Assembly: GCF_004087915.1 (NCBI RefSeq)
Contig: NZ_CP035108.1
Span: 1,116,001 to 1,180,000 of the forward strand
Reading direction: 5' to 3'
DNA from: Geovibrio thiophilus
GTDB lineage: Bacteria; Chrysiogenota; Deferribacteres; Deferribacterales; Geovibrionaceae
DNA: 64,000 bases
Position 1 is the first letter of the stretch, and every line of letters starts with the position of its first letter. Positions 1-64,000 of the stretch are shown here, piece by piece. The translations under genes and the position numbers were made by a program. Below the pieces are notes generated by a model, which saw only the letters and a list, made by a program, of their open reading frames with translations, ran no database searches and had not been told where the DNA came from.

Positions 1-953
1 CCTGTTCCCGTACCCCCCGCGTTCTGCGAAATCGCCGCAAAATGGAGAAGTTTATCCGTTGTTTTCCTGAGAGAATCTATAAGCTTTCTGACATTTATGA
101 TCAAAGTCAAAGTAAAAGCCGCCACTATAAGCGATATGAGAATAATGAGTGATATGTTCATGAGAGAGTTGCGTTTTGACTCACCTGCTATATGTTCCTC
201 GATATTTTTCCGGCTTTCATCCATCGCGTCTTCCAGCGTGTGGGCACTGCTTCTCATTACTCCCATCAGCCCTGTTTCAGGCGTCAGACCAAGCTTTGTT
301 TCCGCCTGCACCAGCTCCAGAAAATTATTTCTGTATGACTCTGCCAGCCGCACAAATTTTTCATCATTAATACCGTTTTTTTCAGCGGCACCTAGCAGCC
401 TGTTATAAGTTAAGTCAAATTCTTCGCTGTAGATCAGTTCCTTTCTTTGCAGAAAGTTCTTTTCATTCTGCCGCAGCGTTAAGAGTATATTCTGAGTTTC
501 GGAGGATGCTTTGACGGCAGGCAGGTTTTCTATCTCTTGCGATGAGCTCAGCAGGCTCCCCTGCAAGCCTTCATCTTCTTTCAGTCCGATTTTTTGTTTA
601 AGAGCAACAATTTCATCAAAAGATTTTTCATAGGCATTCAGAGACTGCCCGAATGATCGAACAGAATCATCGCCTGACGTATCTTTAAGCCTATCCTGCA
701 GCGTGCGGGTTTTTCCTATTTCTGTTTTAAACTTGTCCACATTCCCCATGCTTTCTCTGGCGAGAAAATCTTTTTCGTGCCTGCGTAATTCCAGTGCGCT
801 GATGTTGGTCTCCAGCAGGGTCCGTTCTTCAGAAAAAAGAAATTCTGATTTGCTTATATACACTCGGGTGCTGATGAAAATAAGTATAAAGCCTGTTATT
901 GCTATGATTCCCAAACCGGTAATTTTCTGTTTAAGTGATAGACCTTTAATCAT
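1..953 (-). CDS. Chemoreceptor-type sensor with HBM domain, partial
   Basis: The reading frame starts at an ATG (951-953) behind AAGGAGAAAAGC and runs open for 317 codons off the left edge of the window, so the C-terminal output domain is missing. Residues about 12-30 and 265-286 are membrane segments flanking a periplasmic helical region. That region holds two copies of the signature seen in helical bimodular (HBM) sensors of the McpS type: RRHEKDFLAR in the first module and RQNEKNFLQR in the second. HBM domains usually bind small organic acids and usually precede HAMP and methyl-accepting signalling domains, but some sit on kinases or cyclases. Chemoreceptor is therefore the likeliest call, not a proven one. 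Confidence 0.75.
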   Translation of the reverse strand, partial: MIKGLSLKQKITGLGIIAITGFILIFISTRVYISKSEFLFSEERTLLETNISALELRRHEKDFLARESMGNVDKFKTEIGKTRTLQDRLKDTSGDDSVRSFGQSLNAYEKSFDEIVALKQKIGLKEDEGLQGSLLSSSQEIENLPAVKASSETQNILLTLRQNEKNFLQRKELIYSEEFDLTYNRLLGAAEKNGINDEKFVRLAESYRNNFLELVQAETKLGLTPETGLMGVMRSSAHTLEDAMDESRKNIEEHIAGESKRNSLMNISLIILISLIVAAFTLTLIINVRKLIDSLRKTTDKLLHFAAISQNAGGTGT

Positions 954-1120
954 GCTTTTCTCCTTGCTCCGCTATTTGTGTTGCAGACACAGGCACAGAT
1001 TGAGTCTTTGTGTGTATAAAGTAATTGTATACTTAACTCTTGGGATTTCAAATGATCTTGAGTCTGATTTTGTTTTCAGTGCAGAAATTATAGGGTTATA
1101 ATTAATTATAAGGAGGATTT

Positions 1121-1675
1121 ATGAGCTTTGATATAAACAGTCAGGAGATGTCTTTTCTTTTGGAGATCGCGAGAAACGCCATCAAGTCTTCTCTGGATAA
1201 AAGCCCGTTCATAATTCCTCCGGTTCCCGAAGGGTTGAATTTTAAAAGCGGATGCTTCGTTACGCTTTATCTGAACGGCAGGCTCAGGGGCTGCATAGGC
1301 AATTTCAGAAATGATATGAATATAGTAAAGAACATCGCCGACATGGCTGTTCAGGCGGCGCTTAAGGATCCCCGCTTTCCGCCCGTCTCTCAGGGGGAGT
1401 TTGATGCGCTGGAGTTTGAAATATCCGTCCTTTCCCCTATGATTCCCATAAAATCCGTTGAAGAAGCCGAAGTCGGGCGGGACGGGCTTTATGTAGTGAA
1501 AGGCTTTAACTGCGGCGTTCTGCTTCCGCAGGTCGCGACCGAATACGGTTGGGACAAGTACGAGTTCATTTCCCACACCTGCGCCAAGGCAGGGCTTTCC
1601 TTTGACGCGTGGAAAACCGATGATATAGAGCTTTACCGCTTTGAGGCGGTTGTTTTCGGCGAAAAATCCGTTTAA
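1121..1675 (+). CDS. AMMECR1-domain protein (AmmeMemoRadiSam system protein A)
   Basis: The 184-residue protein matches the whole length of the AMMECR1 family. It contains the signature LRGCIGNF at about residue 56 and a conserved GVLLPQVATEYGW stretch near residue 132. The start has a strong AAGGAGGATTT ribosome site. In many prokaryotes this domain co-occurs with a Memo-like protein and a radical SAM protein as the AmmeMemoRadiSam set, whose reaction I cannot state. Neither partner is visible here. The gene stands between the divergent chemoreceptor and argD and may be transcribed with the arginine genes, although 146 bases separate them. Confidence 0.85.
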   Translation: MSFDINSQEMSFLLEIARNAIKSSLDKSPFIIPPVPEGLNFKSGCFVTLYLNGRLRGCIGNFRNDMNIVKNIADMAVQAALKDPRFPPVSQGEFDALEFEISVLSPMIPIKSVEEAEVGRDGLYVVKGFNCGVLLPQVATEYGWDKYEFISHTCAKAGLSFDAWKTDDIELYRFEAVVFGEKSV

Positions 1676-1821
1676 CACATCATTATCTTGAAGAAATCCA
1701 TGAAATATGATTATATACGTATTTCCTTTTTCCGTTGTGGTATCTGTTTTTTTCACATCGGCGGAAGGCTGTAGGCGGCAAACCGACAGGAGCATGTTCT
1801 TCACCGGCTATGGAGGTAAAA

Positions 1822-2985
1822 ATGTCAAGTTTGGTAGGAAATTACGGACGGTATGATGTTGCGTTCGTGAAGGGGAACGGCTGCTTCCTTTATGATGAAG
1901 CGGGCAGAGAGTACCTTGATTTCGGCTGCGGAATCAGTGTAGTGAGTCTCGGGCACTGCAACCCGACAGTTACTGAAGCGATAAAGCGACAGGCGGAAAC
2001 CCTTATCCACACCTCCAACCTTTACCGAAATCCCGAGCAGGAGAGGCTGGGCGAACGTCTCAGCAGGCTTTCATTCGGCGGGAAGGTGTTCTTCTGCAAC
2101 TCCGGAGCGGAGGCGAACGAAGCCGCGCTGAAAATGGCGAGAATTTACGGCAATAAGAAATACGACGGACTGCGCTATAAGATCGTGACGATGAAAAACT
2201 CATTTCACGGCAGAACATACGCAACACTCTCCGCCACAGGTCAGGAGAAGATACATAAGGGTTTCGAGCCCATTGCGGACTGGTTTATCCATGTTCCGTT
2301 CAATGACTTTGACGCCGTGGACAAGGCATGTTCAAAAGGTGATGTTGTAGCCGTGATCCTTGAGCCCGTGCAGGGCGAGGGCGGGGTATGCTCCGTTGAG
2401 AAGGGGTACCTTGAGCGTCTGCGTGCCTACTGCGATAAAAAGGATATTCTGCTTATCTTTGATGAGATACAGACATCCATGGGCAGAATGGGGCATATCT
2501 TCGGATATGAGCATTTCGGCGTTAAGCCCGACATACTCACGACAGCGAAGGCTCTCGGAAACGGAGTGCCCATAGGCGCTGTCATAGCCAAACCCGAATG
2601 TGCCGACTACTTTGTTCCCGGAACCCACGGAACCACCTTCGGCGGAAATTTTCTCGCCTGCGCCGCAGGGAATGCGGTGCTTGACGTGCTTACGGCGGAA
2701 GGCTTTCTCGCCTCCGTGCGGGAGAAGGGCGTTTACTTCAAGGAGAGGCTTAAGGCTGTCTTCGGCTCAAAGGCAGTTGAGGTGCGCGGAACAGGGCTTA
2801 TGATAGGTGTTCAGTTTCATGAAAAATCCGCCGACTTCGTGAGGGAGTGCATGGCAGAGGGTCTGCTGGTTATCCCTGCCGGAATGGAAACGGTGAGGAT
2901 CTACCCGCCCGTTAATATAGACAGAGAAAATCTTGACAAGGGTCTTGCTATTATCGAAAAAGTCCTTGCGGGAGGTAAATTTTGA
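1822..2985 (+). CDS. argD: Acetylornithine aminotransferase
   Basis: This is a class III PLP aminotransferase of 387 residues, normal for ArgD, which converts N-acetylglutamate semialdehyde to N-acetylornithine in arginine synthesis. Visible motifs include CNSGAEANEAALK, the FDEIQTSMGR aspartate region, and the PLP lysine K243 in TTAKALGNG. The ATG at 1822 is chosen because it follows GGAGGTAAAA and begins where ArgD similarity begins; an in-frame start further upstream (1735) would add 29 residues unlike the family. The stop overlaps the argF start by four bases, so argD and argF are probably translationally coupled. A 4-aminobutyrate-type substrate is possible, but the argF-argG context argues for ArgD. 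Confidence 0.93.
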   Translation: MSSLVGNYGRYDVAFVKGNGCFLYDEAGREYLDFGCGISVVSLGHCNPTVTEAIKRQAETLIHTSNLYRNPEQERLGERLSRLSFGGKVFFCNSGAEANEAALKMARIYGNKKYDGLRYKIVTMKNSFHGRTYATLSATGQEKIHKGFEPIADWFIHVPFNDFDAVDKACSKGDVVAVILEPVQGEGGVCSVEKGYLERLRAYCDKKDILLIFDEIQTSMGRMGHIFGYEHFGVKPDILTTAKALGNGVPIGAVIAKPECADYFVPGTHGTTFGGNFLACAAGNAVLDVLTAEGFLASVREKGVYFKERLKAVFGSKAVEVRGTGLMIGVQFHEKSADFVRECMAEGLLVIPAGMETVRIYPPVNIDRENLDKGLAIIEKVLAGGKF

Positions 2986-3908
2986 AAAAAGACTTTCTTA
3001 CGCTGAGTGACTGGAGTTCCGAAGACCTTAAAAGACTCGTTGATGATGCCATCAGGCTGAAAAAAGAGAGAAAAGAGGGCAAAAAGCATCACCTTCTCGA
3101 AGGGAAGAAGATTGCCCTCATATTTGAAAAATCCTCAACCCGTACCCGTGTCTCATTTGAGGCAGGTATGTACGAGCTGGGCGGCTATCCTCTTTTCCTC
3201 AGCCGTAACGATATACAGATAGGGCGCGGCGAAAGCATAAAGGACACTGCGCGCAACCTTTCCAGATATGTTGACGGAATAATGATCAGAACTTTTGAGC
3301 ACTCAAAGCTTCTGGAGCTTGCGAAATACGCCTCCGTCCCTGTCATCAACGGACTCACGGACGATTTTCACCCGTGTCAGGTGCTTGCGGATGTCATGAC
3401 TGTTTATGAGCTTTTCGGCACATATAAGGTGAAGGTCGCTTACGTGGGCGACGGAAACAATATGGCGAACTCATGGCTTTACGGAGCCGCTAAGTTCGGA
3501 GTAGACTTCTCGGTCGCCACTCCCGAAGGCTATGAATGCCTCCCCGCCGCAGTGGAAGGGGCAAGGAAAATTGCCGAAACTACTGGCGCTAAGATAGAAA
3601 CTCTGCGTGATCCCTTTGAGGCTGTAAAGGGCGCTGATGTGATCTATACTGATGTGTGGGCAAGCATGGGACAGGAAGAGCAGGCGGAGCACCGCAAGGG
3701 GATCTTCGCTGAGTATCAGGTTAATGACAGGCTCATAAAAGCCACAGGGAAAAAGACTTACTTCATGCACTGCCTTCCGGCGCACCTCGGCGAAGAGGTC
3801 ACGGAGGAAGTGTTTGAGTCAGATATATCCGTGGTGTTTGATGAGGCGGAAAACAGACTTCATGCCCAGAAAGCCGTTATGGTTGAGCTGATGGGCGGTA
3901 ATAAATAA
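2982..3908 (+). CDS. argF: Ornithine carbamoyltransferase
   Basis: The 308-residue enzyme makes citrulline from ornithine and carbamoyl phosphate. It carries the carbamoyl-phosphate motif SSTRTR near residue 48 and the ornithine/cysteine loop HCLPAHLGEE near residue 263, both diagnostic of OTCases. The start codon is TTG at 2982 and lies inside the argD stop, with GGGAGGTAAAT just upstream. It is followed 33 bases later by argG, so three consecutive late steps of arginine synthesis are encoded together; argH and the early genes are not in the window. Confidence 0.95.
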   Translation: MKKDFLTLSDWSSEDLKRLVDDAIRLKKERKEGKKHHLLEGKKIALIFEKSSTRTRVSFEAGMYELGGYPLFLSRNDIQIGRGESIKDTARNLSRYVDGIMIRTFEHSKLLELAKYASVPVINGLTDDFHPCQVLADVMTVYELFGTYKVKVAYVGDGNNMANSWLYGAAKFGVDFSVATPEGYECLPAAVEGARKIAETTGAKIETLRDPFEAVKGADVIYTDVWASMGQEEQAEHRKGIFAEYQVNDRLIKATGKKTYFMHCLPAHLGEEVTEEVFESDISVVFDEAENRLHAQKAVMVELMGGNK

Positions 3909-3941
3909 ATTTAAACGCATACTCTTGCGGAGGATAATAAC

Positions 3942-5153
3942 ATGAGCAGAGAAAAAATCGTTCTTGCCTATTCCGGCGGTCTGGATACTTCTGTAATTCT
4001 CAAATGGCTTCAGCTTAAAGGCTATGATGTGGTGGCGTATGTCGCCGATCTCGGTCAGATAAGCGATGTGGCACCCATAAAGGAAAAGGCGCTGAGCTCC
4101 GGCGCTGTGGACTTCCACTGCCTTGATCTTAAAGAAGAATTTGTAAAGGACTATGTTTTTACTTCAATAAAATTCAATGCTCTGTACGAAGGACGCTACC
4201 TTCTCGGAACATCACTCGCCAGACCCATTATAGCCAAAGGCATGGTGGATGTTGCTCATAAAACAGGGGCTAAGTTCCTCTCTCACGGCGCCACAGGCAA
4301 AGGAAACGATCAGGTTCGCTTCGAGCTTTCCGCAGCGGCTCTTGACCCTTCGCTCACTACAATCACCCCTTGGAGAATCCCCGAATTCTTCAACAAAATA
4401 AAAGGACGTCAGGAAGCAATGGACTTCGCTCAGGAGCACGGCATACCCGTTAAGGCGACAAAAAGCCAGCCTTGGAGCAGCGATGACAACCTCATGCACA
4501 TCAGCTTTGAAGCGGGCATACTTGAGGATCCGGCGGCAAGACCTCCTAAAGAGATGTTTGAATACTCTGTTGACCCCAAGGACGCCCCTGACAAAGCCGA
4601 AGCTGTAGAGATCGAGTTTGAGAAAGGCACAGTCGTTAAGCTCAACGGAAAGTCTCTCAGCCCCGCTAATATGCTTGTTGAGCTTAATAAAATCGGCGGC
4701 AGGCACGGTATCGGACGTGTGGACATGGTGGAAAGCAGATATGTGGGCATGAAATCCAGAGGCGTTTATGAAACACCCGGCGGAACAATCCTCATGGCTG
4801 CTCACAGAGACCTTGAGGCGCTCACGCTGGACGGCGCTGTTATCAACCTTAAGGAAACTCTCATGCCCCGCTTCGCGAGCCTTGTTTACAACGGCTACTG
4901 GTTCTCAAGCGAGATGGACTGCCTTAAGGCGCTCCTTGAAAAATCTCAGGAATATGTGACAGGCACTGTCCGCCTTGAACTCTATAAAGGCAATGTAATC
5001 TGCATAGGCAGGGAATCGAAATACTCCATGTACAACATGATGGTTGTCTCCATGGATGACGATAAAGGCGCATACGACCAGACAGACGCCGCAGGCTTCA
5101 TCAAGCTTCATTCTCTTCCCCTCCGTGCGCACGCCGCAAGAGCGAAGAAGTAA
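3942..5153 (+). CDS. argG: Argininosuccinate synthase
   Basis: The 403-residue protein joins citrulline and aspartate using ATP. The N-type ATP pyrophosphatase P-loop AYSGGLDTS lies at residues 9-17, and the downstream SHGATGKGNDQVRFE motif is the family's aspartate/citrulline binding region. The length is typical of the family. The ATG follows GCGGAGGATAATAAC. It is the third gene of argD-argF-argG and is followed by glyQ after only nine bases, which suggests a shared transcript. Confidence 0.96.
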   Translation: MSREKIVLAYSGGLDTSVILKWLQLKGYDVVAYVADLGQISDVAPIKEKALSSGAVDFHCLDLKEEFVKDYVFTSIKFNALYEGRYLLGTSLARPIIAKGMVDVAHKTGAKFLSHGATGKGNDQVRFELSAAALDPSLTTITPWRIPEFFNKIKGRQEAMDFAQEHGIPVKATKSQPWSSDDNLMHISFEAGILEDPAARPPKEMFEYSVDPKDAPDKAEAVEIEFEKGTVVKLNGKSLSPANMLVELNKIGGRHGIGRVDMVESRYVGMKSRGVYETPGGTILMAAHRDLEALTLDGAVINLKETLMPRFASLVYNGYWFSSEMDCLKALLEKSQEYVTGTVRLELYKGNVICIGRESKYSMYNMMVVSMDDDKGAYDQTDAAGFIKLHSLPLRAHAARAKK

Positions 5154-5162
5154 GGGGTAAAG

Positions 5163-6032
5163 ATGTATTTTCAGGATGTAATTTTAAGCCTACAGAAATA
5201 CTGGAGCGACAGGGGCTGTGTGCTTTATCAGCCCTATGATATAGAAGTGGGTGCGGGTACTTTCAACCCCGCAACCTTTTTGTACTGCCTCGGTCCCGAG
5301 CCGTGGAACGTGGCATATGTCGAACCGAGCCGCCGCCCCACGGACGGACGTTACGGAGAAAACCCCAACAGGCTTCAGCACTACTATCAGTTTCAGGTGC
5401 TGATGAAACCGTCACCGGACAACATACAGGATTTGTATCTGGACAGCCTGCGCAACCTCGGCATAAAGCCGGAGGATCACGACATCCGCTTCGTTGAGGA
5501 TGACTGGGAATCACCCACCCTCGGCGCGTGGGGTCTCGGCTGGGAAGTATGGCTGGACGGCATGGAGATTACTCAGTTCACATATTTCCAGCAGGCGGGC
5601 GGCATAGACCTCAAGCCTGTTTCCGGAGAGATAACCTACGGTCTGGAAAGGATAACCATGTATCTTCAGGGCGTGGAATCAGTTTATGATCTCAAATGGA
5701 ACAAGGACGTCAGCTACGGCGATGTTTACCATAACAACGAAGTGCAGTACTCCAGACATAACTTTGAGGTGGCGGATACGGACATGCTTTTCAAGCTGTT
5801 TGAAATGTATGAGAAGGAGTGTATACGCATAGTGGAAACAGGGCTGCCTTTACCCGCCTATGACTACTGCCTGAAATGCTCGCACACGTTTAACCTGCTT
5901 GACGCCCGCAACGCTATCAGCGTTACTGAGCGTACAGGCTATATCGGCAGAGTGCGCAACCTCGCGAAACTCTGTGCGGAAAGCTACCTCGCCATGCGCG
6001 AGAGCATGGGCTTTCCGAGACTGAAGAAGTAA
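5163..6032 (+). CDS. glyQ: Glycyl-tRNA synthetase, alpha subunit
   Basis: The 289-residue class II synthetase catalytic subunit begins [14 protein letters not shown] and contains GTFNPATFL and the [17 protein letters not shown] block, both hallmarks of bacterial GlyQ. It activates glycine but needs the beta subunit GlyS for tRNA binding. GlyS normally follows directly, but here the next sequence is an inverted repeat and a toxin-antitoxin pair on the other strand. glyS must therefore lie elsewhere or have been separated. The short gap after argG (GGGGTAAAG ribosome site) suggests co-transcription with the arginine genes. Confidence 0.95.
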
Positions 6033-6040
6033 AAATATAA

Positions 6041-6080
6041 GGGGCTGCCCTAGATTATTTCGATTATCTAGGGCAGCCCC
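6041..6080. repeat. Perfect 15-bp inverted repeat after glyQ
   Basis: Two perfect 15-base arms (6041-6055 and 6066-6080), beginning GGGGCTGCCCTAGAT, flank a 10-base loop. No T-tract follows on either strand, so it is not a textbook intrinsic terminator, although it could end the arg-glyQ transcript. Arms starting GGGGCTG resemble the ends of some insertion sequences, so a tiny non-autonomous element is an alternative. Confidence 0.75.
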
Positions 6081-6232
6081 TATAAATATAAGCTGGCATT
6101 ACTATTTTCACCTACAAAAACGAAACTGCTTTTATTTGCCTGATTTCGAGTGCGCTTTTTTACAATATTTTAAAAAATTCCCAACTATTTTTCAGCTATT
6201 TTATTTCGCGGACAATTCTCTTTTTTTTGCTC

Positions 6233-6580
6233 TTACGCCCCTATAAGCGATTCGTACGGGATATTAAAATCTTTATGCAATTTTCTGATCATATTAATAC
6301 TCAGCCCTCTTTTTCCTTTCAGAACTTCGCTGACTCTGTTGTGTCCGCCAAGTGACGGAGCTATATCACTGTTGGTGAGCCCCATCTGCTCCATGCGGAA
6401 TTTTATTGCCTCAACGGGGTCGGGGGTATTTATGGGGAACTGCTCCTCCTCGTATTTCTCAACAAGGATGGAAAGTATTTCAAGTTCATCAATATTTTCC
6501 TGTGTTTCAGGCATATCCATGAGGGCATCTGTTCTTTTTAAATAGTTTTTATAATCTTCTTCTGTTCTTATCGGTTTCAT
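6233..6580 (-). CDS. higA: HigA-type antitoxin (helix-turn-helix)
   Basis: The 115-residue protein has an acidic N-terminal half and a C-terminal Xre-like helix-turn-helix (about residues 60-110, with GLTNSDIAPSLGGHNRVSEVLKG in the DNA-binding region). This layout is typical of HigA antitoxins that follow their toxin gene. It starts one base after the toxin stop codon, behind GAGGTGTAAG. The expected roles are neutralising HigB and repressing the shared promoter; the 16-bp inverted repeat upstream is a candidate operator. The identification rests on domain pattern and gene order. Confidence 0.85.
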   Translation of the reverse strand: MKPIRTEEDYKNYLKRTDALMDMPETQENIDELEILSILVEKYEEEQFPINTPDPVEAIKFRMEQMGLTNSDIAPSLGGHNRVSEVLKGKRGLSINMIRKLHKDFNIPYESLIGA

Positions 6581-6581
6581 C

Positions 6582-6875
6582 TTACACCTCTGCGGCGTTA
6601 ATTTTATCGTATTCCTTGTGCGTTCCTATAAAGCGTATATAAACCAGCCCGGCGGTATAATGCAGTTTAACTATCAGCCTGTATTTGTTGCCGCATATAT
6701 TGAAAACTGCTCTGTTCCCGCTGATAATGCTCACGCTGCGGTACTTTTCCTTTATGCAGTTAAAGCTTTGCCATTTTGCCTGTTTTGCTTCATAAAACCA
6801 CGCCTCAAGAGCATTTCTGCTGTCAGGATGTAGTGTATAAAATTCTGTTAAGGTTTTCCGGGCAATTATTCTCAT
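6582..6875 (-). CDS. higB: HigB-type mRNA-interferase toxin
   Basis: This 97-residue basic protein matches the HigB toxin family (RelE fold). It begins RIIARKTLTEFY, has the FNICGNKYRLIVKLHY core, and ends with IRFIGTHKEYDKI. HigB toxins cut mRNA on the ribosome. Toxin before antitoxin is the usual higBA order. The promoter -10 box ends only five bases before the ATG and no ribosome site is visible, so the mRNA may be leaderless. Confidence 0.88.
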   Translation of the reverse strand: MRIIARKTLTEFYTLHPDSRNALEAWFYEAKQAKWQSFNCIKEKYRSVSIISGNRAVFNICGNKYRLIVKLHYTAGLVYIRFIGTHKEYDKINAAEV

Positions 6876-6880
6876 AGATA

Positions 6881-6909
6881 AAGATAGAGTGTAGCTGTGA
6901 ATATGTCAA
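6881..6909 (-). promoter_or_regulatory. higBA promoter, near-leaderless
   Basis: On the minus strand TTGACA (6909-6904) and TATCTT (6886-6881) are separated by 17 bases. The start codon of higB begins five bases after the -10 box, so initiation would fall at or next to the ATG. The -35 shares TTG with the inverted repeat at 6907-6943. Confidence 0.7.
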
Positions 6910-6943
6910 CGGTATTTTTCCCATTTTGGGAAAAATACCGTTG
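6907..6943. promoter_or_regulatory. 16-bp inverted repeat, candidate operator or terminator
   Basis: The arms 6907-6922 (CAACGGTATTTTTCCC) and 6928-6943 are perfectly complementary around a 5-base loop. The repeat lies between the end of the lipoprotein gene and the higBA promoter and overlaps the -35 by three bases. It could be the HigA operator or end the lipoprotein transcript; there is no T-tract beyond the stem. Confidence 0.65.
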
Positions 6944-6965
6944 TTGTCTGATTTGTTATTTGTTT

Positions 6966-7586
6966 CTACTCCGCCGGGCAGGTTTCCAGCGCTTCCATGT
7001 TTTTGCCTGTGGCGTTGAAGGTGAACTCCTTGCTGCCGTCTGTGGATTTGCCGAAGTTTTCAACGGCGAATTTCACGAGAACAGGCATTACCTCGCTGAG
7101 CTTATCCTCTGAATCCTGTATGAAGATTTTTCCCTGCCATATGGGCTGTTCGCCTGTTTTACCCTTGGCAAAAAGCTTTACATCCAGATACTTGGTGAAG
7201 TCATCCCTTGAGGAAGAGCCTGTGGATGTGCCGAGGAAGGTTCCGAGCGACAGTCCGCTGCCGAAGGTTCCGGCGCCTACTCCGACTCCGAAGCGAGCCT
7301 TGGGTTCATTATCCTTGCTTCCTGTAATGCCGAAGGAGGGGGCAATCACATATTCAGACGATTTCGTATCCTTCTCCCATCCGATGCAGGCAAGCTGTTT
7401 TTCCAGCATGCTCACGTAGCCCATCGCTTCAAGGTCTGTTTTTATATCCTGAGACAGCATGAAATCGTAAGTTTTTGCGGTATAATCATCCAGACCGCCG
7501 TAACCGGTTACATTTACGGTATAGCTGGCGCATCCGAAAAGACCTAATATTATTATCGATATAAGCAGAAGCCTGCGCATGTTCAT
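6966..7586 (-). CDS. Putative outer-membrane lipoprotein (DUF4136-like)
   Basis: The 206-residue protein begins with a hydrophobic signal ending in LFGC, a good lipobox with cysteine at residue 19. The mature part contains a predicted beta-rich domain with YVIAPSFGI and a glycine/serine-rich stretch around residues 95-125. The pattern resembles DUF4136-type lipoproteins, but I recognise the family only loosely and assign no function. The GGAGATGAAC ribosome site precedes the ATG. No enzymatic motif is visible. Confidence 0.6.
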   Translation of the reverse strand: MNMRRLLLISIIILGLFGCASYTVNVTGYGGLDDYTAKTYDFMLSQDIKTDLEAMGYVSMLEKQLACIGWEKDTKSSEYVIAPSFGITGSKDNEPKARFGVGVGAGTFGSGLSLGTFLGTSTGSSSRDDFTKYLDVKLFAKGKTGEQPIWQGKIFIQDSEDKLSEVMPVLVKFAVENFGKSTDGSKEFTFNATGKNMEALETCPAE

Positions 7587-7666
7587 CTCCTTTGATTATA
7601 ATTAACTGTTAAGTATAAAGTTAGACACATCGTAATTATAAACAAGTGAATTTTACCTGAGAGGCG

Positions 7667-7933
7667 TTATGCGGTGACTCCGAAGGTGAGCATGCGGTAC
7701 ATGCTGTGGATGAAAATGACTACAAGTATAAGGAATGTGATGATATTTATGTCTGTTGAGTATGGGTCTACCTTGTCGGATGGGAGAGCTTTCTTTTTGC
7801 GGTCATGATCCATTTTATAACGGGCGACCTTGTTAATTATAAACACAGCGGCAGTGAACCCTATCAGGGCGAAGCTGTCAGCCTTGTAATATGCGTATAC
7901 AGATGTCAGCGTGAGAAAAACAACAACCATCAC
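7667..7933 (-). CDS. Small membrane protein of unknown function
   Basis: The 88-residue product has hydrophobic segments at about 2-36 and 63-83 joined by a charged lysine-rich loop (MDHDRKKK). I do not recognise a family. A good CCGGAGGAGTG ribosome site precedes the ATG. It lies between a lipoprotein gene and a chemoreceptor gene on the same strand, with 51 bases between it and the chemoreceptor. Confidence 0.6.
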   Translation of the reverse strand: MMVVVFLTLTSVYAYYKADSFALIGFTAAVFIINKVARYKMDHDRKKKALPSDKVDPYSTDINIITFLILVVIFIHSMYRMLTFGVTA

Positions 7934-7984
7934 ACTCCTCCGGAAAAGTATTTATAAAAAAACGGAGGTGTGATGTCAAACGCT

Positions 7985-9487
7985 TTATCTGTATTTGTCC
8001 GCCAGAGCATCCAGTTTTGCAACAAGGCTTTTCACATTTCTGTCCAGTTCATTGATGGAGGTCTCTATGCCTGCCCTGTTGTTTGATTTAAGTCTGTTCA
8101 TTATCTCGTTGCCGAGTTTATGCACGCCTTCGTGGGGTTTTGCGAGCGCCTGAAAGTCCTGATCTTTACCGAACAGCTCCATGCCTTTGCCGAAGTAGAA
8201 TTTGCCGAAGCCGCATGTGGTGTGATCCGGAAGCTGAATTGTCGTACCGTTCTGGAAGCAGTCAAAAATGCGCTTCATGAAGGCGATATGGGCTATTTTC
8301 GCTGTCACGAAATAAAAGCCTTTGCTGGTGTAGGTGAGCTTGGCGTATTTATCCGCTATTCCGTTGAGGCTTCCGGTGAGATGGTTCGCATCCGCCATAA
8401 GCTCCATAACCACATCGTTAGTGTGTTCGGAGCCTCTGGCAACGTTTTCCACACTTTGTGCTATCTCCTCCGTGGTGGCGCTCTGTTCTTCGATCGCTGC
8501 GGAGATGCTGCCTATGGCGCTGTTGAGGTCTTCCACTGCGGCGTTTATGGTGTGGAAGCTTTCAAAGGCGTTTTCTGTGCAGCCTTTCTGTATCTCCACA
8601 GAGTCTGTGACCCCTTGTGAGCCTTTGGAGACCACACGGATGTTCGCCTGCATTTCCTTCACCATGTTTTCTATCTCTTTGGTGGATTTCTGGGTTCTCT
8701 CCGCGAGCTTGCGAACCTCGTCCGCAACAACGGCAAAGCCTCTTCCCGCTTCACCCGCTCTCGCGGCTTCTATAGCGGCGTTCAGCGCAAGGAGATTTGT
8801 CTGGTCGGATATATCATTGATAACGGAGATAACGCTGCCGATTTTGTTTGCGTTTTCGGTAAGCTTGCCGACTTCATTGCCGAGGTCGCTTATTATGCCG
8901 TTTATGCTTTCCATCGATGCCTTGGATTCCTCAATAGCCATTGTTCCGTGCTTCGCCATACGCACGCTTTCCGCGGCTTTCATGGACGAGTCGTTCACAC
9001 TCATTGCTATGTCGTTGATAGCAAGGCGCATCTGAGCACTTGCGGCGGCAACCTGAGTAGCCATTGACATGTTCTCGTCCACTGATTCGCGCACCTTTAT
9101 AACCGCCATGGAAACTGGCATGGTTTTCTCCGAAGCATCGCCTATGCGGTACAGAGTATCCACGAACTCGTTATCCACAAAGTCAATAAAAGTGTTCAGC
9201 GATTGCGACATATCCGCCACCATGCAGGAGCAGTCGGTCTTCATGAGGGGCATTCTAGCAGTTAAGTCTCCCTTTCCTCCGCAGAGATGGGCGAGCATGG
9301 AGCTAATTTCCTGAAGCTTGGCGACAATCGACCGGAATAAAAGGAACATAAACAGCAGGAACAGAGCTGTGCATATTCCCGCCAGAATGTATGACGGATA
9401 AGCTGCCGTTACAAAAAACATCAGGGCGGTCAATCCGAGCATTATATGGAATTTTGTTCTTATGGAAAGGCAGGTGATCAGACTCAT
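7985..9487 (-). CDS. Methyl-accepting chemotaxis protein with C-terminal CZB domain
   Basis: The 500-residue protein has a tight pair of membrane segments at about residues 12-55, so it lacks a large periplasmic sensor. A HAMP-like linker follows, then the chemoreceptor signalling domain with [20 protein letters not shown] near residue 230. The last 110 residues match a chemoreceptor zinc-binding (CZB) domain, with the expected histidines and cysteine in [20 protein letters not shown] and [14 protein letters not shown] domains bind zinc and in other bacteria sense zinc or oxidants, so cytoplasmic sensing is likely. The ribosome site is AAAGGGGAGAAT. Confidence 0.92.
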
Positions 9488-9768
9488 CTATTCTCCCCTT
9501 TAATATTGATAATGAATTTTCGGAAAACTTAATAATGGTAATCTTTTATTAGCATGTTTGTCAATTAATAGTGAATCATATATAATAAATATGATTATAA
9601 TTCAGGCGTCAACTCCTCTCCTTTGGAGTGTTTGCTTGGATTTTGATAGTTAATATCCGTATAAAAAATAAATGTTAAGTAAAAAGACAAAAAAAACAGG
9701 CAAAAGAAATTCTGTTTATTAATATGATCTTTGGGGTACAATATATAAAATGTCCACGGAGGGCGGCT

Positions 9769-10701
9769 ATGGAAATTAAAAATACGCAGATAACCGGACT
9801 GATGGGTTTTCTCGGAGAATTTCTCCACGGAAAGGATCAGGGGCTCAGGCTTGCTCTCCTCACTTTTTTCACCAAAGGGCACTTGCTCATTGAAGATCTG
9901 CCCGGCTTGGGTAAAACAACCCTCGCCATCGGGCTCGCCAAGGCGCTTGGCTTAAGCTTCGGGCGTATCCAGTGCACAAACGACCTTCTGCCGACGGATG
10001 TTACCGGACTTTCCATTTATAATAAGGATGACAACCGCTTCGAGTTTCAGCGGGGACCTGTTTTCAACAATATTGTCCTTGTGGATGAGGTGAACAGAGC
10101 AACGCCCAAGACCCAGAGCGCACTCCTTGAAGCCATGGGAGAGAAGCAGGTTACGGCGGAAGGCAGCACTTACAACCTGAACCGTCCGTTTTTTGTGATA
10201 GCCACTCAGAACCCTGTCGATCAGTTCGGAACTTTTCCTCTGCCCGAATCCCAGCTTGACAGGTTCATGATGAAGATAAGTCTCGGCTACCCGAACAGGG
10301 AGGCGGAACGGATTATCCTCAGCGGCGGCAGCAGGCGGCGGGAGCTTTATGATATTGCACCGCTGCTTTCTCAGGCGGAGATTGAGATTATACAGAAAGA
10401 GATAGAGAAGGATGTTCAGGCGGCGGATAAAATCATTGATTACGTGCTAGATATAGCCCAAGCCACGCGCAGCAGCAGGTTTCTCCGCGCGGGGCTTTCC
10501 ACAAGGGCGACCCTGTTCATGATACGTCTCGGCAAGGCGAATGCTTATTTCAAGGGGCGTGACTATGTTATCCCCGAGGATATTAAGGAACTCTCGCCCT
10601 ATATTATAACCCACAGAGTGCTCTTCAATGAAGAGTTTCAGGGCAGCGACAGAGATTTCTACATCCGCTCACTTATAGATGAAGTGAACATGCCCGCATG
10701 A
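9769..10701 (+). CDS. MoxR-family AAA+ ATPase
   Basis: The 310-residue ATPase has a Walker A region LPGLGKTTLA near residue 45, a Walker B region VLVDEVNRA near 106 and the sensor-1 stretch VIATQNPVDQFGT. These define the MoxR family, chaperone-like ATPases that often act with DUF58 or von Willebrand factor proteins. The ATG at 9769 is chosen because of the GGAGGGCGGCT upstream; earlier in-frame codons lack a ribosome site. It overlaps the DUF58 gene by four bases, forming the common MoxR-DUF58-transglutaminase operon. Confidence 0.93.
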   Translation: MEIKNTQITGLMGFLGEFLHGKDQGLRLALLTFFTKGHLLIEDLPGLGKTTLAIGLAKALGLSFGRIQCTNDLLPTDVTGLSIYNKDDNRFEFQRGPVFNNIVLVDEVNRATPKTQSALLEAMGEKQVTAEGSTYNLNRPFFVIATQNPVDQFGTFPLPESQLDRFMMKISLGYPNREAERIILSGGSRRRELYDIAPLLSQAEIEIIQKEIEKDVQAADKIIDYVLDIAQATRSSRFLRAGLSTRATLFMIRLGKANAYFKGRDYVIPEDIKELSPYIITHRVLFNEEFQGSDRDFYIRSLIDEVNMPA

Positions 10702-11588
10702 AAAAGAAGAAGCAGGGCGCACCGTCAGTTATACGGATAAAAAAGGCGGGGTGGATATACATAGCCCTGTGTATTTTCATGGGTGTGGGCGCTGTGAACA
10801 CGGCGAATAACCTTGTATATATCATTGTCGCCCTGATGCTGGGCTTTATGGCCGTTTCCGGCTTCTTCGGCGTGGCGGACATGAACCGCCTGCGGGTGGA
10901 AATAAGCCTGCCTGACGAGATATACGCCGGACGGGTCTGTCCGGTGAACGTGAGGCTTGTCAATGAGCGGAGGTTTCTTCCCGCTTTTCTCATACGCATA
11001 CATGTGCGGGGTCAGGAACTGCTTTTCCCATTCACAGATACAGGCGGAGAAACCGTGAAGTTCGCCGAAACAGTTTTCGGTTCCAGAGGAAGACACTCCA
11101 TAGGCGGAATGTACGTTTCTACGGTTTTTCCGTTCAATTTTTTTGTCCGGTACAAAGATCTTAGCAATTCAGCAGATGTAATAGTGTTTCCTGCTCCCGT
11201 TCCCTGTTCATCCGGTTTTTCCGATTCAAAATCCGGCGGACAGGGGGAAAGAGAGACCGACAGAAAAGGATTCGACTCCGAGCTTATGTCCATACGCAAT
11301 TATTCCGCAGGGGATTCCATGAGAATGATCCACTGGAAAGCCACAGCCCGCACCGGCAGCCTGAAGGTTAAGGAGGTGGCGGCTCTCGGCGCTGAACCCG
11401 TTATTATAGATCCGGACAAGTTCGGCGGCGGCACGGAGCAGAGGCTCTCATGTGCTGTGTGGCTCATCAACAGCCTGATGGACAAGGGTGCGCCTGTGGG
11501 GCTGAAAACGGCTGAAAAGCTCTATCCGCCGGATGTCACAACTCCGCACAGGCTTAAGATGCTCAGGGAGCTTGCTCTTTATGACTGA
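10698..11588 (+). CDS. DUF58 domain membrane protein
   Basis: The 296-residue protein has two N-terminal membrane segments (about 15-60) followed by a soluble domain. It contains the DUF58 signature RNYSAGDSMRMIHWKATAR near residue 200. DUF58 proteins are partners of MoxR ATPases and transglutaminase-like membrane proteins; their biochemical role is unclear. It overlaps moxR by four bases and the next gene by eight, so the three are almost certainly co-translated. Confidence 0.92.
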   Translation: MKKKKQGAPSVIRIKKAGWIYIALCIFMGVGAVNTANNLVYIIVALMLGFMAVSGFFGVADMNRLRVEISLPDEIYAGRVCPVNVRLVNERRFLPAFLIRIHVRGQELLFPFTDTGGETVKFAETVFGSRGRHSIGGMYVSTVFPFNFFVRYKDLSNSADVIVFPAPVPCSSGFSDSKSGGQGERETDRKGFDSELMSIRNYSAGDSMRMIHWKATARTGSLKVKEVAALGAEPVIIDPDKFGGGTEQRLSCAVWLINSLMDKGAPVGLKTAEKLYPPDVTTPHRLKMLRELALYD

Positions 11589-13497
11589 GATAAGAAATGT
11601 GGTGAATATTCTCACATACCTTATAGCTCTCACAGGCGTCATTCCACTCGTTGGGGAGACGGGAATTGCCTACACTGCGGTGTTTTTCGCCGCTACTGTT
11701 TACGGCGCTTGGGCGGAGGCGCAGAAAAAGGACTCAGTTTCCCGTCTGTGGCTTAACATACTGTCCGTTATGATCATTCTTTTCACGATCGCCCGTATGA
11801 ATCTGGATAATATGGTGATTCCCGCCCTTGAGGCTCTGCTTGCGATTCAGGCGGTAAAATTCATTGAACCGAACAAAAAATTCCGTGATTTCATGCAGAT
11901 ATACATGATAGCAATGTTCATGGCAGCAGGTTCAGCGCTGATCAGCTTAAGCATATGGTTTCTGGCGTTCGTTTTTGCTCTGTTTCTGCTGATTTCCGTT
12001 TCAATGGTTCTGCTCACCTACATAACGGAGGACGAACGTGCGGCGATGCCTGCCAAGCACATAAAACGCATTATATATAAAACAATTGCCATACCTCTGC
12101 TCTCAATTCCCGTGGCTGTGATGCTGTTTGCCGTTCTGCCCAGAACAAATTATCCTGTTTTCCAGTTTCTAAACAGGGAGGACGGCACAATGACCGGCTT
12201 CTCGGACAGCGTGGCGTTGGGGAACGTGTCAGAAATTCAGCAGGATTCGAGGCTGATTTTCAGAGCTGAAATGCCGGAAATGATCGGCGCATCACCCTAC
12301 TGGCGGGGAATAGTGATGGACAGCTTTGACGGAAAAACATGGAGCACATCACACAGCTCCGGCAGAAGAGGGCGGATACGTCCGGTGAAGAACCTCACGG
12401 AACAGACTGTATACCTTGAACCGTATGGAGATAAATATCTCTTCGGGCTGGATGTTCCTTTTCATATAGATATGCGGGGCAGCGAACGTGAGCGGGATTT
12501 CGTTTACACCATGAACCGTCCGGTGCAGAAGCGTATTCAGTACAGCGCTTTTTCCGCGTCAGAAAAATATCTGACCGAGGAATTTGATGATTATGAACGC
12601 TTTCTGGAGCTGCCTGAGATTTCTGCGGAACTGGCTGAGTTTGCGGACGGCTTCAAAAATATCGTGTCCGGCGAGGAATTGGCGGAGCTTATGCAGGTGT
12701 ATTTCATCCGAAACGGCTTCAAATATTCATTGGACAGGCTGCCTGTTTCCCAAACTCCGCTGGAGGATTTCCTTTTTAAATCCAAGCTCGGCAACTGCGA
12801 ATACTACGCATCCGCCGCGGCGGTAATATTGCGGAGGAACGGCATTCCCGCAAGGCTTGTGGGCGGTTATGCCGGAGGATATTACAATGGTGCGGCGGGT
12901 TATTACGCTGTGCCTCAGCGCAATGCTCATGTCTGGGTGGAAGCATACATAGACGGAAAAGGCTGGCGGCGCATCGACCCGACACCTGCGGCGCCTTCGG
13001 CATTTAACGGCGGCGAAAGAACCTTCGCATTCCGCATGCGCCTTCTGGCGGACACAGTGAATTTTTACTGGAACGCGTTTGTAATAAATTATGATTTCTC
13101 CAAGCAGGTAAAAGCGGTGCGTTCCGTGCGGGGAGCCGCCGAAAAGCTGAAAAACGATTACAGGTCAATAGCGCTCAGGACTTTAGCAGTATTGCCCTAT
13201 CTGCTTGTTCCTGTCCTCTTTTTTGCAGTCTGGCGTTTCAGAAGCATATTCAGGGCAAAAGAGGACGAGGGCTACGCCCATGCTTTCCGTAAGCTTATGA
13301 AAAGAAAGGGTTATGATATGAATCAGTCAGCCGGACTCACCGAGAACAATATAAAAGATCCGGAGCTTAAACGGCTGGCGGACGAGTTTGCCGCAGTTTT
13401 CCACGGCGCTTATTACAGAGGCAGAAACCTGACAAGGGATGAAAAAAAGCGGCTTGCCGAACTCCTGCGGGTGATGAAGACTCAGCACCCGCAGTAA
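11581..13497 (+). CDS. TgpA-like transglutaminase membrane protein (DUF3488/TGc)
   Basis: The 638-residue protein has about six N-terminal membrane helices, a periplasmic transglutaminase-core domain and one C-terminal helix near residue 540. The catalytic triad is visible as the cysteine in LGNCEYYASA, the histidine in NAHVWVEAY and the aspartate in RRIDPTP. The ATG at 11581 matches the start of the first helix and overlaps the DUF58 stop. The family acts at the cell envelope, but its substrate is unknown. Its 3' end overlaps the convergent DJ-1/PfpI gene by 16 bases. Confidence 0.9.
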   Translation: MTEIRNVVNILTYLIALTGVIPLVGETGIAYTAVFFAATVYGAWAEAQKKDSVSRLWLNILSVMIILFTIARMNLDNMVIPALEALLAIQAVKFIEPNKKFRDFMQIYMIAMFMAAGSALISLSIWFLAFVFALFLLISVSMVLLTYITEDERAAMPAKHIKRIIYKTIAIPLLSIPVAVMLFAVLPRTNYPVFQFLNREDGTMTGFSDSVALGNVSEIQQDSRLIFRAEMPEMIGASPYWRGIVMDSFDGKTWSTSHSSGRRGRIRPVKNLTEQTVYLEPYGDKYLFGLDVPFHIDMRGSERERDFVYTMNRPVQKRIQYSAFSASEKYLTEEFDDYERFLELPEISAELAEFADGFKNIVSGEELAELMQVYFIRNGFKYSLDRLPVSQTPLEDFLFKSKLGNCEYYASAAAVILRRNGIPARLVGGYAGGYYNGAAGYYAVPQRNAHVWVEAYIDGKGWRRIDPTPAAPSAFNGGERTFAFRMRLLADTVNFYWNAFVINYDFSKQVKAVRSVRGAAEKLKNDYRSIALRTLAVLPYLLVPVLFFAVWRFRSIFRAKEDEGYAHAFRKLMKRKGYDMNQSAGLTENNIKDPELKRLADEFAAVFHGAYYRGRNLTRDEKKRLAELLRVMKTQHPQ

Positions 13498-14033
13498 TAC
13501 AGCATGGCTTTTTTTAACGTATCGGTTATTCTCTTATCTATCAGCCTGTCAACAATTGCGAATGCGAAGTCCGGCGCAGTGGCGGGACCTCTGCTGGTTA
13601 TGATATTGCCGTCTTCCACAACTTTTTTCTCAATGTAGCTTTCACCCAATACTTCTGCGTATGAAGGGAAGCAGGTTGCTTTTTTCCCTTTCAGAAATCC
13701 CTTTTCCGCCAGAATGTAAGGCGCCGCGCATATGGCGCAGATGAGCTTCCCTTTTTCACTGAAGCTGTACAGCAGATCGATCACACGGCTGTCGGCATTG
13801 AGGTTATCCGCTCCGGGCTGACCGCCGGGGAGGACTATTGCGTCGAAGTCATCAGCGTTTACGCTGTCAATGAGCCCGTCGGGCAGAACCCTGACTCCTC
13901 TGCTGGACGAAACAGCGCCTTCCTTAAGCCCTGCTATGAAAACATCCGCCTTCGCTCTGCGGAGAATATCCACTGTTCCGAGCGCCTCTATCTCTTCAAA
14001 TCCGTCTGCTAGTATCAATGCGATTTTTGCCAT
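13482..14033 (-). CDS. DJ-1/PfpI family protein (YajL/ThiJ-like)
   Basis: The 183-residue protein has the family's glutamate in GFEEIEALG at residue 15, the nucleophilic elbow cysteine in ICAICAAP near 101 and the SRGPATAPDFA motif. These match YajL/DJ-1 proteins, linked to handling of methylglyoxal-type damage or oxidative stress; the exact reaction is debated. A strong AAGGAGGAACAA ribosome site precedes the ATG. The first 45 bases of the gene, with its ribosome site, are duplicated 160 bases upstream on the far side of a repeat element. Confidence 0.9.
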   Translation of the reverse strand: MAKIALILADGFEEIEALGTVDILRRAKADVFIAGLKEGAVSSSRGVRVLPDGLIDSVNADDFDAIVLPGGQPGADNLNADSRVIDLLYSFSEKGKLICAICAAPYILAEKGFLKGKKATCFPSYAEVLGESYIEKKVVEDGNIITSRGPATAPDFAFAIVDRLIDKRITDTLKKAMLYYCGC

Positions 14034-14069
14034 TTGTTCCTCCTTTGGTCTATCACGGTAAAAACTACG
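13987..14069. repeat. Direct repeat, gene-proximal copy
   Basis: These 83 bases cover the 5' end and ribosome site of the DJ-1/PfpI gene plus one arm of a hairpin. They recur at 14147-14229 with two mismatches (14007/14167 and 14016/14176), an offset of exactly 160. Confidence 0.95.
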
Positions 14070-14145
14070 TCCTGTGTTTTTACCGTGTACGCTCGCGCCG
14101 TGTTAAACACGGCTTCGCTGCGCACGGCGTCGGCACATCCTGTAC
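14054..14145 (-). repeat. Three-hairpin repeat element upstream of the DJ-1/PfpI gene
   Basis: Read on the minus strand: a degraded H1 (GTACAGGATGTGCC at 14145-14132), box 1 at 14128-14113, H2 GCCGTGTTTAACACGGC at 14113-14097, box 2 at about 14097-14086 (GCGAGCGTACAC, an imperfect match to the consensus), and H3 at 14087-14054. H3 has a 12-bp stem (CACGGTAAAAAC with GTTTTTACCGTG), inner AC/GT, loop AGGAC and one bulged A. The gene-side arm of H3 belongs to the duplicated host sequence. Confidence 0.88.
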
Positions 14146-14193
14146 ATCTATCTCTTCAAATCCGTCAGCTAGTATTAATGCGATTTTTGCCAT
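14080..14193 (-). pseudogene. Truncated duplicate of the DJ-1/PfpI 5' end fused to the repeat
   Basis: A duplicated ribosome site and ATG open a 37-codon frame. Its first 15 residues copy the DJ-1/PfpI start (MAKIALILADGFEEI) and the rest is read through the repeat element until TAA in H3. It has an intact translation start just ahead of the real gene and is either inert debris or a leader ORF. Confidence 0.75.
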
Positions 14194-14229
14194 TTGTTCC
14201 TCCTTTGGTCTATCACGGTAAAAACTACG
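14147..14229. repeat. Direct repeat, distal copy
   Basis: This is the second copy of the 83-base sequence at 13987-14069. It stops inside one arm of H3, which shows where the host duplication ended. Confidence 0.95.
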
Positions 14230-14548
14230 CCCAGTGGTTCCCGTATCTTGCAGGGGAAGCCTGAGATTGCTTCACCCTTTCAGGGTTCGCAATGACGTTA
14301 TGATACGTCACTGCGAGGAGTAAAATGACGAAACAGTCTCTAAAAGTCAGGGATTCTTCGGCTCTGCCTCAGAATGACAATTGTCTTCGCCCGCCTGCGC
14401 CTTGCGGAGCAGCGATTCTCCCTGTACGGTAGGATTCTCTATGCCATTTTATTCCGCCTTTACTCTTTTACCTATAATATATTGAAAACTCGTTTAAGTT
14501 CACCTAAAATGAGCGCATATATCAGATTTTACGGAGGGCGTTACAATC
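14230..14548. other. Intergenic region with dispersed repeats
   Basis: No gene is visible. Bases 14263-14297 are an exact reverse complement of 51994-52028. The stretch to about 14420 holds further fragments of the type GATTCTTCGGC and CAGAATGAC, common in dispersed bacterial repeats. The last 100 bases are AT-rich and end in ACGGAGGGCG, the ribosome site of trpB2. Confidence 0.7.
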
Positions 14549-15904
14549 ATGGATAAAGACAGAGTATATCTGGATAAAAGTGAAATTCCCAAACAATGGT
14601 ACAACATTATGGCGGATATGCCCAAGCTTCCCGCTCCGCCTATCAGCCCGATAACCGGCAAGCCTGTGGCTCCGGAGGAGCTTCTTGCCATTTTCCCTCC
14701 CGCTCTGCTTGAGCAGGAAATGACAGATAAAAGATGGATCGACATACCCGATGAAGTGCGTGAAATCATATCTCTGTGGCGCCCCTCACCGCTTATCAGG
14801 GCCAGAAGGCTGGAAAAAGCCCTCGGCACACCGGCTAAAATATATTACAAACATGAAGGCGTATCTCCGGCAGGCAGCCACAAAACAAATACGGCTGTGG
14901 CTCAGGCTTACTACAACAAAGAAGCCGGAATAAAAAGACTCACCACCGAAACCGGAGCCGGACAGTGGGGCAGTGCGCTGAGCTTCTCCTGTGCCCAGTT
15001 CGGCATGGAGTGCAGGGTTTACATGGTTAAGGTGAGCTACTTCCAGAAGCCCTACAGAAAAGCCTTTATGAAAATGTTCGGCGCTGAGATTTTCCCCAGC
15101 CCGTCAGAGCTTACAAACGCAGGGCGGGAAGCCCTTAAACGCAATCCCGATATGCCCGGCAGTCTCGGTCTTGCCATAAGTGAGGCAGTGGAAGAAGCGG
15201 CAGGCAGAAGCGACACCAACTACGCTCTCGGCTCCGTGCTCAACCATGTCTGCCTTCATCAGACGGTTATAGGGCTTGAAACACAGAAGCAGTTCGCCAA
15301 AATAGGCGCTTATCCCGATATGATATTCGCGTCATGCGGCGGCGGCTCCAACTTCGCCGGAATAGCCTTCCCCTTTGTGCTTGACAAAATAAACGGCAAA
15401 AAGGTTACTGCTGTGGCGGTCGAACCGGCAAGCTGCCCCACGCTGACCAAAGGTATTTATACATACGACTACGGTGATGTTGCGAAGCTTACGCCTATCA
15501 TGCAGATGTACACTCTCGGACACGATTTTGAGCCGCCCGCCATCCACTCCGGCGGTCTGCGCTATCACGGGGAATCACCTCTGGTGAGCGCTTTGTACAA
15601 TCAGGGGCTTATTACGGCGCAAAGTGTGCCCCAGCTTGAGGTTTTCAGCAGCGCGCTGATGTTCGCCAAGGAGGAGGGGATTGTCCCTGCTCCGGAATCA
15701 TCCCACGCCATTGCCGCCACAATCAAGGAAGCTCTGAAATGCAAAGAAAGCGGAGAGGCTAAAACCCTTCTCTTCTGCCTCAGCGGACACGGGCACTTTG
15801 ATATGATGTCATACGAGGCTTTCACCGACGGCAAGCTTGAGGACTACGCATACCCCGAAGCGGCTATAGCGGAGTCTCTTAAAAATCTGCCAGAGGTAAA
15901 ATGA
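14549..15904 (+). CDS. TrpB2-type tryptophan synthase beta chain
   Basis: The 451-residue PLP enzyme is of the TrpB2 class, longer at the N-terminus than TrpB1. The PLP lysine is K112 in AGSHKTNTA, and the glycine-rich phosphate site is CGGGSNFAG. TrpB2 can make tryptophan from indole and serine without TrpA and may salvage indole. A normal TrpB1 is encoded with TrpA in the operon at 29-31 kb, so the organism has both. It overlaps queH by four bases, an unrelated function that suggests an opportunistic operon. Confidence 0.93.
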   Translation: MDKDRVYLDKSEIPKQWYNIMADMPKLPAPPISPITGKPVAPEELLAIFPPALLEQEMTDKRWIDIPDEVREIISLWRPSPLIRARRLEKALGTPAKIYYKHEGVSPAGSHKTNTAVAQAYYNKEAGIKRLTTETGAGQWGSALSFSCAQFGMECRVYMVKVSYFQKPYRKAFMKMFGAEIFPSPSELTNAGREALKRNPDMPGSLGLAISEAVEEAAGRSDTNYALGSVLNHVCLHQTVIGLETQKQFAKIGAYPDMIFASCGGGSNFAGIAFPFVLDKINGKKVTAVAVEPASCPTLTKGIYTYDYGDVAKLTPIMQMYTLGHDFEPPAIHSGGLRYHGESPLVSALYNQGLITAQSVPQLEVFSSALMFAKEEGIVPAPESSHAIAATIKEALKCKESGEAKTLLFCLSGHGHFDMMSYEAFTDGKLEDYAYPEAAIAESLKNLPEVK

Positions 15905-16467
15905 GAATACTCCTTCACCAGTGCTGCGCCCCCTGTTCGGTTTACCCCGTAAAGGAGCTGAAAGAGGGCGGGTACGATATATGCGCGTATTTCTTTAACC
16001 CGAACATACACCCGCTCACGGAGCTTTATGCCCGTTTTGAGCAGGCTGTCCTGTTCAGCAGAGCACAGGGTATTGAAATGATTGCGGATGAAACTTACGG
16101 TCTGACGGACTTTACAAGAAGCGCCGCCTTCCGTGAGAATATGAGATGCGCCTTCTGCTATTCCTCACGAATGGAGAAGGCGGCGTGTCTTGCGGCTGAG
16201 AAGGGGTTTGACTGCTTCTCCACCACACTGCTTTACAGCAGGTACCAGAAGCATGAATTGATCATTGAGATATGCGAGGCGGCTGCGAAGAAATACGGTG
16301 TGCCGTTTCACTATGAGGACTGGCGGGAAGGCTGGCAGTACGGCATAGACGAATCAAAGCGGCTTGAGATGTACCGCCAGAAATACTGCGGCTGCGTCTA
16401 CAGTGAGGAGGATGCCTTTAAGGGGCGTCTGGCTAAGAAATTTGCTAAGCTTAAAGAGGAACTGTAG
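15901..16467 (+). CDS. queH: Epoxyqueuosine reductase QueH
   Basis: The 188-residue protein belongs to the QueH (DUF208) family, which reduces epoxyqueuosine to queuosine in tRNA without cobalamin. The characteristic cysteines are visible: HQCCAPC at residues 7-12, MRCAFCYSSR near 82 and YCGCVYS near 163. They are thought to hold an iron-sulfur centre and catalytic cysteines. The length is normal. It overlaps trpB2 and is followed after two bases by a small membrane gene. Confidence 0.92.
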   Translation: MRILLHQCCAPCSVYPVKELKEGGYDICAYFFNPNIHPLTELYARFEQAVLFSRAQGIEMIADETYGLTDFTRSAAFRENMRCAFCYSSRMEKAACLAAEKGFDCFSTTLLYSRYQKHELIIEICEAAAKKYGVPFHYEDWREGWQYGIDESKRLEMYRQKYCGCVYSEEDAFKGRLAKKFAKLKEEL

Positions 16468-16469
16468 AT

Positions 16470-16682
16470 ATGGGCGGAATGGGTAAGATGCTGATTATTA
16501 TGGGTATTGTCCTTGTTCTTGCCGGAGTGATATTCACTGCGGGCGAGAGGTTCGGTCTCGGTCGCCTGCCCGGAGACATTGTATTTAAAGGGAAGAATTT
16601 TTCCTTTCATTTCCCGATAGTTACATCCATAATCGTGAGCATTGTCCTCACTGTTGTTCTGAATATTTTCTTCAGGAGATAG
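16470..16682 (+). CDS. DUF2905 small membrane protein
   Basis: The 70-residue protein has two hydrophobic helices (about 7-24 and 47-67) joined by the conserved GLGRLPGDIVFKGKNF loop of DUF2905. Its function is unknown. It lies two bases after queH and four before the next gene, so it belongs to the same transcript. Confidence 0.85.
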   Translation: MGGMGKMLIIMGIVLVLAGVIFTAGERFGLGRLPGDIVFKGKNFSFHFPIVTSIIVSIVLTVVLNIFFRR

Positions 16683-16686
16683 ATAA

Positions 16687-17106
16687 GTGAAGTCATTTCG
16701 TAAAGAGCTTTTCTTCAACACCACAAAAAGGATGGAGTTCATCAACATCACCAGTCACGTTGAAAAGGCTCTGGAGGAAAGCGGCATACAGGAAGGGCTG
16801 TGTCTGGTGAACGCCATGCACATTACCGCCTCGGTTTTTATAAATGACGACGAGCACGGGCTTCTGTCCGACTATGCGAAATGGCTGGAGGAGCTTGCGC
16901 CGCACGAACCTCTGAGCCGCTACAGGCACAACCTCACAGGAGAAGACAACGGAGACGCCCACCACAAGCGCCAGATAATGGGCAGGGAAGTGGTTGTCGC
17001 CGTCACCGGAAGCAGGCTTGATTTCGGCACATGGGAGCAGATTTTCTATGGTGAGTTTGACGGCAGACGCCGCAAGCGGGTGCTTGTGAAAATAATCGGC
17101 GAGTAG
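16687..17106 (+). CDS. YjbQ-family protein (UPF0047)
   Basis: The 139-residue protein starts with GTG at 16687. It contains the family's [18 protein letters not shown] stretch and the histidine motif [12 protein letters not shown], followed by [15 protein letters not shown]. These are the YjbQ/UPF0047 marks; the family has been described as having weak thiamine-phosphate synthase activity, but the physiological role is unsettled. It is packed between a DUF2905 gene and a DHH phosphoesterase gene. Confidence 0.88.
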
Positions 17107-17162
17107 TGCGTAAAAGTCCGGTTGGTAATGCCGATTATTATAATTAAGACAAGGAGTGTATT

Positions 17163-18008
17163 TTGCATCTTCATATATCACACAACGATCTTGACGGAGT
17201 CGGCTGCGGCATACTGATCAAGAAATACCTCAAGAACGTGAACACGCTCTACCTCAACTATAATGATGTTGATCAGGCGCTTGAGGAAGAGAGCGGCGGA
17301 TATGACGGCGTGATAATTACCGATGTTTCGCCTTCCAAGCGGGCTTATGAAAGCATGCTGGGGGAGACGGAGATTACTTTTATCGACCATCATCCCACAT
17401 CGGCATGGCTCAAAGGGAACCACGGAGTCGTTCACGACACAGCGAAATCAGCGACAAAGCTCACCTATGAATGGCTTGAGTCGCAGGGATACGATGTTTC
17501 TCCCTATGCTGACTTTGTGGACTGCGTCAACGACTTCGACATGTGGCACATGAAGCGCGCGGACAGCCTCCAGATGAATATTCTCTTCATGAAGCTGGGC
17601 ATAGACAGGTTTGAATCAAGGTTTCTCGCTGTCCCCTCTGCCGAATTCGGTGAGAGCGAAGCGCTTATTATCGAGATAGAGGAAGACAGACGTGACAGAT
17701 ACATCCGCAATTCCGCCAAATCCGGCTTTCAGTTTACGGACACCAAGGGGCGCAGCGCCTACGCCGTTTTCTGCGAGGAGTACAACTCAGAAGTGGGCAA
17801 CTACATAACCGACGAACTCGGCGTGGACTATGTTGTTATTGTGAATGCGCAGAAAAAGAAGGTCTCGCTCCGCTCAGTCCCCGAGGTTGACGTGTCGGAG
17901 ATAGCCGTGAGAAACGGCGGCGGCGGGCATAAAAACGCCGCAGGGTTCAGTGTTGACTTCGGCTTCGGTATGAAGTGCCTGCTCCGTGATATGGGGGTTT
18001 TTGAGTGA
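17163..18008 (+). CDS. DHH-family phosphoesterase
   Basis: The 281-residue protein starts with TTG behind AAGGAGTGTAT. It carries the metal-binding HNDLDGVGCG at residues 6-15, the ITDVSPS aspartate near 54, the IDHHP motif near 75 and a C-terminal GGGGHKNAAGF typical of DHHA1 domains. Relatives include nanoRNases and cyclic-dinucleotide phosphodiesterases; nothing here decides the substrate. The stop overlaps the GTG start of engB by four bases. Confidence 0.9.
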   Translation: MHLHISHNDLDGVGCGILIKKYLKNVNTLYLNYNDVDQALEEESGGYDGVIITDVSPSKRAYESMLGETEITFIDHHPTSAWLKGNHGVVHDTAKSATKLTYEWLESQGYDVSPYADFVDCVNDFDMWHMKRADSLQMNILFMKLGIDRFESRFLAVPSAEFGESEALIIEIEEDRRDRYIRNSAKSGFQFTDTKGRSAYAVFCEEYNSEVGNYITDELGVDYVVIVNAQKKKVSLRSVPEVDVSEIAVRNGGGGHKNAAGFSVDFGFGMKCLLRDMGVFE

Positions 18009-18580
18009 ACGCGGAATTTGTAAAATCGGCAGTATTTGAGAAGGATTATCCCGAAAGCGCATTGCCGGAGATAGCGTTCGTGGGGCGCAGCAATGTGGGT
18101 AAGTCGTCCATGATAAACTCGCTTCTGGGGCGTAAAAAGCTGGTGAAAGTCAGCGCTAAGCCCGGCAAAACCAGAACACTTAACTTTTTTAATATCGAGA
18201 ACGAAATAATGTTTGTGGATCTTCCCGGGTACGGCTTCGCCGCCGTTTCCAAGTCCGAGCGCGCCTCATGGGCGAAGTGCATAGAGACTTACCTCACCAA
18301 AAGGGATAATCTGAAAGCCTGCGTGCTTATTCTCGACATTCGCCGCCTCCCCTCCGAAGAGGATATGGACATGCTGGGATGGCTTTCCGAAACGGAAACC
18401 CATACTCTGGTGATACTCACAAAAACCGATAAACTTTCAAACAATCAGATTGCAAAACAGGTTCGCCTTATTGCAGAGGAAGTGGGAATTGATAAGGAAC
18501 ATTTCTTTCTTTACTCGTCTGTTACGGGACACGGTAAAGATAATGTCTGGGAAGCGCTCCGCTCGGTCGCGGGTCTTTAA
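18005..18580 (+). CDS. engB: Ribosome biogenesis GTPase EngB/YsxC
   Basis: The 191-residue GTPase has G1 GRSNVGKSS near residue 27, G3 DLPGYGFA near 72 and G4 TKTDKL near 139, the standard EngB set. EngB is needed for large-subunit assembly in several bacteria. The start is GTG at 18005, inside the end of the DHH gene. Its last 38 bases overlap the start of the phospholipase D-like gene in another frame. Confidence 0.95.
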   Translation: MNAEFVKSAVFEKDYPESALPEIAFVGRSNVGKSSMINSLLGRKKLVKVSAKPGKTRTLNFFNIENEIMFVDLPGYGFAAVSKSERASWAKCIETYLTKRDNLKACVLILDIRRLPSEEDMDMLGWLSETETHTLVILTKTDKLSNNQIAKQVRLIAEEVGIDKEHFFLYSSVTGHGKDNVWEALRSVAGL

Positions 18581-19115
18581 GTTATTAATCGCATTTGTTT
18601 TTATAGTCTTTTTCGTATATTCCAACCTTTCCGCGCGCCTGCATACGCATACTGCGGAGGTTGCGCTTCTGGACGGAAAAAGACTTATCGTGCCGCTTAT
18701 TGATGATATAACCTCGGCGGAACGCTCCATAGACATGACAATATACATGTTCAAGGCGGACAGGGAGAAGCCCGCCGATACGGAGCTTCTGCTCCTTGCC
18801 CTTGGAAACGCCGCCAAGAGGGGGGTTGAGGTGAGAGTGGTTTTTGATATTGAAGAGGACGAGAAGTCCTTCCTTAACAAGGCAAACAGGGAAACAGGCG
18901 CAGCCCTCGCCAAGGCGGGGGCGATTGTGCTTTACGACAGCCCGAAGAAGCGTCTGCACACAAAAATGACCGTTATTGACGGACGGATAGTTTATTCCGG
19001 CAGTCATAATTATACTTACAGCGCGTTCAATTATAACGATGAAGTGACCATGCGCCTTGAGTCTGAATCTCTGGCGGCGGAAGCCACTGAATATGTTGAG
19101 AGGTTTTTCAGGTGA
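18543..19115 (+). CDS. Membrane-anchored phospholipase D-like protein
   Basis: The 190-residue protein has an N-terminal membrane anchor (about 12-30) and a single PLD domain with the HKD-type motif HTKMTVID followed by YSGSHNYT. Single-motif PLD proteins of this size are usually dimeric nucleases or phosphodiesterases outside the cytoplasmic membrane. The ATG at 18543 is the last start that retains the full anchor. It overlaps engB by 38 bases, an unusually long overlap, so the exact start is uncertain. Confidence 0.82.
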   Translation: MSGKRSARSRVFKLLIAFVFIVFFVYSNLSARLHTHTAEVALLDGKRLIVPLIDDITSAERSIDMTIYMFKADREKPADTELLLLALGNAAKRGVEVRVVFDIEEDEKSFLNKANRETGAALAKAGAIVLYDSPKKRLHTKMTVIDGRIVYSGSHNYTYSAFNYNDEVTMRLESESLAAEATEYVERFFR

Positions 19116-19804
19116 TAACCGGAACAGTGGTAAACAGTGCGGCGATTATCGCCGGAAGTGTGGCTGGGCTTGCCTTCGGCAAAAGGCTCGGCGAATCGGT
19201 TAAGGACTCGGTCGTAAAGGTTGTGGGGCTTGCCGTGGCAGTGCTCGGCATAAAGATGGCGTTTGAGGATCACGATTTTTTCCCCGTGATAGTCTCTCTT
19301 GTTATCGGAACGGTGATAGGGGAGCTTCTCAATATTGAAGGCAGGCTTGAGCAGCTTGGGGAAACACTGAGAAAAGCGATCAAGAGCAAGTCGGAGAACT
19401 TTGTGAACGGCTTTGTGACCGCATCAGTGATCTACTGTGTGGGCTCCTTCGCCATACTCGGCAGCATAAAGGACGGGCTTATGAACGATCCGAGCCTTTT
19501 GTATGTAAAAAGCCTTCTGGACGGCATAATATCGGTTATCCTCGCCTCCACGCTGGGGATAGGCGTAATTTTTTCCGCTGCCAGCGTTTTTATTTATCAG
19601 GGAATATTAAGCCTTCTGGCGTTTAATTTAAGATTTCTTCTCAGTGAACCCATGTACGTGAGCGCGATCTCCGTCACAGGCGGGGTCATTATTCTCAGCA
19701 TAGGCATAGGGCTTTCCGGCATTGCCCGTTTCCGTACGGCGAATATGCTTCCTGCTATTTTTATCACTCCAGTTTACGATTATCTGACTTTGATTCTGTC
19801 ATAG
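19112..19804 (+). CDS. DUF554 family membrane protein
   Basis: The 230-residue protein has about six hydrophobic helices and the DUF554 features NSAAIIAGSVAGLAFGKRL at the start and CVGSFAILGSIKDGL near residue 110. The function is unknown; a transport role is sometimes assumed. The GTG start overlaps the PLD gene stop by four bases. It is the last gene of the run that begins at trpB2; a tandem repeat array follows. Confidence 0.87.
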   Translation: MITGTVVNSAAIIAGSVAGLAFGKRLGESVKDSVVKVVGLAVAVLGIKMAFEDHDFFPVIVSLVIGTVIGELLNIEGRLEQLGETLRKAIKSKSENFVNGFVTASVIYCVGSFAILGSIKDGLMNDPSLLYVKSLLDGIISVILASTLGIGVIFSAASVFIYQGILSLLAFNLRFLLSEPMYVSAISVTGGVIILSIGIGLSGIARFRTANMLPAIFITPVYDYLTLILS

Positions 19805-19870
19805 GTGTGATAAAATTAGGTATGAGCGGCAGTTATTTCTGCTGTGTCAATGCGTCACTCTCTCTAATTC

Positions 19871-20173
19871 GCCGTGCGCAGCGAAGGCAGGTTCATCCTG
19901 CCGCGAGCGTGTATAAAAATCCGACAGGATGTGCGGATTTTATTGTCAGGTCAAGGAGGCACAGGAAGTGCCGTCGCCGTGCGCAGCGAAGGCAGGTTCA
20001 TCCTGCCGCGAGCGTGTATAAAAATCCGACAGGATGTGCGGATTTTTATTGTCAGGTCAAGGAGGCACAGGAAGTGCCGTCGCCGTGCGCAGCGAAGGCA
20101 GGTTCATCCTGCCGCGAGCGTGTATAAAAATCCGACAGGATGTGCGGATTTTTATTGTCAGGTCAAGGAGGCA
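19871..20173 (+). repeat. Three tandem copies of the hairpin repeat element
   Basis: Box 1 starts at 19871, 19976 and 20082, giving units of 105 and 106 bases. Each unit reads box 1, H2 (GCAGG-TTCAT-CCTGC), box 2, and H3 (AAAAATCCG-AC-AGGAT-GT-G-CGGATTTTT). The first H3 has one T fewer. Next comes host-derived sequence ending AAGGAGGC and then H1 (GGCAC-AGGAA-GTGCC) of the next unit. The last unit runs straight into the cytochrome gene and supplies its ribosome site. Frames through the array are not real genes. Confidence 0.93.
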
Positions 20174-20178
20174 ATAAC

Positions 20179-20448
20179 ATGAAATCCTTAAAATCTTTTA
20201 TTATCTTTCTTATAGCTGTAGTTTTTGTCTGTATACTGATAACAATGAATGCGAAAGCGGCAGACGGTGAAAAGGTTTTCACCGCAAAATGCGTCAGCTG
20301 CCACAGCCTTGAGCTTGCTCTGAAAAAACAGTACGATCAAAAGAAGTGGGCTTCCACCATAGACAGAATGAAAGGCTTCGGACTCAAGATTACTGGAAAC
20401 GAAGCCTCAGCCGTGGCGGAATTTCTCGCCTCAAAGGAGAAAAAATAG
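20179..20448 (+). CDS. Small monoheme c-type cytochrome
   Basis: The 89-residue precursor has a signal peptide (residues 1-25, ending MNAKA before ADGEKVF), one heme site CVSCH near residue 37 and a candidate axial methionine in DRMKGFG. It should be periplasmic and carry electrons; the partner is unknown. The ATG at 20179 follows CAAGGAGGCAATAAC, a ribosome site that is part of the sequence duplicated in the upstream tandem array. It ends immediately before the flavin-reductase ATG. Confidence 0.88.
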   Translation: MKSLKSFIIFLIAVVFVCILITMNAKAADGEKVFTAKCVSCHSLELALKKQYDQKKWASTIDRMKGFGLKITGNEASAVAEFLASKEKK

Positions 20449-20952
20449 ATGAAGCATTTTGACATAATTAAGCCTGAGGAACTCAGCGATAACCCCTTCA
20501 GGCTGATCGGCAAGGACTGGACGCTGATCACGGCGGGCACAATCGACGCATACAACACCATGACCGCGAGCTGGGGCGGTCTCGGGATCCTCTGGAACAA
20601 GCCCGCCGCCACTGTTTATGTGCGCCCCACAAGACACACATACGAATTTATGGAAAAACACGGGGAGTTCACTCTTTCCTTTTTCAGTGAGGAGTACCGT
20701 TCCGCTCTGAACTTCTGCGGCTCAAAATCCGGCAGGGATTACGACAAGGCTCTTGAGACGGGGCTCAGCCCAATGGCTTTCGGTTCCTCCGTGGCGTTTG
20801 AGCAGGCAAGACTGGTGCTTCTCTGCAAAAAGATATATTTTCAGGATATGGACAGCCGCAATTTTCTGGATGACGGAGCAGAAAAATTTTATCCTGCTAA
20901 GGATTATCACCGAATCTATATAGGAGAAGTATTGAAGATATTCAAGGAGTAG
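20449..20952 (+). CDS. Flavin reductase-like FMN-binding protein
   Basis: The 167-residue protein resembles the flavin reductase-like split-barrel family: NTMTASWGGLGILWNKP, the TVYVRPTRHTYEF strand pair and the FTLSFF motif fit FMN-binding members. The substrate is unknown. It directly abuts the cytochrome stop codon, so electron transfer between the two products is conceivable but not shown. It is followed two bases later by a 53-codon gene. Confidence 0.82.
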   Translation: MKHFDIIKPEELSDNPFRLIGKDWTLITAGTIDAYNTMTASWGGLGILWNKPAATVYVRPTRHTYEFMEKHGEFTLSFFSEEYRSALNFCGSKSGRDYDKALETGLSPMAFGSSVAFEQARLVLLCKKIYFQDMDSRNFLDDGAEKFYPAKDYHRIYIGEVLKIFKE

Positions 20953-20954
20953 AC

Positions 20955-21116
20955 ATGAACCTTATTTATCACAGCCAGCTGCCGGAGAGAGTAGCCTCAG
21001 CCCAGAAGCATTTCCAGTCGGCGATGACCGACGGAAAAATGATTTTGCTTGCAACTGTTTTTGTTATGGTAGTAATTGTATTTGTGCATATGTTTTTAGA
21101 ATCGAGGAAGAAGTGA
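20955..21116 (+). CDS. 53-residue single-helix membrane protein
   Basis: A short frame starts at ATG 20955 behind AAGGAGTAG and ends at TGA 21116, one base before the next gene. The product begins MNLIYHSQLPERVASAQ, has one hydrophobic helix at about residues 28-46 and ends ESRKK. I recognise no family. The tight fit between two confident genes and the ribosome site make it a likely real gene. Confidence 0.7.
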   Translation: MNLIYHSQLPERVASAQKHFQSAMTDGKMILLATVFVMVVIVFVHMFLESRKK

Positions 21117-21117
21117 T

Positions 21118-22263
21118 ATGCCTGAACTGCTGTACACCCCAAAACCCGAACCCACGGCGGAAGAGCTTGTAGCATCCATTTTCAGCTACATCGGTCTTAT
21201 CGCGAACGAACACAGACTGGATCAGATGCTTGTGATTCTGGCGGATATGGGGCGTGATCTGGTCGTGGCGGACAGGTGCACTGTCTGGCTTATTGACAGG
21301 CGCTGGGATATTCTCTGGACAAAGGTTGCCCACGGGGTGGACAGGATAAGCATACCTCTGGGAAGCGGCATAGCGGGTAAAGCCGCTGAGAATGACGAAG
21401 AGATCATCATAAACGATGCCTACAGTGACCCGCGTTTCGATAAAACCGTGGACATGCAGACCGGATACCATACAAGAAATATGATCGCCATACCCTACCA
21501 TGATCCGGACGGAAACGTGATTGGGGTTTTTCAGGCTATAAATAAAATGACCGAAGAGGGCAATTTCACCGAAGAGGATGTGCGCAGGCTTATGCTTGCC
21601 GCCACCTACACAGGGAAGGAACTTTCCACAGTGCTTATGCAGCAGGAGATTGAACGCACTCAGAAGGAGATTATCTTCACCATGGCGGAAGCGGGGGAGA
21701 TGCGCTCAAAGGAGACTGGCTTTCATGTAAAAAGGGTCGCCGAATATTCCTACCTTCTGGCTATAGGCTGCGGCATGAGCGAAAAAGAGGCTGAACTGCT
21801 GAAAATGGCATCGCCCATGCACGATATAGGCAAGGTCGCCATACCCGATTCCATCCTGCTGAAACCCGGCAAGCTCACTGATGAGGAGTGGGAGGTTATG
21901 CGCAGTCATGCCGTAATGGGCTACAACATACTCAGGCATTCGGAAAGGAAGATCCTAAAGGCGGCAGCCACGGTTGCCCTGACACACCATGAAAAATGGA
22001 ACGGAAAGGGCTACCCTAACAGGCTCGCAGGAGAGGACATACATATATTCGGACGCATAACCGCCATAGCCGATGTTTTCGATGCTCTGGGAAGCGACAG
22101 GGTGTACAAGAAGGCTTGGGAGCTTGAGAAGATCCTGAATCTTTTAAAGGAGGAGAGCGGACAGCATTTTGATCCGTCTCTGGTTAAAGTATTTTTTGAT
22201 AATCTTGATAAATTTATCGCAGTAAGAGACACCTATAAGGATATGCCCGGCGAGGGGCACTGA
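21118..22263 (+). CDS. GAF and HD-GYP domain protein, probable c-di-GMP phosphodiesterase
   Basis: The 381-residue protein has an N-terminal GAF domain (about 25-175, with LGSGIAGKAAE) and a C-terminal HD-GYP domain (about 190-360). Catalytic marks are intact: HDIGK near residue 239, and HHEKWNGKGYP near 290. HD-GYP enzymes hydrolyse cyclic di-GMP, and the GAF domain would sense a small ligand. Together with the diguanylate cyclase at 47.7 kb it points to c-di-GMP signalling. It shares a tight run with the preceding 53-residue protein. Confidence 0.93.
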   Translation: MPELLYTPKPEPTAEELVASIFSYIGLIANEHRLDQMLVILADMGRDLVVADRCTVWLIDRRWDILWTKVAHGVDRISIPLGSGIAGKAAENDEEIIINDAYSDPRFDKTVDMQTGYHTRNMIAIPYHDPDGNVIGVFQAINKMTEEGNFTEEDVRRLMLAATYTGKELSTVLMQQEIERTQKEIIFTMAEAGEMRSKETGFHVKRVAEYSYLLAIGCGMSEKEAELLKMASPMHDIGKVAIPDSILLKPGKLTDEEWEVMRSHAVMGYNILRHSERKILKAAATVALTHHEKWNGKGYPNRLAGEDIHIFGRITAIADVFDALGSDRVYKKAWELEKILNLLKEESGQHFDPSLVKVFFDNLDKFIAVRDTYKDMPGEGH

Positions 22264-22268
22264 GATCT

Positions 22269-23009
22269 ATGAAAAGAAAAACAGCAGGAATCCTGCTTAA
22301 TATACTATTCGGCATCTGCCTTTTTTACACCTCCGCCTTTTTCTCATGGACGGCTATGTCAAAATTCGATTTCGGCTATTCCGCAATGTACAGCATGCTG
22401 GACATTGACGGCATGGTGAGGAAATATGCGCCGAAAAACGCCGACAGTGAGAAGAAGCTGTTTGTTCTCACCGACAGAGAGGAGCATGAGCGGCTTTTCG
22501 GGGAGATAAGCGGCTCCGTAAACAACGCTGGTGAAGGGCTTGAGAGAATTGAGTTTAGACCCATGATGACGGATCAGTCATACAAGCTTCTCACAACGCC
22601 GGAGATTCAGCATCTTATGGATGTTTCGGATGTGGTGTTCTGGTTTAAGATAAGCTCATATTTTTTCATAGTCGCCTCTCTCTTCTGCATTATCGCCATG
22701 ACAAACCAGAAGATCCGCCCCGCAAGACCGCTTGTAGCCGTGCCTGTGACATTGGGTGTTCTCTGCCTTGGCGGGGTGCTGATTTATGTTTTCGGCGCAA
22801 AAGAGGTCTTCTACTTTCTTCACGAAGTGATTTTTAAGGAACATCAGTGGTTCTTCTATTATGAGGAATCACTTATGACCGTTCTTATGCACGCTCCGGA
22901 TATTTTCGGCTATATTGCCTTAATGCTTGTTATATCTGCATTTGTTTTTTATACTGCCCTTATGTTCATAGCAGGCTTTCTTTTCAGCCTTAACAGAGGG
23001 ATAAACTAG
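22269..23009 (+). CDS. Integral membrane protein, possibly DUF1461
   Basis: The 246-residue protein has an N-terminal helix, a soluble loop of about 85 residues and four further helices between residues 125 and 240. The YEESLMTVLMHAPDIFGYIA segment near 200 resembles TIGR01906/DUF1461 proteins, but I am not certain. No function can be given. It starts five bases after the HD-GYP gene and ends two bases before the MFS transporter gene. Confidence 0.6.
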   Translation: MKRKTAGILLNILFGICLFYTSAFFSWTAMSKFDFGYSAMYSMLDIDGMVRKYAPKNADSEKKLFVLTDREEHERLFGEISGSVNNAGEGLERIEFRPMMTDQSYKLLTTPEIQHLMDVSDVVFWFKISSYFFIVASLFCIIAMTNQKIRPARPLVAVPVTLGVLCLGGVLIYVFGAKEVFYFLHEVIFKEHQWFFYYEESLMTVLMHAPDIFGYIALMLVISAFVFYTALMFIAGFLFSLNRGIN

Positions 23010-23011
23010 AA

Positions 23012-24160
23012 GTGCGTTTCTATCATACGCTGATCATGGTTTACGCTACGGTCATGACATTCTCCGCCCTTTACGCTCCCCAGCCGCTCCAGCCCATATT
23101 AATGAGCGAATTCGGCGTAAGCAAGGAGCAGGCGGCGCTGCTCACCACTGTGACGATGATTCCTCTGGGTATAGCACCAATAGTTTACGGCTACATGCTG
23201 GAATCCTTCTCATCCAAAAAACTTTTTCTCATCGGAATAGGTTCTCTTGCTCTTCTTCAGCTTGCGTTCTTTTTCACAGATAATTTTAACCTGCTTATAG
23301 TTATACGCTTCTTTGTGGGGATGGCTATTCCTGCGGTGCTGACATCCGTAATGACTTATATCTCCACCGTAACCAAACGGGAAACCGTACAGCGGCAGAT
23401 GGCTTATTATATATCCTCAACTATTCTGGGCGGCTTTGCCGGAAGGTTTTTTTCGGGGCTCATCGCCTCATATTTCGGATGGCGGTGGACATTTCTCATA
23501 CTTGCATTCAGCCTTTCGTTTGCGTTTCTGCTGATCCGCAGCCTGCACGAGGCGGAGATTCAGGTATCGAAATTCAGTGTGCGCTCTGTTCTGGATGTGC
23601 TTAAGAAGAGGCAGTTCGCTACAATATATCTGCTTATTTTCGCCACGTTTTTCACATTCGCAGCGATGCTTAACTTCATTCCGTTCAGGGTGAGGGAGAT
23701 AAGCGCGGGGTCTTCATCATTCACAATAGGCGTTATGTACATGGGTTATATCATGGGCATAGTTATGTCGCTGAATGCGCTGCGGATTATAAAGATTTTC
23801 GGCGGCGAGATGAACACTGTCTTCTCTGCTTTGGTATTTTACGCTTTCACGCTGTTCCTGTTCACTTATCCGAGCCTGTATGTGATGTTCTTCGGTATGT
23901 TCCTTTTCTGCTGCGGCATGTTTCTGGCGCACTCGGTGGCGTCCGGCTATGTTAATAAAATTGCCGATGATAAAAAGGGGATAACCAACGGACTGTATGT
24001 ATCCTTCTACTATGCGGGCGGAACATTCGGCTCCTTTGTGCCGGGGTTTGTGTACAGCGGCTTCGGGTGGAACTTCTTTCTGCTGTTCATAGGCTCTGTT
24101 CTGTCGGTTTCGGTGGCTGCCGCATGGTTTATTCAGGACAGACGCAGAATTTATTCTTGA
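23012..24160 (+). CDS. Major facilitator superfamily transporter
   Basis: The 382-residue protein has about twelve hydrophobic helices and the start YAPQPLQPILMSEFGVSKEQAALL, typical of YnfM/AraJ-like drug:H+ antiporters. The start codon is GTG at 23012. The substrate cannot be told. The stop codon TGA lies inside the -35 box of the trp leader promoter, so the trp operon begins directly at its end. Confidence 0.88.
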   Translation: MRFYHTLIMVYATVMTFSALYAPQPLQPILMSEFGVSKEQAALLTTVTMIPLGIAPIVYGYMLESFSSKKLFLIGIGSLALLQLAFFFTDNFNLLIVIRFFVGMAIPAVLTSVMTYISTVTKRETVQRQMAYYISSTILGGFAGRFFSGLIASYFGWRWTFLILAFSLSFAFLLIRSLHEAEIQVSKFSVRSVLDVLKKRQFATIYLLIFATFFTFAAMLNFIPFRVREISAGSSSFTIGVMYMGYIMGIVMSLNALRIIKIFGGEMNTVFSALVFYAFTLFLFTYPSLYVMFFGMFLFCCGMFLAHSVASGYVNKIADDKKGITNGLYVSFYYAGGTFGSFVPGFVYSGFGWNFFLLFIGSVLSVSVAAAWFIQDRRRIYS

Positions 24161-24184
24161 CTTCTCTTTTAGGATGTTTATAAT
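24157..24184 (+). promoter_or_regulatory. trp operon promoter
   Basis: TTGACT (24157-24162) and TATAAT (24179-24184) are 16 bases apart, a near-consensus sigma70-type promoter overlapping the MFS stop codon. The predicted start site falls at about 24190-24193, at the first base of the trpL ATG. Confidence 0.85.
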
Positions 24185-24192
24185 CACAGACT

Positions 24193-24258
24193 ATGGAAAT
24201 GACAGTTAAAGGTTTCAATTTTACAACTGGTTTTTGGTGGTGGACGCTTTCAGAATAG
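24193..24258 (+). CDS. trpL: Trp leader peptide
   Basis: A 21-codon frame encodes a peptide ending GFWWWTLSE, with three consecutive TGG codons at 24235-24243. It sits just after the promoter and before an attenuator, the classical arrangement for ribosome-mediated attenuation: at low charged tRNA-Trp the ribosome stalls on the Trp codons. An alternative ATG lies at 24199. No ribosome site precedes either start and the promoter is so close that translation is probably leaderless, as reported for trpL of Sinorhizobium. Confidence 0.9.
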   Translation: MEMTVKGFNFTTGFWWWTLSE

Positions 24259-24321
24259 GAGGCTGTCCGCTGATACTGTGATAATACAGAGCCGTGCGGC
24301 ACATGCCGTGCGGCTCTTTTT
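24240..24321 (+). promoter_or_regulatory. Trp attenuator (competing RNA stems)
   Basis: Strand 1 (GTGGAC, 24240-24245, inside the Trp codons) pairs with strand 2 (GTCCGC, 24265-24270). Strand 2 (GGCTGTCCGC, 24261-24270) can instead pair with strand 3 (24296-24307) with two single-base bulges, the antiterminator. Strand 3 otherwise joins the terminator stem 24288-24301/24304-24317 (AGAGCCG with CGGCTCT at its base), followed by TTTTT. The alternatives exclude each other. Confidence 0.87.
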
Positions 24322-24336
24322 GGTTTAACCGAATTT

Positions 24337-24379
24337 GAGAGGGAGTCGTTGTGAAAACAGCGACTCCCTCTCTTTTTTT
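24337..24379 (+). terminator. Second strong intrinsic terminator before trpE
   Basis: Perfect 12-bp arms GAGAGGGAGTCG (24337-24348) and CGACTCCCTCTC (24361-24372) are followed by seven T. It lies downstream of the attenuator and upstream of trpE, so it should stop most transcripts that escape attenuation unless it is bypassed. Confidence 0.85.
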
Positions 24380-24382
24380 ATA

Positions 24383-24476
24383 GTCCTGACTGTCACATCC
24401 TGTGCAGTCAGGACACACGCTCGCGCCGCATGAATGCGTCTTCGCTTCGCACGGCGCGGCTCCATCCTTGGAGCCG
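24383..24476 (-). repeat. Hairpin repeat element between trp leader and trpE, copy 1
   Basis: In minus orientation: H1 (GGCTCC-AAGGAT-GGAGCC) at 24476-24457, box 1 at 24455-24440, H2 (CGCAT-TC-ATGCG) at 24438-24427, box 2, and H3 at 24414-24383. H3 has a GTCCTGACTG stem, inner CAC/GTG, loop AGGAT and one bulged A. The sequence TTTATAGTCCTGACTG flanks it on both sides (24377 and 24477). Confidence 0.88.
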
Positions 24477-24482
24477 TTTATA

Positions 24483-24540
24483 GTCCTGACTGCCGACAAT
24501 CCTGTGCAGTCAGGACACACGCTCGCGCCGCATGAATGCG
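24483..24540 (-). repeat. Hairpin repeat element, truncated copy 2
   Basis: A second minus-orientation copy has the same H3 stem with a degraded loop, box 2 and H2, but its own box 1 is missing. It is fused head-to-head at H2 to the forward copy that starts at 24540. Confidence 0.82.
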
Positions 24541-24613
24541 CCGTGCGAAGCGAAGGCAGGGTTACCCCGTCGTGAGCGTCTTTTCAAAAACACAGGATGT
24601 AGTTTTTTGAAAA
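24540..24613 (+). repeat. Hairpin repeat element, forward copy 3
   Basis: Box 1 at 24540-24555, a degraded H2, box 2 variant GTGAGCGTC, and H3 at 24581-24613: TTTTCAAAAAC, inner AC/GT, loop AGGAT, bulged A, then GTTTTTTGAAAA. From 24614 to trpE only AT-rich sequence and the ribosome site are seen. Confidence 0.85.
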
Positions 24614-24700
24614 TGCTCAAACGGATGAGAACCTACAACGGTTTTTCGAAATAACTGAAGAATGAATAAATAAAAATTAATTAAGATAGGAGAGAATAGC

Positions 24701-26185
24701 ATGATCTATCCCGAACTCAGCGTGTTCAAGGACATAGCGGAAGGCAAGGCGGACGGAGTAAAGTATGACCGGGCTACGGTTTACAGGGAGATAGCCGGAG
24801 ACACTCTTACGCCTATCGCTCTCCTGCGCAATTTTTCAAACGAGAAAAACGTGTTTCTTCTGGAGAGTGCGAACCTTGACAAGACCTTCTCAAGGTTCTC
24901 CTTTTTCGGACGTAAACCGAAAAGGGTAATAACCTTCAAGGGCGGAACCATCACCGAGGAGAAGGGCGGCAAGAAGAGCACCTTCATGATGAACCCCATG
25001 GATTATCTGGGGCAGGAGTTTTTCAGGAGCAAAGGCTACAACGACGGACGCTTCGGAGATTTTGCAGGCGGATTCGTGGGCTATTTCGGCTATGAATCCG
25101 CAAATTATATGGGCACACTCCGTGAGCTTCTGCCTGAGCCTTCCGACCAGAATCTCATAGGCTTCTTTGAGGTGGATGAGTTTTATGTGTTTGACAACCG
25201 TATGGCAAGGATCTACGCAGGATGCTCCGTTTCCTTGCAGAACGGGGTGGAAGAGGCATACGCCAAAGCGGTAAAACGTACTGAGGCAATGGCGGGCGAG
25301 CTCCACGGGCTTAACTTCGATTCCCATGATTCAGGCATGGCAGAGCCTGTGAAGGAGTTCGAGCAGCCTGAATATATGGAGCTTGTGGAAAAGCTCAGGA
25401 GCGAGATAATCGAAGGCGAGGCTATTCAGGTTGTTCTCTCCAACAGGTTCGAGATTAAGGCTAAGGTGAACCCCGTGAGCTTCTACAGGGCGCTGCGCAA
25501 CGTAAATCCTTCTCCTTATATGTTTTATCTCAAGTTCGGAAGGGATGTTCTCTGCGGTTCATCTCCTGAAATCCATCTGAAGGTTGTGGGCAAACAGGCT
25601 ATTCTTAAACCCATCGCCGGAACCTATCCCATAGGTGAGGACATAGAGGGAATCAAGAAAGCCCTGCTGAACGACCCCAAGGAAATTTCAGAGCACCTTA
25701 TGCTCCTTGACCTTGCCAGAAACGACCTCTACGCAGGCTGCGAACCGGAAACTGTGCAGGTTGACGAATGCTTTCAAGCTGAGGTTTACTCCCATGTAGT
25801 TCACATAGTCTCATCTGTTTCCGGAAGGCTTAAGGAGGATTTTTCACCACTGAACGCATTCATGAAAACCTTTCCCGCAGGCACAGTGAGCGGCGCGCCG
25901 AAGGTTAGGGCTATGGAGCTTATCAGCAAATACGAAAGCACACCGAGAGGCTTTTACGCCGGATGTGTGGGGTATTTCGGCTACAGCGGCAACCTTGACA
26001 CCTGCATAACTATAAGGAGCGCAATGGTTAAGCCGGATAAAATGATACTCCGTGCCGGTGCGGGCATAGTGTACGACAGCAAGCCCGAAAATGAGTTTAA
26101 AGAAGTAAACAACAAGCTCAATGCTATGTTCGCCGCATGCGAAAGACTGAAAAATCTGGAGGACAGCAATGTTTTTGCTCGTTGA
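24701..26185 (+). CDS. trpE: Anthranilate synthase component I
   Basis: The 494-residue protein makes anthranilate from chorismate with ammonia from TrpG. It has the chorismate-binding core with ILKPIAGTYPIGED, LLDLARNDLYAGC, TFPAGTVSGAPKVRAMELI and the final RAGAGIVYDSKPENEF block. The LLESA region near residue 50 is the usual tryptophan feedback site. The start follows TAGGAGAGAATAGC. The gene lies about 440 bases beyond the leader peptide and overlaps trpG by 17 bases. Confidence 0.96.
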   Translation: MIYPELSVFKDIAEGKADGVKYDRATVYREIAGDTLTPIALLRNFSNEKNVFLLESANLDKTFSRFSFFGRKPKRVITFKGGTITEEKGGKKSTFMMNPMDYLGQEFFRSKGYNDGRFGDFAGGFVGYFGYESANYMGTLRELLPEPSDQNLIGFFEVDEFYVFDNRMARIYAGCSVSLQNGVEEAYAKAVKRTEAMAGELHGLNFDSHDSGMAEPVKEFEQPEYMELVEKLRSEIIEGEAIQVVLSNRFEIKAKVNPVSFYRALRNVNPSPYMFYLKFGRDVLCGSSPEIHLKVVGKQAILKPIAGTYPIGEDIEGIKKALLNDPKEISEHLMLLDLARNDLYAGCEPETVQVDECFQAEVYSHVVHIVSSVSGRLKEDFSPLNAFMKTFPAGTVSGAPKVRAMELISKYESTPRGFYAGCVGYFGYSGNLDTCITIRSAMVKPDKMILRAGAGIVYDSKPENEFKEVNNKLNAMFAACERLKNLEDSNVFAR

Positions 26186-26723
26186 TAACTACGATTCATT
26201 CACATACAACCTTTACGCTCTTTTCAGGCTGAACGGCGCGGAGGTTGAACTCATAAAGAATAATGAAACTATAAATGCAGATAAATACGAAGGGATTATC
26301 ATCTCCCCCGGACCTTCCCACCCTGCGAACTCCGGCACAAGCCTGCACTACCTTAAAGAATACGCGGGAAAAAAGCCGATCTTCGGCGTTTGCCTCGGCA
26401 TGCAGGCTATAGGCTACCACCTCGGTTATGAGGTTGGCAGGGCGAAGTCCGTTATGCACGGCAAGATTGACAGGGTAAAGGCGGAAAAAGGCGTTATTTT
26501 TGAAGGGATTGACGAGTTTGACGCAGTGCGCTATCACTCTCTCGCTGTTAAGGGCGCTGATCATCTGGTCACAGCCAGAGCGAAAAGCGACGGTGAGGTT
26601 ATGGCTTTGGAGGATAAGGGCAAAATGCTCTTCGGCGTTCAGTTCCATCCTGAGTCCGTGCGCAGTGAAGAGGGCGCGAGAATGGTAACTAATTTCATAA
26701 ATTTCGCAAGGGGGATAAAATGA
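26169..26723 (+). CDS. trpG: Anthranilate synthase glutamine amidotransferase
   Basis: The 184-residue class I amidotransferase starts FLLVDNYDSFTYNLY and has the nucleophile in GVCLGMQAIGYH near residue 78, plus the HPESVRSEEG histidine-glutamate end. It supplies ammonia to TrpE. Some bacteria share this subunit with p-aminobenzoate synthesis; that cannot be judged here. It overlaps both neighbours (17 bases with trpE, four with trpD). Confidence 0.95.
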   Translation: MFLLVDNYDSFTYNLYALFRLNGAEVELIKNNETINADKYEGIIISPGPSHPANSGTSLHYLKEYAGKKPIFGVCLGMQAIGYHLGYEVGRAKSVMHGKIDRVKAEKGVIFEGIDEFDAVRYHSLAVKGADHLVTARAKSDGEVMALEDKGKMLFGVQFHPESVRSEEGARMVTNFINFARGIK

Positions 26724-27703
26724 CGCTGGTACAGAAAACCGCTATGGGGCATGAACTCAGCTTTGAAGAGGCAAGTGAGCTTTTTGACGCCATAATGGCG
26801 GGGGAACTCACTGAGGCGGAGATAGCCGCTGTTCTGGTGGCTATGCGCCTTAGAGGGGAAACGCCGGATGAGATCGCCGGCGCTGCAAATGCCATGAACA
26901 AGAAGAAGATACGTCTCGACAAGGGCGACAGGATAGTCATAGACACCTGCGGAACGGGCGGCGACGGCAAATCGACAATCAATGTTTCCACAGCCGTTTC
27001 CCTTGTGCTGGCTGCGGCGGGCGTGAATATAGTGAAGCACGGAAACGTGGCACAGAGCGGCAAGGTGGGCTCCGCTGACATTCTCCGTCATCTCGGCGTT
27101 CCCATAGAGTTTGATGAGGGAAAGGACAGTGAGTATTTTGAGAAGCACGGCTATGTCTTTCTCTTCGCTCCGAAGTTCCACCCCGCAATGAAGTACGCCG
27201 GACCCGTGAGAAGGGCGATCAAGGTTCCCACGGTGTTCAATTTTCTCGGACCGCTCTCAAACCCCTGTGATCCGGACTATCAGCTCATAGGTATCAGCAA
27301 CATAGATAAACTGGAAAAGCTCGCCAAGGCTATGGAAAGGCTCGGACGCACAGGGGTAATACTCTACAGCTCCGAAGACGGTTACGATGAGGTGTCAAGC
27401 AATGCGCCTACGCTCTGCTACAGGATCACCGCTGAAGGCGTGGATAAATTCAGCGTTAATCCGGCTGACTTCTTTGCTCTGTTTGAGATGCCTGTGGTAA
27501 CTGACAGCGACGACGCAAAAGTAAAATTCCTCAAAGCCATATCAGGAGAGGATGAACAGCTTACGAATCTCATAGCGCTGAACACCGCTCTGGCTTTTTA
27601 TGTGAGCGGAATCTGCGCTGATATGAAAGATGGTTTTGAAAAGGCAAAATCCGTGATAAAAAGCGGAAAAGTGGTTGAGAAACTCGAAAGCCTCAGAGGA
27701 TAA
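26720..27703 (+). CDS. trpD: Anthranilate phosphoribosyltransferase
   Basis: The 327-residue enzyme transfers phosphoribose to anthranilate. The PRPP-binding motif DTCGTGGDGKSTINVST is near residue 75, with KHGNVAQSGKVGSADIL following. The length is slightly short of the usual 335-345. It overlaps trpG by four bases and ends one base before the trpC ATG. Confidence 0.95.
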   Translation: MTLVQKTAMGHELSFEEASELFDAIMAGELTEAEIAAVLVAMRLRGETPDEIAGAANAMNKKKIRLDKGDRIVIDTCGTGGDGKSTINVSTAVSLVLAAAGVNIVKHGNVAQSGKVGSADILRHLGVPIEFDEGKDSEYFEKHGYVFLFAPKFHPAMKYAGPVRRAIKVPTVFNFLGPLSNPCDPDYQLIGISNIDKLEKLAKAMERLGRTGVILYSSEDGYDEVSSNAPTLCYRITAEGVDKFSVNPADFFALFEMPVVTDSDDAKVKFLKAISGEDEQLTNLIALNTALAFYVSGICADMKDGFEKAKSVIKSGKVVEKLESLRG

Positions 27704-27704
27704 G

Positions 27705-28454
27705 ATGCTGGATGAAATAATTGCCAATAAACGCAAAGAGGTGGAAACCCTGAGAACTTTTCACGGCAGGCGGAATAAGCCTGTTCTGAATTTCAGGGAA
27801 TCGCTCAGGACAAAGCCCATCATCGCGGAGGTGAAGAAGGCTTCCCCTTCCCTCGGCGATATAAATACTGCGGCAGACCCCGTTATTCAGGCGAAAACCT
27901 ACGAACGCCTCGGCGCGGGAGCGGTGAGCGTTCTGTGCGATGAAAAATACTTCAAAGGGAGCATCAGCGATCTGGCGGCGGTTGCGGCGGAGGTCAAGAT
28001 CCCCGTTCTCTGCAAGGACTTCATCATCGATGAGAAACAGATAACCAACGCCTACTCCGCAGGTGCGGACTGCGTTCTGCTCATGGCATCGGTGCTGAAT
28101 AAGGAGGAGATGCTTTATCTTGCTAAAAAGGCACGGATTCTTGGGCTTGAGATACTATTTGAAGTGCACACGCTGGAAGAGATAGAAGCGGTGCTGGCAT
28201 GCGAACCGAAGCTTCTGGGAGTGAACAACCGCAACCTGAAAACGCTGGAAATAAACATGGGTTACGGTGCGCACATGCTGGATATTCTGAACGGAGACTA
28301 CATGAAGGTGGCGGAAAGCGGAATGAAAAAGCCGATGGATGTCGCCATGATGCGTGGAGCGGGGGCGGACGCGTTTCTCATCGGCTCCGGGCTTATGGCT
28401 TCCGACAGGCTGGAGGAGCTTTTCGCTGAGATGATGGCGGCGGCATGTTTGTAA
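27705..28454 (+). CDS. trpC: Indole-3-glycerol phosphate synthase
   Basis: The 249-residue TIM-barrel enzyme closes the indole ring. The catalytic lysines are visible in AEVKKASPSLGDI near residue 45 and LCKDFIIDE near 105, and GVNNRNLKTLEIN and VAESGMKKP complete the active site. The ATG at 27705 is chosen because it follows the trpD stop by one base and starts the typical LDEIIANKRKEVE sequence; an upstream frame extension lies within trpD. The end overlaps trpF by ten bases. Confidence 0.95.
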   Translation: MLDEIIANKRKEVETLRTFHGRRNKPVLNFRESLRTKPIIAEVKKASPSLGDINTAADPVIQAKTYERLGAGAVSVLCDEKYFKGSISDLAAVAAEVKIPVLCKDFIIDEKQITNAYSAGADCVLLMASVLNKEEMLYLAKKARILGLEILFEVHTLEEIEAVLACEPKLLGVNNRNLKTLEINMGYGAHMLDILNGDYMKVAESGMKKPMDVAMMRGAGADAFLIGSGLMASDRLEELFAEMMAAACL

Positions 28455-28984
28455 AAGTTTGCGGTTTAAAAACATTTGAGCAGATAGATAAAGCGGTTGA
28501 GCTTGGTTACGATGCCGTGGGCTTCGTGATGCACAAACCAAGCAAAAGATATGTGAACGCAGAAGAGGCAGCAGGACTGATAAAACACGCTCAAGGAAGG
28601 ATAAAGACGTTCGTTGTCGGTGTGACCTTTGATGAGGTGAAAGAAGCTGCGCATCTGGCGGATTATGTGCAGGTGTCCGAGGCTGTGAGCCTGCCGAATC
28701 TTGCTTATGCTTCGGACAGAGATGAGCGGGATGTGAAATGCGCCCTGTTCGTTTATGACGCAAGCAGAGGCTCAGGGGTTTACAAGGGTTTTCCCGAATG
28801 GCTCAGCGCATACAGAGATAAGCTGCTTATCTCCGGCGGACTGAGCCCTGAAAACGCTGCGGGCTCGGTGAGGGCGGTGCGCCCCTTCGGTGCGGATGTT
28901 TCCTCCGGAGTGGAGAAAGACGGCGTAAAAGATTATGAGCTGATGAAAAAATTTATAAACGCAGTAAGAGGAGCGGATATATGA
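28445..28984 (+). CDS. trpF: Phosphoribosylanthranilate isomerase
   Basis: The 179-residue protein is shorter than the usual 200-210 but keeps the ends of the barrel. The catalytic cysteine is in [11 protein letters not shown] at residue 5, followed by [25 protein letters not shown] and [15 protein letters not shown] carry the phosphate site and the catalytic aspartate. It isomerises PRA in the third step of tryptophan synthesis. It overlaps trpC by ten bases and trpB by four. Confidence 0.93.
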
Positions 28985-30123
28985 AAGGATTTTTCGGTGA
29001 TTTCGGCGGCATGTTCGTTCCCGAAACCCTTGTTCCTGCGCTGGAACAGCTTGAGAGAGAATTTAACATCCTGAAGGACGACCCCGTATTCACGGCGGAT
29101 CTTCAGAGATACAGCACAACCTACATCGGCAGACCCTCTCCGGTTTACTACGCCTCAAGGCTGTCCGAGAAATACGGAACGGAGATTTATCTTAAAAGGG
29201 AAGACCTTAACCACACGGGCTCCCACAAGATAAATAATACAATCGGTCAGGCGCTCCTTACCCGCTACATGGGTAAGAAAAGGATAATCGCCGAAACCGG
29301 CGCGGGACAGCACGGCGTGGCGACCGCAACTGTCGCCGCTCTCTTCGGGCTGGACTGCACAGTCTACATGGGCGCTGTGGACGCGGCGAGGCAGAAGCCG
29401 AACGTGGACAGAATGAAACTCTTGGGCGCGAAGCTTGAGCTTGTGCATGACGGCTCAAAAACGCTGAAAGATGCCACAAACGCAGCAATGCGAGACTGGG
29501 TCAAGAATGTTGAGGATACGCACTACATAATAGGCTCTGTTATAGGACCTCACCCGTTTCCTGAGATGGTGGCGCACTTCCAGAGCGTAATCGGCAGAGA
29601 GGCAAGGGCAAGCTTCGAGGAGATGGGCTTTCTTCCCGATGCGGTTGTCGCCTGTGTCGGCGGGGGCAGTAACGCCATAGGTATATTCAAGGGCTTTCTT
29701 GACGCTCCCTGCGAGTTATACGGCATAGAGGCGGGCGGTCTCTCGGATAACGAAGGGGATCACGCCATGGCAATTGGAAAGGGTAGGGCGGGCATTCTCC
29801 ACGGCTGCATAACCTACCTTGTGCAGACGGCGGACGGTCAGGTGGCTGATGTGCACTCCGTCGCCGCAGGGCTGGATTACCCGGGCATAGGACCCGAGCA
29901 CTCGTATCTGCACAGCACAGGCAGGGTTATCTACGACAAGGTAAGGGATGAGGACGCTGTCTCAGCCTTCCGTGAGCTTGCCCGCAGGGAAGGGATAGTT
30001 CCCGCTGTGGAATCAAGCCATGCCATAGCGTACGTGCTGAAAAATCCGGATAAGTTCAATGGCAGAAGAGTGCTGATAAATCTCTCCGGCAGGGGAGACA
30101 AGGATTCAGAGAGGGATATATGA
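28981..30123 (+). CDS. trpB: Tryptophan synthase beta chain (TrpB1)
   Basis: The 380-residue PLP enzyme joins indole and serine. The Schiff-base lysine is K83 in TGSHKINNT, with [11 protein letters not shown] and [12 protein letters not shown] following. The N-terminal [12 protein letters not shown] start is typical of TrpB1, which acts in complex with TrpA, unlike the TrpB2 encoded at 14.5 kb. It overlaps trpF and trpA by four bases each. Confidence 0.96.
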
Positions 30124-30821
30124 GAGGGATATACATAGTCGGTAATTATCCTGACAAAGACAGTTTTACCAAATGTTTTGACGCCGTCATAAGCGCCGGA
30201 TATGAGTTTGTGGAAATAGGCGTTCCATTCAGCGAACCCGTGGCGGACGGTCCTGTTATAGCTTCCGCGGTGCAGGAGGCTTTAAGCTCCGGTGTGAAGG
30301 CAGGGGATGTTCTGGCGGGGCTTAAGACTCTTAAGAAGGGGGATGCGAAATTATATGTAATGACATACGCCAACATCATATACAGCTACGGAATAAAGCA
30401 ATTCTCGGACGATTTTAAGGATGTGCTGTCAGGACTCATTATCCCCGATGTGCCGAATATGCTTCACAGCTATTTCTATGATCAGGGCTTTGAAATTCCG
30501 GTAATTCCCTTTGTCACTCCCGAATCAAGGGAGGAGGACATCAAAAAAGCAGCCGGACTTAAGGGGGATTTCATCTATTTCATAGGGATTAGGGGCATAA
30601 CGGGCGGCAGCGTGGATCTCTCCTCTCCTGAAATCTCCGACAGGGTTAAACAGATAAAGACCTTTACAGATAAAAAGATAGTCATGGGCTTCGGCATAAA
30701 GGATAAAACCGATGCCGACAAGGCGCTCAAAGTTGCGGACGGCTTCGTGGTAGGTACTGCGGCGGTCAAGCTCCAGAAGAATACTGCGGAATACACTTCT
30801 TTCGTTAATTCACTTGTCTGA
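30120..30821 (+). CDS. trpA: Tryptophan synthase alpha chain
   Basis: The 233-residue TIM-barrel subunit cleaves indole-glycerol phosphate. The catalytic glutamate is in [11 protein letters not shown] near residue 38 and the aspartate in VADGPVI near 49. It is about 25-30 residues shorter than typical TrpA, mostly because the N-terminus begins directly at the first strand. It ends the trpEGDCFBA operon and is followed by a hairpin terminator. Confidence 0.94.
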
Positions 30822-30832
30822 AATCACTTCCT

Positions 30833-30872
30833 CTCCCCGCTGTGCAATATGATTCGGCGGGGAGCGTCTTTT
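30833..30872 (+). terminator. Terminator of the trp operon
   Basis: CTCCCCGC (30833-30840) pairs with GCGGGGAG (30857-30864) across a 16-base loop, followed by CGTCTTTTA. It lies just after the trpA stop. Confidence 0.75.
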
Positions 30873-30891
30873 AAGCCTCGACCACTTTAGC

Positions 30892-30919
30892 TTGATAATT
30901 AATCATCCGAACGTATAAT
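30892..30919 (+). promoter_or_regulatory. Promoter of the chemoreceptor gene
   Basis: TTGATA (30892-30897) and a perfect TATAAT (30914-30919) are 16 bases apart, giving a leader of about 40 bases before the ATG at 30967. Confidence 0.75.
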
Positions 30920-30966
30920 TGTTTAGGATATACAATAGTAAATCATAAATTTTTGTGAGGCTTTCC

Positions 30967-32613
30967 ATGTCATTGCTCAGTAACATCAGAATCAGGACAA
31001 AATTGTTTATAAGTTTCGGAATATTACTTCTTCTCCTTGCGACAGGCGGTTTCGTGGGGCATAGAAGCACCCAGAGCATTGACGACCTTCTGCGTGAGGC
31101 TCTTCGGGTCAGGATGCCTGCTGTCCAGCTTCTCCTTGAGGCTGACAGGGATCTCCACCAGCTTCTCATTGCCGAAAGAACAATGATTTTCTCCAATGCG
31201 GAAAGCGATAATTTCCAGAAACTGCTGAAAGATTATAATGATAACGCGCAGCAGTCCCGTGACAGAATTAATAAATATAAAGAGACTGCCGTTACCCCCG
31301 AGGAAAAAGTTCTTCTTGAAGAGTATGAACACCTGAGAAGAGAATGGGAGGTTATTTCAGCCAAGATTGTTGAAACCCGCAGGGAGGATACCAGCGAAGG
31401 CAGAGGGATTGCTCTCATGCTCACCCTTGGTGAAGGCGCAGAGGCATTTCAGGCAATGAGAGACAAGATCGATGCCCTTACAGGGCTTAACGACAATTTT
31501 GTCGCAGAACTCGGAGTCAAGTCAGCCGTTGTTGAGAAACGGGCGTCCTTCGGGCTCACGGCTTTTGTTGTTTTCGGTCTGCTTTTCGGGCTGATTGTCG
31601 CTGTTGTTATAGCACGGGCTCTTTTGACAGGAATAAGAAGTGTTAACGATGTTCTCAAGCAGATTTCCGAAGGCGAAGGAGATCTCACGGTTTCCCTCCC
31701 TGTAAAGGGCAGGGATGAAATAGGCGAAATGGCTGAGCATTTCAACAGATTTGTTAAAAAGCTTAATCAAATAATAAACTCGGTCAAGGATTCCGCCCGT
31801 CAGGTCGCGGCAGGCAGCTCACAGCTTTCCTCAACGGCGGAACAGCTTGCGGTGAGTTTCGGTGATCAGTCATCGCAGATAGTTTCCACAGCATCTGCCA
31901 CAGAGGAGATAAGTGTTTCATCGGAAGAGGTTCTGCGTTCTCTTGATGATATGAAGGAGAAAACCGCCACCGCGGACAAAAGCATAACCGCGGGCAGAAA
32001 CAAGCTTCTTACGGCTGTTAAGGAGATTCTGGCGATTAAGACAAATGTGGACAGTCTCGGCTCCACAGTGGACAATCTTTCGCAGTCTTCCCAGAAGATA
32101 GGAAATATACTCAATGTTATTAACGATATAGCTGATCAAACGAACCTTCTGGCGCTCAATGCCGCAATAGAGGCGGCAAGAGCGGGTGAACACGGGCGCG
32201 GCTTTGCCGTGGTAGCTGACGAGGTGCGCAAGCTTGCCGAACGCTCGCAGACAGCCATCAAAGAGATCGACGCGATAATAACCGCACTTCAGAGCGAAGC
32301 GAATACCGCTTCTTCAAGCATGTCAAAGGCAAGGGAAAAGGTTGAAGAAGGTGTGGAAACTATTGAGGAAGCGCAGAACTTTTTTGACAATATAGTAGAT
32401 TCCGTCAAGCAGATAGATACCACCAGCGGTATTATCTCCTCCAGCGTTGAGGAGCAGGTAACGGCAATCCAGAATATAAACCAGAACACTCAGGTTATTT
32501 CAGGCAATATTGAGCGCAGCTCATACTCCATTGATGAGATAGCGAGCACTGTTTCGGAGCTGAGCAGGCAGGCTGAAAGCCTTGAGTCACTGGTGAGTCG
32601 ATTCAGAACGTAA
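30967..32613 (+). CDS. Methyl-accepting chemotaxis protein (4HB/HAMP)
   Basis: The 548-residue receptor has a first membrane helix at about 10-30 and a four-helix-bundle periplasmic sensor to about 190. The second helix is near 195-215, followed by a HAMP domain with [15 protein letters not shown] and the signalling domain with [20 protein letters not shown] near 395. It lacks a CZB domain. The ATG at 30967 follows GTGAGG; an ATG four codons upstream has no ribosome site. Its ligand is unknown. Confidence 0.93.
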
Positions 32614-32650
32614 GATTTAAACTTTTTAGAGTATTCTTGATAGTATTTTT

Positions 32651-32688
32651 AATAACACTGTTGACATGGCTGTCGGCAGTGTTATTTT
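32651..32688 (+). promoter_or_regulatory. Inverted repeat with embedded promoter for the second toxin-antitoxin pair
   Basis: The 10-bp arms AATAACACTG (32651-32660) and CAGTGTTATT (32677-32686) flank a loop that begins with TTGACA (32661-32666). TATTTT (32683-32688) lies 16 bases on. It could be an autoregulated operator-promoter, and could also end the chemoreceptor transcript because T-rich sequence follows. Confidence 0.65.
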
Positions 32689-32706
32689 ATTTTCAGAGGT
32701 GGAACT

Positions 32707-32946
32707 ATGAACAGAATCTCCGCAAATGATGTCAAAACAAAAGGTGTCAGCGCTTTGGAGAATGAAACTCTGATCACAGTGAGGGGTGAGGACAAGTTTG
32801 TTGTGCTGGATATGGAATATTATAACTATCTCCGTGGGTGCGAACTGGAAAAAGCCATTGCTGACAGCCTCAAAGATCTGGAAAGCGGAAAATATTACAA
32901 AGAACCTGTCGAAGCGCATATCAGACGCATAGCGAATGAAATTTGA
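32707..32946 (+). CDS. Type II antitoxin (Phd/RelB-like)
   Basis: The 79-residue acidic protein starts NRISANDVKTKGVSALE and has an N-terminal Phd/YefM-like beta-strand pattern (TLITVRGEDKFVVLDMEYY). A helical, charged C-terminus would wrap the toxin. It has a GAGGTGG ribosome site and overlaps the toxin gene by 11 bases. The subfamily is uncertain; pairing and size make antitoxin a confident call. Confidence 0.8.
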   Translation: MNRISANDVKTKGVSALENETLITVRGEDKFVVLDMEYYNYLRGCELEKAIADSLKDLESGKYYKEPVEAHIRRIANEI

Positions 32947-33214
32947 GTTAATATATACGGAAAGCTACTGCCGTAAGGCTGCAAAGTTTCTCAGGAAGCA
33001 TCCTGAGATAAAAGAGCTTTACGCTAAAACCCTCACTCTGCTGGAGCTTAATCCCAGTCATAATTCACTGCGTCTCCATAAGCCTGAGGGAAAGTTCAGC
33101 GGTCTTTTTTCGGTCAGTATAAATATGCAGTATCGTATATGTATTGAGTTTTTCATTTCTGACAACAAGATAATTCCGGTGCACATCGGCAGCCACGATG
33201 AGGTTTACAAATAA
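32936..33214 (+). CDS. RelE/ParE-superfamily toxin (YafQ-like)
   Basis: The 92-residue basic protein has the compact RelE fold pattern: YTESYCRKAAKFLRKHPEIKE helices, LHKPEGKFSGLFSVSINMQYRICIEFF strands and a C-terminal HIGSHDEVY. These fit RelE/YafQ mRNA interferases, although ParE-type gyrase inhibitors share the fold. It ends five bases before uvrC, so uvrC may be transcribed with the module. Confidence 0.83.
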   Translation: MKFELIYTESYCRKAAKFLRKHPEIKELYAKTLTLLELNPSHNSLRLHKPEGKFSGLFSVSINMQYRICIEFFISDNKIIPVHIGSHDEVYK

Positions 33215-33219
33215 GATAA

Positions 33220-35019
33220 ATGGACAAATACCCTCTGCATGAAATACCGGAATATCCGGGAGTTTACCTTTTTATAGGCAAAAAGGGCGAAATACTTTAC
33301 GTGGGCAAGGCAAAGAACCTTCGCTCCCGTGTTTCGTCATATTTTGCCGATACTGATAAGCCTGTGAAAGTGCTCCGTATGGTTGAGGCGGCTGTCTCCC
33401 TGCGGTTCGTTGTGACTGACAATGAGGCGGAAGCCCTTCTTCTGGAAGCTAATTTTATCAAAACAGAGCAGCCGAGATATAACATCAGGCTTAAAGACTC
33501 CAAAAGCTATCCGTATATAAAGATCACCGGCGAACGCTACCCTAAACTTGCCGTAACCAGAAACACATCGGATGAAAAAGATTCGTACTTTGGTCCTTTT
33601 GTGAACGTGAGCGAGCTGCGGGGCATACTCTCGGAGATTTTGCGTGTTTTTCCGCTGCGTTCATGCAATGACCGAAAATTTGCTGAGAAAAAGCACTGTC
33701 TGAAGTTTCAGATCAAGAAATGCCTTGGTCCCTGTGAAGGGACAATTTCCGAAGAAGAGTATATGAGGATGGTGGAGCAGATCCGTACCTTCTTCAAAGG
33801 AGATACGGACGGAGTCAGGGAACGTCTGAAAAGCGACATGGCTCTGTATTCCGAACGCATGGAGTATGAGAAGGCAGCGTTTATAAGGGACAGGCTGCGC
33901 TCAATGGAAAAGCTTTTTTACCGTCAGACCGTGGTTTTCACCGATGAGCACCGCGCCGTGGATGTGTTCATTCCTCATACTTTTGAAAACCTTCCCGGAA
34001 TCACCACACAGTTCATCCGCAACGGCAAGCTCATTGGGAACGAGACGGTGTTTTTTGAGGATGAAAACACGGAAAACATTCTGGAATCTTACATTATGCA
34101 GTTCTACGGACAGGTACGCCAGTTTCCCGATGTGGTGGTTCCCTTTGGTCTGGATGACAACTCCAGACTGGCGGAAGCCTTAAGCAAAATGGCTGGAAAA
34201 AAGAAGACCGTAATTACCAGAGGTTTCAGGAAGCTTCAGGAAACGGCGCTGGAAAATGCCAGAATTCAGACAGAAACCTACATCCGCCAACTGGGGAGAC
34301 GCAAAGACGTTAATGAGAGGCTGAAAAGTCTGCTGAAAACAGACAGAGACATCCGCCGGATAGAGTGTATCGATATATCGCACCTCGGCGGCAATCATAC
34401 AGTCGGCGTGGCGGTTACAGGCATAGACGGGCACTTCGCCAAAGGCGAATACCGGAAATACAAGATCAAATCCGCTGAAAATGACGATTTCACATCTATT
34501 TATGAGCTCTTTACCAGAAAAATGGAGAATATAGCCGAAGGCTCGGAAACGGCGGCAGATCTGTACATTATAGACGGCGGGATCGGGCAGCTTAATTCCG
34601 CCGTGCGTGCGGCTGAGGAAGCGGGGTCGGACTCATTGTTTATCTCTATTTCTAAAGGGCGCAGCATTAAGTTCATGAAGCATGACGGAGCGGAATCCAT
34701 AGAGTCGATACATCTTTACGGGCGTAAAAACCCTGTGAACCTCAAGAAAAATGATCCTCTGCTTATGTTTGTGCAGAGAATGAGAGACGAAGCGCACAGA
34801 TTTGCCATTACATATTCACGCAGTCTGGCGCTGAAAAACCTCACTAAATCGCCGATGCTTGGTATCGAAGGGCTGGGTGAAAAACGCCTGAGAAAACTCC
34901 TTGAAACAATTCCTGACATACACGCACGCAAAGGGATAACGGCGGAGGAGATCAACGCTGAAACAGGTATTCCGCCTGATGTCTGCCTGCGTGTGGCGGA
35001 ATATCTCAGAACTGTCTGA
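33220..35019 (+). CDS. uvrC: Excinuclease ABC subunit C
   Basis: The 599-residue nuclease has an N-terminal GIY-YIG domain (PGVYLFIGKKGEILYVGKAK, residues 11-30), a cysteine cluster KKCLGPCEG near 166 and a UVR motif near 205. The EndoV-like nuclease has ECIDISHLGGNHTVG near 385 and DGGIGQLNSA, and a helix-hairpin-helix follows at the C-terminus (GIEGLGEKRLRKLLE). It makes both cuts in nucleotide excision repair. The length is normal. Confidence 0.96.
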   Translation: MDKYPLHEIPEYPGVYLFIGKKGEILYVGKAKNLRSRVSSYFADTDKPVKVLRMVEAAVSLRFVVTDNEAEALLLEANFIKTEQPRYNIRLKDSKSYPYIKITGERYPKLAVTRNTSDEKDSYFGPFVNVSELRGILSEILRVFPLRSCNDRKFAEKKHCLKFQIKKCLGPCEGTISEEEYMRMVEQIRTFFKGDTDGVRERLKSDMALYSERMEYEKAAFIRDRLRSMEKLFYRQTVVFTDEHRAVDVFIPHTFENLPGITTQFIRNGKLIGNETVFFEDENTENILESYIMQFYGQVRQFPDVVVPFGLDDNSRLAEALSKMAGKKKTVITRGFRKLQETALENARIQTETYIRQLGRRKDVNERLKSLLKTDRDIRRIECIDISHLGGNHTVGVAVTGIDGHFAKGEYRKYKIKSAENDDFTSIYELFTRKMENIAEGSETAADLYIIDGGIGQLNSAVRAAEEAGSDSLFISISKGRSIKFMKHDGAESIESIHLYGRKNPVNLKKNDPLLMFVQRMRDEAHRFAITYSRSLALKNLTKSPMLGIEGLGEKRLRKLLETIPDIHARKGITAEEINAETGIPPDVCLRVAEYLRTV

Positions 35020-35087
35020 ACCGGAAGTCACTCTGAGCGTCGGCGAAGAATCAAATCATTGTGATCATTCTAAGAATTGGGGCATAA

Positions 35088-35178
35088 CAGTTCCTAGGAT
35101 GGAACTGCGCCGTGCGAAGCGAAGTCATGTTTATCACGGCGTGAGCGTGTATGTCAAATTCCCATGGAAGGGAATTTG
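35088..35178 (+). repeat. Hairpin repeat element after uvrC
   Basis: H1 (CAGTTCC-TAGGAT-GGAACTG) at 35088-35107, box 1 at 35109-35124, a weak H2 (one mismatch and one wobble), box 2 GTGAGCGTGTAT, and H3 (AAATTCCC-ATGGAA-GGGAATTT) at 35156-35177. The stems share no sequence with other copies. Bases 35020-35087 hold only fragments of dispersed repeats. Confidence 0.88.
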
Positions 35179-35192
35179 GCATTAATAGTAAA

Positions 35193-35346
35193 GAGGGTGG
35201 CGACCCCGAAAAGCCGGAGCCGCCTTAACCCTCAAGCTGGAAGGAACTTAGCCTGAATCGCCCAATTCAGACTTCGCCGTGAGCCGACAGACTTTTCGTC
35301 AGTGAAGGGGGACTTCCCGAAAAAGCGTTCTGTCAGCTCAGTTTTA
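35193..35346 (+). ncRNA. Candidate structured RNA with intrinsic terminator, overlapping the pyc 3' end
   Basis: Three nested structures are seen on the plus strand. The first is GAGGGT-GGCG with CGCC-TTA-ACCCTC (35193-35233). The second is CTGAAT-CGCCCA-ATTCAG (35253-35270). The third is a long hairpin 35281-35339 with GAGC, GACAGA and CTTTTCG on one side and CGAAAAAG, TCTGTC and GCTC on the other, followed by GTTTTATT. The last arm overlaps the antisense end of pyc. I match it to no known RNA class. The minus strand lacks a T-tract, so a plus-strand product is favoured. Confidence 0.5.
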
Positions 35347-38300
35347 TTATGAGGTCGCCCGCCTCAATCTTATCCCCTTGGTTAAGGAGGACTTCTGCGA
35401 TTTCGCCGCCTGCTGCTGCGGAAATTTTAGTCTCAATCTTCATGGCTTCGGTGATAACGAGGAGATCCCCTTTGCTCACCTTATCGCCTTTTTTAACATT
35501 TATCTTGGTGATTGTTCCGGGCATTGTGGCGCATATATCCTGCGGGTTGCCCAGCTCACCTTTAATATTTGACTTTATAATGTCTGTCAATGTGTTATCT
35601 TTTATTTTAACAGTACGAGGGGTTCCGTTTAACTCAAAGTAAACTTTGCGGCAGCCCTTCTCATCAGGCATACTTTCGCCGAGATACTTAATTATCAGTG
35701 TCTTACCCTGCTCGATCCTCACTTCTATCTCCTCTTCCTTGCGGAGAGGGTAGAAGAATGATTTTGTATCAAACACTGACGGATCTCCGTATTCGGCTGT
35801 AAACTTAACGAAATCCTTGAATACTGCCGGATAAAGAGCATATGCTAGAATTTCTTCATTGTTAAAGTCACGCCCGAACATTTTTTTAAGCTCAGCATGC
35901 GCCGCTTCAAAATCATAGGGAGGAAGGGCATCCCCCGGGCGCTCGGTTATTGCTTTTTCATCCTTCAGCACTGCCTTCTGGAGTCTGTATGGGAAGCCGC
36001 CGTAAGGCTGTCCGAGCATCCCTTTGAAGAAGGATACAACAGAATCCGGATAAGAAAGTGTATCACTCTTATCATATATATCGTCAACGGAAAGATTGTT
36101 TCTTACGAGAAATAGTGCAAAATCCCCCACAACCTTTGAGGAGGGGGTGACCTTGATTATGTCGCCCAGCTCGGAGTTCACCTGCGTGTACATGTTGCGC
36201 ACTTCTTCCCAGCGGTCAATTAAGCCCATTGCCTCCACCTGAACAATAAGGTTGGAATACTGCCCGCCGGGGATCTCATGCTTGTAGACTTCCGCCGTGG
36301 CGGATTTGAGTCCGCTTTCAAAAGGGAAATAATAACGGCGCACACGCTCGAAATAGTCTGATACCTTCTGGCTCCATTCCGCATCAACGGAGGATGCCTT
36401 CTTTGTGAACGCAGTTGCGGCGAGAATGGAGTTCAGGTTCGGCTGGCTGGTCAGCCCGCTCATGGAGCTTATGGCAGCGTCGACTATGTCCGCTCCGCCT
36501 TCAATAGCCATTAGTACAGCCGCCTCGCCGTTTCCGCTGGTGTCGTGTGTGTGGAAATGAACGGGAAGTCCTGTCTCTTCCTTGATTGCTTTCACAAGTG
36601 TTTTGGCAGCATACGGTTTAAGCAGCCCTGCCATGTCCTTTATGCCTATGATGTCGGTTCCCGCTTCGGCGAGTTCTTTGGCGAGTCCGGTATAGTATTT
36701 CAGGGAATATTTTGTTTTAGCGGGATTTTCTATGTCCCCCGTATAACAGATCGCCGCTTCTGCTATGCGTCCGTTCTTTTTGACCTCTTCAATGGCGGGG
36801 ATCATCTGTTCTGTCCAGTTGAAACAGTCGAATATTCTGAAAACGTCAATGCCTGACTCGGATGCCTGCTTGATGAACGCTTTTACCACGTTGTCAGGAT
36901 AGTTGGTGTAGCCAACGGCGTTTGAGGCACGCAGAAGCATCTGGAAAAGGATGTTCGGTATGCGCTCACGAAGCTGGTGCAGCCTGTCCCAAGGGGATTC
37001 CTTGAGGAATCTGTACGCCACATCAAAGGTTGCGCCGCCCCACATCTCAAGGGAGAAGAGCTGGCTGAGGTGTTTGGCGTACGAATCGGAGATTTTCAGC
37101 ATATCGTTGGTGCGCACTCTTGTTGCCAGAAGCGACTGATGGGCATCCCTGAAGGTTGTGTCAGTGAAGAGAGTCTCCTTGGAGTTGCGGATATGATCCA
37201 TAACTCCCTGAACGCCGCAGCGCATGAGAATATCTCTTGTGCCGGAGGGGATTTTCTCTCCGTAGGGAATCACGGGCACGTCAGTTTTCGGGAGGATTCG
37301 TTCAGGCGTGAGTCTGACGCCGGAGGGGTTGTTCACCACATTGTTTGCGAGGAACATAAGCGCTTTCGTCGCCCTGTCTTTGAGTACGGGAAACTGGAAG
37401 AGTTCAGGAGAGTTGTCCACGAATGTAGTGTATATATTGCCCTCAAGGAAATCCTTGTGGTTGATGACTTTTTCAAGAAACGGGATGTTCGTTTTCACTC
37501 CTCTGATTCTGAATTCGCTTAAGGAGCGGCTCATTTTGCTTACGGCTCTATGAAATTGAAGAGAATGGGTGGAAACCTTTACCAGAAGAGAATCATAGTG
37601 CGGGGTGATCTTGGCGTTGGTGAATCCGTTGCCTGCGTCAAGGCGCACACCGAAGCCGGTTGCGATTCTGTACGCCTCAATTTCACCGGTGTCAGGCATG
37701 AAGTTGTTGGCGGGGTCTTCTGTGGTTACACGGCACTGAATAGCGTAGCCTGATTTGGATACCGCTTCCTGAGATTTTATGTCAATATTTTCGCTCGCCA
37801 TCAGCTCGCCTGCGCTGATGAAAATCTGGCTCTGCACTATGTCTATTCCGGTGATGAGCTCCGTTACAGTGTGCTCCACCTGAATGCGGGGATTGACCTC
37901 AAGGAAGTAAAAGTCGTTATTTTTGTCCACAAGGAACTCGACGGTTGCGGCGTTCTTCAGACCTGATGCCTTTCCGATGGCTATGGATGCCTCGTACATT
38001 TTATCAAGGGTTTCCTGAGCGACGTTGATGGAAGGAGCTATCTCTATGAGCTTCTGGTGTCTGCGCTGGACGGAACAGTCACGCTCGAAAAGATGTACTA
38101 CGTTTCCGCCTCTGTCTCCAAGGAGCTGCACTTCTATATGCTTGGGTCTCTCTATGTATTTCTCAATTATTATGTCGCCGTTGCCGAACGCCTTGAGGGC
38201 TTCGCTTTTTGCAGAGTCAAAGTTTTCCGCAAGCTCTTTTTCATCGCGCGCTATGCGGATTCCTCTTCCGCCGCCGCCGGCTATTGCCTTAAGTAGTATC

Positions 38301-38767
38301 GGGTAGTTAATGTCCGCCGCGGTCTTTTTAGCTTCGGCGAGATCCTTTATCACTCCGGCAGAACCTCTGATCACGGGCACACCGCAGGAGACGGCAAGGT
38401 CTTTAGCGCTTTTCTTGTCGCCGAAAATTCTGATTGTTTCGGGCGACGGACCCACGAATATGATCCCCTTCTCCTCACAGGCGGCGGCGAAGTCTGCGTT
38501 TTCGGCAAGAAAACCGTAGCCCGGGTGGATTGCGTCAATGTTTTCACGCACGGCGAGTTCGACTATTTCGTCAATATTGAGGTAAGCAGCAACGGGGTCA
38601 AGCCCTCTTCCGATATGGTAAGCCTCGTCCGCTTTATATCTGTGGAGAGAGTAACGATCTTCGGTTGAGTAAACCGCAACTGTGCGGATTCCCAGTTCTG
38701 TACAGGCACGGAAAGTTCTGATGGCGATTTCGCCCCTGTTTGCGGACATAAGCTTCTTAATGCGCAT
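35333..38767 (-). CDS. pyc: Pyruvate carboxylase, single-chain
   Basis: The 1144-residue protein carries all three parts in one chain: biotin carboxylase (about 1-450, with GGGGRGIRIA and EVNPRIQVEHTVTE), carboxyltransferase (about 525-830, with TTFRDAHQSLLATR and VHFHTHDTSGNG) and a C-terminal biotinyl domain with the biotin lysine in TEAMKIETKIS. It makes oxaloacetate from pyruvate to refill the TCA cycle. The length matches bacterial PYC. It stands alone with its own promoter. Confidence 0.97.
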   Translation of the reverse strand: MRIKKLMSANRGEIAIRTFRACTELGIRTVAVYSTEDRYSLHRYKADEAYHIGRGLDPVAAYLNIDEIVELAVRENIDAIHPGYGFLAENADFAAACEEKGIIFVGPSPETIRIFGDKKSAKDLAVSCGVPVIRGSAGVIKDLAEAKKTAADINYPILLKAIAGGGGRGIRIARDEKELAENFDSAKSEALKAFGNGDIIIEKYIERPKHIEVQLLGDRGGNVVHLFERDCSVQRRHQKLIEIAPSINVAQETLDKMYEASIAIGKASGLKNAATVEFLVDKNNDFYFLEVNPRIQVEHTVTELITGIDIVQSQIFISAGELMASENIDIKSQEAVSKSGYAIQCRVTTEDPANNFMPDTGEIEAYRIATGFGVRLDAGNGFTNAKITPHYDSLLVKVSTHSLQFHRAVSKMSRSLSEFRIRGVKTNIPFLEKVINHKDFLEGNIYTTFVDNSPELFQFPVLKDRATKALMFLANNVVNNPSGVRLTPERILPKTDVPVIPYGEKIPSGTRDILMRCGVQGVMDHIRNSKETLFTDTTFRDAHQSLLATRVRTNDMLKISDSYAKHLSQLFSLEMWGGATFDVAYRFLKESPWDRLHQLRERIPNILFQMLLRASNAVGYTNYPDNVVKAFIKQASESGIDVFRIFDCFNWTEQMIPAIEEVKKNGRIAEAAICYTGDIENPAKTKYSLKYYTGLAKELAEAGTDIIGIKDMAGLLKPYAAKTLVKAIKEETGLPVHFHTHDTSGNGEAAVLMAIEGGADIVDAAISSMSGLTSQPNLNSILAATAFTKKASSVDAEWSQKVSDYFERVRRYYFPFESGLKSATAEVYKHEIPGGQYSNLIVQVEAMGLIDRWEEVRNMYTQVNSELGDIIKVTPSSKVVGDFALFLVRNNLSVDDIYDKSDTLSYPDSVVSFFKGMLGQPYGGFPYRLQKAVLKDEKAITERPGDALPPYDFEAAHAELKKMFGRDFNNEEILAYALYPAVFKDFVKFTAEYGDPSVFDTKSFFYPLRKEEEIEVRIEQGKTLIIKYLGESMPDEKGCRKVYFELNGTPRTVKIKDNTLTDIIKSNIKGELGNPQDICATMPGTITKINVKKGDKVSKGDLLVITEAMKIETKISAAAGGEIAEVLLNQGDKIEAGDLIIKLS

Positions 38768-39154
38768 AACTTATCCTTATTTTTGTTGAAAGTATTCGAT
38801 AATAGAATAATGTATTATTGATGTCAAGCCCTAAGATATAAGGGTGTATGGCATATTTAATTATTTTCTTAATATTGAAACGGTGTATAAATTGGTATGG
38901 ATAATAAAAAATAAAATACATGGGGTAGTTTTCTTATTTTTTAAGGATTACTGCATGTGTTGATAGGTGTAGGCTATAATTAAACAGGGGTATATTATGT
39001 ATAATTACTTAATTATTGACTATGAAAGGATATAGTCGATTGATAAAATTTATTCCGCATGAAACATGGCTTTTGTTTTTTCCGAAAGTTCAACAAAACC
39101 TTTGACACTTACAAATGTCAGAATATGATACGGCTGATTCAGGCGGAGGTTTGG
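38768..39154. other. AT-rich divergent intergenic region between pyc and lolA
   Basis: This region holds the pyc promoter (38799-38827) and, near lolA, an inverted repeat GACTAT/ATAGTC (39018-39023 and 39032-39037) that overlaps a possible -35 TTGACT at 39016. I see no gene or hairpin element in the rest. Confidence 0.6.
38799..38827 (-). promoter_or_regulatory. pyc promoter
   Basis: On the minus strand TTGACA (38827-38822) and TATTAT (38804-38799) are 17 bases apart. The ribosome site AAGGATAAGTT precedes the pyc ATG about 30 bases downstream. Confidence 0.8.
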
Positions 39155-39754
39155 ATGAAGAAAAAAATTATAATGCTTATGACGGCGCTTTTCGTCAGCG
39201 TCAGTGCCTTCGGTGCCACAATAGACGAAATTCTCGCTTCTTTCAGTAAGCTGCAAAGCTATAAGGCCGATTTCAGACAGATTACGGAGATAGAGAACTT
39301 CGGCAAGGATGAGTACGTCGGCAGAATTTACGTTATAAACAAATACCGCGCCCTGTGGGACTACAGCTACCCCTACAGACAGTATTACCTTTTCACATCC
39401 GACAGGGTGGACTATTACGACAGTGAGATACGCCAGCTTGTCCGCCAGAAAAACGCCGAGGGCAACCAGAACGCCATCACAAGACTTATGCTTGATATAG
39501 GCAACATCCGTAACAATTTCCACGTCACACTCAGCGGGGACAATGTGCTTAATCTTGTACCTCTCAGTGATATAGGCGTCAGATATATCAAGGTGGAGAC
39601 CGACGGCAGCCGGATAACGAAGGTTATCAGCGAAGACCCCACAGGCAACAAAACCGAAGTAACTTTCACCAACATCCAGCTTAATGCCGACATAGATAAA
39701 AAGGTATTTGAACCGACAGTTCCGTCAGGCACAGAAGTCTTTGAATACAACTAA
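39155..39754 (+). CDS. lolA: LolA-like outer-membrane lipoprotein carrier
   Basis: The 199-residue periplasmic protein has a signal peptide (about 1-20, ending SAFGA), then the LolA pattern: SYKADFRQITEIENFG, YRALWDYSYPYRQYYLFTSD and EVTFTNIQLNADIDKKVFE. LolA shuttles lipoproteins from the inner to the outer membrane, which implies a diderm cell. The ATG at 39155 follows GGCGGAGGTTTGG; a longer frame upstream would hide the signal peptide. It is monocistronic in appearance. Confidence 0.85.
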   Translation: MKKKIIMLMTALFVSVSAFGATIDEILASFSKLQSYKADFRQITEIENFGKDEYVGRIYVINKYRALWDYSYPYRQYYLFTSDRVDYYDSEIRQLVRQKNAEGNQNAITRLMLDIGNIRNNFHVTLSGDNVLNLVPLSDIGVRYIKVETDGSRITKVISEDPTGNKTEVTFTNIQLNADIDKKVFEPTVPSGTEVFEYN

Positions 39755-39806
39755 GCCGCACATTTCCATGGATGGTAAATTTTGGATTATTAAGAAAAGA
39801 CAATGC

Positions 39807-39878
39807 GCCGTGCGTAGCGAAGGCGGGTTCATCCCGCCGCGAGCGTGTACATAAATCCGGCAGGACGCGCGGATTTAT
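39807..39878 (+). repeat. Hairpin repeat element after lolA
   Basis: Box 1 at 39807-39822 (N is T), H2 (GGCGGG-TTCAT-CCCGCC), box 2 GCGAGCGTGTAC, and H3 at 39851-39878: ATAAATCCG, inner GC/GC, loop AGGAC, bulged G, CGGATTTAT. The inner pair GC/GC replaces AC/GT of other copies while keeping the pairing. No clear H1. Confidence 0.88.
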
Positions 39879-39910
39879 GTTATAAAGTCAGTTCTGAAAA
39901 ATCCTCTCCG

Positions 39911-39938
39911 GCCCTCCTTTGCGAAAGGAGGGCTTTTT
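39911..39938 (+). terminator. Intrinsic terminator downstream of lolA
   Basis: GCCCTCCTTT (39911-39920) and AAAGGAGGGC (39924-39933) form a perfect 10-bp stem with loop GCG, followed by TTTTT. Confidence 0.88.
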
Positions 39939-39956
39939 CTGTTTATCCGCAATAGC

Positions 39957-39992
39957 TTCCCTCTTTTTTTAAGAGGGATTGAGAGGGATTTC
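39957..39992. repeat. CCCTC/GAGGG/GAGGG short repeat
   Basis: A 5-base arm CCCTC is followed by its complement GAGGG and then by a second direct GAGGG before ATTTC. It has the same layout as 52149-52184, where all three blocks are changed to CCCCC/GGGGG/GGGGG. From here to 40117 nothing else is seen except the ribosome site GAGGAGGA. Confidence 0.7.
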
Positions 39993-40117
39993 GCTGAATA
40001 GAGTTAAATTTATCTTTGTATTTGTCATCAGGCAGCGCATGCGACCGTTTTTGTTTTTTCCCTTGACCTTAGTGTTTTTCCGTAAGTAAATTAGCAGAAG
40101 GTGAGGAGGATACGCTC

Positions 40118-41248
40118 ATGCCGGTCAACCGAATTCTGCCCGATGAAGGGCTTGCCGTAAGGCTCATGGACGATCTCGCTATTCTGGCGGAACCGTCATT
40201 CAAAGAGTATAAAACCACAAAATATATAACGGCTTTTCTGGAAAAGATCGGGATTAGTCCTTCCCATATATTTGAAACAGGCTGTTACGGAACACTGGAT
40301 TTCGGCGCGGAGAAAACAGTCGCCTTCAGGGCGGACATAGACGCTCTGCCCGCCAATCCCGAAAAGACCGAATACCGCCACCTCTGCGGTCATCATCACA
40401 ACATGACCGCTCTCCTTCTGCTGCTTGAAGCCGTGCAGAGGAGCGAAGCCAAACCGAAAGTAAATATACGCTACATTTTTCAGCCCGCCGAAGAGATAGT
40501 GAGCGGTGCTAAGTTCATGATAGAAAAAGGCTGCCTTGAAGGTGTGGACTGCATATTCGCCGCCCACGCCGAAAACGAGATCCCCATGGGGAAGTCTGCC
40601 GTCAAATCCGGTCCGTGCATGGCAGGCTCGCACCATATAGCCGTGACCTTCACTGGCAAGGCGACTCACGCCGCAATGCCCCACCTCGGCAATGATGCTG
40701 TCACCGCCGCTGCGGATTACGTGACAAAGGCGCAGATGATTGTCAGCCGCCTGAAGGATCCCACGCTTCCCGGGCTCATTTCCTTCGGGAGCATCCACGG
40801 CGGCAGCGCCGACAATATCATCCCCGAAAAGGTTGAACTGAAGGGTACTTTCCGCTATTTCCATACGGAGGTGAAGGCGGTCATTGAAAAAGGGCTCAAA
40901 TCTCTTGCTGTGAGCATCGAAGAGCTTTACGGTGTGAAGATTGAGCTCGAAATAAAGGACGGCACGCACCCCGTGCTGAATGACCCTTCTCTCGCCGCGT
41001 TCATATGCGATCTTGCGGACGCCGAGAGCCTGCCCCGGGTTCCATACGACAAGCTTACCCTCGGCGGAGAGGATTTCTCTGAGTATGTTAAGCTAGTGAA
41101 AGGGGTTTTTCTCTGGACCGGAGCAAACGAAAAGGGGAACCATCCGCCTCTGCACAGCGGTGATTTTTATGTGCCGATGCCCACAGTAACGGCTTCGGCG
41201 AATATGTGGATTAAGCTTGCTTACGGCATAGACAAGTACTTCGTGTAA
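40118..41248 (+). CDS. M20-family metallopeptidase/amidohydrolase
   Basis: The 376-residue enzyme resembles M20D amidohydrolases that cleave N-acyl amino acids. Metal-binding positions are visible: cysteine and histidine in HLCGHHHN near residue 90, glutamate in FQPAEE near 125, histidine in AAHAENE near 150, and PPLHSGDFYV near the end. The usual CGHDxH is CGHHHN here; the C and H ligands remain but the following D and H are changed. A glycine-rich GTFRYFHTE marks the dimerisation domain. The substrate is unknown. Confidence 0.85.
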   Translation: MPVNRILPDEGLAVRLMDDLAILAEPSFKEYKTTKYITAFLEKIGISPSHIFETGCYGTLDFGAEKTVAFRADIDALPANPEKTEYRHLCGHHHNMTALLLLLEAVQRSEAKPKVNIRYIFQPAEEIVSGAKFMIEKGCLEGVDCIFAAHAENEIPMGKSAVKSGPCMAGSHHIAVTFTGKATHAAMPHLGNDAVTAAADYVTKAQMIVSRLKDPTLPGLISFGSIHGGSADNIIPEKVELKGTFRYFHTEVKAVIEKGLKSLAVSIEELYGVKIELEIKDGTHPVLNDPSLAAFICDLADAESLPRVPYDKLTLGGEDFSEYVKLVKGVFLWTGANEKGNHPPLHSGDFYVPMPTVTASANMWIKLAYGIDKYFV

Positions 41249-41260
41249 AGGAAAAGGATA

Positions 41261-42388
41261 TTGAATTTCCGTCTGGCGTATACTTATCTTGCGCTGAAAT
41301 CCGTGAAAGGGATAAGCGATGAGACGGTTTCAAAGGTTCTGGGCAGGCTCGGTACTCTGGACGGTTTGTTCGATCTCGGACTGACCGAGCTTGCCGAAGC
41401 AGGCTTCAACCAGCGTCAGGCGCAGGCGGTGTTAAGCCGCAATGTGGACAGGCAGTTTGTTGAATCACAGATAAGTCTCGCCCGAAAGCATAATATAGAC
41501 ATCACAACAATAGAGGAGGGCGGCTACCCGCCCATGCTCAGGGAGATACACTCGCCGCCTGCGGTGCTTTTCAGCCGTGGCAGGCTTGAACCTCTCCGCA
41601 TGCCCTGCATAGCCGTTGTGGGGTCAAGAAACGCCTCCCGCTCCTCCATGGCATATACAGAGAAGCTGGCGGAAGACCTTGCGGAAGTCGGCTTTAATGT
41701 AGTCAGCGGATTTGCCGCGGGGATCGATATTCACGCCCACAGGGGCGCACTGAAGAAGGGCTACACCACGGCGGTTCTGGGTAACGGGCTTATGAGCCTG
41801 TATCCTGAAGCAAATGCCCGCTATGCGGACAGGGTATGCGAATCCGGATGTTTTCTGAGCGAATTTCCGCTGGACGAACCTCCTCACGCACGCAATTTTC
41901 CCATACGCAACAGGATAATAAGCGGGGTTTCCCATGGTGTTGTCGTGATTGAGGCTTCCACAAAGAGCGGCTCACTCATAACCGCCAGATACGCTAACGA
42001 GCAGGGCAGGGAGGTGTTCGCAGTACCCGCCTCGCCCGACAGCAGAAACCGCGCCACAAACGACCTCATCAGGAACGGGGCAAGGCTTATAGAGAACTAT
42101 TATGACGTTGTAGAGGAGTTCAGCCGCCTTCTGCCGAGGGGAAAATTCATTGACAAACAAGAAGAGTGTAATATAGTCTTTGACAGTCCTGAAAAGCACA
42201 AAATCTATAACCTCCTTGCAAAAGGTCCCCTGAACAGAGACGAACTTTGCATCACGGCAGCAATGAAAGTCGGTGATATGATGGTAATCCTCAGCGAGCT
42301 GGAGCTTGAAGGGGTTATAATTTGCGACATTGACGGCAAATACAGAATAAACGGAGGCGCAGGTGGAAAAGTTTGTGATTGCACTTAA
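41261..42388 (+). CDS. dprA: DNA processing protein DprA
   Basis: The 375-residue protein has the Rossmann-like core with VVGSRNASRSS, VSGFAAGIDIHAHRGAL and FPIRNRIISGVSHGVVVIEA, typical of DprA, which loads RecA on single-stranded DNA during natural transformation. A SAM/HhH-like N-terminus and a winged-helix C-terminus are present. The start is TTG at 41261 behind AAAGGAAAAGG. It overlaps smg by 26 bases and precedes topA in the common dprA-smg-topA order. Confidence 0.94.
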   Translation: MNFRLAYTYLALKSVKGISDETVSKVLGRLGTLDGLFDLGLTELAEAGFNQRQAQAVLSRNVDRQFVESQISLARKHNIDITTIEEGGYPPMLREIHSPPAVLFSRGRLEPLRMPCIAVVGSRNASRSSMAYTEKLAEDLAEVGFNVVSGFAAGIDIHAHRGALKKGYTTAVLGNGLMSLYPEANARYADRVCESGCFLSEFPLDEPPHARNFPIRNRIISGVSHGVVVIEASTKSGSLITARYANEQGREVFAVPASPDSRNRATNDLIRNGARLIENYYDVVEEFSRLLPRGKFIDKQEECNIVFDSPEKHKIYNLLAKGPLNRDELCITAAMKVGDMMVILSELELEGVIICDIDGKYRINGGAGGKVCDCT

Positions 42389-42779
42389 TCTGGTAATCGA
42401 TTACATCGACTCCTCTGACAAGGTCAGCGAAAAGGATCTTGCCGACTACCTCCAGTCCACAGGCTTTGAGGACAACGAGATAAGACAGGTGCTTGCCGTT
42501 CTCGATATGAACAGCTTCGCCCCTTTTGCGGGCTACAGATACTTCTCCAGAAAAGAGAGAAATATTTTCACGGACGAGTCTATGAACTACCTCCAGAAGC
42601 TCCATATCACAGGAGTTATGGATATGGTTTCTCTGGAAACAGTCATTGAGTCTCTTCTTGATACGGACAACTACCGTATAGGGGTGGAGCAGGTGAAAAA
42701 CCATGTTCTTTTCTGTCTCATGGAGAAAAAATCCCTCTTCGCCGAAAGCGCGGGGGATTATGAGGAATACGATCACTAA
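42363..42779 (+). CDS. smg: Smg/DUF494 family protein
   Basis: The 138-residue protein starts with GTG inside the end of dprA. It has the DUF494 layout: an N-terminal helical part, LADYLQSTGFEDNEIRQVL and the C-terminal VEQVKNHVLFCLMEKK. Function is unknown, but the gene is regularly found between dprA and topA, as here. Confidence 0.85.
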   Translation: MEKFVIALNLVIDYIDSSDKVSEKDLADYLQSTGFEDNEIRQVLAVLDMNSFAPFAGYRYFSRKERNIFTDESMNYLQKLHITGVMDMVSLETVIESLLDTDNYRIGVEQVKNHVLFCLMEKKSLFAESAGDYEEYDH

Positions 42780-42793
42780 GCGGGTGCGGGTGT

Positions 42794-45154
42794 ATGGCTA
42801 AAAACCTTGTTATTGTTGAGTCTCCGGCGAAAGCCAAAACTATAGAAAAATATCTGGGCAGAAGTTTTAAGGTTCTTGCGAGTGTTGGTCACGTGAAGGA
42901 TCTTCCCTCGAACAAGTTGGGAGTCGATATAGAAAACGGGTTTCAGCCCGAATATATCACTATCAGAGGAAAGAAAAAGGTTCTCGACGACCTCAAGAAA
43001 GAGGCGCAGACGGCTGAAAAAATCTTCTTAGCTCCTGACCCTGACCGTGAAGGTGAGGCAATCGCATGGCATATCGCAGGCGAGCTCGGCAAAAAGAACA
43101 TGGAAAAAATCAAGAGGGTCTATTTTAACGAGATTACCAAAAAAGGTATTCAGGACGGGATAGAAAGCCCTGTTGACATAAACATGGACATGGCAATGGC
43201 TCAGCAGTCCCGCCGTGTTCTGGACAGGCTTGTGGGTTATCTGGTCAGCCCGCTCCTGTGGAAGCCTCTTAAGTTCGGTCTTTCCGCAGGAAGAGTGCAG
43301 TCCGTGGCGCTCCGCCTCATCTGTGAGCGCGAAGAGGAGATAGAGAAGTTCAAGCCGGAGGAATACTGGACGATTGACGGCATGTTCCTTCTGGATAATG
43401 ACGAAAACAGGAAACTTAAAGCCAGACTCGAAAAAAAGGACGGCAAAAAGATAAAAGTCGGCAAAAAAGAGGAGGCGGACAAGGTTCTTGCTGATCTCAA
43501 AAAAGCCGCGTTCTCCGTAACAGATGTAGCGAGAAAGACAGTAATGCAGAAGGCTCCGCTGCCTTTCTCCACCTCCATGCTTCAGCAGGAGGCGAGCCGC
43601 AAGCTTGGCTACTCCGCCAAACGGACTATGATGACCGCTCAGAAGCTGTACGAAGGTATGGATCTGGGAAGTCAGGGACCAATGGGGCTTATAACCTACA
43701 TGCGTACCGACTCGGTGAGAATATCCGATGAGGCGGCAAAGGAAGCGGCGGACTATATCAAAAAGGAATTCGGTTCCGACTTCCTCACAAAAGGCATGAG
43801 AAAAGCCAAAGAAGCTAAGGTTAAGGCTCAGGACGCTCACGAGGCGATCCGCCCGACTGCGGTTGAGCGTACGCCCCAATCAGTTGAAAAGTTTCTTTCC
43901 GCAGAGCAGTACAAACTCTATAAGCTTATATGGGAACGCTTCGTGGCAAGCCAGATGGCGGATGCGGAGTATGACCAGAGCACAATAACAATTACCGGCG
44001 GAGCCTATGAGTTTAAGGCTCAGGGCAAAATCCTCAAATTCCCCGGTTTCAGACAGCTTTACATTGAAGGCGACGAGGAAGCTCAGAAAGATGCCGAGGC
44101 GATCCTTTTCGATATAAAAGAGAATACCCCCGCAAAACCCGAAAGCTTTGACCCCAAGCAGAACTTTACCCAGCCCCCCGCAAGGTACACAGAGGCGAGC
44201 ATCATTAAAACCCTTGAGCAGGAAGGGATCGGGCGACCCAGTACATACGCCAGTATCATATCAACAATACAGGAAAGGGAATATGTTGAGATTATGGAGA
44301 AAAAGCTCCGCCCTACGGAGCTGGGACGCATTGTCAACAGGCTCCTTGTCAGCAACTTTCCCAGTATATTCGAGATAAAATTCACTGCAGGGCTTGAAAA
44401 TGACCTTGATAAGGTGGCAGAAGGCGCTGTTAAGTGGGATGAGGTACTGGACGAATTTTTCAAGAGCTTCAAGCCTGTTCTTGCTGTTGCGGAGAAACAG
44501 TTCAGCGTTAACTTGACCCTTGATTCCGACTGCCCGAAATGCGGCGGCGGACTTGTTATAAAATACGGACGCAACGGCTCTTTCGCCGCATGCTCCAAAT
44601 ACCCTGAGTGTGATTTCTCCTCCGATTACGAGAGGCAGGAGGACGGAACAATTAAACTTATCGAAAAACCTAAAAACGAATCAACAGGAATAGTGTGTGA
44701 CAAATGCGGGAAAGAGATGGTGCTCAAAAAATCCCGCTTTGGTGAAATGCTCGCCTGCTCCGGCTACCCCGAGTGCAAGAACATCAAGCAGTATGTGCGT
44801 GATGAGGAAGGCAAGGTTAAGCTTGTGGAGGAGATGACAGCCGAGATCGAGACCCCCTGCCCGAAATGCGGCGGCAAGCTCGCCGTTAAAAAAGGGAAAA
44901 GGGGCAACTTCATAGCCTGCTCCGGCTATCCCGAATGCAGCTTCACGGCTAACATCACCACGGATGCCAAAGGGAATATATCCCCCGAGATTCTCAAGGT
45001 TGACGAAAATGTCAAATGCGAGAAATGCGGCAGTCCCATGGCGTTGAAAAAAGGTCCCAGAGGGCGCTTTTTCGCCTGCACCGCATATCCGAAATGCAAA
45101 AACGCCAAGCCTATTCAGACTCTGGAAGACGGCACCATAACCGTTAAGGAATAA
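42794..45154 (+). CDS. topA: DNA topoisomerase I with four zinc-ribbon repeats
   Basis: The 786-residue type IA topoisomerase starts with the Toprim domain (KNLVIVESPAKAKTIEKYLG; DPDREGEAIAWH). The active-site tyrosine is Y302 in ITYMRTDSVR. After the core, four C-terminal C4 zinc-ribbon domains start at about residue 578 (CPKCGG), 636 (CDKCGK), 688 (CPKCGG) and 743 (CEKCGS). It relaxes negative supercoils. It follows smg by 14 bases and precedes trmFO by eight. Confidence 0.97.
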   Translation: MAKNLVIVESPAKAKTIEKYLGRSFKVLASVGHVKDLPSNKLGVDIENGFQPEYITIRGKKKVLDDLKKEAQTAEKIFLAPDPDREGEAIAWHIAGELGKKNMEKIKRVYFNEITKKGIQDGIESPVDINMDMAMAQQSRRVLDRLVGYLVSPLLWKPLKFGLSAGRVQSVALRLICEREEEIEKFKPEEYWTIDGMFLLDNDENRKLKARLEKKDGKKIKVGKKEEADKVLADLKKAAFSVTDVARKTVMQKAPLPFSTSMLQQEASRKLGYSAKRTMMTAQKLYEGMDLGSQGPMGLITYMRTDSVRISDEAAKEAADYIKKEFGSDFLTKGMRKAKEAKVKAQDAHEAIRPTAVERTPQSVEKFLSAEQYKLYKLIWERFVASQMADAEYDQSTITITGGAYEFKAQGKILKFPGFRQLYIEGDEEAQKDAEAILFDIKENTPAKPESFDPKQNFTQPPARYTEASIIKTLEQEGIGRPSTYASIISTIQEREYVEIMEKKLRPTELGRIVNRLLVSNFPSIFEIKFTAGLENDLDKVAEGAVKWDEVLDEFFKSFKPVLAVAEKQFSVNLTLDSDCPKCGGGLVIKYGRNGSFAACSKYPECDFSSDYERQEDGTIKLIEKPKNESTGIVCDKCGKEMVLKKSRFGEMLACSGYPECKNIKQYVRDEEGKVKLVEEMTAEIETPCPKCGGKLAVKKGKRGNFIACSGYPECSFTANITTDAKGNISPEILKVDENVKCEKCGSPMALKKGPRGRFFACTAYPKCKNAKPIQTLEDGTITVKE

Positions 45155-45162
45155 TTCTTTTC

Positions 45163-46473
45163 ATGAACCCCGTTCATATTATCGGAGGCGGTCTCGCAGG
45201 GAGTGAGGCCGCTTATCAGCTTGCTAAACGCAATATCCCCGTGATTATTTATGAGATGCGCCCCGAGGTGATGACTCCTGCCCATTCAGGCGGGAATTTC
45301 GCTGAGCTTGTTTGCTCCAACTCCCTCAAATCGGAGGCGCAGGATACAGGCTCGGGGCTTCTTAAGGCTGAGCTTGAGCTCATGGACAGCATGCTTATCC
45401 GCATAGCGAAAGAGTGCAGAGTGCCTGCGGGCGGCTCACTTGCCGTGGACAGAGACATGTTCTCCGCAAAGGTCACTGAAACACTCTCCGCTATGGAAAA
45501 CGTGCGGATTGTGCGCGGCGAGGTTAGGGATATTCCCGCTGACAGACCGCTGATTATCGCAAGCGGACCTCTGACCTCTGACACTCTGGCGGATAAAATA
45601 AAATCTCTCATGGGCGGCGGACTGTATTTCTTTGACGCCATATCCCCCATAATCGATTTCGATTCCGTGGACATGACCAAATGCTATTTTAAGAGCCGCT
45701 ACGGCAAGGGCGATCCGGATTATCTCAACTGTCCGATGACAAAGGATGAGTACGATGCTTTTTATGATGCGCTCATGGAGGCTGAAAAGGTTGCCTTTGA
45801 GGACTTCGAGAAGATGAATGTCTTTGAAGGGTGCATGCCCATAGAAGAGATGGCGGCGAGAGGGCGCAAGACTCTTGCTTTCGGTCCACTGAAGCCTGTG
45901 GGACTTGAGCATCCCGAAACTGATAAGAGATATTACGCTGTCCTTCAGCTCCGTAAGGAGAACGGGGAGGGCACCTCCTACAACCTTGTAGGCTGCCAGA
46001 CCAAGATGAAAACCGGTGAACAGAAGCGTGTTTTCCGCATGATTCCCGGGCTTGAGAATGCGGAATTTCTTCGCTACGGCTCAGTTCACCGCAACACATA
46101 TATTAATTCCCCGTCAGGGCTGGACGATAGGTTCAGATATGCGGAAGGCTTCTATTTCGCCGGACAGATAACCGGAGTTGAGGGTTATCTGGAATCCATA
46201 GCATCGGGGCTTATAGCGGGTTATGATCTCGCATTAAGACTGTCGGGGGGTGAAAGCAGACCTTTTCCGAAAGAATGCGCCCTCGGCTCTCTGGGACTGT
46301 TTGTCACTGATAAATACGAAACGACACGCAAAAAATATGTTCCCAGCAGCTTCCATTTCGGCATGCTTCCCGCATTAGATGAGAGGATAAAGGATAAAAA
46401 ACTCAAAAAGAACATGATGGCTGAGAAGGCTGTCAATGCCTTGAAGGATTTTTTGGATAATACTGAAATGTAG
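45163..46473 (+). CDS. trmFO: Methylenetetrahydrofolate-tRNA (uracil-5-)-methyltransferase TrmFO
   Basis: The 436-residue flavoprotein starts with the FAD-binding IIGGGLAGSEAAYQLAKR and has HSGGNFAELVCSNSLKS and the C-terminal GQITGVEGYLESIASG typical of TrmFO. It makes m5U54 in tRNA using folate instead of SAM. It lies in the topA-trmFO-xerC order known from several phyla, but a repeat element separates it from xerC. Confidence 0.95.
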   Translation: MNPVHIIGGGLAGSEAAYQLAKRNIPVIIYEMRPEVMTPAHSGGNFAELVCSNSLKSEAQDTGSGLLKAELELMDSMLIRIAKECRVPAGGSLAVDRDMFSAKVTETLSAMENVRIVRGEVRDIPADRPLIIASGPLTSDTLADKIKSLMGGGLYFFDAISPIIDFDSVDMTKCYFKSRYGKGDPDYLNCPMTKDEYDAFYDALMEAEKVAFEDFEKMNVFEGCMPIEEMAARGRKTLAFGPLKPVGLEHPETDKRYYAVLQLRKENGEGTSYNLVGCQTKMKTGEQKRVFRMIPGLENAEFLRYGSVHRNTYINSPSGLDDRFRYAEGFYFAGQITGVEGYLESIASGLIAGYDLALRLSGGESRPFPKECALGSLGLFVTDKYETTRKKYVPSSFHFGMLPALDERIKDKKLKKNMMAEKAVNALKDFLDNTEM

Positions 46474-46479
46474 AATCAG

Positions 46480-46516
46480 GATGACGTGATCCTGAACGCA
46501 GTGAAGGATCTCTCAG
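46480..46516. repeat. Dispersed repeat fragment after trmFO
   Basis: GGATGACGTGATCCTGAACG continuing to AGTGAAGGATCTCTCAG resembles a very common dispersed bacterial repeat type; related fragments occur near 35025 and 14340. Confidence 0.5.
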
Positions 46517-46523
46517 TATAAAA

Positions 46524-46546
46524 GCGGATTAAGGTTATGAATACAG
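46524..46546. repeat. Direct repeat around the xerC start, upstream copy
   Basis: These 23 bases, ending TTATGAATACAG, duplicate 46627-46649 with one mismatch. They include the xerC start codon and one arm of H3. Confidence 0.9.
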
Positions 46547-46635
46547 TCCCACTGACGGGACTGCGCCGTGCGCAGCGAAGCCGTGTTTTTCACGGCGCGA
46601 GCGTGTATCTTAATCCGACAGGATGTGCGGATTAA
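46537..46635 (+). other. Decoy reading frame from a duplicated xerC start codon
   Basis: The duplicated ATG opens a 32-codon frame, MNTVPLTGLRRAQ and onward through the repeat element, that ends at TAA four bases before the true xerC ATG. It could act as an upstream ORF coupled to xerC or be a by-product of the duplication. Confidence 0.5.
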
Positions 46636-46636
46636 G
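46544..46636 (+). repeat. Hairpin repeat element at the xerC start
   Basis: H1 (CAGTCCC-ACTGAC-GGGACTG) at 46544-46563, box 1 at 46565-46580, H2 (GCCGTG-TTTTT-CACGGC) at 46580-46596, box 2 at 46597-46608, and H3 at 46609-46636: CTTAATCCG, AC, AGGAT, GT, bulged G, CGGATTAAG. H3 ends four bases before the xerC ATG, so its gene-side arm can sequester the translation start. Confidence 0.9.
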
Positions 46637-46649
46637 ATTATGAATACAG
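46627..46649. repeat. Direct repeat around the xerC start, gene copy
   Basis: This is the gene-side copy of the 23-base duplication, covering the H3 arm, the true start codon and three codons of xerC. Confidence 0.9.
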
Positions 46650-47542
46650 ACCGTGCGATTGCTGACTTCATTCTTTTTTTGAAAAACGAAAAAAACGCCT
46701 CCGAGCACACAATAAAGGCGTATTCCGGAGATCTGTCCGAACTGGCGGAGTATCTGGAAACAGAAAAGATCAGTGATATAGAATCTGCTGACTTCTTCGT
46801 TCTGCGTGGGTTTGCCGCATCGCTTTTCGACAGAGACATCTCTAAATCCACTGCCGAGCGCAAGATAGCCTGCCTGAAATCATTCTTTAAATATCTCCAC
46901 AAAAAAGGGATCACGGACGACAACCACGCCCGTATGCTGAAATTCCCCAAGAAAGAGAAGAAAGCCTTTAATGTTTTCAATATAGACGATCTCCTGAATC
47001 TGCTTGAACTTCCTGACAAAACAGAAGCCGCCGGAATGCGTGACGCCCTGATACTGGAGCTTATGTACGGAACAGGTGTCCGTGTTTCTGAGCTCACAGG
47101 GCTGAATATTTCCGATGTTGACCTGCGCGGAATGCGTATGCGTGTGCGGGGCAAAGGGAAGAAGGAGCGCATTATACCGCTGGGTGACATTCTCGGTGAG
47201 CTGATAACGGAGTACATGCGTGTTCGTGCCGATGTGCCCGCAGAGGGGCATTACCCCAAGGATGACGCGGTGTTTCTTAATAAGTACGGCAGCAGACTGA
47301 CTGAGCGTTCCGTGGGGCGTATAGTGGAAAAGTATCTCAAAGCCGCGCAGCTGCCTCTGGATTTTTCCCCGCACTCATTCAGACATTCCTTCGCAACTCA
47401 TCTTCTTGAGGGTGGGGCGGATCTCCGCACTATTCAGGAACTTCTCGGGCATGAATCCCTCTCAACCACGCAAAAATATACACACCTTAACCTCAGCGAC
47501 CTGTTGAGGGTGTATGATAAAACTCACCCGAAAGCAAAATAA
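46640..47542 (+). CDS. xerC: Tyrosine recombinase XerC/XerD type
   Basis: The 300-residue recombinase has an N-terminal SAM-like core-binding domain and the catalytic set: arginine in GTGVRVSELTGL, lysine in RGKGKKERIIPL, HSFRHSFATHLL, GHESLSTTQKYTHL with the nucleophile tyrosine. It would resolve chromosome dimers. XerC versus XerD cannot be settled from one copy; the neighbourhood of trmFO favours XerC. The ATG at 46640 lacks a good ribosome site; only GGATTAAG, held in a hairpin arm, precedes it. Confidence 0.9.
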   Translation: MNTDRAIADFILFLKNEKNASEHTIKAYSGDLSELAEYLETEKISDIESADFFVLRGFAASLFDRDISKSTAERKIACLKSFFKYLHKKGITDDNHARMLKFPKKEKKAFNVFNIDDLLNLLELPDKTEAAGMRDALILELMYGTGVRVSELTGLNISDVDLRGMRMRVRGKGKKERIIPLGDILGELITEYMRVRADVPAEGHYPKDDAVFLNKYGSRLTERSVGRIVEKYLKAAQLPLDFSPHSFRHSFATHLLEGGADLRTIQELLGHESLSTTQKYTHLNLSDLLRVYDKTHPKAK

Positions 47543-47708
47543 ATCATTTTTTTATTCGTTCATTCCGAAACAGTTAAGGGCGCAGAGCGCCTTTCCGCCT
47601 TTGTCCGGCGTTTTTTTCACTGTGAAATATTTAAATCAGATGATATTATTCGTTCCGGTAATGATTATACCACTATTATTTACTGATTGGAATTAATATA
47701 GGTTGAGC

Positions 47709-49010
47709 ATGGAAAAAGCATTAGTTGTTGACGACAGCAGACTTATACGCAAAAGCATTAGAACCGAACTGGAAAAGTTTAGTTATAAAGTTGATGAAGC
47801 GGCAGATCTGACTGAGGCCAGAAAAAAACTGGCTGAAAACTATTATGATGTTGTGACGCTTGACATGGTTCTGCCGGACGGCAAAGGTCTGGAGCTGTGC
47901 AGGGAAATGAAGTATGAGCAGAAGTTTGAGCAGACAACTGTGATCATCATTACCTCCTTAATTGATGATTCCGTGCGCATACAATGCTTTCAGAACGGAG
48001 CATTCGGATATTTCCTGAAAAATTCCGTGAGAGAAGGTCTCGGTGTCTTTCTTCAGAATGTGAAGGATTTTGTAAGCACCTGCTGTTTCAGCGGAATGAA
48101 AGCTCTTCTTGTAGAAGACAGCAAACTCCAGAGACACTTCATCAGCGGTCTTCTGAAAAAATCAGGTGTGACTCCCATATGTATGGAAAATATTGAGAGC
48201 GCAATGGATCTGCTGAAAAGCGGAAGCTATGTGCCTGACATTGTCCTTATTGACTACTTCTTCGGCTCAGGCAAAACCAGCGGGGAATTTGTCAACTTCC
48301 TCAAAAAAGACTACAATTTTAAAAATATTCCTATCATTGCCATGACTGTTTCTGACGACAGAGAAGTGCGCAACAGCCTTTTTTATACAGGAGTTAACGA
48401 CTTTTTTCATAAGCCGTTCGACGTGGAGGAGTTTTATCTGCGCCTGAGAGCGCATCTTCTCAATAAAATACTGCTGGACGACATGGAGAAAACCAATAAG
48501 CTTCTTCAGCTTCAGGCGATTACTGACGGACTCACAGGCATATATAACAGACGGTATTTTTACGAAACACTCAGCAAAGAAGACAGCAGATTCCGCAGAA
48601 CAAAAGAGCCTTACTCCGTGATACTGTTTGATATAGACCATTTCAAAAGGATAAACGACAGATTCGGACACATTCTGGGCGATGAGGTGATTAAGGAAAT
48701 TTCTTCGATTGCCCGCTCGCTCACGAGAGAATCGGACACTGTAGCCCGTTACGGCGGCGAGGAATTTATTATCCTTCTCCCTGAAACAGACTGCAACGGG
48801 GCTTACACTCTGGCAGAAAAGCTCAGAAAAACCACTGAGTCGGCTGTGTTTAAAGGAATCAGTGCCCGCATTACAAGCAGCTTCGGCGTTGCCTGCATTT
48901 CAGAAACCAGATGCAGTGAAAAGCTTGTGAACCTTGCGGACGAGAGACTGTATCAGGCTAAAAATATGGGCAGAAACCGTGTTGTCGGCAGCGAAACAAT
49001 AGTTAAGTAG
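47709..49010 (+). CDS. PleD-like response regulator with diguanylate cyclase domain
   Basis: The 433-residue protein has two receiver domains and a GGDEF domain. Receiver 1 (about 1-115) has VVDDS, the phosphoacceptor aspartate in TLDMVLPDG and lysine in YFLKNS. Receiver 2 (about 130-245) has LVEDSK, LIDYFFG and FHKPFD, so both look phosphorylatable. The cyclase (about 270-430) has an active RYGGEEF signature. It would make c-di-GMP. A TTG two codons upstream is an alternative start. Confidence 0.93.
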   Translation: MEKALVVDDSRLIRKSIRTELEKFSYKVDEAADLTEARKKLAENYYDVVTLDMVLPDGKGLELCREMKYEQKFEQTTVIIITSLIDDSVRIQCFQNGAFGYFLKNSVREGLGVFLQNVKDFVSTCCFSGMKALLVEDSKLQRHFISGLLKKSGVTPICMENIESAMDLLKSGSYVPDIVLIDYFFGSGKTSGEFVNFLKKDYNFKNIPIIAMTVSDDREVRNSLFYTGVNDFFHKPFDVEEFYLRLRAHLLNKILLDDMEKTNKLLQLQAITDGLTGIYNRRYFYETLSKEDSRFRRTKEPYSVILFDIDHFKRINDRFGHILGDEVIKEISSIARSLTRESDTVARYGGEEFIILLPETDCNGAYTLAEKLRKTTESAVFKGISARITSSFGVACISETRCSEKLVNLADERLYQAKNMGRNRVVGSETIVK

Positions 49011-49036
49011 CCTCCTGCCGAAAAAGATAAAAAGAA

Positions 49037-49075
49037 AGCCCCGAACGGTTTTGCCGGACGGGGCTGTTGTTTTTT
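49037..49075. terminator. Bidirectional terminator between convergent genes
   Basis: AGCCCCG (49037-49043) and CGGGGCT (49059-49065) form the stem, with T-rich sequence after it on the plus strand and a run on the minus strand (CTTTCTTTTT). It separates the cyclase gene and the cytochrome gene. Confidence 0.8.
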
Positions 49076-49093
49076 AAGATAAAGATGCCGCTG

Positions 49094-49444
49094 TTATTTT
49101 GCGTGGCATTTGTTGCAGGATTTGCCCTGAGGAACTTTCTTCGCAACGTGGCATTCCCAGCAGAAGGTGTCGTGAGCGTCATTTTTAGTCGCTTTAACTT
49201 TGATAGCTCCTTTGAAGTTAGCTTCTCCGCCTGCTTTAAGGTTTTTCAGCGCGCCGCCTTCAGCGGTAATGTGGCAGTCAGTACACTGGTTTTTAGCCTG
49301 ATGCACATCGTGGGGGAACTGAACTGCGGGTTTAGAGGGCTCGCCTGCTACCCAAGTTTTGAGGTCGATTTTCGCGGGACCTGCCGCAATTGCCGCAGCA
49401 ACTGCGAAACACACGATAACCATTGCAACTATGAGTTTTTTCAT
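49094..49444 (-). CDS. Triheme c7-type cytochrome
   Basis: The 116-residue precursor has a signal peptide (about 1-22) and three heme sites, CTDCH, CWECH and CNKCH, with extra histidines in FPHDVHQ and NDAHDTF for bis-histidine ligation. That is the layout of small class III cytochromes such as PpcA/c7 in metal-reducing bacteria, so periplasmic electron transfer is likely. The ATG at 49444 follows AAGGAGAAGATT. Confidence 0.92.
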   Translation of the reverse strand: MKKLIVAMVIVCFAVAAAIAAGPAKIDLKTWVAGEPSKPAVQFPHDVHQAKNQCTDCHITAEGGALKNLKAGGEANFKGAIKVKATKNDAHDTFCWECHVAKKVPQGKSCNKCHAK

Positions 49445-49467
49445 AATCTTCTCCTTCATGAAATCTA

Positions 49468-50079
49468 TCAGCATAAATTAGCATATGACATTATAATGTC
49501 AAGGCTGATTATATCTGATTTACGTATAATTTGCGGTAAAGGAAAGGTAAAATCCACAACAGCGGAGGGGGATGTGTCCGTATTATTTTGGTATAAATAG
49601 AAATTTACCTTTGTGCAAAAAGTTTTGACCATATTCTCTATCCCCCCTTGGTAAGCAGCGCCGGAGAGGTTGGCGCTTGTTGCCGTGACAGCGCCGTATT
49701 CCATTAAAAAATCCGCCAGAGGTTCGGTTTTCGGGAGCCTGACGGCAACTTTTCCGTTCAGGGTCATAAGCGGATGCAGATTTTCCTTAGCCTTAAGAAC
49801 CAGAGTACACGGAAACGGGCAGTTTTTCATCAGATTCAGCGCCGCAGGCGAGAGTTCGGCTATTTCCTCAGCCTGTTCTAAAGATCCGACAAGCACAGGA
49901 AAGGGTTTGTTCATTTCCCTGCCCTTGATTTCGTAAATTTTCTCATTTGCGGCAATGTTTTTTACGGATGCGCCTATGCCGTAGATAGTGTCCGTGGGGA
50001 AGATCACGGGCTCGTTTTCTGAGCCCGCCTGAGAGAATATTTTTCTGAATGCGGGTGAATCCGCCTTCATTATAAGCAT
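49468..50079 (-). CDS. Sua5/YciO/YrdC-type threonylcarbamoyl-AMP synthase
   Basis: The 203-residue protein has the YrdC domain marks PTDTIYGIGASV, KGREMNKPFPVLV and TATSANLSGA. The family makes threonylcarbamoyl-AMP for t6A37 in tRNA; YciO-type paralogues exist, so the gene name is left open. It starts one base after the purE stop. An in-frame ATG three codons in is an alternative start. Confidence 0.88.
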   Translation of the reverse strand: MLIMKADSPAFRKIFSQAGSENEPVIFPTDTIYGIGASVKNIAANEKIYEIKGREMNKPFPVLVGSLEQAEEIAELSPAALNLMKNCPFPCTLVLKAKENLHPLMTLNGKVAVRLPKTEPLADFLMEYGAVTATSANLSGAAYQGGIENMVKTFCTKVNFYLYQNNTDTSPSAVVDFTFPLPQIIRKSDIISLDIIMSYANLC

Positions 50080-50080
50080 T

Positions 50081-50587
50081 TTACTGTGCGCCGTTCAGCA
50101 TCGCCTGTACTTCTTCGTTAGCCTTATAGACTTCCTGCTTCATGTTCTCACGGTAACTCTTAAGCTTTGCGTTAAGCTCGGCGTCTGACCTTGCTATTAT
50201 CTGGCATGCGAAAAGGGCGGCGTTCTTTGCCCCTGCGCTGCCGATCGCCATGGTCGCAACGGGTATGCCGCCGGGCATCTGCACCATTGAAAGCAAAGCG
50301 TCAAGCCCGCCGAGGGTGGTTGCGGAAACGGGCACTGCCACAACGGGAAGGTTGGTCTCGCTCGCCACGACACCGGCAAGGTGCGCCGCGGCGCCCGCAA
50401 GAGCTATTATGACGGAGAAACCGTTATTTTCGGCTCCTCTTGCCCATTCGCCTGTGCGTTCTGGGGTTCTGTGCGCGCTGGAAACTATAACTTCGCAGGG
50501 TACGCTGAAGTCTTTAAGAACCTTAATGGCAGCTTCGGCTATACCGAGGTCTGATTTACTGCCCATTATGATGCCGACTTTACTCAT
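50081..50587 (-). CDS. purE: N5-carboxyaminoimidazole ribonucleotide mutase (class I PurE)
   Basis: The 168-residue enzyme has the class I PurE start VGIIMGSKSDLG, SSAHRTPERTG and the MPGGIPVATMAIG loop. It moves the carboxyl group in purine synthesis after PurK; purK is not in the window. It overlaps purD by four bases. Confidence 0.96.
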   Translation of the reverse strand: MSKVGIIMGSKSDLGIAEAAIKVLKDFSVPCEVIVSSAHRTPERTGEWARGAENNGFSVIIALAGAAAHLAGVVASETNLPVVAVPVSATTLGGLDALLSMVQMPGGIPVATMAIGSAGAKNAALFACQIIARSDAELNAKLKSYRENMKQEVYKANEEVQAMLNGAQ

Positions 50588-51870
50588 TTCTTAAGCCTCC
50601 TGAGCGCCTTAGCTCCGATGTCTTTACGGAAGTGGGCGTTTGTCCAGTATATTTTCTCAACCGCTTCGTAGGCACGCTCTATAGTTTCCCCAAGGTCTTT
50701 TCCCCTTGCGGTAACTCCGAGAACCCGTCCGCCCGTATTCACGGTTTTTTTATCGATAGTTTCCGTGCCCGCATGAAACACCTTGACTCCCGCGATTCTG
50801 TCTGCGTCCGCTATTCCGTTTATCTCATAGCCTTTTTCATAGTCTTTGGGATAACCTCCGGAAGCCATAACCACGCATACAGCGGGCTCAGCGCTCCAGT
50901 CCGCCTTTATTTCGTGAAGCCTGCCGTCTATGCACGCTTCAAAGATTTCAAGCAGATCTGAGTTAAGGCGGGTCAGCACCGGCTGAGTTTCAGGATCTCC
51001 GAAGCGGGCGTTAAACTCAAGCACCTTAACTCCGTCTGCAGTGATCATTAGTCCGGCGTAGATTATGCCGACGTATTTGATGCCGCGTTTCTTAAACTCA
51101 TTTATAAGGGGATAGGCTATTTTCTGCGTTGCGAAATCGAATATTTCATCCGTGACGACAGGAGCGGGTGAGTAAGCGCCCATGCCCCCTGTGTTGGGAC
51201 CCTTATCGCCGTCGTAAACAGCCTTGTGATCCTGACTTGATACCATGGGCAGAACTGTTTCCCCGTCGGAGAAGGCAAGGTATGAAGCCTCCTCTCCATC
51301 GAGAAATTCCTCCACCACCACTTTGCTTCCTGCATCGCCGAAGATATTGTCTATGAAGATCTCTTTCAGCGCGGCTTCCGCTTCCGTCAATGTAAAGGCA
51401 ACCGTGACGCCTTTGCCCGCCGCGAGTCCGTCAGCCTTGATTACGATGGGAGCGCCTTTTTCATGCACATAGGCGTTCGCCGCTTCAAAATCGGTGAACT
51501 CTCTGTAAAAAGCTGTGGGTATACCCGCCGCAACCATCATTTCCTTGGCGAACGCTTTACTGGCTTCTATCTGCGCCGCAGCTTTGCATGGACCGAAGAC
51601 ACGGAGTCCGTGCTCCTGAAAATAATCCACTATCCCTGCGGCGAGGGGATCCTCCGGACCCACGACAGTAAGCGCTACGCCGTTTGCTTTCGCAAAGTCC
51701 GCAAGTTCCTTAAGGTCGGTGGCTTTTATGCGGATATTGGTCACTTTGTTTTCAAGAGCTGTGCCGCCGTTGCCGGGGGCGACAAAGATTTCCTCAATCT
51801 TGGGGTTCTGAGCCAGTTTCCACGCGAGGGCGTGTTCCCTGCCCCCGCTGCCTACAACAAGTATTTTCAT
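50584..51870 (-). CDS. purD: Phosphoribosylamine-glycine ligase
   Basis: The 428-residue ATP-grasp enzyme starts MKILVVGSGGREHALAWKL and shows KADGLAAGKGV, FGDAGSKVVVEEFLDGEE and FNARFGDPETQ. It makes GAR early in purine synthesis. A hairpin repeat element lies 30 bases upstream (51901-51988) and separates it from purH, with which it would otherwise be transcribed. Confidence 0.97.
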   Translation of the reverse strand: MKILVVGSGGREHALAWKLAQNPKIEEIFVAPGNGGTALENKVTNIRIKATDLKELADFAKANGVALTVVGPEDPLAAGIVDYFQEHGLRVFGPCKAAAQIEASKAFAKEMMVAAGIPTAFYREFTDFEAANAYVHEKGAPIVIKADGLAAGKGVTVAFTLTEAEAALKEIFIDNIFGDAGSKVVVEEFLDGEEASYLAFSDGETVLPMVSSQDHKAVYDGDKGPNTGGMGAYSPAPVVTDEIFDFATQKIAYPLINEFKKRGIKYVGIIYAGLMITADGVKVLEFNARFGDPETQPVLTRLNSDLLEIFEACIDGRLHEIKADWSAEPAVCVVMASGGYPKDYEKGYEINGIADADRIAGVKVFHAGTETIDKKTVNTGGRVLGVTARGKDLGETIERAYEAVEKIYWTNAHFRKDIGAKALRRLKK

Positions 51871-51900
51871 TGCTAATCCTTATTTGATGATAGTTCGCAG

Positions 51901-51988
51901 GCAGGTACATCCTGTCCTGCTGCTCACACGCTCGCGCCGAACTCGGTTCGGCTTCGCTTCGCACGGCGCAGTCCCATCCATGGGACTG
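51901..51988 (-). repeat. Hairpin repeat element upstream of purD
   Basis: In minus orientation: H1 (CAGTCCC-ATGGAT-GGGACTG) at 51988-51969, box 1 at 51967-51952, H2 (CCGAAC-CGA-GTTCGG) at 51951-51937, box 2, and H3 at 51920-51901 (GCAGG, AC, AGGAT, GT, bulged A, CCTGC). All parts of the family plan are present. Confidence 0.9.
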
Positions 51989-51993
51989 TTTTG

Positions 51994-52028
51994 CGTCATT
52001 GCGAACCCTGAAAGGGTGAAGCAATCTC
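51994..52028. repeat. 35-base dispersed repeat
   Basis: It begins CGTCATTGCGAACCCTGAAA and is an exact reverse complement of 14263-14297. Fragments (AGAGATTGCTTC) also occur near 58410 and 58551. Confidence 0.9.
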
Positions 52029-52107
52029 TCTGTATATTTCAGAGACTGCCACATCGCTTCGTTCCTCGCAGTGACACTGTAATACGTCATCCAGTCAGTT
52101 TGAGGCA

Positions 52108-52120
52108 CACGCTCGCGGTC
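52108..52120 (-). repeat. Isolated box 2 fragment
   Basis: CACACGCTCGCGG matches the reverse complement of box 2 without box 1 or hairpins nearby. Confidence 0.55.
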
Positions 52121-52148
52121 AGGCAATGTGCGATTCATTCTTTAAATA

Positions 52149-52184
52149 TCCCCCTTTTATAAAGGGGGATAGAGGGGGATTTTA
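52149..52184. repeat. CCCCC/GGGGG/GGGGG short repeat
   Basis: CCCCC at 52150-52154 is followed by GGGGG and a second GGGGG before ATTTT, the same plan as 39957-39992 with all three blocks altered together. Confidence 0.7.
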
Positions 52185-52223
52185 TAAATACACTTATGTT
52201 TGCTTTTCTGTTTGTCGTCAATT

Positions 52224-53777
52224 TTAATGTTTAAAGTGACGGATACCGGTGAAGATCATCGCTATGCCGTGTTCGTCAGCTGCCTGAATGACTTCCTCAT
52301 CCCTGATTGAACCGCCGGGGGAAATTATGGCTGTTATGCCCTGTTCCGCCGCCTGATCCACGCTGTCACGGAAGGGGAAGAACGCGTCGCTTGCCATCAC
52401 ACAGCCCTCAAGAGGTTTTTTTGCTTTGAAGGCAGCGATTTTTGCTGAGTCTACACGGCTCATCTGCCCTGCGCCCACACCGATGGACTGGTATTCATTG
52501 GCGTATATGATTGCGTTTGATTTAACATGTTTTGCCACCTTCCAAGCGAAGGCCATTGCCTTAAGCTCGCCTTCCGTAGGCTTGCGTTTGGAGGGTGAAG
52601 GGAGAGCGGCTATGTCGTCAAAAGAGTGGAGGTCTCTGTCCTGAAGAAGAACGCCGCCGGTGACCTTTTTAACATCAAGCTCATTGTCCCTTGCGCCTGA
52701 AAGATCGCCTATCTCTATGAGACGGAGGTTCTTTTTCTGCTCAAGGATCTCTTTTGCCTCTTTGCTGAAGGAGGGTGCGACTATGACCTCAAGGAAAAGC
52801 TCGGCTAGTTTTTCCGCAGTGGCTTTGTCCACTTCTCTGTTAGCGCCGACTATGCCGCCGAACGCGCTCACCGGGTCGCACTCAAGGGCGCGCCCGTAGG
52901 CCTCAAGAAGGGTTGCGCCTGTGGCTGTGCCGCAGGGGTTAGTGTGTTTTATGATAGTTATTACCGGTTCTCCGCAGAAGTCTTTAATGATTTCCGCAGC
53001 GGCGTTGATGTCAACTATGTTGTTGAAGGAAAGCTCTTTTCCGTGAAGCTGAACTCCCGTGGAGACGCCTGCTTCTTTAATGAGAGGCTGAACATAGAAA
53101 GCTGAGTCCTGATGAGGGTTTTCGCCGTAGCGCATCCCCTGTTTTTTGCGTGCGGGGAGGGTATATTCATCGGGAAACTTAACGCCCAGAAGATTGTTGA
53201 AGAAGCCTGCGATTATGCTGTCATACAGAGCTGTGTGTCCGTATGCCTTTCTGGCGAGGTCACGTCTTGTTTCAAGGCTTGTGCCGCCGGATGCGTCCAT
53301 TTCGGCGATTACTCTTTTGTAATCCGCACCGTCAACAATGATTGTTACAAACTTATGGTTTTTAGCGGCGCTTCTCACCATGGAGGGTCCGCCTATGTCT
53401 ATATTTTCGATGATTTCGTCTAAGCTCACGCCTGCTTTACAGACAGTTTCCTCAAAAGGATAAAGGTTTACGGCTACTATGTCGATGTTTTTGAGCCCGT
53501 GCTCCTTCATGGTTTTCTGGTGTTCCGCATCGTCACGGACATTGAGAATGCCGCCGTGAACTCTGGGATGAAGGGTTTTCACTCTGCCGTCAAGCATTTC
53601 GGGAAATCCGGTAAATTCGCCTATTTCGGTGATTTTGATGCCGCTTTCCTTCAGAAGCTTGGCTGTTCCGCCGGTGGAGATGATTTCCACTCCTCTGGCG
53701 GCAAGCTCTTTCGCGAATTCGGCAACGCCCTCTTTCTTTGAAACGCTGATCAGCGCTCTTTCAGGTTTTACTATCAT
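52224..53777 (-). CDS. purH: Bifunctional AICAR transformylase/IMP cyclohydrolase
   Basis: The 517-residue protein has the cyclohydrolase domain (about 1-190: [42 protein letters not shown]) and the transformylase domain with RYGENPHQ and KHTNPCG. It performs the last two steps to IMP. It overlaps lspA by four bases. Confidence 0.97.
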
Positions 53778-54250
53778 TTCTTCTCACTCCTTTTATGAAG
53801 AAAAAGGTCAAGCATAAGGAAGCAGACCCCTACGGATATAGCACTGTCCGCCACATTGAAAGCGGGCCAGTGGTAATCTGATACATAAAAATCCAGAAAA
53901 TCCACCACTTTTCCGATGTAAACCCTATCTATAAAATTGCCTACCGCTCCGGCAATAATAAGTGTGTAAGAGAATGCCCTCAACTTCATGCTGTGCTCCT
54001 TATAGAGCAGATAAGCCACGGCGGCTATCGCTATAAGGGTAATCAGCACAAAGAAAAGCTGACGGTAGTTCTCGTTCATTCTTGCCAGAAAGCCAAAAGC
54101 CGCGCCCGGGTTCAGTATGTAAGTCAGGTTGAAGAATCCGGGTATGACCTCACGGGTTTCATGGAGCATGAATGTGTTTTTTACTATGATCTTCGTAGCC
54201 TGATCGATAAAAAGCAGGACGGTGAAAAGAGGGATAAGTGTTTTTTTCAT
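53774..54250 (-). CDS. lspA: Lipoprotein signal peptidase
   Basis: The 158-residue membrane aspartyl protease has four helices and the catalytic aspartates in [15 protein letters not shown] and NVADSAIS. It removes signal peptides from prolipoproteins such as those encoded at 6966 and 58768. It sits in the usual position after ileS. Confidence 0.96.
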
Positions 54251-54251
54251 A

Positions 54252-57053
54252 TCAGCTTATCGCCTCTGCGCATCTGGCGCATATGGTCGGGTGCTCGGGG
54301 TTGGCGCCCACTGTGGGAACCTGACACCAGCACCTTTCGCATTTCCGGTTTGCTGATGCGCTTGCGATTACCTTCACCGTTTTGTCCTCAGACGTGTAAG
54401 CGCCTTCGATGGTGCTTATTTCCGCAAGCTCCAGCTCGGAGACTATGAAGATCTTCTCTATCCCCTCATCGGCGGTCATGATCGCTCTGTCGGCTTCTGA
54501 GAGTCCGACGATAACCTTCGCGCCGAGGGAATGCCCTATAACCTTTTCCGCTCTCGCAAGTTCAAGGGCTTTGTTGACTTCTTTTCTTATCTCTATGATT
54601 CTGTTCCATTTCGCTTCAAGCTTTTCGTCTCTGAGGTTGAGAACCTTGGGGAAAAGCTCTTCAAACACAAGCTCGCATTTTCCGCTCCAGCCGGGTATGA
54701 ACTCCCATATTTCATCCGCGGTGAACGAGAGGATCGGCGCCATAACTGTGCTCATTTCCTTTGTGATGGTGAAAAGCACTGTCTGAGCGGATCTGCGAAG
54801 GTGTGAATCCTTTTTGTATGAGTATACCCTGTCCTTTATTATATCAAGGTAGAAGGAGCTGAGGTCGTTTATGCAGAAGTTCAGGAATGTGTGGTAAAAC
54901 ACGTGAAACTGGTATCTGTCGTATGCGCTGTAGATGCGCTCCTTCACTGCCTGCCAGCGGATAAGGGCGTATTTGTCCAGATCCGGCAGTTTATCGTATT
55001 CCACCATGTCCGTGTCGGGGTTGAAGTCGGATATTACGCCGAGGAGGTATCTCGCAGTGTTGCGGATCTTCCTGTAGGACTCCACAAGACGGCTGACTAT
55101 GTCGTCTGATATTCTGATGTCTTCCGAATAATCTTCCGCTGAAACCCAGAGGCGGAGAACCTCTGCGCCGTATTTATTTATTATCTCATTGGGAGCCACA
55201 ACATTGCCGGAGGACTTGGACATTTTGCGCCCCTTGCCGTCCACAACGAAGCCGTGGGTAAGTATCTCGTCATAGGGAGCTCTCCCCCTTGTGCCCACGG
55301 ACTCAAGGAGTGTGCTGTGGAACCAGCCTCTGTGCTGGTCGCTCCCCTCAAGATACATGTTCACCGGCCAGCCGAGCTCCTTTCTCTCTTCGCATACTGC
55401 GGAGTGGGAAACGCCGGAATCGAACCACACGTCAAGAATGTCGGTCTCTTTTTTCAGTCTTCCGCCGCCGCATTTCGGGCATTTGGCATCCTTGCCGATG
55501 AACTCTTCCGCTTCCATATCGAACCATGCGTCCGCTCCGTGCTCACGGAAAGCGGAGAGCACTTTCTCCTGAACATCCTTGGGTATATATACCTCATCGC
55601 AGTCCTGACAAGTGAAGACAGCTATGGGTACGCCCCATGTTCTCTGGCGGCTGATGCACCAGTCCGGTCTGTGCTCTATCATGGCGTTTATTCGGTTCTG
55701 CCCCCACGCGGGAACCCACTGAACCCTCTTTATCTCATCCAGCGCCTTTTTGCGCAGATCATTGGTTTCCATTGATATGAACCACTGGGGAGTGGCACGG
55801 AATATCACGGGATTTTTGCATCTCCAGCAGTGGGGGTAGGAGTGCTCAATTTTTCCGTGTGAAAGGAGAACGCCTGTCTCATCAAGGAGCTCAACTATCT
55901 TCGGATTGGCTTTGTTTATGTGCTCTCCGGCGAATATTTCAGTGTCTTTTTTGAAGACGCCGTAGTCGTCCACGGGGTTAAGCACTTCAAGACCGTATTT
56001 GAGCCCGACAACATAATCTTCCTGACCGTGACCGGGAGCAGTGTGAACCAGACCCGTACCGGCTTCAAGGGTTACATGGTCTCCGAGGATTATTGCTGAA
56101 TCCCTGTCGTAGAAGGGATGTTTGTTTTTTATCCCTTCGAGGTCGGCGCCTTTAAAGGTTTTCACTTTTTCGTATGCGGTTATTTTGAACTCGCCGAGGA
56201 GCTTCTCAAGGAGCTCTTCGGCAACTATGATGTATTCATTGCCGAGGTTTTTATTGTCTGCCTCAGTGATCTTAACAAGTGTGTACACGAAGTCGGGGTG
56301 AACGCAGACAGCGAGGTTGGCGGGGAGTGTCCAAGGCGTGGTTGTCCATATAACGGAGGAAATCTTGTCCGATGCTCCGAGCCCGAGCCTTGCCTTATCA
56401 GTGTCACGGACTGGGAATTTTACATATATGGAATGTGACGTGTGGTTGTCGTACTCAACCTCCGCTTCGGCGAGGGCGGTAACGCAGCTTGTACACCAGT
56501 AAACAGGCTTGGAGCCCTTGTAAACACCGCCGTTGTTGAAGAATCTGTAAAGCTCCTCAAGGGTTTTCGCCTCATAGACGTGATCCATTGTTATATAAGG
56601 ATTGTCCCAGTCGCCGAAACCGCCGAGGCGCTTGAACTCTTCTCTCTGTATATTGATGAACTCTGTGGCGTATTCACGGCAGAGCTTTCTTATCTGTGAC
56701 TTTGAGAGCTCATGCTTCTTGCTGCCGAGCTTTTTGTCCACCTGATGCTCAATGGGCAGACCATGACAGTCCCACCCGGGGATGTAAGGCGTTTGGTAGC
56801 CTTCAAATGATTTTACCTTGACCACAAAATCTTTAAGGATTTTATTCAGTGCGTGTCCGATGTGGATGTGACCGTTTGCATATGGAGGACCGTCATGAAG
56901 GATGTATTTCTCGCAGTTTTCCCTTTTTTTCATTATTTTGGAATATGCGTTCTCTTCGTCCCATTTTTTTATGCGTTCCGGTTCTCTTACGGAAAGGCTG
57001 GCTTTCATGGGAAATCCGGTTTCCGGGAGATTCAGCGTGCTTTTATAATCCAT
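54252..57053 (-). CDS. ileS: Isoleucyl-tRNA synthetase
   Basis: The 933-residue class I synthetase has the HIGH-type motif GHIHIGHALNK near residue 65, the KMSKSSGN loop near 600, an editing domain between them, and a C-terminal zinc finger (CERCWC and ICARC). The start MDYKSTLNLPETGFPMKASL is typical of bacterial type I IleS. It heads the ileS-lspA-purH group. Confidence 0.97.
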   Translation of the reverse strand: MDYKSTLNLPETGFPMKASLSVREPERIKKWDEENAYSKIMKKRENCEKYILHDGPPYANGHIHIGHALNKILKDFVVKVKSFEGYQTPYIPGWDCHGLPIEHQVDKKLGSKKHELSKSQIRKLCREYATEFINIQREEFKRLGGFGDWDNPYITMDHVYEAKTLEELYRFFNNGGVYKGSKPVYWCTSCVTALAEAEVEYDNHTSHSIYVKFPVRDTDKARLGLGASDKISSVIWTTTPWTLPANLAVCVHPDFVYTLVKITEADNKNLGNEYIIVAEELLEKLLGEFKITAYEKVKTFKGADLEGIKNKHPFYDRDSAIILGDHVTLEAGTGLVHTAPGHGQEDYVVGLKYGLEVLNPVDDYGVFKKDTEIFAGEHINKANPKIVELLDETGVLLSHGKIEHSYPHCWRCKNPVIFRATPQWFISMETNDLRKKALDEIKRVQWVPAWGQNRINAMIEHRPDWCISRQRTWGVPIAVFTCQDCDEVYIPKDVQEKVLSAFREHGADAWFDMEAEEFIGKDAKCPKCGGGRLKKETDILDVWFDSGVSHSAVCEERKELGWPVNMYLEGSDQHRGWFHSTLLESVGTRGRAPYDEILTHGFVVDGKGRKMSKSSGNVVAPNEIINKYGAEVLRLWVSAEDYSEDIRISDDIVSRLVESYRKIRNTARYLLGVISDFNPDTDMVEYDKLPDLDKYALIRWQAVKERIYSAYDRYQFHVFYHTFLNFCINDLSSFYLDIIKDRVYSYKKDSHLRRSAQTVLFTITKEMSTVMAPILSFTADEIWEFIPGWSGKCELVFEELFPKVLNLRDEKLEAKWNRIIEIRKEVNKALELARAEKVIGHSLGAKVIVGLSEADRAIMTADEGIEKIFIVSELELAEISTIEGAYTSEDKTVKVIASASANRKCERCWCQVPTVGANPEHPTICARCAEAIS

Positions 57054-57092
57054 TTCGGCGGCACTCCTTATGAGATTTATTGAGGGAAAAAA

Positions 57093-57121
57093 TACATATC
57101 ACTAAAAAGAGCAATAATCAA
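57093..57121 (-). promoter_or_regulatory. Probable ileS promoter
   Basis: On the minus strand TTGATT (57121-57116) and TATGTA (57098-57093) are 17 bases apart, about 40 bases before the ileS ATG. Confidence 0.55.
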
Positions 57122-57253
57122 GAGAGGGATGCGCACACGGAGCCGTTATTTGAGTGGTTTTCCGATAAGAATAAAACACAAACATATATTAACCTGAACA
57201 AAAATATGCGATACTGAAAAACGCAATAAAATTGCAGGAGCACTCATTATTAT

Positions 57254-58351
57254 ATGGCACACTTGAAAAGAAAATCTCTCGCCGTTGATTTCCGCATGTG
57301 CAGAGCCTCCGGTATCGGAACATATATCAGAAACATTATTCCCTTTCTTACCGACTCATTCGACATAACCCTCCTCGGCTGTGAGGAGGATATAAAGGCC
57401 TTTCCATGGGCGGATAAGGTTAAGATCATCGAAGCTTCATCCAAAATATATTCCGTGAGTGAACAGATCGAGCTCTTCCGGAAAATTCCGGACTGTGATG
57501 TTTTCTGGTCGCCTCATTATAATGTGCCTGTTCTGCCGATCAGGGCGAAAAAAAGGATAGTTACGGTGCATGATGCGTACCATCTTGCGGCGGAAAGCGG
57601 CATTTTTTCCCCTGTTCAGAGGATGTATGCTAAGTTTGTCATGCGCCGCGCCGTATCTGTGTCTGACGCCGTGCTGACTGTTTCGGAATTTTCAAAAGCT
57701 GAAATACTCAAATACTGCCCTTCTGAACCGGCGAAGATAAAGGTGGTTTTCAACGCTGTGGACGAAAAGCAGTTCAGCGGAGATAAAAACAGCGATGTGA
57801 TAAAAAAATACTCCCTGCCGGAAGACTATATCCTCTTTGTGGGGAACGTGAAGCCGAATAAAAACCTCATTACCCTGTTGAAGGCACTTGAACTCATGAG
57901 CGGAGTGAACCTTGTCATAGTAGGCAGGAAGGACGGATTCATCACCGGCGATTCCGCCGTGGCGGAGATGGTGAACGGATCTGAAAGCCTCAAAAGCAGA
58001 GTGTTTTTTACTGGTTATGCGGATGATAAGGATATTCCCTCAATATACGCTTCTGCATCGGTTTTTGTTTTTCCATCACTTTATGAAGGCTTTGGCATTC
58101 CGCCTCTGGAGGCTCAGGCATGCGGATGTCCGGTTGTGTCTTCTCCTGCGGCAAGCCTGCGGGAGGTATGCGGCGGAAGCGTAATCTATTGTGATCCTAT
58201 GTCGTCTGAGGATATAGCGGAAAAGGTTATGAAAGTGCGTGGTTCTGCGGAACTCCGTGCAGAGTTAATAGAGAAAGGTTATGATAATATCCGCCGTTTC
58301 GGCTGGCAGAAGTCGGCAGAGCAGATAAGGGATATAATAAAGGGGATGTGA
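57254..58351 (+). CDS. GT4-family glycosyltransferase
   Basis: The 365-residue protein has the two-domain GT-B layout of family GT4: FRMCRASGIGTYIRNIIPFL at the start, VTVHDAYHL near residue 107, LFVGNVKPNKNL near 195 and the C-terminal PSLYEGFGIPPLEAQACG donor site. It probably adds sugars to a cell-surface glycan, but the acceptor is unknown. Its TGA stop is inside box 2 (GTGAGCGTGTAT) of a truncated hairpin element, so the element abuts or formed the gene end. Confidence 0.9.
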   Translation: MAHLKRKSLAVDFRMCRASGIGTYIRNIIPFLTDSFDITLLGCEEDIKAFPWADKVKIIEASSKIYSVSEQIELFRKIPDCDVFWSPHYNVPVLPIRAKKRIVTVHDAYHLAAESGIFSPVQRMYAKFVMRRAVSVSDAVLTVSEFSKAEILKYCPSEPAKIKVVFNAVDEKQFSGDKNSDVIKKYSLPEDYILFVGNVKPNKNLITLLKALELMSGVNLVIVGRKDGFITGDSAVAEMVNGSESLKSRVFFTGYADDKDIPSIYASASVFVFPSLYEGFGIPPLEAQACGCPVVSSPAASLREVCGGSVIYCDPMSSEDIAEKVMKVRGSAELRAELIEKGYDNIRRFGWQKSAEQIRDIIKGM

Positions 58352-58680
58352 GCGTGTATAAAAATTTCCCAAGGATGGTGAAATTTTTACTGAAAGTAGA
58401 AGTTAAGAGATTGCTTCATGACGAAGGCGTATGTCCCATGGAGGCACAGGAAGTGCCGACGCCGTGCGAAGCGAAGGTCTGCTTTGCAGACCGCGAGCGT
58501 GTATAAAAATTTCCCAAGGATGGTGAAATTTTTACTGAAAGTAGAAGGTAAGAGATTGCTTCATGACGAAGGCGTATGTCCCATGGAGGCACAGGAAGTG
58601 CCGACGCCGTGCGAAGCGAAGGTCTGCTTTGCAGACCGCGAGCGTGTATAAAAATTTCCCAAGGATGGTGAAATTTTTAC
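58348..58680 (+). repeat. Tandem array of hairpin repeat elements before the DsbA-like gene
   Basis: A 5'-truncated copy begins at box 2 (58348) and is followed by two complete copies with box 1 at 58461 and 58606, a 145-base period. Each has H1 (GGCAC-AGGAA-GTGCC), H2 (GGTCTGC-TTT-GCAGACC) and H3 (AAAAATTTC, CC, AAGGAT, GG, bulged T, GAAATTTTT). Frames across the array are artefacts. A small GTTAGC/GCTAAC hairpin lies at 58729-58745. Confidence 0.93.
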
Positions 58681-58767
58681 TGAAAGTTAGACTTTTTACG
58701 GAACATATGATAGCGTTTGCTGTCTTTAAGTTAGCTTTGCTAACTATTTTAAAAGGAGCTTGTGTTT

Positions 58768-59616
58768 ATGAAAAAGTGCATTTTGGCCGTTCTTCTGCTT
58801 GTTTCTCTCGCAGCATGCGGCGCACAGAAGGAAGCCGCGAAACCCGAAGCGGATGTTTCCGCAGTTATGAAGGAAAACCTCGGTAAGTTTTTTTCCTCAA
58901 AAAACATGAACGATGTAACTTACGAAGTTGAGGTTATTGAGCCTGTTGAAGGTGTCGAGGCTCTCAAATTCGTGAAGCTCACGTTCAAAGATGCTGAAAG
59001 AAGTCAGGAGCAGTATGTATTTACCGACGGCAGGTACATCATTCCCGATATTACCGAAGTTGCCACTGGCGCAGGAATAAAAGACAAACTTGTCTTCAAA
59101 AACACTCCCGCTGCCAACATTGACCTCAGCAAGCTTACACTCGCGTACGGCAGCAAAGACGCTAAAAACTACATAGTCGAAATAAGCGATTTCCAGTGCC
59201 CCTATTGCAGAAGAACGCACGAATACCTGAAAGAAAAACTCGCAGGTAAAGACGTTGCCATATACTTCATGCACTTCCCTCTTGCTTTCCACCCGAAAGC
59301 GGAGATTTACGCGAAAGTTTTTGAAGCGGGAATGGCGCAGAACGCTAACTTCTACGATGAGCTTTACAGCACCACACCCGATTTTGACGCCAAAACAGAT
59401 GCAGAGATAGTTGACTATTTCGCGGCGAAAACTGCCGATGCGGCTGCATTTAAAGCTCTTGTGAGCGACAACGCGACAGCGGCGAAGGTTGCCGAGCAGA
59501 TGAAGACGGCTCAGGCTCTGGGCGTAACCGGAACACCGGCTCTTTACTTTAACGGCAAACTTGTGGGCGGATTTAAACCCCCTATGTTTGACCTTGCCAT
59601 CGAAACTTTCAAATAG
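58768..59616 (+). CDS. DsbA/DsbG-like thiol-disulfide lipoprotein
   Basis: The 282-residue protein has a lipoprotein signal (LAAC, lipid cysteine near residue 17). An N-terminal domain of about 110 residues resembles disulfide-isomerase dimerisation or DUF domains, and a thioredoxin-fold domain with active site C144-PY-C147 follows. GVTGTPALYFNGKLVGG is the cis-proline loop. It would act on periplasmic disulfides, which fits a cell with several c-type cytochromes. The ATG at 58768 follows AAAAGGAGCTTGTG. Confidence 0.88.
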   Translation: MKKCILAVLLLVSLAACGAQKEAAKPEADVSAVMKENLGKFFSSKNMNDVTYEVEVIEPVEGVEALKFVKLTFKDAERSQEQYVFTDGRYIIPDITEVATGAGIKDKLVFKNTPAANIDLSKLTLAYGSKDAKNYIVEISDFQCPYCRRTHEYLKEKLAGKDVAIYFMHFPLAFHPKAEIYAKVFEAGMAQNANFYDELYSTTPDFDAKTDAEIVDYFAAKTADAAAFKALVSDNATAAKVAEQMKTAQALGVTGTPALYFNGKLVGGFKPPMFDLAIETFK

Positions 59617-59631
59617 AAGACCTTAAAATAT

Positions 59632-59666
59632 AAATCCTGCGGGGGAAACTCTTCCGCAGGATTTTC
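59632..59666 (+). terminator. Terminator after the DsbA-like gene
   Basis: AAATCCTGCGG (59632-59642) pairs with CCGCAGGATTT (59654-59664), followed by TT and CC. The sequence from here to accA shows AT-rich promoter-like DNA but no clear pair of boxes. Confidence 0.7.
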
Positions 59667-59890
59667 CGGCTAAAGGGCAGGTCTGTTCCGTGATAATTTG
59701 TCTTGCAGTTGTCAGATAACGCTTATATAAACATTCGATACGGTGGATAGGCAGAACCTATTTACATAGAAATTGTCTTTTTTACGCTGAACTGTTATAT
59801 AGTTATAAGAGCTCAGCGGAGCAAAGAAATATACAATGGATTTAAATAACGGACAGGCACTGTCCGCAATATTTTAAGGAAGGTGTAGTA

Positions 59891-60847
59891 ATGGCAGCGC
59901 CCTTGGATTTTGAAGCCCCGATTATTGAGATAGAAAATAAAATAGCTGAAATAAAGAATATGTCATCCCTTTCCGACACTGAAATGCAGAAGGAGATGGA
60001 CTCTCTCCAGAAAAGGCTTGAGAGGGTAAAAGCAAATATATACCAGCGGCTCACTCCCTCGCAGAAGCTTATGGTGGCACGCCACCCCGAACGCCCCTAT
60101 ACCCTTGATTTTCTCAAGCTGATGTTCACGGATTTTCTGGAACTCCACGGTGACAGGCTGTTTAAGGATGATCAGGCGATAATCTGCGGAATGGCAAATT
60201 TCAATGATTCCCCTGTGATGGTCATAGGTCATCAGAAGGGGCGCAATACAAAGGAGAACATCCGCAGGAACTTCGGAATGGCAAGTCCCGAAGGCTACCG
60301 CAAGGCGCAGAGGATGTTTGACCTCGCGGAAAGATTCAACAGACCCGTAATAACATTCGTGGACACGCCCGGCGCTTATCCGGGCATAGAAGCGGAGGAG
60401 AGGGGGCAGGCGGAAGCCATAGCCAAAAGCCTTATGGTTATGGCGGAGCTCACTGTTCCGATGATTACGGTGATTACCGGTGAGGGCGGTTCCGGCGGAG
60501 CGCTTGCTATCGCTATGGGCAACCGTGTTCTTATGCTTGAGCACTCAACATATTCCGTCATCAGCCCCGAAGGCTGCGCGTCTATCCTCTGGAAGGATGC
60601 CTCATACGCAGGGCGTGCGGCGGAAGCGCTTAAGCTCACCGCTCAGGATCTCAAAGAGCTTGAAGTCATTGATGAAATTGTTACAGAACCTCTCGGCGGA
60701 GCCCACAGGAACCACCACCAGACGGCGCACACTCTTAAAAGCGTTGTCTCCCGCCACCTGAAGGAGATTAAATCTCTCTCACCCAAGCAGGTTTTTGAAC
60801 AGAGATATGAAAAATTCCGCAACATGGGTGTTTTCGCGGAGATATGA
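59891..60847 (+). CDS. accA: Acetyl-CoA carboxylase carboxyltransferase alpha subunit
   Basis: The 318-residue protein starts with the helical ENKIAEIKNMSSLSDTEMQ region and has the crotonase-type core with GHQKGRNTKENIRRNFGM and TGEGGSGGALAIAMGN. It needs AccD, not in the window, to make malonyl-CoA. The ribosome site AAGGAAGGTG precedes the ATG. It overlaps mutL at its stop. Confidence 0.96.
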   Translation: MAAPLDFEAPIIEIENKIAEIKNMSSLSDTEMQKEMDSLQKRLERVKANIYQRLTPSQKLMVARHPERPYTLDFLKLMFTDFLELHGDRLFKDDQAIICGMANFNDSPVMVIGHQKGRNTKENIRRNFGMASPEGYRKAQRMFDLAERFNRPVITFVDTPGAYPGIEAEERGQAEAIAKSLMVMAELTVPMITVITGEGGSGGALAIAMGNRVLMLEHSTYSVISPEGCASILWKDASYAGRAAEALKLTAQDLKELEVIDEIVTEPLGGAHRNHHQTAHTLKSVVSRHLKEIKSLSPKQVFEQRYEKFRNMGVFAEI

Positions 60848-62583
60848 TGAACGAAATCATCCGCCTTCCCGAAAGCGTTTCTAATAAGGTTGCGGCGGGC
60901 GAGGTGGTGGAAAAGCCGCTCAACGCCGTCAAGGAGCTGATGGAAAACTCAGCGGACGCTGGTGCGGACAGTATTTCGGTTGAGATCAAAGAGGGGGGGC
61001 TCTCCCTCATACGCATAACCGACAACGGGCGGGGAATCCTTAAGGAGGATCTGCCTGCCGCTGTTGAAAGGTTCGCCACCAGCAAAATAAGAGACATTGA
61101 AGACATCTACAGCATACATTCCTACGGTTTCAGAGGAGAGGCCCTTGCCGCCATTTCATCCGTAAGCGATTTCTCCATAATGAGCGCCAGAAACGGTGAG
61201 GGGAACGAACTCAGGATGAGGTTTGGCGTTCCCGAGCCTCTTCGCCCCGCTCCCTCAGTGCAGGGGACATGCGTCACAGTAAAAGACCTTTTCCGCAATG
61301 TTCCCGCAAGGCTCAAGTTTTTCGGCAGCCCGCAGGGGCTTGAGCGGGAAATAATCAAGTTTGTGAAACAGTTTGCCGTTTTTACGGACGGTGTCGCAGT
61401 CCGTGTGAAGAGCAATTCCAAGGAAGTGTTCTCCGCCGGACGTGACGAAAGCTTTCTTCAGAAGGCGAAGACCGCTCTCGGTGTTGATGATCTAGCCTAC
61501 GGAGAGAAAGAATACAGCGGCGTTTCCGTTCGCATGGCAGCCAGTCTGCCCACAGTGCAGCGCTACAGAAGGGATGCGATGATAGTCGCCGTGAACGGTC
61601 GTGTGGTGAAGGACGCCGCCGTTGTTCAGGCGGTTGTTCAGGCTTACCACAGGCTTATTCCCGAAAACAGATACCCCGCCTGCGCAGTGGAGATAAAGGT
61701 TCGCCCCGAGGATGTGGACGTGAATGTGCATCCTGCCAAAGCTGTTGTTAAAATGCTTAATTCAAGGGATATTTTCGGTATGGTGCATGACTGCGTCCGT
61801 GATACTCTGGACAGTCAGAAAAATGCTCCGGCAGAAGAAGAATCCGCAGTGAACGTGATTCCTGACTGGTTCGGCGGCGAAGCGCATGAGCCGAAGGAAT
61901 ATTTCGTGGCAGAAGCCAGACCTTCCTTCGATATATCCTCAGTTATGGAAACCGTGCAGGAGAAGCCTGCTTACTCAAATACATACAGAGATCACCCGTC
62001 CATACAGAAATCTGTTTACGAGCAGCGCCCGTTCCGTATAATCGGTCAGGCTTTCGACTCACTTATAATCTGCGAGATGAACGGCAGCGTGTTTTTTGTG
62101 GATCAGCATGTGGCGCACGAGCGTGTGCTGTATGAGAAATTCCTCAATGAAAAGAACGTGAACATCCCGTCCATAGTGCTGTTTGAGCCCATGGTTATAG
62201 AGGCGGACACGGAAGAGATAAAAGCGGCGGAAGAGAACGCCGAGGATCTAGCCGCATTCGGCTTCGGGCTTGAAACGTTCGGCACGGACAGCATAAAAAT
62301 TGTCCGTGTTCCGGCGGATATTCTCAAGCGTAACATAGAGAAAGAGATAAGGGAGATGCTCTCCGAGATGGTTGAATGCTCCAAGGGCAGGCAGGAGGAT
62401 TCGAGGATTCTCACCATGTCGTGCAAATGTGCCGTGAAAGCGGGCGACAAGCTTACATTCCCCGAAATGGACAGGATAATGGCTGACCTGCTGCAAACCT
62501 CCAATCCGCACACATGCCCTCACGGCAGACCCATAACCTATTCTATTGACAAAGAAACCCTGTTCAGGAAATTTAACAGATGA
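60847..62583 (+). CDS. mutL: DNA mismatch repair protein MutL
   Basis: The 578-residue GHKL ATPase starts NEIIRLPESVSNKVAAGEVVEKP and has the ATP-binding ITDNGRGI and YGFRGEALAAISSV. The C-terminal dimerisation part contains CKCAVKAGDKL and SNPHTCPHGRP. It lacks the DQHAxxER metal-endonuclease form exactly but has VDQHVAHERVLYE, so endonuclease activity is plausible. The ATG at 60847 has better spacing to GGAG than the one at 60844. Confidence 0.95.
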   Translation: MNEIIRLPESVSNKVAAGEVVEKPLNAVKELMENSADAGADSISVEIKEGGLSLIRITDNGRGILKEDLPAAVERFATSKIRDIEDIYSIHSYGFRGEALAAISSVSDFSIMSARNGEGNELRMRFGVPEPLRPAPSVQGTCVTVKDLFRNVPARLKFFGSPQGLEREIIKFVKQFAVFTDGVAVRVKSNSKEVFSAGRDESFLQKAKTALGVDDLAYGEKEYSGVSVRMAASLPTVQRYRRDAMIVAVNGRVVKDAAVVQAVVQAYHRLIPENRYPACAVEIKVRPEDVDVNVHPAKAVVKMLNSRDIFGMVHDCVRDTLDSQKNAPAEEESAVNVIPDWFGGEAHEPKEYFVAEARPSFDISSVMETVQEKPAYSNTYRDHPSIQKSVYEQRPFRIIGQAFDSLIICEMNGSVFFVDQHVAHERVLYEKFLNEKNVNIPSIVLFEPMVIEADTEEIKAAEENAEDLAAFGFGLETFGTDSIKIVRVPADILKRNIEKEIREMLSEMVECSKGRQEDSRILTMSCKCAVKAGDKLTFPEMDRIMADLLQTSNPHTCPHGRPITYSIDKETLFRKFNR

Positions 62584-63494
62584 TTGTTCCCATAATAACG
62601 GGAGCCACAGGAACCGGAAAAACTGCTCTCGCCATTGAGCTTGCACTGCGTCACAACGCGGAAATAATCAGCGCCGATGCCTATCAGGTATACCGGGGCA
62701 TGGATATAGGCACAGCCAAGCCATCCAAGGAAGAACTGGCTGTTGTAAGGCATCATCTCATAGATGTTCTTGACCCTGATCAGACCTACTCCGCGGGAGA
62801 TTTCTTTGAGCATGCGGAGAAAATTGCCGCTGATATAATCTCAAGGGGCAAGCTGCCCATAATCGCCGGCGGAACAGGGCTTTATGCAGAGACACTGATA
62901 AAAGGAATTTTTAACGCTCCGGAGCGTGATGATAATTTCAGAACCGCTCTGGAGGAGGATGGGGGGAAACACGGATTCGCCCTTTTGCACGAGAGGCTTA
63001 AATCAATTGATCCTGAATTTGCCGCATCCATTCCGCCTTCCGATAAGGCAAGGATAATCCGCGGGCTTGAGATAAACCGGCTCTGTAAAATGAATGTACG
63101 TGAGGCGCAGAAGGCTTTTCACGTTAACCCCAAGCATAAATATTCCGTCTTTCTTATTACTGATGAAAGGGAACGCATGTATGCCCGTATAAATGAACGG
63201 GTTGTAAGGATGTATGAAGCGGGCTGGACAGGCGAGGTTGAAGATCTGCTTCTTAAGGGGTACAATGAAAATATGCAGTCCTTCAAGGCAATAGGCTACA
63301 GAGAGACTGCGGCGCTGGTAAAAGGCGAGGCGGATTTTGAGTCCGTTGTGTCTGCGGTTCAGCAGAAGACCCGCAATTTTGCCAAGCGTCAGGTTACATG
63401 GTTCGGGCATATGGACGGACTGACGGAACTCCGTGCCGGAGATGAGGAAAACGCGTCAAGGCTTTCCGCCTTCATACGTGATTATTGGGCTTGA
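62580..63494 (+). CDS. miaA: tRNA dimethylallyltransferase
   Basis: The 304-residue enzyme starts with the P-loop GATGTGKTALAIELA and has ISADAYQVYRGMDIGTAKPS and the C-terminal FKAIGYRETAALVKGE and KRQVTWFG. It adds dimethylallyl to A37 of tRNAs, enabling ms2i6A. It overlaps mutL by four bases in the well-known mutL-miaA-hfq order. Confidence 0.96.
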   Translation: MIVPIITGATGTGKTALAIELALRHNAEIISADAYQVYRGMDIGTAKPSKEELAVVRHHLIDVLDPDQTYSAGDFFEHAEKIAADIISRGKLPIIAGGTGLYAETLIKGIFNAPERDDNFRTALEEDGGKHGFALLHERLKSIDPEFAASIPPSDKARIIRGLEINRLCKMNVREAQKAFHVNPKHKYSVFLITDERERMYARINERVVRMYEAGWTGEVEDLLLKGYNENMQSFKAIGYRETAALVKGEADFESVVSAVQQKTRNFAKRQVTWFGHMDGLTELRAGDEENASRLSAFIRDYWA

Positions 63495-63519
63495 AAAAAA
63501 ATTAACTGCGACTTATACT
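63491..63519 (+). promoter_or_regulatory. hfq promoter
   Basis: TTGAAA (63491-63496) overlaps the miaA stop, and TATACT (63514-63519) lies 17 bases on. The start would fall near 63526, about 29 bases before the hfq ATG, so hfq can be expressed apart from miaA. Confidence 0.8.
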
Positions 63520-63554
63520 TGTGAATTAACGTTATTATTACTCCCGGGGGTATT

Positions 63555-63779
63555 ATGAGCAAAAAAGTCAATATTCAGGATGTCTTTCTTAACCATATAA
63601 GGAAAAGACGCATCGCTGTGACTATTTATTTGGTTAACGGAGTCAAGATCGAAGGACTTATAAAAGGGTTTGACAACTTTGTGATCATTTTGAAGGACGA
63701 TTCTCAGAAAATGATATACAAACACGCAGTTTCCACCATCGAACCCTCTGAGGAAATCGACGAAATAGAAATGGCCTGA
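63555..63779 (+). CDS. hfq: RNA chaperone Hfq
   Basis: The 74-residue Sm-like protein has Sm1 [32 protein letters not shown] and the Sm2 motif [11 protein letters not shown]. It is short, with only a brief acidic C-terminal tail. The rim residues KRR (17-19) resemble the basic patch used for sRNA-mRNA annealing. The ATG follows GGGGGTATT. Its presence makes sRNA-based control likely in this organism. Confidence 0.96.
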
Positions 63780-64000
63780 TGGTTTTCGGCGGCGGTTTCA
63801 GAGAACCTTTAAAGGTTGCTTACTTCAATGCGGTTCTGTATAACAGGGAACATTTTCCCGAGCCTGATACCGCCATCGTCAGCATCTTCGGGCAGCCCTT
63901 ATTTAAGTCTCCGGAGTTTGATTTCAGCCATACGGAATACTACACTCCCGAAATGGACAGACCTCAGTCCAAATATTTTGCGGGGTACGGGCTTATAGAT
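63779..64000 (+). CDS. DUF4416 family protein, partial
   Basis: A frame starts at ATG 63779, sharing one base with the hfq stop, and stays open for 74 codons to the window edge. It begins [20 protein letters not shown] and contains FDFSHTEYYTPEMD, which matches the conserved TDYYEPEMG region of DUF4416. Function is unknown. The rest of the gene lies beyond the window. Confidence 0.75.
   Translation, partial: MVFGGGFREPLKVAYFNAVLYNREHFPEPDTAIVSIFGQPLFKSPEFDFSHTEYYTPEMDRPQSKYFAGYGLID

Follow-up and report, generated by a model that had tools for sequence, protein, structure and literature searches.

The question raised by this locus is why the DNA in front of a small cytochrome c gene of Geovibrio thiophilus should be repeated almost three times, with the ribosome-binding site as part of the repeat. 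The window (the whole stretch of DNA analysed, 64,000 nucleotides) carries at this place a tandem array of 2.9 units of 105/106 bp on the + strand (19869..20173), which Tandem Repeats Finder resolved with a period of 106, 2.9 copies, a 99% match and a score of 603. The array is flanked on its 5' side by a DUF554 gene (19112-19804) and on its 3' side by the cytochrome c gene (20179..20448, + strand), which encodes 89 aa with a PF13442 domain and a signal-peptide-like N-terminus. The spacings of the units are 105 and 106, unit 1 being one T short in the 3' arm of its last hairpin. The repeat spacing and the 99% match agree with a preliminary description of near-identical units ending in AAGGAGGC; as described there, the ATG (20179) is reached only by the last AAGGAGGC (20165-20172).

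Each element was observed to consist of three hairpins, in the order H1 - H2 - H3. Within each array unit a GC-rich core with H2 is followed by the A/T-rich H3, a short linker and AAGGAGGC. H1 (GGCAC-AGGAA-GTGCC) is complete at the start of units 2 and 3. Unit 1 lacks it and begins with core and H2 (CGCCGTGCGCAGCGAAG - stem GGCAGG/CCTGCC - GCGAGCGTG; 19870..19911), followed by the H3 hairpin (19913..19943), in which the loop ACAGGATGTG is of the CsrB type, CAGGAUG, and the 3' arm is the one short of a T. A copy of the Shine-Dalgarno sequence, AAGGAGGC (19953-19960), then runs into H1 of unit 2 (together 19953..19972), of which GGCAC occupies 19958-19962 and GTGCC 19968-19972 around the loop AGGAA. 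Core/H2 and H3 of this unit follow at 19975..20049 (H3 arms 20018-20028 and 20039-20049, loop ACAGGATGTG). The second Shine-Dalgarno copy is fused to H1 of unit 3 (20059..20078), whose core/H2 and H3 span 20081..20155 (H3 arms 20124-20134 and 20145-20155, loop GGA 20138-20140). The functional Shine-Dalgarno of the cytochrome gene, AAGGAGGC at 20165..20172, lies 28 nt from this H3-loop GGA; all of these array features are on the + strand. The pairing described for the unit ends was borne out, as the 5' arm of H1 in units 2 and 3 overlaps the preceding AAGGAGGC copy. The host part had also been said to begin with an arm of H3, and this had to be revised: single copies at other sites also have the 3' arm of H3, together with a conserved tail, and throughout the family its sequence covaries with that of the 5' arm, so that it is element and not host. 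The true 'host' part of the array unit is the short linker and the Shine-Dalgarno.

A 16-base piece of the array occurs at 31 places in the genome, many of them in arrays with other spacings. We refer to the genome of the window as G000, to two genomes of the same genus as G001 and G002, and to a genome of the sister genus as G003. A strict pattern of the H2 core gave 224 matches in the single-contig window genome (2,997,552 bp) and 61 and 85 matches in the two other genomes of the genus; there were none in 37 other genomes of the order Deferribacterales. With a covariance model built from 23 copies, at least 150 copies were found in the window genome, and weaker but significant relatives were seen in every genus of the family Geovibrionaceae; one other family of the order also has them, in some of its genomes. 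Context statistics cover about 438 kb around the model-detected clusters together with the window. These sampled regions hold 86 element clusters, 58 of which contain at least two elements, so that about two thirds are arrays. In copy number, dispersal and palindromic make-up the repeat resembles REP/BIME elements. The RNA of the cytochrome array folds far better than shuffled sequences (z -4.6); together with the 150 or more family-model copies, this excludes a chance origin of the array. At the gathering threshold an Rfam scan of the repeat returned no family, and a relaxed scan returned Leu_leader and AgrB alone, both at chance level. No description of these repeats was found in a literature search, the reach of which excluded most subscription papers.

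Among 127 distinct copies, compensatory change was found in 25 of 26 pairs, which none of 500 shuffles matched, and double-change cells numbered 932 as against 257 in the shuffles. The signal was destroyed when partners were slid by one base, and the same covariation was obtained from a seed alignment whose copies had been picked by a piece outside the loops. This indicates that the stems of H1, H2 and H3 vary as units yet remain paired. The fixed parts of the element are the GC-rich core around H2 and the loops of H1 and H3. A structured, dispersed and locally amplified repeat family is thereby well shown. Within the genus nothing in the family varies less than the H2 core, CGCCGTGCGNAGCGAAG ... 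GCGAGCGTG; a GCGNAG / GAGCGT theme is met again in other genera. The tail motif TATTAAG(A/T)CAGA was considered as a signature of array junctions only, and was rejected since it also follows single and final units, in a more degenerate form.

In order to avoid circularity, the loops were examined in a structure-blind set, for which the H2 core served as the sole search criterion and the folding made no demand on the loops. In this set the H1 loop had GGA in 72 of 82 clusters, and the count for the H3 loop was 74 of 85; across all loops the figure was 85%, compared with 21% after shuffling. The H1 consensus CANGGANG is kept by 66-72 of 72 clusters at each fixed position, the columns at fixed offset being C70 A69 N G66 G70 A71 N G72 (n=72), with only the two N free. 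The H3 loop reads C-(A)-A/T-GGA-U-G, in short C(A)AGGAUG, and a minority of H1 loops have TGA instead of GGA. Elements of G003, which were picked by a middle sequence unlike the core described here, have AAGGAU, AUGGAU or ACGGAU in H1, with one exception among the H1 loops read, and CAGGAUG in H3. Across genera the loops outlast the stems and most of the core. The G003 elements also contain an extra variable hairpin between H1 and the core (L138, L140-L151).

These loops closely resemble known CsrA sites: the CsrB repeat is CAGGA(U/A/C)G, the SELEX site is RUACARGGAUGU and the hexaloop bound by RsmE is ANGGAN (PMC7652899). CsrA bridges two sites 10-63 nt apart, and its SELEX ligands mostly have 4 pairs or fewer in the stem (PMC7652899); the H3 stems are longer than most of these. 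In the repeat, GGA is presented in a hairpin loop within an ANGGAN or CAGGAUG context. The genome contains one csrA (PF02599), whose neighbours are fliW and a flagellin-like gene; L4 and R44 are conserved in its product, and the host thus has a CsrA with its RNA-binding residues. Among 40 genomes of the order, the repeats were found in 17 of the 31 that bear csrA and in none of the 9 that lack it (Fisher p 0.005, for related genomes that are not independent), a link which is only suggestive. Taken together, the sequence of the loops, the strand, the spacing and the genes of the host are, in our view, best explained if H1 and H3 are CsrA sites.

Of the elements in co-directional gaps, 40 have the sense and 11 the antisense orientation (p 6e-5), and in 66 of 83 cases elements are sense to the upstream gene. 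In the stems, counted by cluster, G-U pairs outnumber A-C 49 to 21, and for H1 in the structure-blind set 13 to 2. Since the decay of a DNA palindrome should yield G-T and A-C equally, this excess indicates folding of the transcribed strand. The sense bias and the G-U excess together point to selection for folding of the transcribed strand rather than of DNA. Plain replication-strand bias was rejected as the cause of the orientation; assuming an origin near base 1, 51 of 76 clusters point the same way as replication, and gene sense gives the stronger split, the two being not fully separable. Of 18 leaders, 12 have the GGA of the H3 loop at a distance of 26-28 nt upstream of the Shine-Dalgarno, among them the cytochrome leader (28 nt), while the recA leader is a distant case at 64 nt. 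The genes downstream of elements, which from recognition of their sequences we take to be recA, lexA, glmS, purD, prfB, pheT and others, are not an obvious CsrA regulon. Tolerance of insertions at some places and not at others could explain part of the sense orientation and of the placement in leaders.

The history of the cytochrome locus was followed in the related genomes. In G003 the DUF554 and cytochrome genes are directly adjacent, with an ordinary Shine-Dalgarno (AGGAGG) and zero array units. The orthologous site has two copies in G002, three in G001, the first one truncated, and three in the window genome, the first without H1. The H2 and H3 stems at this locus differ between species and mostly agree among the units of one genome, which implies that units have been kept alike after duplication. 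The last Shine-Dalgarno, AAGGAGGCA, is identical in all three species of the genus. The earlier proposal that the array delivers the ribosome site could not be upheld, as AAGGAGGCA is kept beside the ATG in the three species and the array-free G003 has AGGAGG. The array adjoins the cytochrome Shine-Dalgarno directly on the 5' side, and the Shine-Dalgarno has been copied into the inner units. The simplest history would be one insertion before the Shine-Dalgarno followed by tandem duplication, which fits the near-identity (about 99%) of the units in any one array and the linker common to them. The 4 nt GGCA are common to the Shine-Dalgarno region (AAGGAGGCA) and H1 (GGCAC), and it is probably here that the duplication was joined.

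Elsewhere the length of the array unit is locus-specific, about 91-203 bp. In a short class of arrays, H2-H3-tail is repeated and joined to the last bases of H1, and in a long class the repeated unit comprises the element plus the host DNA next to it. Some arrays are bracketed by direct repeats of host sequence (about 10-43 bp), others end at the 3' tail of the element; many end in a truncated unit, left or right. These ends are compatible with slippage or unequal recombination after insertion and single out no one mechanism. It had been suggested that the cytochrome array arose by repeated insertion or by expansion at one site. Expansion is supported by the copy numbers, which differ between species, and by the locus-specific units, while repeated insertion is unneeded. 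The suggestion had been set against a fixed copy number in relatives combined with ends free of host-derived arms; copy number in fact varies between species, and the H3 arm is not derived from the host.

The remaining elements of the window were compared with their orthologous places in G001. The site of a single element at 14051..14155 (- strand) is empty in G001. Beyond this element (window 13950-14160) there is a second copy of the ribosome-binding site and initial codons of a PfpI/DJ-1-like gene, so that a copy of the gene start is left upstream. Between the terminator of a trp-type leader and a trpE-like gene lie an element at 24379..24483 (- strand) and a second, inverted one at 24513..24616 (+ strand), both absent in G001. 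In this region (24150-24700) the leader has a short peptide with consecutive Trp codons and then the terminator, the two inverted elements standing before the trpE-like gene. The single elements at 35081..35186, 39778..39884 and 46537..46642 (all + strand) correspond in G001 to three copies, to a tail-like remnant alone (counted as degraded, not absent) and to about 4 kb of other DNA, respectively; the latter is 15429-19519 of L168 (reverse complement). For the single element 5' of a purD-like gene (51891..51995, - strand) G001 has two copies with the same H3 stem and other H1/H2 stems. A second tandem array, 2.3 units of 145 bp (58350..58687, + strand), corresponds in G001 to a different composite of elements, which includes a further subfamily with GGCACATGGATGTGCC and ACTACAGGATGTACGT hairpins. 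Two sites are thus absent (14.1 kb; 24.4-24.6 kb), one is a remnant (39.8 kb), one is replaced (46.5 kb), and the rest differ in copy number or make-up.

The reading which best accommodates these observations, and to which we assign a probability of about 0.6, is that the repeats are mobile, locally amplified, putative CsrA-docking elements acting at the RNA level. An element read in sense with its neighbour gene would fold into H1 - H2 - H3, and the paired GGA-loop hairpins H1 and H3 would bind the two faces of a CsrA dimer. CsrA placed on H3, about 27 nt before the Shine-Dalgarno, could then also contact the GGA within the Shine-Dalgarno and keep the ribosome off, in the manner of E. coli glgC, and array copies would serve as additional docking sites. 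Elements would spread to new places and then multiply in tandem with adjacent host DNA via slippage or unequal recombination. From the sequence we infer CsrA binding, repression of the cytochrome and slippage as the mechanism of duplication; control of the cytochrome by the array is plausible. The H2 core, most invariant of all, is not explained by CsrA binding and points to another partner or to a mobility mechanism. More tentatively, the 200-plus elements, with their roughly 400 or more GGA hairpins, may stand in for a CsrB-type RNA by titrating CsrA and may also set the translation of their neighbours, array length acting as the dial.

It would also be conceivable, though we think it unlikely, that the hairpins serve DNA, as a palindromic mobile repeat of the REP/BIME type whose loops and core are signals for a recombinase and whose likeness to CsrA sites is chance or secondary. 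The high copy number, variable stems, strand-specific loops, invariant H2 core and local amplification would all suit such a repeat, and G-U pairs are just a small share of all stem pairs. In the three genomes of the genus, however, a domain of the REP-associated Y1 transposases is absent, the loop sequence that is conserved, ANGGAN / CAGGAUG, is that of CsrA and is kept across genera where most of the core is not, and the sense bias and the excess of G-U over A-C favour RNA. Equally unlikely in our estimate is a neutral repeat with tandem slippage and no host function, whatever it binds. Differences in presence and copy number between species are what such a repeat would show, but compensated stems and fixed loops in hundreds of copies and several genera mean constraint on the element itself, which need not imply a benefit to the host.

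Independent, repeated insertion of the core at one host site, as first suggested for this array, now appears improbable. Units within one array are about 99% identical, linker included, many arrays have a truncated terminal unit, and the H2/H3 stems of the units at the cytochrome locus change together in three species. In its favour, host direct repeats of 10-43 bp flank some arrays, and hot sites such as window 58.3 kb carry different elements in two species. Slightly less probable still is a role as transcription terminators or processing sites between operon genes, to which the enrichment of elements downstream of stop codons and between convergent genes (26, compared with 6 between divergent ones) might lend itself. 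Many copies lie directly 5' of a Shine-Dalgarno, e.g. those of prfB- and purD-like genes, and terminators do not require a loop sequence, yet the loops are conserved.

BOX elements and MIRU arrays are modular dispersed intergenic repeats whose tandem copy number is locally variable. Our repeats share the modular, dispersed nature and variable tandem copies, and differ in having locus-specific host DNA in the unit and paired GGA loops. With REP/BIME and their RAYTs they have in common more than 100 dispersed palindromic copies per genome and composite arrays (PMC2817692); uniform orientation within arrays and CsrA-type loops set them apart, and identity with REP/RAYT was rejected on the count of Y1 (PF01797) transposases, which is 0 in G000-G002. 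The several GGA-loop hairpins (CAGGAUG / ANGGA) recall CsrB/CsrC and RsmX/Y/Z of Gammaproteobacteria, where they bind CsrA/RsmA (PMC7652899). Those are dedicated RNA genes, whereas here predicted sites are found in hundreds of dispersed repeats, in gene leaders and 3' regions; RNAs dedicated to sequestering CsrA have been described chiefly in Gammaproteobacteria (PMC4333381). Two GGA-loop hairpins also characterise TwoAYGGAY (RF01731), proposed to bind CsrA outside Gammaproteobacteria (PMC4333381), but the present repeat has three hairpins, a different core and forms a family of repeats, and the RF01731 covariance model gave no match to it at gathering or at E up to 10. The E. coli glgC leader (PMC7652899) likewise has a GGA-loop hairpin upstream of a GGA-containing Shine-Dalgarno, within bridging distance; here the hairpin is delivered by a repeat and repression is predicted. 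The intergenic TAACTGA repeats of Beggiatoaceae are similarly abundant just before start codons, and a post-transcriptional role was proposed for them, but the heptamer lacks GGA and CsrA was deemed unlikely by its author (PMC4679880). Features of a MITE were not seen: each end is its own hairpin with no common terminal inverted repeat, and there is no fixed-length target duplication, flanking direct repeats, where present, being about 10 to 43 bp.

Reading of the repeats as CsrA-docking elements bears on how bacterial regulons change. A direct test is within reach, since three species of one genus carry hundreds of natural insertions that differ in copy number and have diverged in their stems, with loops that are nearly identical. 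CsrA acts as a global regulator, and little is understood of how its regulon gains or loses genes. If the reading is true, a repeat with ready-made paired CsrA hairpins landing before a Shine-Dalgarno would be a simple route of regulon rewiring, and tandem copies would vary the strength of CsrA control. A seemingly selfish repeat may in this way have distributed hundreds of control sites over the genome and raised their number locally.
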